Origin: Spirochaetaceae bacterium | GTDB lineage: Bacteria > Spirochaetota > Spirochaetia > Treponematales > Breznakiellaceae | Assembly (NCBI GenBank): GCA_031280115.1 | Contig: JAITHF010000242.1 | Coordinates: 1-11,755, forward strand | Reading direction: 5' to 3' | DNA length: 11,755 bases | Part shown: positions 1 through 11,755 of the stretch, piece by piece | Position numbering within the stretch: the first letter of the stretch is position 1 | Layout of the letters: every line of letters starts with the position of its first letter | The notes under the pieces: generated by a model | What the model saw: the letters and a program-made list of their open reading frames with translations, nothing else | Databases searched by the model: none | What the model was told of the DNA's origin: nothing | Program-made: the position numbers and the translations under genes

Positions 1-821
1 CCTACGACCGCGCTGTCTCTGATTTCTCCAGCGCCCTTGAGTTTGACCGGCAGTACGCCGAGGCTGCCAACAACCGGGGCGCCGCGTACCTGCGCCTGAA
101 AGAGTATGAAAAGGCGGTTCCTGACTTTACGGTGGTGCTGGACAGCAATCCCAGGGATGTTGAGGCGTATAACAACCGGGGGCGCGCCTATAGCGGCAAA
201 GGGGATTATACCCGCGCGGTGGCGGACTTTACCGCCGCGCTCCGGCTTAAACCGGATTACGCTGAAGCCTTAAACAATCGGGGGAGCGCCTTTATTATTC
301 GGGAAGACTATGATCGGGCGGTTGCGGACCTGAGCGCGGCGCTTAACCTCAATCCTGCGTATACCGAAGCGTTTCTGAACCGCGGCAACGCCTATCAGGG
401 CAGGCAGGACCATGACCGGGCCATTACGGATTATACCGCGGCGCTCGGCCTGGACCCCCGCAATCTGGACGCCTTAAACGGCAGGGGGAACGCCTATCAG
501 AACAAGGGGGACTATGACAAGGCCATCGACGACTACAACGCGGCGATACAGGCCGTTCCTCCGTATATCAAGGCGTTGAACAATCGGGGCATCGCGTACC
601 GGAACAAAGGGGATTATGACCGGGCCATCGCGGACTTTACCGCGGCCTTGCGGCTTGAGCCGTTGTATGCGCCGGCGCTGAACAATCGGGGGAACGCCTA
701 TTTTTACAAAGGCGAGTATGATCAATCCATCGCGGATTACAATGCGGCGCTCAAGATAAACCCTGATTTGTCGGATGCGCGGTATAATATCGAGCAGGCC
801 CGGAGCGCCCGGGGGTTTTAG
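1..821 (+). CDS. TPR-repeat protein, 5' end outside the window
   Basis: The open frame enters from the left edge (first whole codon at base 3) and runs to TAG at 819-821, giving 272 visible residues. A GTG at 132 is in frame, but the repeat pattern continues upstream of it, so it is not the start. The visible protein is eight consecutive 34-residue tetratricopeptide repeats, each opening with Y-[DE]-[RK]-A-[VI]-x-D-[FY] and carrying an A-x-NNRGxAY segment. The last repeat degrades to DARYNIEQA and the chain ends in RSARGF. No catalytic domain or membrane segment is visible. TPR solenoids are protein-binding scaffolds; the partner cannot be told from sequence. The 102-bp DNA periodicity (recurring AACAATCGGGG) invites repeat-number change by recombination. 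A terminator hairpin follows within 10 bp. Confidence 0.9.
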   Translation, partial: YDRAVSDFSSALEFDRQYAEAANNRGAAYLRLKEYEKAVPDFTVVLDSNPRDVEAYNNRGRAYSGKGDYTRAVADFTAALRLKPDYAEALNNRGSAFIIREDYDRAVADLSAALNLNPAYTEAFLNRGNAYQGRQDHDRAITDYTAALGLDPRNLDALNGRGNAYQNKGDYDKAIDDYNAAIQAVPPYIKALNNRGIAYRNKGDYDRAIADFTAALRLEPLYAPALNNRGNAYFYKGEYDQSIADYNAALKINPDLSDARYNIEQARSARGF

Positions 822-829
822 GGGATGTA

Positions 830-856
830 CCGGCGGAAACGCCGGAAATTTTGTTT
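830..856 (+). terminator. Intrinsic terminator of the TPR gene
   Basis: A perfect 6-bp stem CCGGCG/CGCCGG with a GAAA tetraloop (830-845) is followed by AAATTTTGTTT. It begins nine bases after the TPR stop codon, and the next promoter starts at 864. Confidence 0.7.
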
Positions 857-863
857 CAAACTG

Positions 864-892
864 TTGACACGCCCCTCTTAAATAAGTATCTT
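864..892 (+). promoter_or_regulatory. Sigma-70-type promoter of tRNA-Ala
   Basis: TTGACA (864-869), a 17-bp spacer and TATCTT (887-892). The predicted start near 899 leaves a leader of about 25 nt before the tRNA. The -35 is full consensus. Confidence 0.65.
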
Positions 893-923
893 TAACAGAA
901 GGGGGGAGGGAAGGTCAGATTTC

Positions 924-997
924 GGGGGTGTAGCTCAGTTGGCTAGAGCGTTTGAATGGCATTCAAAAGGTCAGGGGTTCAATTCCCCTTACCTCCA
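924..997 (+). tRNA. tRNA-Ala (anticodon GGC)
   Basis: The cloverleaf folds by hand. The acceptor stem is GGGGGTG (924-930) with TACCTCC (990-996). The D arm is GCTC/GAGC, the anticodon stem TTTGA/TCAAA, and the T arm AGGGG/CCCCT with loop TTCAATT. The loop ATGGCAT places GGC (958-960) at positions 34-36, which decodes GCC. The acceptor carries the G3-U70 wobble pair that identifies alanine tRNAs, and A73 is the discriminator. The 3' CCA is not encoded (AAC follows), so it must be added after transcription. No hairpin terminator follows; the downstream DNA is pyrimidine-rich. Confidence 0.95.
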
Positions 998-1162
998 AAC
1001 CCAATCCTTAGTGCTGTTTTTATTCTTAATTCCGCTTCTATTTTTTTCCTGTTTTTTCCTGTTGCTTTTCACGCCAATTCTTATCGCGCTTTCAGAGGGC
1101 GGGAAGGTATGAAAGCCCCCGCAAAACAGGGGGGCGCCTCAAGATGGCGGAAGGCTGCGGGC
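998..1162 (+). other. Intergenic stretch, pyrimidine-rich, no gene seen
   Basis: Bases about 1010-1075 are T/C-rich with several T runs, which may help end the tRNA transcript although no stable stem precedes them. A weak stem CCCCC/GGGGG lies near 1117-1137. An open frame that begins inside the tRNA is an artefact. Confidence 0.5.
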
Positions 1163-1191
1163 TTGCCATTTATCCTAAGATACAGTATAGC
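1163..1191 (+). promoter_or_regulatory. Promoter of rnhA, probably leaderless
   Basis: TTGCCA (1163-1168), a 17-bp spacer and TATAGC (1186-1191). Only 8 nt (1192-1199) separate the -10 from the ATG, so the transcript should start at or within about two bases of the start codon. No Shine-Dalgarno is present. Confidence 0.5.
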
Positions 1192-1199
1192 TTAAATAC

Positions 1200-1742
1200 A
1201 TGGGACTTTTAATTTATACAGACGGAGGCTGTTCTGGCAATCCTGGTCCGGGGGGATGGGCGTATATTATCATTCAGGGCGGCAGTGCGAAAGAAACAAA
1301 AGAAACGGTTGTGGCCGAACAATGGGGCGCTGAGCAGGACACCACCAACAACCGCATGGAACTACAGGCGGTTATCGCCGCGCTGGAAGCGCTGATACAT
1401 CTGGATGAAAGTTACGGATTCGTAACCGTGTACACAGACTCCCAATATGTGCAGAAAGGTATCAGTATGTGGATTCACCAGTGGAAAAAAAAGAACTGGA
1501 AAACCAGCGACAATAAACCGGTGAAGAACGTTGACCTGTGGCAGCGGCTTGACGAGCTTTCCTCAACATTTCTGCTTTCATGGGAATGGGTGAAAGGCCA
1601 CGCGGGAAACCGCTTCAACGAGCGGTGCGACCGGATGACTCAGGAGGCGATCGCCTCTTTGTCGGTTCCTTCTTTCGAGAGCAGGGGCGCCCTCAGAAAA
1701 AAGGAACAAAATGGACAGTATATCCCAGGGGAACTGTTTTAA
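1200..1742 (+). CDS. rnhA: Ribonuclease HI
   Basis: 180-residue cytoplasmic endonuclease that cleaves the RNA strand of RNA-DNA hybrids, as in removal of Okazaki primers and R-loops. The four acidic catalytic residues and the active-site His are all present: D8 (YTDGG), E54 (NNRMEL), D80 (YTDSQYV), H134 (VKGH) and D144 (ERCDRM). The basic handle (WKKKNWK, about 95-101) and GNPGPGGW loop are typical of type HI. The family is usually about 150-160 residues, so roughly 20-25 C-terminal residues (from about 157) are an extension with no recognised domain. ATG 1200 is the only sensible start: it lies two residues before the first beta strand, has no Shine-Dalgarno, and sits 8 nt after a -10 box. 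The TAA overlaps the stop of the convergent gene by 4 bp (shared TTAA). Confidence 0.95.
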   Translation: MGLLIYTDGGCSGNPGPGGWAYIIIQGGSAKETKETVVAEQWGAEQDTTNNRMELQAVIAALEALIHLDESYGFVTVYTDSQYVQKGISMWIHQWKKKNWKTSDNKPVKNVDLWQRLDELSSTFLLSWEWVKGHAGNRFNERCDRMTQEAIASLSVPSFESRGALRKKEQNGQYIPGELF

Positions 1743-2341
1743 CCGCCGCGGCGCTGGGCTAAAAGCCTCTGGCATAGGTCCAAAACCAAGCCCTTGAAAT
1801 GACTGAGGCTAAGTTTTTCCACTTCTACCGGAATCTGGACGAAATCAAAGAACTCAAACAGCATCTCGTCGGTTATCTCGCAAATACCGGTATCAAGCAC
1901 GATGATTTTCTCGAAATACCCGAAGTTCATGCGGGCATCCGCCTCATCCCATCCCTGCTCCTCTTGATAAACTTTCCGCCACATTTTAAGTTCCCCGGAC
2001 GAGATGTAATAAAAATTGCCCTGAGAATCCAGTTCTTTCTTTTTTTCGGTCCCCAGAAAAATCGCCGCGCAGTTAGGCGGCGCCGGATACACCGAACCAT
2101 AGCACGTTTCGCCCAGCTTTTTCATGTTTCCATGACACATACTCCCGTACAGCAAGGCGCAGCTCTGATTGCCGAAGCGCGCCGCCCCTTCCCGCACCGC
2201 CGCCTCAAGCCTCGCCTCGCTCACGTCAAGCGCCGGCGTAAGGAGCGAAAGTTCAACCTTCTCACCCAGCTCTTTCTCAACCTCCGGTAATATATGTTCC
2301 AGCTCCCACTGAAAAATCCCGCAGGCTATCATCGGCACCAT
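1739..2341 (-). CDS. DUF1638-like protein
   Basis: 200 residues if started at ATG 2341, where an AAGGAGG Shine-Dalgarno sits 6 nt upstream; the frame is open 16 codons further but that part lacks a ribosome site and begins inside a hairpin. The pattern recalls DUF1638: N-terminal IACGIFQWELEH (5-16), LLYGSMCHG (63-71), a PPNCAAIFLG segment (88-97) and IVLDTGI (147-153). The cysteines 7, 69 and 91 fall in these blocks; C80 is also present. No signal peptide or membrane segment is seen. The function is not established. Relatives are often seen beside corrinoid methyltransferase genes (family knowledge), but none is in this window. It is the second gene of a probable operon with the PNPOx-like gene, 53 bp upstream, and its stop overlaps that of rnhA. 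Confidence 0.7.
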   Translation of the reverse strand: MVPMIACGIFQWELEHILPEVEKELGEKVELSLLTPALDVSEARLEAAVREGAARFGNQSCALLYGSMCHGNMKKLGETCYGSVYPAPPNCAAIFLGTEKKKELDSQGNFYYISSGELKMWRKVYQEEQGWDEADARMNFGYFEKIIVLDTGICEITDEMLFEFFDFVQIPVEVEKLSLSHFKGLVLDLCQRLLAQRRGG

Positions 2342-2347
2342 ACAAAA

Positions 2348-2354
2348 CCTCCTT
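2348..2354 (-). promoter_or_regulatory. Shine-Dalgarno fixing the DUF1638-like start
   Basis: AAGGAGG on the minus strand, 6 nt before ATG 2341. It rules against the longer open frame starting at 2389. Confidence 0.8.
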
Positions 2355-2385
2355 GGGGCTGCCGGAAAAGAGCGCCGGCAGCCCC
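2355..2385 (-). promoter_or_regulatory. Intercistronic hairpin touching the Shine-Dalgarno
   Basis: A perfect 11-bp stem (GGGGCTGCCGG with CCGGCAGCCCC, 9-nt loop) lies between the PNPOx-like and DUF1638-like genes. On the minus-strand transcript its 3' arm ends exactly where AAGGAGG begins. There is no immediate U run, so it is not a classical terminator. It could stabilise an mRNA end, cause partial termination, or hinder ribosome loading on the second gene. Confidence 0.65.
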
Positions 2386-2394
2386 GCAATACCC

Positions 2395-2706
2395 CTACAG
2401 CAGGGCTTCCGCTTTTGACGGCGTAAAGATAAGCTGTTTACCTTGCGCCTCGGCGGTGCCGGTAAGCCTGAACCCCTTGGGATTCTCGCCGGCTTTCTGT
2501 ACGGCCCCTGCAACACAGGCGTTCTTGTTCTTCAAAAGGTTCGCCTGGGTCTGTTCCATCTTGTAAATGCCGAACACCACGGTTTCTCCCGAAACCTCCC
2601 CTTTTCCCGCAATAATAAGATGGGGGCTTCCGTCAGGGTTGCTCGTTACCAGGGACAAAAAGGCCGTTCCCTGCACGACTTGTTTTACTTCTTCGGTGAT
2701 AATCAT
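2395..2706 (-). CDS. Small PNPOx-like (split-barrel, flavin-binding) protein
   Basis: 103 residues from ATG 2706, which has GAAGGAG 6 nt upstream; the in-frame GTG at 2721 overlaps that ribosome site, so the longer version is unlikely. The sequence AFLSLVTSNPDGSPHLIIAGKGEV is the opening beta-hairpin of pyridoxamine-phosphate-oxidase-like split barrels, followed by an alternating strand VVFGIY, a Q-x-x-x-N-L segment and GFRLTGTAEA. Relatives bind FMN or related cofactors as homodimers; the substrate is not predictable. At 103 residues it is short for the superfamily, and it lacks the C-terminal R-x-x-P of true PdxH enzymes. It is the first gene of a probable two-gene operon with the DUF1638-like gene and is transcribed divergently from the HxlR regulator, the usual arrangement for an HxlR target. 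Confidence 0.7.
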   Translation of the reverse strand: MIITEEVKQVVQGTAFLSLVTSNPDGSPHLIIAGKGEVSGETVVFGIYKMEQTQANLLKNKNACVAGAVQKAGENPKGFRLTGTAEAQGKQLIFTPSKAEALL

Positions 2707-2712
2707 CGTTTT

Positions 2713-2719
2713 CTCCTTC
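2713..2719 (-). promoter_or_regulatory. Shine-Dalgarno fixing the PNPOx-like start
   Basis: GAAGGAG on the minus strand, 6 nt before ATG 2706. It overlaps the alternative GTG at 2721, which excludes that start. Confidence 0.75.
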
Positions 2720-2760
2720 ACCGTATATTCGATAGCGCTCTTATATTGCTACCTAATATA

Positions 2761-2790
2761 AATATAGTACCATTAGTGAAACAAAGTCAA
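2761..2790 (-). promoter_or_regulatory. Promoter of the PNPOx-DUF1638 operon
   Basis: On the minus strand TTGACT (2785-2790), an 18-bp spacer and TATATT (2761-2766). The predicted start near 2754 gives a leader of about 48 nt and coincides with a TACCTAA box. Confidence 0.6.
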
Positions 2791-2840
2791 TAGCAAATCC
2801 GTACCTAATTTATAAATAAGAGCTTGTAAGGCCGGATTCC

Positions 2841-2869
2841 TTGACGACGGGCGCCGCTCATAGTATTCT
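2841..2869 (+). promoter_or_regulatory. Promoter of hxlR, probably leaderless
   Basis: TTGACG (2841-2846), a 17-bp spacer and TATTCT (2864-2869). Eight nt (2870-2877) separate the -10 from the ATG, so the predicted start is within about two bases of the coding start. A TTAGGTA box covers this point. Confidence 0.55.
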
Positions 2870-2877
2870 GATTAGGT

Positions 2878-3303
2878 ATGGAAGACCTTACTCATGAAGA
2901 CCTTGCTCATGAAGACCTTGCTAACCAGCAGGTTTGTCAAGAAAAAACCTGCGCCAAATGCCCGTGCATGGATGTCTGCCCCCTTGGGGAGGTTATGAAC
3001 CTTATAGGCGGCAAGTGGAAAATCCCTATTCTCTGCGCCTTGTATCAGAACGGCCCCACCCGCTACAACGATTTGCGGCGGAAGATACGGGGCATTACAA
3101 ATACGATGCTGGCAAGCTCGCTTAAAGAACTGGAAGGGGCCGGCCTCATAACAAGGGCCCAGTTTATGGAAATGCCGATACGGGTGGAATACGCCCTTAC
3201 CAATCAGTGCGGCCCGCTCCTTCCGATATTACAGCAGCTCGCCCATTGGGGCGTCAGCCTCCGTCCAGCCGCGAAGCAGCCGGCGCAAGAGGCCGGCGCG
3301 TAG
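2878..3303 (+). CDS. HxlR-family winged-helix transcriptional regulator
   Basis: 141 residues. The HxlR signature C34-PLGEVMNLIGGKWKIPIL is followed by RYNDLRRKIRGITNTMLASSLKELEGAGLI (about 62-91, recognition helix region), the wing with R-V-E-Y-x-LT (102-108) and a C-terminal dimerisation helix. HxlR proteins are DNA-binding homodimers; several, such as YodB and HypR, sense electrophiles or oxidants through the Cys in this motif. Unusual here is an N-terminal extension with five cysteines in 15 residues (C20, C25, C28, C30, C34), which could bind metal or form disulfides. Residues 2-16 are three EDL-x-[HN] repeats from a 15-nt tandem repeat. ATG 2878 is 8 nt after the -10 with no Shine-Dalgarno. 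It is divergent from the PNPOx-DUF1638 pair, which it probably controls together with itself. Confidence 0.9.
   Translation: MEDLTHEDLAHEDLANQQVCQEKTCAKCPCMDVCPLGEVMNLIGGKWKIPILCALYQNGPTRYNDLRRKIRGITNTMLASSLKELEGAGLITRAQFMEMPIRVEYALTNQCGPLLPILQQLAHWGVSLRPAAKQPAQEAGA
2881..2925 (+). repeat. 15-bp tandem repeat in the hxlR N-terminus, three units
   Basis: Three adjacent 15-nt units (2881, 2896, 2911) each begin GAAGACCTT and encode EDLTH, EDLAH and EDLAN. The copies are nearly identical at DNA level, so copy number could vary without changing frame. Confidence 0.85.
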
Positions 3304-3370
3304 CAGCCGCATAGAAAAAACCGTGGGGCATGGGGGTAAGGTCCAACGGAAACGTTTCGTATCCGCATCC

Positions 3371-3400
3371 TTGACCAACCTGCCCGCGTGATAGTATAGT
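3371..3400 (+). promoter_or_regulatory. Promoter upstream of the small YodC-like gene
   Basis: TTGACC (3371-3376), an 18-bp spacer and TATAGT (3395-3400). The predicted start near 3407 would give a leader of about 260 nt before ATG 3670. Confidence 0.6.
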
Positions 3401-3406
3401 AAAAAA

Positions 3407-3658
3407 GTCGAAAAGACCTACCCACGCAGCATGGGAAAGTAACGTCTATGGATATGGCGGCTCTGGCTTCTGGAAACAAGGGCGAACCCGCCGTAGAAAA
3501 ACCCGCTTAGAGAAAAAAGAAAAGTAAAAAGTAAAAGAGAAAAATAAAGATAAAAGATAAAAAAGCGGGAAGAAAATAGAAAACTTGGGGAGTAAGCCGG
3601 TACCTATCCGAACAAGCCCCAAGCCCTAGAAAAGCCTTGAGCCAGGGGGCAAGCTGAT
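3407..3658 (+). other. Long leader with a purine-rich tract
   Basis: Between the promoter and the ribosome site of the 82-residue gene. It holds a small GTC/GAC stem (about 3407-3422), a possible 20-codon ORF, a GGCGG/CCGCC pairing (about 3456-3494), and an almost pure A/G tract with scattered T from 3509 to about 3593. I do not recognise a known riboswitch core. Confidence 0.4.
3448..3510 (+). CDS. Possible 20-residue leader peptide
   Basis: ATG 3448 to TAG 3508-3510, encoding MDMAALASGNKGEPAVEKPA. A GGAAAG 8 nt upstream could serve as a ribosome site. It is in the leader of the YodC-like gene, in the same reading frame but separated by many stops. It resembles nothing I know and may be chance. 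Confidence 0.2.
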   Translation: MDMAALASGNKGEPAVEKPA

Positions 3659-3669
3659 AAGGAGTTACG

Positions 3670-3918
3670 ATGAGCGTACGAGCAACTGGTTCTCTTATTG
3701 CGGAAGTGGTTATCGCGTCGGGTATTCCCAACAGTCCGCGCATGATTGTTTCGGATGTTGACCCTGACAAGAAAACGGTAACAACAATATGGTTTTCCGA
3801 TACCCGCGAAGCGCAGCAGGGGGTATTCCCTGCAAGTTCTCTGGAACGGGCGGCAGATGCCTTCGCGTCTAGTGCTGAGGCCGCATCCGCAGGCCAGAAC
3901 GCCGCTTCAAAAAAGTAG
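3670..3918 (+). CDS. Small YodC/DUF2158-like protein
   Basis: 82 residues, with AAGGAG 5 nt before ATG 3670. The central part reads SGIPNSPRMIVSDVDPDKKTVTTIWFSD and then GVFPASSLERA. This matches the layout of YodC/DUF2158 small proteins: a G-x-P-x-M-x-V beginning, a tryptophan-containing strand W-F-x-D/S, then FP-x-x-SLE. Those proteins are small predicted beta-barrels of unknown function. The last 20 residues are a low-complexity Ala/Ser tail ending in KK. No signal peptide or cysteine is seen. It stands alone, with its own promoter about 270 bp upstream and a strong terminator about 80 bp after the stop. The family call is from pattern only. Confidence 0.6.
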   Translation: MSVRATGSLIAEVVIASGIPNSPRMIVSDVDPDKKTVTTIWFSDTREAQQGVFPASSLERAADAFASSAEAASAGQNAASKK

Positions 3919-3998
3919 CGTTCCCTACAGCGGGCGCCGCAGGGGATTTCTTGATTTTCGATTTTTCGATTTTCTGTTTTTCTAAACCCCTGTTTCCC

Positions 3999-4039
3999 AA
4001 GAAAGAGCGGGACCCCCTGGGCCCCGCTCTTTCTTTTTT
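3999..4039 (+). terminator. Strong intrinsic terminator, possibly bidirectional
   Basis: A 13-bp stem AAGAAAGAGCGGG/CCCGCTCTTTCTT with an 11-nt loop, running into six T. It ends the YodC-like transcript. The complementary strand has the same stem followed by a weaker T-containing stretch, so it may also serve the convergent lipoprotein gene. A 14-bp palindrome GGGGCCGCGGCCCC (4054-4067) lies beside it. Confidence 0.85.
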
Positions 4040-4117
4040 GCCCGTGAGGTGGAGGGGCCGCGGCCCCTTGCTCCGGGGATTTTTTCCCAACGGTCTTGCG
4101 GCGGGCCGGATAAACCT

Positions 4118-5137
4118 TCACTCAATAGTATAGGTATCAACATACCGGCTGGCAGAGGGATTTATATCAAACGTTATGCCGGAAGAAACCGAATAATAAG
4201 GCGGCACGGTGTTAAAAAAAGGGCTTGGCGCAGGATCAATCGCAACAGGGTTTTCAGGGACCGGAATACCTGATTGTATATAGCGCGAGGGCCACGGTTC
4301 GTCAACAGTCTGGACGTTTGGATCAATAGTATACACCAACGGGTCAATAGGATAGATCGGCGTGTATCCCCGATGGACTTTAAGCCGCACCGCCCCTTCT
4401 GTAAGAGGCGCTTCTATGCGGACTTTTTCCGGAACCTCCTGCCAGCCTATCCGTTCATAGTACCCGATAACCCCGATTTTAGGGCGTATGCCTTTGGTTC
4501 CGGTCTCTGATTCATATTCATACATAGAGACCGTTCCATTAACGGTCAGCGCCGGCCTTAATTCGTCATCAGTCTTCTCTTTATCAATCAAAACCGCCTG
4601 CAATTTATAATAGGGTATGTCAAATGCTGCCGACGCCTTGTCAAGGGTAACGGTTATATATTCATTGGTCAGAAAGGACCAGGCTTTACCCGGGGACCAG
4701 GCGAACTGCACGCCGGCGCCGTCTTTCCCCAAATTCCCCATAGCCTGCCAATTTTGAGGGAATTCAATGTCTTGGCTTGAGCCGTCCTGATAGTGAACCC
4801 GCGCCTTGAACCCGTGAAGGATAAGGCGGTTTCCTTTTTCCGGCTCCTCCTCGGTCGGCAGGGCGGTTAAATCGCGGTTTTCGATGAATTCCCCTTCGCG
4901 GTAGCCCTTATGGGCAGGGAGTTTGCCCGTATCCCCCCCTAAATACGCAAGCATCCCGTCTCGTTCAAACGACGGGGCATCCGGCTTCCCGTCATAGGTA
5001 ACACGGTAGGGAAGCCGCAGAATAGTAAGGCCCATGACGGTTTTATCCTGTGTTTTGTCTTCGGGAATGTTCGGGTCGCATCCTGAGAGCGCCGCCCCCA
5101 GCATAACCGCTATCCCTGCAAAAACTGCTCGTTTCAT
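4118..5137 (-). CDS. Predicted lipoprotein of unknown function
   Basis: 339 residues. The N-terminus is a lipoprotein signal: MKR, a hydrophobic core AVFAGIAVMLGAAL and lipobox LSGC with C20 as the lipidation site. The mature protein should be anchored to the inner or outer membrane. The rest is predominantly beta-type with many aromatic and proline residues and no recognised enzyme motif; the last third is proline- and tyrosine-rich (about 250-335). The start is supported by GGGAGG 7 nt upstream and a consensus promoter. It lies downstream of the MCP gene on the same strand, but 111 bp away and with its own promoter, so it is probably a separate transcript. The surface role is inferred from lipidation only. 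Confidence 0.8.
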   Translation of the reverse strand: MKRAVFAGIAVMLGAALSGCDPNIPEDKTQDKTVMGLTILRLPYRVTYDGKPDAPSFERDGMLAYLGGDTGKLPAHKGYREGEFIENRDLTALPTEEEPEKGNRLILHGFKARVHYQDGSSQDIEFPQNWQAMGNLGKDGAGVQFAWSPGKAWSFLTNEYITVTLDKASAAFDIPYYKLQAVLIDKEKTDDELRPALTVNGTVSMYEYESETGTKGIRPKIGVIGYYERIGWQEVPEKVRIEAPLTEGAVRLKVHRGYTPIYPIDPLVYTIDPNVQTVDEPWPSRYIQSGIPVPENPVAIDPAPSPFFNTVPPYYSVSSGITFDINPSASRYVDTYTIE

Positions 5138-5187
5138 GCCAACGCCTCCCTATACTCCTGTCTGTTTTTATATGCGTGCTGCCGCCT

Positions 5188-5216
5188 ATCATATTCCGCT
5201 GCGGCCTGATTGTCAA
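5188..5216 (-). promoter_or_regulatory. Strong promoter of the lipoprotein gene
   Basis: On the minus strand TTGACA (5211-5216), a 17-bp spacer and TATGAT (5188-5193), the best sigma-70 match in the window. The predicted start near 5181 leaves a leader of about 44 nt with a Shine-Dalgarno. The -35 lies inside a 25-bp inverted repeat. Confidence 0.75.
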
Positions 5217-5225
5217 TCAGACCGC
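5201..5225. repeat. Inverted repeat overlapping the lipoprotein -35
   Basis: CTGATTGTCAATCAG (5206-5220) is a perfect 7-bp inverted repeat about one central base. After one mismatch it continues as GCGG/CCGC on the outside. It covers the -35 hexamer, as an operator would. It is also about 25 bp past the MCP stop, but no T run follows, so terminator use is less likely. Confidence 0.6.
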
Positions 5226-5248
5226 CTTCCCCATCGCAAAGAGGCGCC

Positions 5249-6994
5249 TCAACCCTCTGCGGGCGCGGCTTGGGAGAGGAATGAGGCGATGCTGCTGCTT
5301 GCGCGCTTCACCTCGTACACCCGCTTGCTTACTTCCGCGGAGGTGCGCTGGAGTTTGGCCATCTCCTCGTGTATTGAGCCGCTTTGCCGGTGTATCATCT
5401 CCGCCCCTTCCCGCACCTGCCCGGTCATCTCCTGAATAGTATGCAGCGCCGTCAATATCTGCCCCCCGCCTTGGGCCTGCTCTTCTACCGCCTGATTAAC
5501 CACCGCAAACGAGCTGTCCAGCGCCTTTATCTCGGTAAATATGGCGTCCATAGCCGCCACGGTCTCATGCGAAGCGTTCCCTATCCGCCCGATGGCCTGC
5601 TCCAGCTTTTTTATCTCCGTGGAAATCCCCTCGGACTCCTTCCCTGACAATTCCGCCAGTTTGCGTATCTCCTGGGCCACCACCGCGAAGCCCCTGCCTG
5701 ACTCCCCGGCGTGGGCCGCCTCGATAGCCGCGTTCATCGCAAGGATGTTGGTCTGCGCCGCAATGTCCGCAATGGTCTTGTTGGCGTTTTGGAGCGTCGC
5801 CGACTGCTCCCGCATCCGCGCCACCTCCTCTGCCAGCCTGACAAGCATCGTATGCCCTGTATGGGAAGATTTCGTAAGCGTGTCGGTGGCTTTGCTCACG
5901 CTCCCGACCACCGAGCGGATTGACCCGATATTGGCCACCATCTCCTCAATGGCCGCGGAAGACTGGGTGATATGCGCGGCCTGGGTATGCACCGCGTTAT
6001 CCAGGGTGTCAATGGACCGGGCGATCTCATCCACGGCCCCCGACGTCTGGGACACTGATTCAAGCTGTTCCTCCGCCTGGTTCTGCATGGCGTTCATGTC
6101 GCCGGTTATGCGTTCCAGCGCGTCAAAGGATTCCGCCACCACCGTATTAAGGCGCTTCCCGTTGTCGGTCATGCGCAGGAGGTGGGCGTTAAGGTCGTCA
6201 ATCGCGCGGCAGAGGCTGTCCCTAATCTGCATAAGCGCTTTCTGGGTCTCGCCGATCTCGTCCCGCCTGAACTGCTTGATGCCCACGTCGAAGTTAAGCG
6301 ACGCAAGGATGCCGGCCACAGTACGCAGTTCTTTTATAGGCGCCGAGAGGGAAGAGGCCATCTTCAGCGCAAGAAGCCCGGTCGCCATAACGCTCAGCCC
6401 CAGGGAAAGGGCCAGCGCTGTCTGCGCCCGGCGCTCAAGGCTTATGATAAAGGCCGCGTCATAGTCCGCGGCGAGCACCGCGGTTACGGCGCTGTTATTA
6501 AAAACCGGCATATGGGCGGACACAAAGGTTCCCCAGACATTCGTAAAGGGCTTTTGGTCAATATTGATTTCTCCTGACCGGTACGCGCCGGTCATGGCCG
6601 GCGAGATGTCCTGTACCTCATAGAACGCGAAGATTTCTTCAGGCGTAAAATCCCGGGGGTTTTGATCCGAGGAGAACACGAACTGGAACGTATCCCCTGA
6701 GGGGATGCAGAGGTAGATATAGGTTATTTGAAAGGCTTGGGCGATGTCGTTTATGGCATAGACCATGTTCCAGTATTCCTCAGCCCCGGCCATTCCCTGT
6801 TCTTTAAGATACTGGGGGTTGCTGAGGGCCGGATACTGGTTTTTTATAATGGTCAGCGCGGTGGTAAGGTTCGTATGATAAACTTTCTTAATATAGGCGT
6901 GGTACTGGGCGTACATGATGATACTGCTTCCGAAAGAGATTATCACGCCTAATCCAACAAAGAACAAAAAAAACTGGGCTTTCAGGCTTTTCAT
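5249..6994 (-). CDS. Methyl-accepting chemotaxis protein
   Basis: 581 residues; transmembrane chemoreceptor signalling to CheA/CheW. Order: TM1 (about 7-29), an extracytoplasmic sensor domain of about 155 residues (30-187, Cache-like in size and with a [16 protein letters not shown] strand), TM2 (about 188-210), HAMP (about 211-265), then the coiled-coil signalling domain to about 565. The conserved hairpin tip is present: [20 protein letters not shown], then [20 protein letters not shown] (about 408-446). The C-terminus (SQAAPAEG) has no NWxxF-type CheR/CheB tether. The ligand cannot be predicted. The start is supported by AAAAGGA 6 nt upstream. No other chemotaxis gene is nearby. The promoter region runs directly into the repeat-rich intergenic DNA. 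Confidence 0.95.
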
Positions 6995-7014
6995 AGCGCA
7001 TCCTTTTATGAAAA

Positions 7015-7043
7015 AGCATAGGATATTTCCCGCCCCCCTGCAA
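7015..7043 (-). promoter_or_regulatory. Weak candidate promoter of the MCP gene
   Basis: On the minus strand TTGCAG (7038-7043), a 17-bp spacer and TATGCT (7015-7020). The predicted leader is about 14 nt and includes AAAAGGA (7001-7007). The -35 matches consensus only at TTG. A chemoreceptor gene might instead use an alternative sigma factor; I see no clear sigma-28 site. Confidence 0.35.
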
Positions 7044-7052
7044 CCCCCTGCG

Positions 7053-7280
7053 CCCCCGAAGGGGGTTCACGTGCTTCCTGCGGCGGGAGGTTTTGAGGTA
7101 CAGGGCTTTCTTGAAGCGGCGCCTCAGCGGACGTCGCAAACGCACGGGCGCAGTGCAGGAAGCGCTAGCGGGGGGTTTGGGGGCAGCCGGAGGCTGTTCC
7201 CTTACGCGGAGTTCGCACAAAGAGGCGTAAAATATGAAGCGCTGATAAAAGAGCCCCCAAATTCTCTTGAAGAGGCGCGG
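7053..7280 (-). repeat. Modular hairpin repeat, copy 1 (minus orientation)
   Basis: The core (7071-7163) is the reverse complement of the elements at 7587, 7894 and 8125; shared blocks include CTTCCTGCGGCGG, GCGCCTCAGCGGA, CGCAAACGCACGGGCGC and CAGGAAGC. It is flanked by the stem CCCCC-GAA-GGGGG (7053-7065) and TTTGGGGG/CCCCCAAA arms (7176-7183, 7254-7261). In this copy 70 nt separate those arms, compared with 8 nt in the copy at 11378-11557. Confidence 0.75.
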
Positions 7281-7313
7281 AAGGCCCGGGAGCGGGGATG
7301 CTGAACGCCGCCG

Positions 7314-7481
7314 CACCCTGCCGTGCGGGGGCGCCCCTTTGTTGCGCGGGGGCGCCCCTTTGTCGCGCGGGGGCGCCCCCGCGCCTCGCGGGGGCGCCCC
7401 TTTGTCGTGCGGGGGCGCCCCTTTGTCCCGCGGGGGCGCCCCTTTGTCCCGCGGATACATCTCTGTGTTGCGCGGATACAT
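7314..7481. repeat. 21-bp tandem array, eight units
   Basis: Eight exact-length 21-bp units. The GGGGG of six units starts at 7327, 7348, 7369, 7390, 7411 and 7432; two further units (7440-7481) are diverged and end GCGGATACAT. The core GGGGCGCCCC is self-complementary and falls on one face of the helix every two turns. Because 21 is a multiple of three and the units have no stop, long open frames appear on both strands (heptads such as PRDKGAP on minus, RGGAPLS on plus). I see no ribosome site or credible gene, so I treat it as a minisatellite. Confidence 0.9.
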
Positions 7482-7550
7482 CCCCGCGCCGTGAAAGCCG
7501 CCGGCTGTTCGGTTATGAGCGCTGCGCTTCGCTTGCGCTTTTATAATGAA

Positions 7551-7687
7551 ATTTGGGGGAACCAGTTCCCCCAAGCCCCCCGCACAGGCTTCCTGCGCCG
7601 CGCCTCTACGCTATCGAATCCCGCTGAGGCGCCGCTTCTGGGTTGTGACTAAAATTGCAAACCCTATCGCCGCGAGAAGCACCTGAA
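7551..7687 (+). repeat. Modular hairpin repeat, copy 2 (plus orientation)
   Basis: Begins with the hairpin GGGGGAAC-CA-GTTCCCCC (7555-7572), then GGCTTCCTGCGCCGCGCC (from 7587), CCGCTGAGGCGCCGCTTC, GGGTTGTGACTAAAATTGC and GAGAAGCACCTGAA. It runs directly into the 56-bp tandem repeat, whose first unit is its own end. Confidence 0.8.
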
Positions 7688-7812
7688 TCCCCCGCAGGGG
7701 GTGACTAAAATTGCAAACCCTATCGCTACAAGAAGCACCTGAATCCCCCGCAGGGGGTGACTAAAATTGCAAACCCTATCGCTACAAGAAGCACCTGAAA
7801 CCCCCTATGGGG
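7645..7812 (+). repeat. 56-bp tandem repeat, three units
   Basis: Units begin GTGACTAAAATTGCAAACCC at 7645, 7701 and 7757, exactly 56 bp apart. Each ends in a G/C hairpin: CCCCC-GCA-GGGGG in the first two and CCCCC-TAT-GGGGG in the third. Units differ mainly at CGCCGCGAG versus CGCTACAAG. They are contiguous with no variable spacers, so this is not a CRISPR array. Confidence 0.9.
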
Positions 7813-7861
7813 GCTTCCTGTTTTGCGGCTCATAGTGCAAACGACGGCTGCTGAAACAGCC
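7757..7861 (+). repeat. 105-bp direct repeat, first copy
   Basis: Matches 7948-8052 with about four differences over 105 bp. It carries the third 56-bp unit, GGGGGCTTCCTGTTT, GCGGCTCATAGTGCAAACG and GGCTGCTGAAACAGCC. The second copy lies 191 bp downstream, which points to a recent segmental duplication. Confidence 0.85.
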
Positions 7862-7893
7862 TCCGGCTGCCCCCAAACCCCCAGCCAACGTCT

Positions 7894-7989
7894 GCCTGCG
7901 CCGCGCCCTTCCGCCTGCGAATTCCGCTGAGGCGCCGCTTCTGGGTTGTGACTAAAATTGCAAACCCTATCGCCGCGAGAAGCACCTGA
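7894..7989 (+). repeat. Modular hairpin repeat, copy 3 (plus orientation)
   Basis: Carries GCCTGCGCCGCGCCC, AATTCCGCTGAGGCGCCGCT, GGGTTGTGACTAAAATTGC and GAGAAGCACCTGAA, in the same order as copy 2. It is followed by CCCCC-TAT-GGGGG (7992-8004). Confidence 0.8.
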
Positions 7990-8052
7990 AACCCCCTATG
8001 GGGGCTTCCTGTTTCGCGGCTCATAGTGCAAACGACGGCTGCTGAAACAGCC
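7948..8052 (+). repeat. 105-bp direct repeat, second copy
   Basis: Second copy of the 7757-7861 segment. The hairpin at its end reads CAGCC-GGA-GGCTG here (8048-8060) but CAGCC-TCC-GGCTG in the first copy (7857-7869), so that 13-bp hairpin is inverted between copies. Confidence 0.85.
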
Positions 8053-8061
8053 GGAGGCTGT

Positions 8062-8226
8062 CGGCGCTTTCGCGCCTCTTTAAGAGAATTTGGAGGGTCA
8101 TAGACCCTCCAAACCTCCCCTAAAGGCTGCCTGCGCCGCGCCCGTGCGCTATCAAAGCGCGGTGAGGCGCCGCTTCGGGGTTGTGACTAAAATTGCAGAC
8201 CCGCTCACCGCGAGAAGCACTTAAAA
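8062..8226 (+). repeat. Modular hairpin repeat, copy 4 (plus orientation)
   Basis: The fullest plus-orientation copy: CGGCGCTTTCGCGCCTCTTT, then hairpin TTTGGAGGGTC-ATA-GACCCTCCAAA (8089-8113), then GGCTGCCTGCGCCGCGCC, GGTGAGGCGCCGCTTC, TTGTGACTAAAATTGC and CGAGAAGCACTT. The hairpin stem differs from copy 2 at paired positions yet stays perfect. The cyclase promoter starts 20 bp downstream. Confidence 0.8.
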
Positions 8227-8245
8227 CAGCCTCCGGCTGGGAAAC

Positions 8246-8274
8246 TTGTCAAACTGCTGTAGGGGGCATACACT
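8246..8274 (+). promoter_or_regulatory. Promoter of the cyclase gene, probably leaderless
   Basis: TTGTCA (8246-8251), a 17-bp spacer and TACACT (8269-8274), ending 8 nt before ATG 8283. An AGGG 4 nt before the ATG is a poor Shine-Dalgarno at best. Confidence 0.5.
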
Positions 8275-8282
8275 AGGGATAT

Positions 8283-10046
8283 ATGCGGATACGTCTTACT
8301 ATTATCCTTACGGCGCTGCCCTTCTTTGCCGTAACCCTTACCCTCTCTCTGGCCGGCTCCCTCAGCGCGGCGCTTAAAGGCATGGACCGGATACACCGCG
8401 AACTGTTTGATTTTAAAGCCGAAAACCTGCGGGCCTACGCCGAAGAAAAATGGCTCCTCCTCAGGGAAAACCATTACGCTGAACGCCCCGAAATGATCAG
8501 CGCCGCGGCGCAGGACCTCTTCACCCATGCCCGGAGCCTTATCACCGGAGAAGGGGAAACCATCTTTGCCGTGGATGCCTGGGGAACCCTCGCCGCAAGC
8601 ACCGGTCCCCTTGAAATCAGGGCGGATGAACGGGAGCCGCTTTTGAAAATCCTTGAAGAGTCAGAGGGCGCGGCGGCGCGCGGGGTCATTGACGGGAAAC
8701 CTCGGGCGCTTAGAGGCTTTTATTGTATTCCCTTAGGCTGGTATCTGGTTATAAGCGAAGAGCGGCAGGCCCTCTATAGGGAACTTAAAGACCTTATCCC
8801 CCGGGCGCTGGGCCTTGCAGGGGCGGCGCTGCTCATAGGCGCGGCGCTCTTGAGCCTGCTTGCCCGCCGCCTTTCCAAGCCGGTGGAAGCCATAACCGGC
8901 GCGGCAGGCGCGGTCGGGGCGGACCTTGACTTGAGCGCCAGAGCGGAGGTTATCTACCCTGACGAAACCGGCGCCCTGGCCCGGAGTTTTAACGCCATGA
9001 TGTCCCTCCTTGAGCGGCTGTACAAAGAAATAAAGCATTACGCCTTCAAAGCGGCCCTGGCGGAACGGAAAGAACGGCGGATGAAGGGGATATTCCAGAA
9101 ATACGCGCCTAAGAGCGCGGCGGAGGCTTTCGCCGCCGGCGCGAATATGTCCCTTGCCGGCGAAACCAGGGAGCTTGCGGTGCTTTTTTCGGATATTAAA
9201 GGCTTCTCCGGCCTCTGCCGGCGCATGGGGCCGGATGAAACCGTGCGCTCCCTTAACCGGTACTTTACGGATCAGACGGAAATCGTGGTGAAGCGCAACG
9301 GCATGGTAGACAAATACGTGGGCGACAGCCTTGCGGCGTTCTGGGGCGCGCCCCTTGCCCGGGAAGACGACCCGTCCCAGGCGGTATCCGCGGCGCTTGA
9401 CATGATAGAGGCCCTTAAAGAGTTCAACCGGCGGCAGGAAGAGCTGGGAAAGCCTGATTTCGCTATGGGCGTGGGGGTCAGTTTCGGAAACGCCACGGTA
9501 GGAAACATAGGGAGCCAGCGGAGGACGGACTATACGATACTGGGCGACACGGTGGCCTCCGCATCAGCCCTTGCAGACCTCACCGGCGTCTATAAAGAAG
9601 ACCTGCTCATCTCCGAGCCCCTTTACGAGCGCATACAGCAGCGGGAGCCGAAACTTCCGGCGCGCCTTATTGACTGCGTGGAAGTCAAGGGCAGGGAGCT
9701 CAAAATCTACGCGGTCCGGAAGGCCGTCACCGTCCCCGAATCAAAGGCATGGGGCTACTACCGCGAGGGGATGTCCCTGTACTGCCAAAGGTCTTTTGAG
9801 GACGCGGCGCAGCAGTTCAAAAAGGCGCTCATCATCCTGCATGACGACAGGAGCGCTGAAATCCTGCTTGCCCGCTGCCTTGCGTACGCGGAAAACCCGC
9901 CGCCCCCTGAGTGGAACGGCTTTGACGCCCCGCCGGTAAAGGGCGGAAGCCCCCTTAAAAAAGGCGCAAGCCCTATCAAACGGGGGACGGTCCTGAGCCG
10001 GAAAGAGGCCGGCGCCGCCCTGAGCGGGGAAGACCCTTCTTCTTAG
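8283..10046 (+). CDS. Membrane class III adenylate/guanylate cyclase, catalytically atypical
   Basis: 587 residues. TM1 (about 7-28), an extracytoplasmic domain (about 29-171), TM2 (about 172-194), HAMP (about 196-247), the class III cyclase domain (about 295-475), one TPR-like unit (about 488-535), then a Pro/Lys tail. The family makes cAMP or cGMP as a dimer. Metal Asps D304 (FSDIKGFS) and D348 (YVGDSLAAFWGAP) are present, as are K344 and D416 (TDYT) that select adenine. The usual GD-x-V-N-x-A-x-R motif reads GDTVASASAL: the transition-state Asn is Ala425 and the Arg is Ala429. It may be inactive alone or work with a partner cyclase. Residues 553-573 form three 7-residue repeats (KGGSPLK, KGASPIK, RGTVLSR). 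The gene converges on murA with a 16-bp gap. Confidence 0.9.
   Translation: MRIRLTIILTALPFFAVTLTLSLAGSLSAALKGMDRIHRELFDFKAENLRAYAEEKWLLLRENHYAERPEMISAAAQDLFTHARSLITGEGETIFAVDAWGTLAASTGPLEIRADEREPLLKILEESEGAAARGVIDGKPRALRGFYCIPLGWYLVISEERQALYRELKDLIPRALGLAGAALLIGAALLSLLARRLSKPVEAITGAAGAVGADLDLSARAEVIYPDETGALARSFNAMMSLLERLYKEIKHYAFKAALAERKERRMKGIFQKYAPKSAAEAFAAGANMSLAGETRELAVLFSDIKGFSGLCRRMGPDETVRSLNRYFTDQTEIVVKRNGMVDKYVGDSLAAFWGAPLAREDDPSQAVSAALDMIEALKEFNRRQEELGKPDFAMGVGVSFGNATVGNIGSQRRTDYTILGDTVASASALADLTGVYKEDLLISEPLYERIQQREPKLPARLIDCVEVKGRELKIYAVRKAVTVPESKAWGYYREGMSLYCQRSFEDAAQQFKKALIILHDDRSAEILLARCLAYAENPPPPEWNGFDAPPVKGGSPLKKGASPIKRGTVLSRKEAGAALSGEDPSS
9939..10001 (+). repeat. 21-bp coding repeats in the cyclase tail
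   Basis: Three diverged 21-bp units encode KGGSPLK, KGASPIK and RGTVLSR (residues 553-573). They resemble the RGGAPLS heptad read from the plus strand of the 7314-7481 array. DNA identity is limited, roughly half the positions, so common origin is a hypothesis. Confidence 0.5.
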
Positions 10047-10062
10047 GCGCGCCCTAGGCGCC

Positions 10063-11337
10063 CTAGGCGCCGGTTATCCGCGCGCCCAGGGCCGACAGGC
10101 GGGAGACAAGCTGTTCATAGCCCCGCTCTATCTGGTACACGTTGTGGATAACGCTTTTGCCTTCAGCGCACATGGCCGCGATAACCATCGCCATACCGGC
10201 GCGCACGTCCGGGCTGTGCAGTTCCGCGCCGGCAAGGCTGGTGGGGCCGGAAACGACCGCGCGGTGGGGGTCGCACAGCACGATACGCGCGCCCATAGCG
10301 ATAAGTTTGTCCACAAAGAACATACGGGACTCGAACATTTTCTCGTGAATAAGCACGGTGCCGGTTACCTGGGTGGCGGTGACGGTTACGATACTGGTAA
10401 GGTCCGGGGGAAACCCGGGCCAGGGGGCGTCGTCAATCTTGGGTATCATGCCGCCCAGGTCGCAGTTTACGGTGAGGCTCTGGTTTTTGGGGATATGCAC
10501 AGCCGCCCCTTCGTGTTCCCACACAATGCCCAGTTTGCCGAACGCAATCTTTGCCGGGCGCAGGTCCCGGGGAAGGGGGCCCTGGATGCAAAGCTCCCCT
10601 CTGGTGGCCGCCGCAAGGCCGATGAACGAGCCTACTTCCATGAAGTCCGCGCCGATTTCAAAATCGCATCCTGAAAGGCGCTTCACCCCTTCAATCGTGA
10701 GGATGTTAGAGCCTATGCCGCGGATGCAGGCGCCCATGCGCTCCAGCATGGCGCAGAGGTCCTGCACGTGGGGTTCGCTTGCGGCGTTGGTGAGTATGGT
10801 TTTCCCTTTGGCCAGGACCGCGGCCATCACCGCGTTTTCCGTGGCAGTAACCGACGCTTCGTCCAGAAATATGTCTGCCCCGCGCAGAGCGGGGGCTGTG
10901 AACACGAAGGCGCCGTTGCTTACGACCTGGGCGCCCAGTTCGTTGAGGGCGAGGAAGTGGGTGTCAAGCCGCCGCCTGCCGATAACGTCTCCCCCCGGGG
11001 GCGGCAGGACCGCGGTGCCGGCGCGGGCGAGGAGGGGGCCTGCGAAGAGGATTGACGCCCTGACCGCGCAGGCGTAGGCAAGGGGGATTTCGGCGGTGAG
11101 TATGTTTGCGGTGTGCAGGCGGTAGGTATTCGCAGACAGGGCTTGGACGGTTCCGCCTAGGGCGCGGTATATGGCGAGCATGACTTGCACGTCTTCTATA
11201 TCGGGGATATTGCTGAGGGTGACCGGTTCGTCGGTGAGGAGGCATGCGGCGATACAGGGAAGGGCGGCGTTTTTGTTGCCGCTTGCTTTGATAGTTCCTT
11301 GTATGGGGTATCCGCCTTCGATAAGGTAGCGGTTCAT
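10063..11337 (-). CDS. murA: UDP-N-acetylglucosamine 1-carboxyvinyltransferase (Asp-type MurA)
   Basis: 424 residues, full length for the family (E. coli 419). It catalyses the first committed step of peptidoglycan synthesis, transfer of enolpyruvyl from PEP to UDP-GlcNAc, in the cytoplasm. Active-site K22 and N23 (SGNKNAAL) are present, as are the catalytic Asp D312 (GFPPDLTS) and D377-VRAG. The loop that holds Cys115 in E. coli (GGC-x-IG) reads [11 protein letters not shown], with Asp117 in its place. Cys-to-Asp enzymes keep activity but escape alkylation by fosfomycin, as known for mycobacteria, chlamydiae and Borrelia. ATG 11337 follows the -10 box by 6 nt with no Shine-Dalgarno. A 9-bp tandem CGCCCTAGG (10050-10067) overlaps the stop and lies between the convergent ends. 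Confidence 0.97.
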
Positions 11338-11343
11338 AGAGCC

Positions 11344-11372
11344 ACTGTAGCCATCCGCCCGGCCTCCGTCAA
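11344..11372 (-). promoter_or_regulatory. Promoter of murA, probably leaderless
   Basis: On the minus strand TTGACG (11367-11372), a 17-bp spacer and TACAGT (11344-11349), ending 6 nt before ATG 11337. Standard spacing places transcription start on the A of the ATG. No Shine-Dalgarno is present. Confidence 0.55.
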
Positions 11373-11377
11373 CCCCC

Positions 11378-11557
11378 CACCCGAAGGGTGTTTAAAGTGC
11401 TTCTTGCGGTGAGAGGGTTTGCGGGTTTAGTCACAACCCTGAAGGACGGGCCTCAGCGGAATTCGCAAACGCACGGGCGCGGCGCAGGAAGCCTTTAGCG
11501 GGGGTTTGGGGGAACTGGTTCCCCCAAATTCTCTTAAAAGAGGCGCGAAGCGCCGAT
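11378..11557 (-). repeat. Modular hairpin repeat, copy 5 (minus orientation)
   Basis: Reverse-complement copy of the 8062-8226 element, about 3 kb away. It begins with CACCC-GAA-GGGTG (11378-11390), where the paired bases have changed together compared with CCCCC-GAA-GGGGG at 7053. It then has AGTGCTTCTTGCGG, GTTTAGTCACAACCC, CCTCAGCGGAATTCGC and CGCACGGGCGCGGCGCAGG, the hairpin GGGGGAAC-TG-GTTCCCCC (11508-11525), CTCTTAAAAGAG and GGCGC-GAA-GCGCC. It begins 5 bp beyond the murA -35. Confidence 0.85.
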
Positions 11558-11570
11558 AATTTGTTATAAC

Positions 11571-11709
11571 ACAATGATTTATGCGGGGACAGGATAGTTT
11601 ATTTTGCTAGCAAACAAACGTATTTTGCCAGCAAATAAACGTATGCCGCCGGCAAAACAAGTTTTCCGGTTCACCAAAAAAGCTGTCCTGTCCCCCATAA
11701 ATTCATTGT
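11571..11709. mobile_element. MITE-like element with 27-bp inverted ends
   Basis: The left end (11571-11597, containing TTTATGCGGGGACAGGA) and the right end (11683-11709, complement containing TTTATGGGGGACAGGA) match over 27 bp with one substitution and one offset base on each side. The 139-bp element encodes nothing and holds three 21-bp repeats. GGGGACA/TGTCCCC ends recall repeats mobilised by IS200-like Y1 transposases, but no transposase is in the window and no target duplication is visible. Confidence 0.65.
11600..11662. repeat. Three 21-bp tandem units inside the MITE-like element
   Basis: Units at 11600, 11621 and 11642; the first two begin TATTTTGC and differ at only two positions, the third is diverged. 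Each has a palindromic or near-palindromic centre: TTTGCTAGCAAA, TTTGCCAGCAAA, GCCGGC. The period equals that of the 7314-7481 array. Confidence 0.85.
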
Positions 11710-11723
11710 TTCAGAACGGATTA

Positions 11724-11755
11724 CCCCCTGCGGGGGTTTTAAACGGCTTCCTGCC
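11724..11755 (+). repeat. Hairpin with T run and start of another repeat copy
   Basis: CCCCC-TGC-GGGGG-TTTT (11724-11740) looks like a short intrinsic terminator and also matches the G/C hairpin module of the repeats. GGCTTCCTGCC at the window edge matches the opening block of the plus-orientation element, so a further copy probably continues outside. Confidence 0.55.

Follow-up and report, generated by a model that had tools for sequence, protein, structure and literature searches.

Sigma-70 promoters adjoining ATG start codons predict a class of leaderless mRNAs in a Treponematales genome

In this study, we analyzed an 11,755-nt stretch of DNA from a Spirochaetaceae bacterium (the window), together with a sample of its genome and the genomes of its order, and found a marked excess of promoter -10 boxes directly before ATG start codons that are nearly devoid of Shine-Dalgarno (SD) tetramers. 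Very probably, these are sigma-70 promoters that put the A of the start codon at, or about 2–3 nt from, the first transcribed base, and leaderless mRNAs are thus predicted. Where the genome was sampled, roughly 10% of the genes heading a transcription unit and about 5% of all called genes (30/559) belong to this class, and the excess of the layout is not due to chance.

Promoter layouts in the window and the sampled genome

The initial annotation had described a common promoter layout at four genes of the window, rnhA, hxlR, the cyclase gene and murA, and its boxes, spacings and coordinates all proved correct on direct reading (Table 1). The four genes were also said to lack a good SD site. 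Indeed, no SD tetramer was present 3–12 nt upstream of hxlR, the cyclase gene or murA, and none was seen by eye at rnhA, which is missing from the automated SD list because our home-made caller set its start at GTG 1311. The ATG of rnhA at 1200 is the first start codon, with an in-frame stop just upstream. The other genes with visible upstream regions had been read as SD-led, in agreement with the tetramers found at the MCP, lipoprotein and PNPOx-like genes and with the sites seen by eye at the DUF1638 (AAGGAGG) and YodC-like (AAGGAG) genes. The Pfam search of the window genes also confirmed the DUF1638, PNPOx-like and MCP identities and returned no family for the YodC-like and lipoprotein genes. 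The exact 17-bp spacer does recur in all four layouts as claimed, but it is not special to them; it is generic, being the ordinary sigma-70 optimum, and by eye it is present at the tRNA-Ala promoter as well, so we rejected it as a mark of these genes. The boxes of hxlR, the cyclase gene and murA fit TANNNT, and TATAGC of rnhA does not; an alternative -10 box for rnhA, TAGCTT at 1188–1193, lies 6 nt before the ATG with a spacer of 19 nt.

Table 1. Coordinates of promoters, genes and repeats in the window
Feature	Position	Strand	Description
rnhA promoter and start	1163..1202	+	TTGCCA 1163-1168, 17 nt, TATAGC 1186-1191, 8 nt, ATG 1200; direct reading
hxlR promoter and start	2841..2880	+	TTGACG 2841-2846, 17 nt, TATTCT 2864-2869, 8 nt, ATG 2878; direct reading
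Cyclase promoter and start	8246..8285	+	TTGTCA 8246-8251, 17 nt, TACACT 8269-8274, 8 nt, ATG 8283; direct reading
murA promoter and start	11335..11372	-	TTGACG 11372-11367, 17 nt, TACAGT 11349-11344, 6 nt, ATG 11337; direct reading
tRNA-Ala promoter (comparison)	864..892	+	TTGACA-17-TATCTT, by eye; tRNA-Ala gene at 924-997
rnhA, RNase HI	1200..1742	+	Pfam PF00075, E 7.5e-45
hxlR-type regulator	2878..3303	+	Pfam PF01638, E 4.9e-24
HAMP and adenylate/guanylate cyclase protein	8283..10046	+	Pfam PF00672 and PF00211
murA	10063..11337	-	Pfam PF00275, E 8.2e-67
TACCTAAT, inverted copy of ATTAGGTA at the hxlR start; putative operator half-site	2750..2757	+	By eye; function predicted
TACCTAAT, second inverted copy; putative operator half-site	2802..2809	+	By eye; function predicted
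C5-N3-G5 palindromes	7053-7065, 7689-7701, 7745-7757, 7801-7813, 7992-8004, 11724-11736		Loops GCA, TAT, GAA, TGC

The assembly (1.84 Mb, 301 contigs, 62% complete) was sampled at 120 of the 301 contigs plus the window, giving 559 genes in 755,647 bases, window included. Gene calls were home-made, with a coding model blind to upstream signals, and the main set comprised 258 first-of-unit ATG genes whose starts were picked by coding score only. The proposed check, a genome-wide comparison of -10 boxes near ATGs with shuffled sequence, came out in favor of an excess within this sample: TANNNT ended 6–8 nt before the ATG in 40 of the 258 genes vs. 10.7 in 40 dinucleotide shuffles (sd 2.9, maximum 17). 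The peak lay exactly 6 nt before the ATG, with 21 boxes vs. about 3.8 per position. Two other rules of start choice agreed (43 vs. 12.1, n = 285; 44 vs. 13.4, n = 335). At 6–8 nt, GTG and TTG starts of the sample showed no excess (3 vs. 3.1 shuffled, n = 72), and operon-internal starts showed no clear one (6 vs. 3.5, n = 134). In an earlier pass over 100 contigs, boxes numbered 17 vs. 5.0 at first ATG genes (n = 118), and operon-internal starts, too, showed a small excess (6 vs. 2.4, n = 101).

The full layout was defined as a TTG-type -35 box with at least four of six matches, 17 nt, a TA-type -10 box with at least four of six matches, 6–8 nt and ATG. It was found at 13 of 285 first-of-unit ATG genes, with a mean of 0.18 and a maximum of 2 in 100 dinucleotide shuffles. 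Because the hypothesis came from the window, the counts were redone without it: three of the 13 come from the window, and 10 of 279 remained. A wider layout, TTG-16..18-TANNNT-5..8-ATG, occurred at 30 of 285 genes vs. 0.74 in 100 shuffles (27 of 279 without the window). TTG-17-TANNNT ended 6–8 nt before the ATG 20 times, compared with 0, 2, and 0 at distances of 12–14, 18–20, and 24–26 nt, respectively.

Taking the most upstream plausible ATG as the start, we defined as candidates the 50 of 285 first genes with TANNNT 5–8 nt before it. When spacers of 10–25 nt were scanned in these candidates, a TTG lay at 17 nt in 23, at 18 nt in six and at 16 nt in one, with two at most at any other spacing. 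This concentration indicates that the candidates are promoters rather than A/T-rich ribosome signals. The TTGACA-like -35 element at 17 ± 1 bp that characterizes sigma-70 promoters is seen in the spacer scans, which peak at 17, and by eye at the four window genes. The annotation's idea of two classes of translation start in one genome was also supported, as SD tetramers almost separate the two groups, occurring in 2/50 candidates vs. 120/235 of the other first genes (p = 2.8e-11; 2/47 vs. 117/232 without the window). A duplex energy of -4 kcal/mol or lower, as another SD measure, separates them only modestly (26/50 vs. 166/235).

Layouts across the order and in homologs

To extend the count to 58 genomes of the order, our own included, we used a pattern independent of gene calls, TTG-N20-TANNNT-N6-ATG, with gaps of 15 and 21 nt as controls; shifted distances were chosen since a backward pattern would change the words. 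The 6-nt pattern exceeded both controls in all 58 genomes (3964 in total vs. 991 and 1096), at p < 1e-3 in 54 of them, with a median ratio of 3.7 (range 1.9, in G031, to 12.2). The highest count among the 58 genomes belonged to G048 (3.1 Mb), with 241 vs. 43 and 62.

For murA, two sets of loci were compared, which may overlap: set A with 30 loci, our own included, and set B with the best 80 of more than 553 matches, mostly Treponema or Spirochaetaceae MAGs and with Gracilinema caldarium among them. A box lay 5–8 nt before the start at 22 of the 30 loci of set A. In the best 80 of more than 553 matches, a TA...T box was found 5–8 nt before the start at 67 loci, at exactly 6 nt in 53, and was absent from 13; a TTG stood at 17 or 18 nt in 48 of the 67 boxed loci, while 19 had none at 16–19 nt; an SD tetramer was present at eight loci, and the ATG held the same aligned position in 78. 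The layout occurs in four of the five families (f1, f2, f4, and f5), and no box was seen at the four loci examined in f3 (L149, L150, L159, and L160). Dereplicating the 110 murA upstreams at 80% identity left 97. With positions numbered from +1 at the first base of the start codon, information between -45 and -1 rose above 0.3 bits only at columns -35 to -31 (TTGAC), -12, -11, -9, and -7 (of TACAGT), and -1 (T); columns -14 and -8, both G, reached 0.26 bits. These positions match the textbook placement of a promoter with +1 at the start codon, and on these conserved columns transcription is predicted to begin there. At L277 and L281, TTGAC, 17 nt, TAGAGT, 5 nt, and an ATG are followed by an SD site and then by the ATG of murA, which may reflect a change from leaderless to leadered initiation.

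For the cyclase gene, we used the 21 of 30 loci that aligned over most of the protein, our own included; some members, L199–L202 among them, have 29–37% identity and may be paralogs. Of these 21 full-length homologs, 17 had a TA...T box 6–8 nt before the start, 16 of the 17 with a TTG at 16–18 nt, and none of the 21 had an SD site. The loci came from f1 and f5, the two families in which full-length homologs were found. For hxlR, TTGAC-17-TA...T-8-ATGGA was present in all four near homologs whose start falls inside the locus (L213–L216), a count that leaves out L217, which is cut short, and the distant HxlR proteins L218–L227. For rnhA, a box at 6–7 nt was found at seven of 30 loci, our own included via TAGCTT, and an SD site at 10; none of the seven boxed loci had a TTG at 16–18 nt. 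The rnhA layout is thus not conserved among these homologs, and it is the weakest of the four cases.

Two genes beyond the window were also followed. For glgP (L179), 20 upstreams were fetched, one of only 30 bases. In family f1, a TA...T box stood 6–7 nt before the ATG in 12 of 15 upstreams, one more had it at 9 nt and two had none; a -35 box of the TTG or TTT type lay about 17 nt away in 11 of the 12, the twelfth being too short to tell. The layout was found in none of the five glgP upstreams from families f2, f4, and f5. The aspA gene (L100) has the leaderless layout here, yet it is SD-led in two close homologs of the same genus. Together, the SD-led aspA relatives and the glgP result outside f1 indicate that not every gene has a fixed state; leaderlessness appears to be kept in some genes and to be labile in the rest.

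Predicted leaderless mRNAs, alternative readings and known systems

Transcription preferentially starts about 7 nt past the -10 box, initiation favors a pyrimidine followed by a purine, and in leaderless translation the ribosome binds the 5′ AUG directly. In the proposed mechanism, an ordinary sigma-70 promoter would fire at, or about 2–3 nt from, the A of the start codon. With transcription starting at that A, the mRNA would begin with AUG and carry no SD leader, and its 5′ AUG would be bound directly by the ribosome, which is the leaderless route. We infer these RNA 5′ ends and this route of translation from what was computed: the layout, its excess, its near-exclusivity with SD sites and its conservation. 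The leaderless mRNAs proposed by the initial annotation remain a prediction, now supported by the box excess, the scarcity of SD tetramers and the murA and cyclase layouts conserved far beyond the genus. Within the window, murA and the cyclase gene are near-certain members of the predicted class and hxlR is a probable one, whereas rnhA is only a candidate; where the gap is 8 nt, as at rnhA, hxlR, and the cyclase gene, a leader of 1–3 nt may instead result.

Several alternatives were weighed against this reading. Since a single TANNNT box is common, the boxes might be chance look-alikes in A/T-rich DNA near starts, with the true promoters upstream and the mRNAs leadered. The counts refute this as a general account, through the sharp peak at one distance, the association with ATGs of first genes, the TTG at 17 nt and the missing SD tetramers, and the conservation at murA and the cyclase gene tells against it as well; we regard it as highly improbable, although rnhA could be such a case. 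Ultra-short leaders, with transcription beginning 1–5 nt before the ATG and mRNAs that are not strictly leaderless, would agree with the 8-nt gap at three of the four window genes and with the spread of the class over 5–8 nt. However, a gap of exactly 6 nt is the commonest both in our sample and in the murA relatives (53 of the best 80 of more than 553 matches), and the T at -1 in 64% of the 97 murA upstreams fits a pyrimidine-purine initiator, which leaves this reading rather unlikely. A dual start, in which the leaderless ATG is joined by a second promoter further upstream giving a leadered mRNA, could be suspected from the several overlapping -10-like boxes seen by eye at rnhA; it is improbable, because a longer mRNA without an SD site would need another route of initiation and no murA column between -45 and -37 exceeds 0.06 bits (97 upstreams).

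At hxlR, the conserved discriminator might primarily be an operator and the start spacing a by-product. The discriminator in the window, GATTAGGT, resembles an HxlR half-site; GATTAGGT/GATTAAGT/GATCAGGT precedes ATGGA in all four near homologs, and inverted TACCTAAT copies lie upstream in the window. We give this reading a serious, somewhat less than even, chance. It is compatible with leaderlessness, and the -35 box, the 17-nt spacer and the 8-nt gap are conserved too. The TACCTAAT/ATTAGGTA half-sites, at 2871–2878 in addition to the two listed in Table 1, occupy the region that separates hxlR from the divergent PNPOx-like gene, and the one at the hxlR start is kept with small changes in the four near relatives. 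This arrangement suggests that hxlR may regulate itself through a putative operator placed on the start codon.

More broadly, leaderlessness could be a selected, gene-specific state in this order, with a core set of murA, the HAMP cyclase gene and glycogen phosphorylase kept across genera or families, while in other genes small changes of the promoter turn an SD-led start into a leaderless one or back; the murA loci L277 and L281 appear to be cases of such a change. We offer this only tentatively; if it is true, translation of the core set would be tied to whatever condition favors leaderless mRNAs.

Most discussion of leaderless initiation has centered on Actinobacteria, Deinococcus-Thermus, and archaea. 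Leaderless genes as such are not new; predictions exist for some Spirochaetes, and in Leptospira such genes have been mapped. The TA-led genes defined by Zheng et al. (2011; PMC3160421), with TANNNT about 10–12 bp before the start, in excess over dinucleotide shuffles and distinct from SD-led genes, resemble the present class, and were reported there in six of 18 spirochaete genomes at a mean of 3.9% of genes (1.8–6.9). In contrast to the present study, its table is arranged by phyla, its main text nowhere uses the word Treponema, and neither gene-level conservation nor a -35 analysis for spirochaetes was found in that text. The leaderless genes of Deinococcus-Thermus and Actinobacteria likewise have a -10 box adjoining the start codon; they average approximately 39 and 19% of genes, respectively (Zheng et al., 2011; PMC3160421), compared with about 5% of called genes here, where GTG and TTG starts of our sample show no excess. 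Leptospira interrogans, as reported in a dRNA-seq study (PMC5243855), is also a spirochaete mixing leaderless and SD genes, with about 440 mapped mRNAs whose 5′ UTR is shorter than 10 nt beside genes with SD motifs. It differs in belonging to another genus and in being RNA-mapped, and the article text gives promoter motifs for sigma-54 only, whereas the -35 and -10 boxes described here are sharp. In Nakagawa et al. (2017), the component read as leaderless or S1-like bias is negative in the six Spirochaetes given (mean PC3 -3.25), which counts mildly against a strong phylum-wide signal. Among the open-licence PMC papers listed in our searches, none described leaderless genes in Treponematales.

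What is new here is an order-wide class with conserved members, together with a hairpin repeat, specific to this species, that adjoins many -35 boxes. A mixed SD and leaderless class whose conserved spirochaete members can be aligned allows the keeping and switching of leaderlessness to be studied gene by gene. In addition, start-site programs that expect SD sites may misplace the starts of about one-tenth of first genes, and the predicted 5′ ends are sharp enough for testing at single-base resolution.

A hairpin repeat beside many -35 boxes

In many candidates, the -35 TTG directly adjoins the G run of a C5-N3-G5 palindrome. The 755-kb sample contains 176 such palindromes, and on one side of 112 of them lies the end of a contig instead of a called gene. 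This genome has 25 sites at which a CCCC-N5-GGGG palindrome lies flush against TTG-N20-TANNNT; G013 and G049 have one each, and the other 55 of the 58 genomes have none. At 12 of the 25 sites, the first ATG lies 5–8 nt past the -10 box. Among the other 13, a later ATG preceded by an SD site occurs at two, a sequence resembling a tRNA (by eye) follows one, and five in total lack any ATG within 45 nt. The hairpin was considered as a cause of the leaderless promoters and rejected, since these 13 sites differ and the promoter core of glgP is the same in relatives that lack the hairpin. With flush sites at several kinds of promoter and a glgP core independent of it, the hairpin is better described as a species-specific dispersed repeat.

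Some minor observations, all made by eye, concern this and other repeats. The murA gene of the window has a related imperfect palindrome ahead of its -35 box. At L348 (G000:C140:5100-5190), a hairpin-flush promoter is followed by a sequence resembling the start of a cobalamin-type riboswitch, which we note as a candidate. The gap before the cyclase gene (7619–8220) holds several copies of a longer repeat, GTGACTAAAATTGCAAACCCTATCGC...AGAAGCACCTGAA plus the palindrome, and repeated GCGGGGGCGCCCCTTTGT-like units occur at 7325–7450, between the MCP gene and this repeat cluster.
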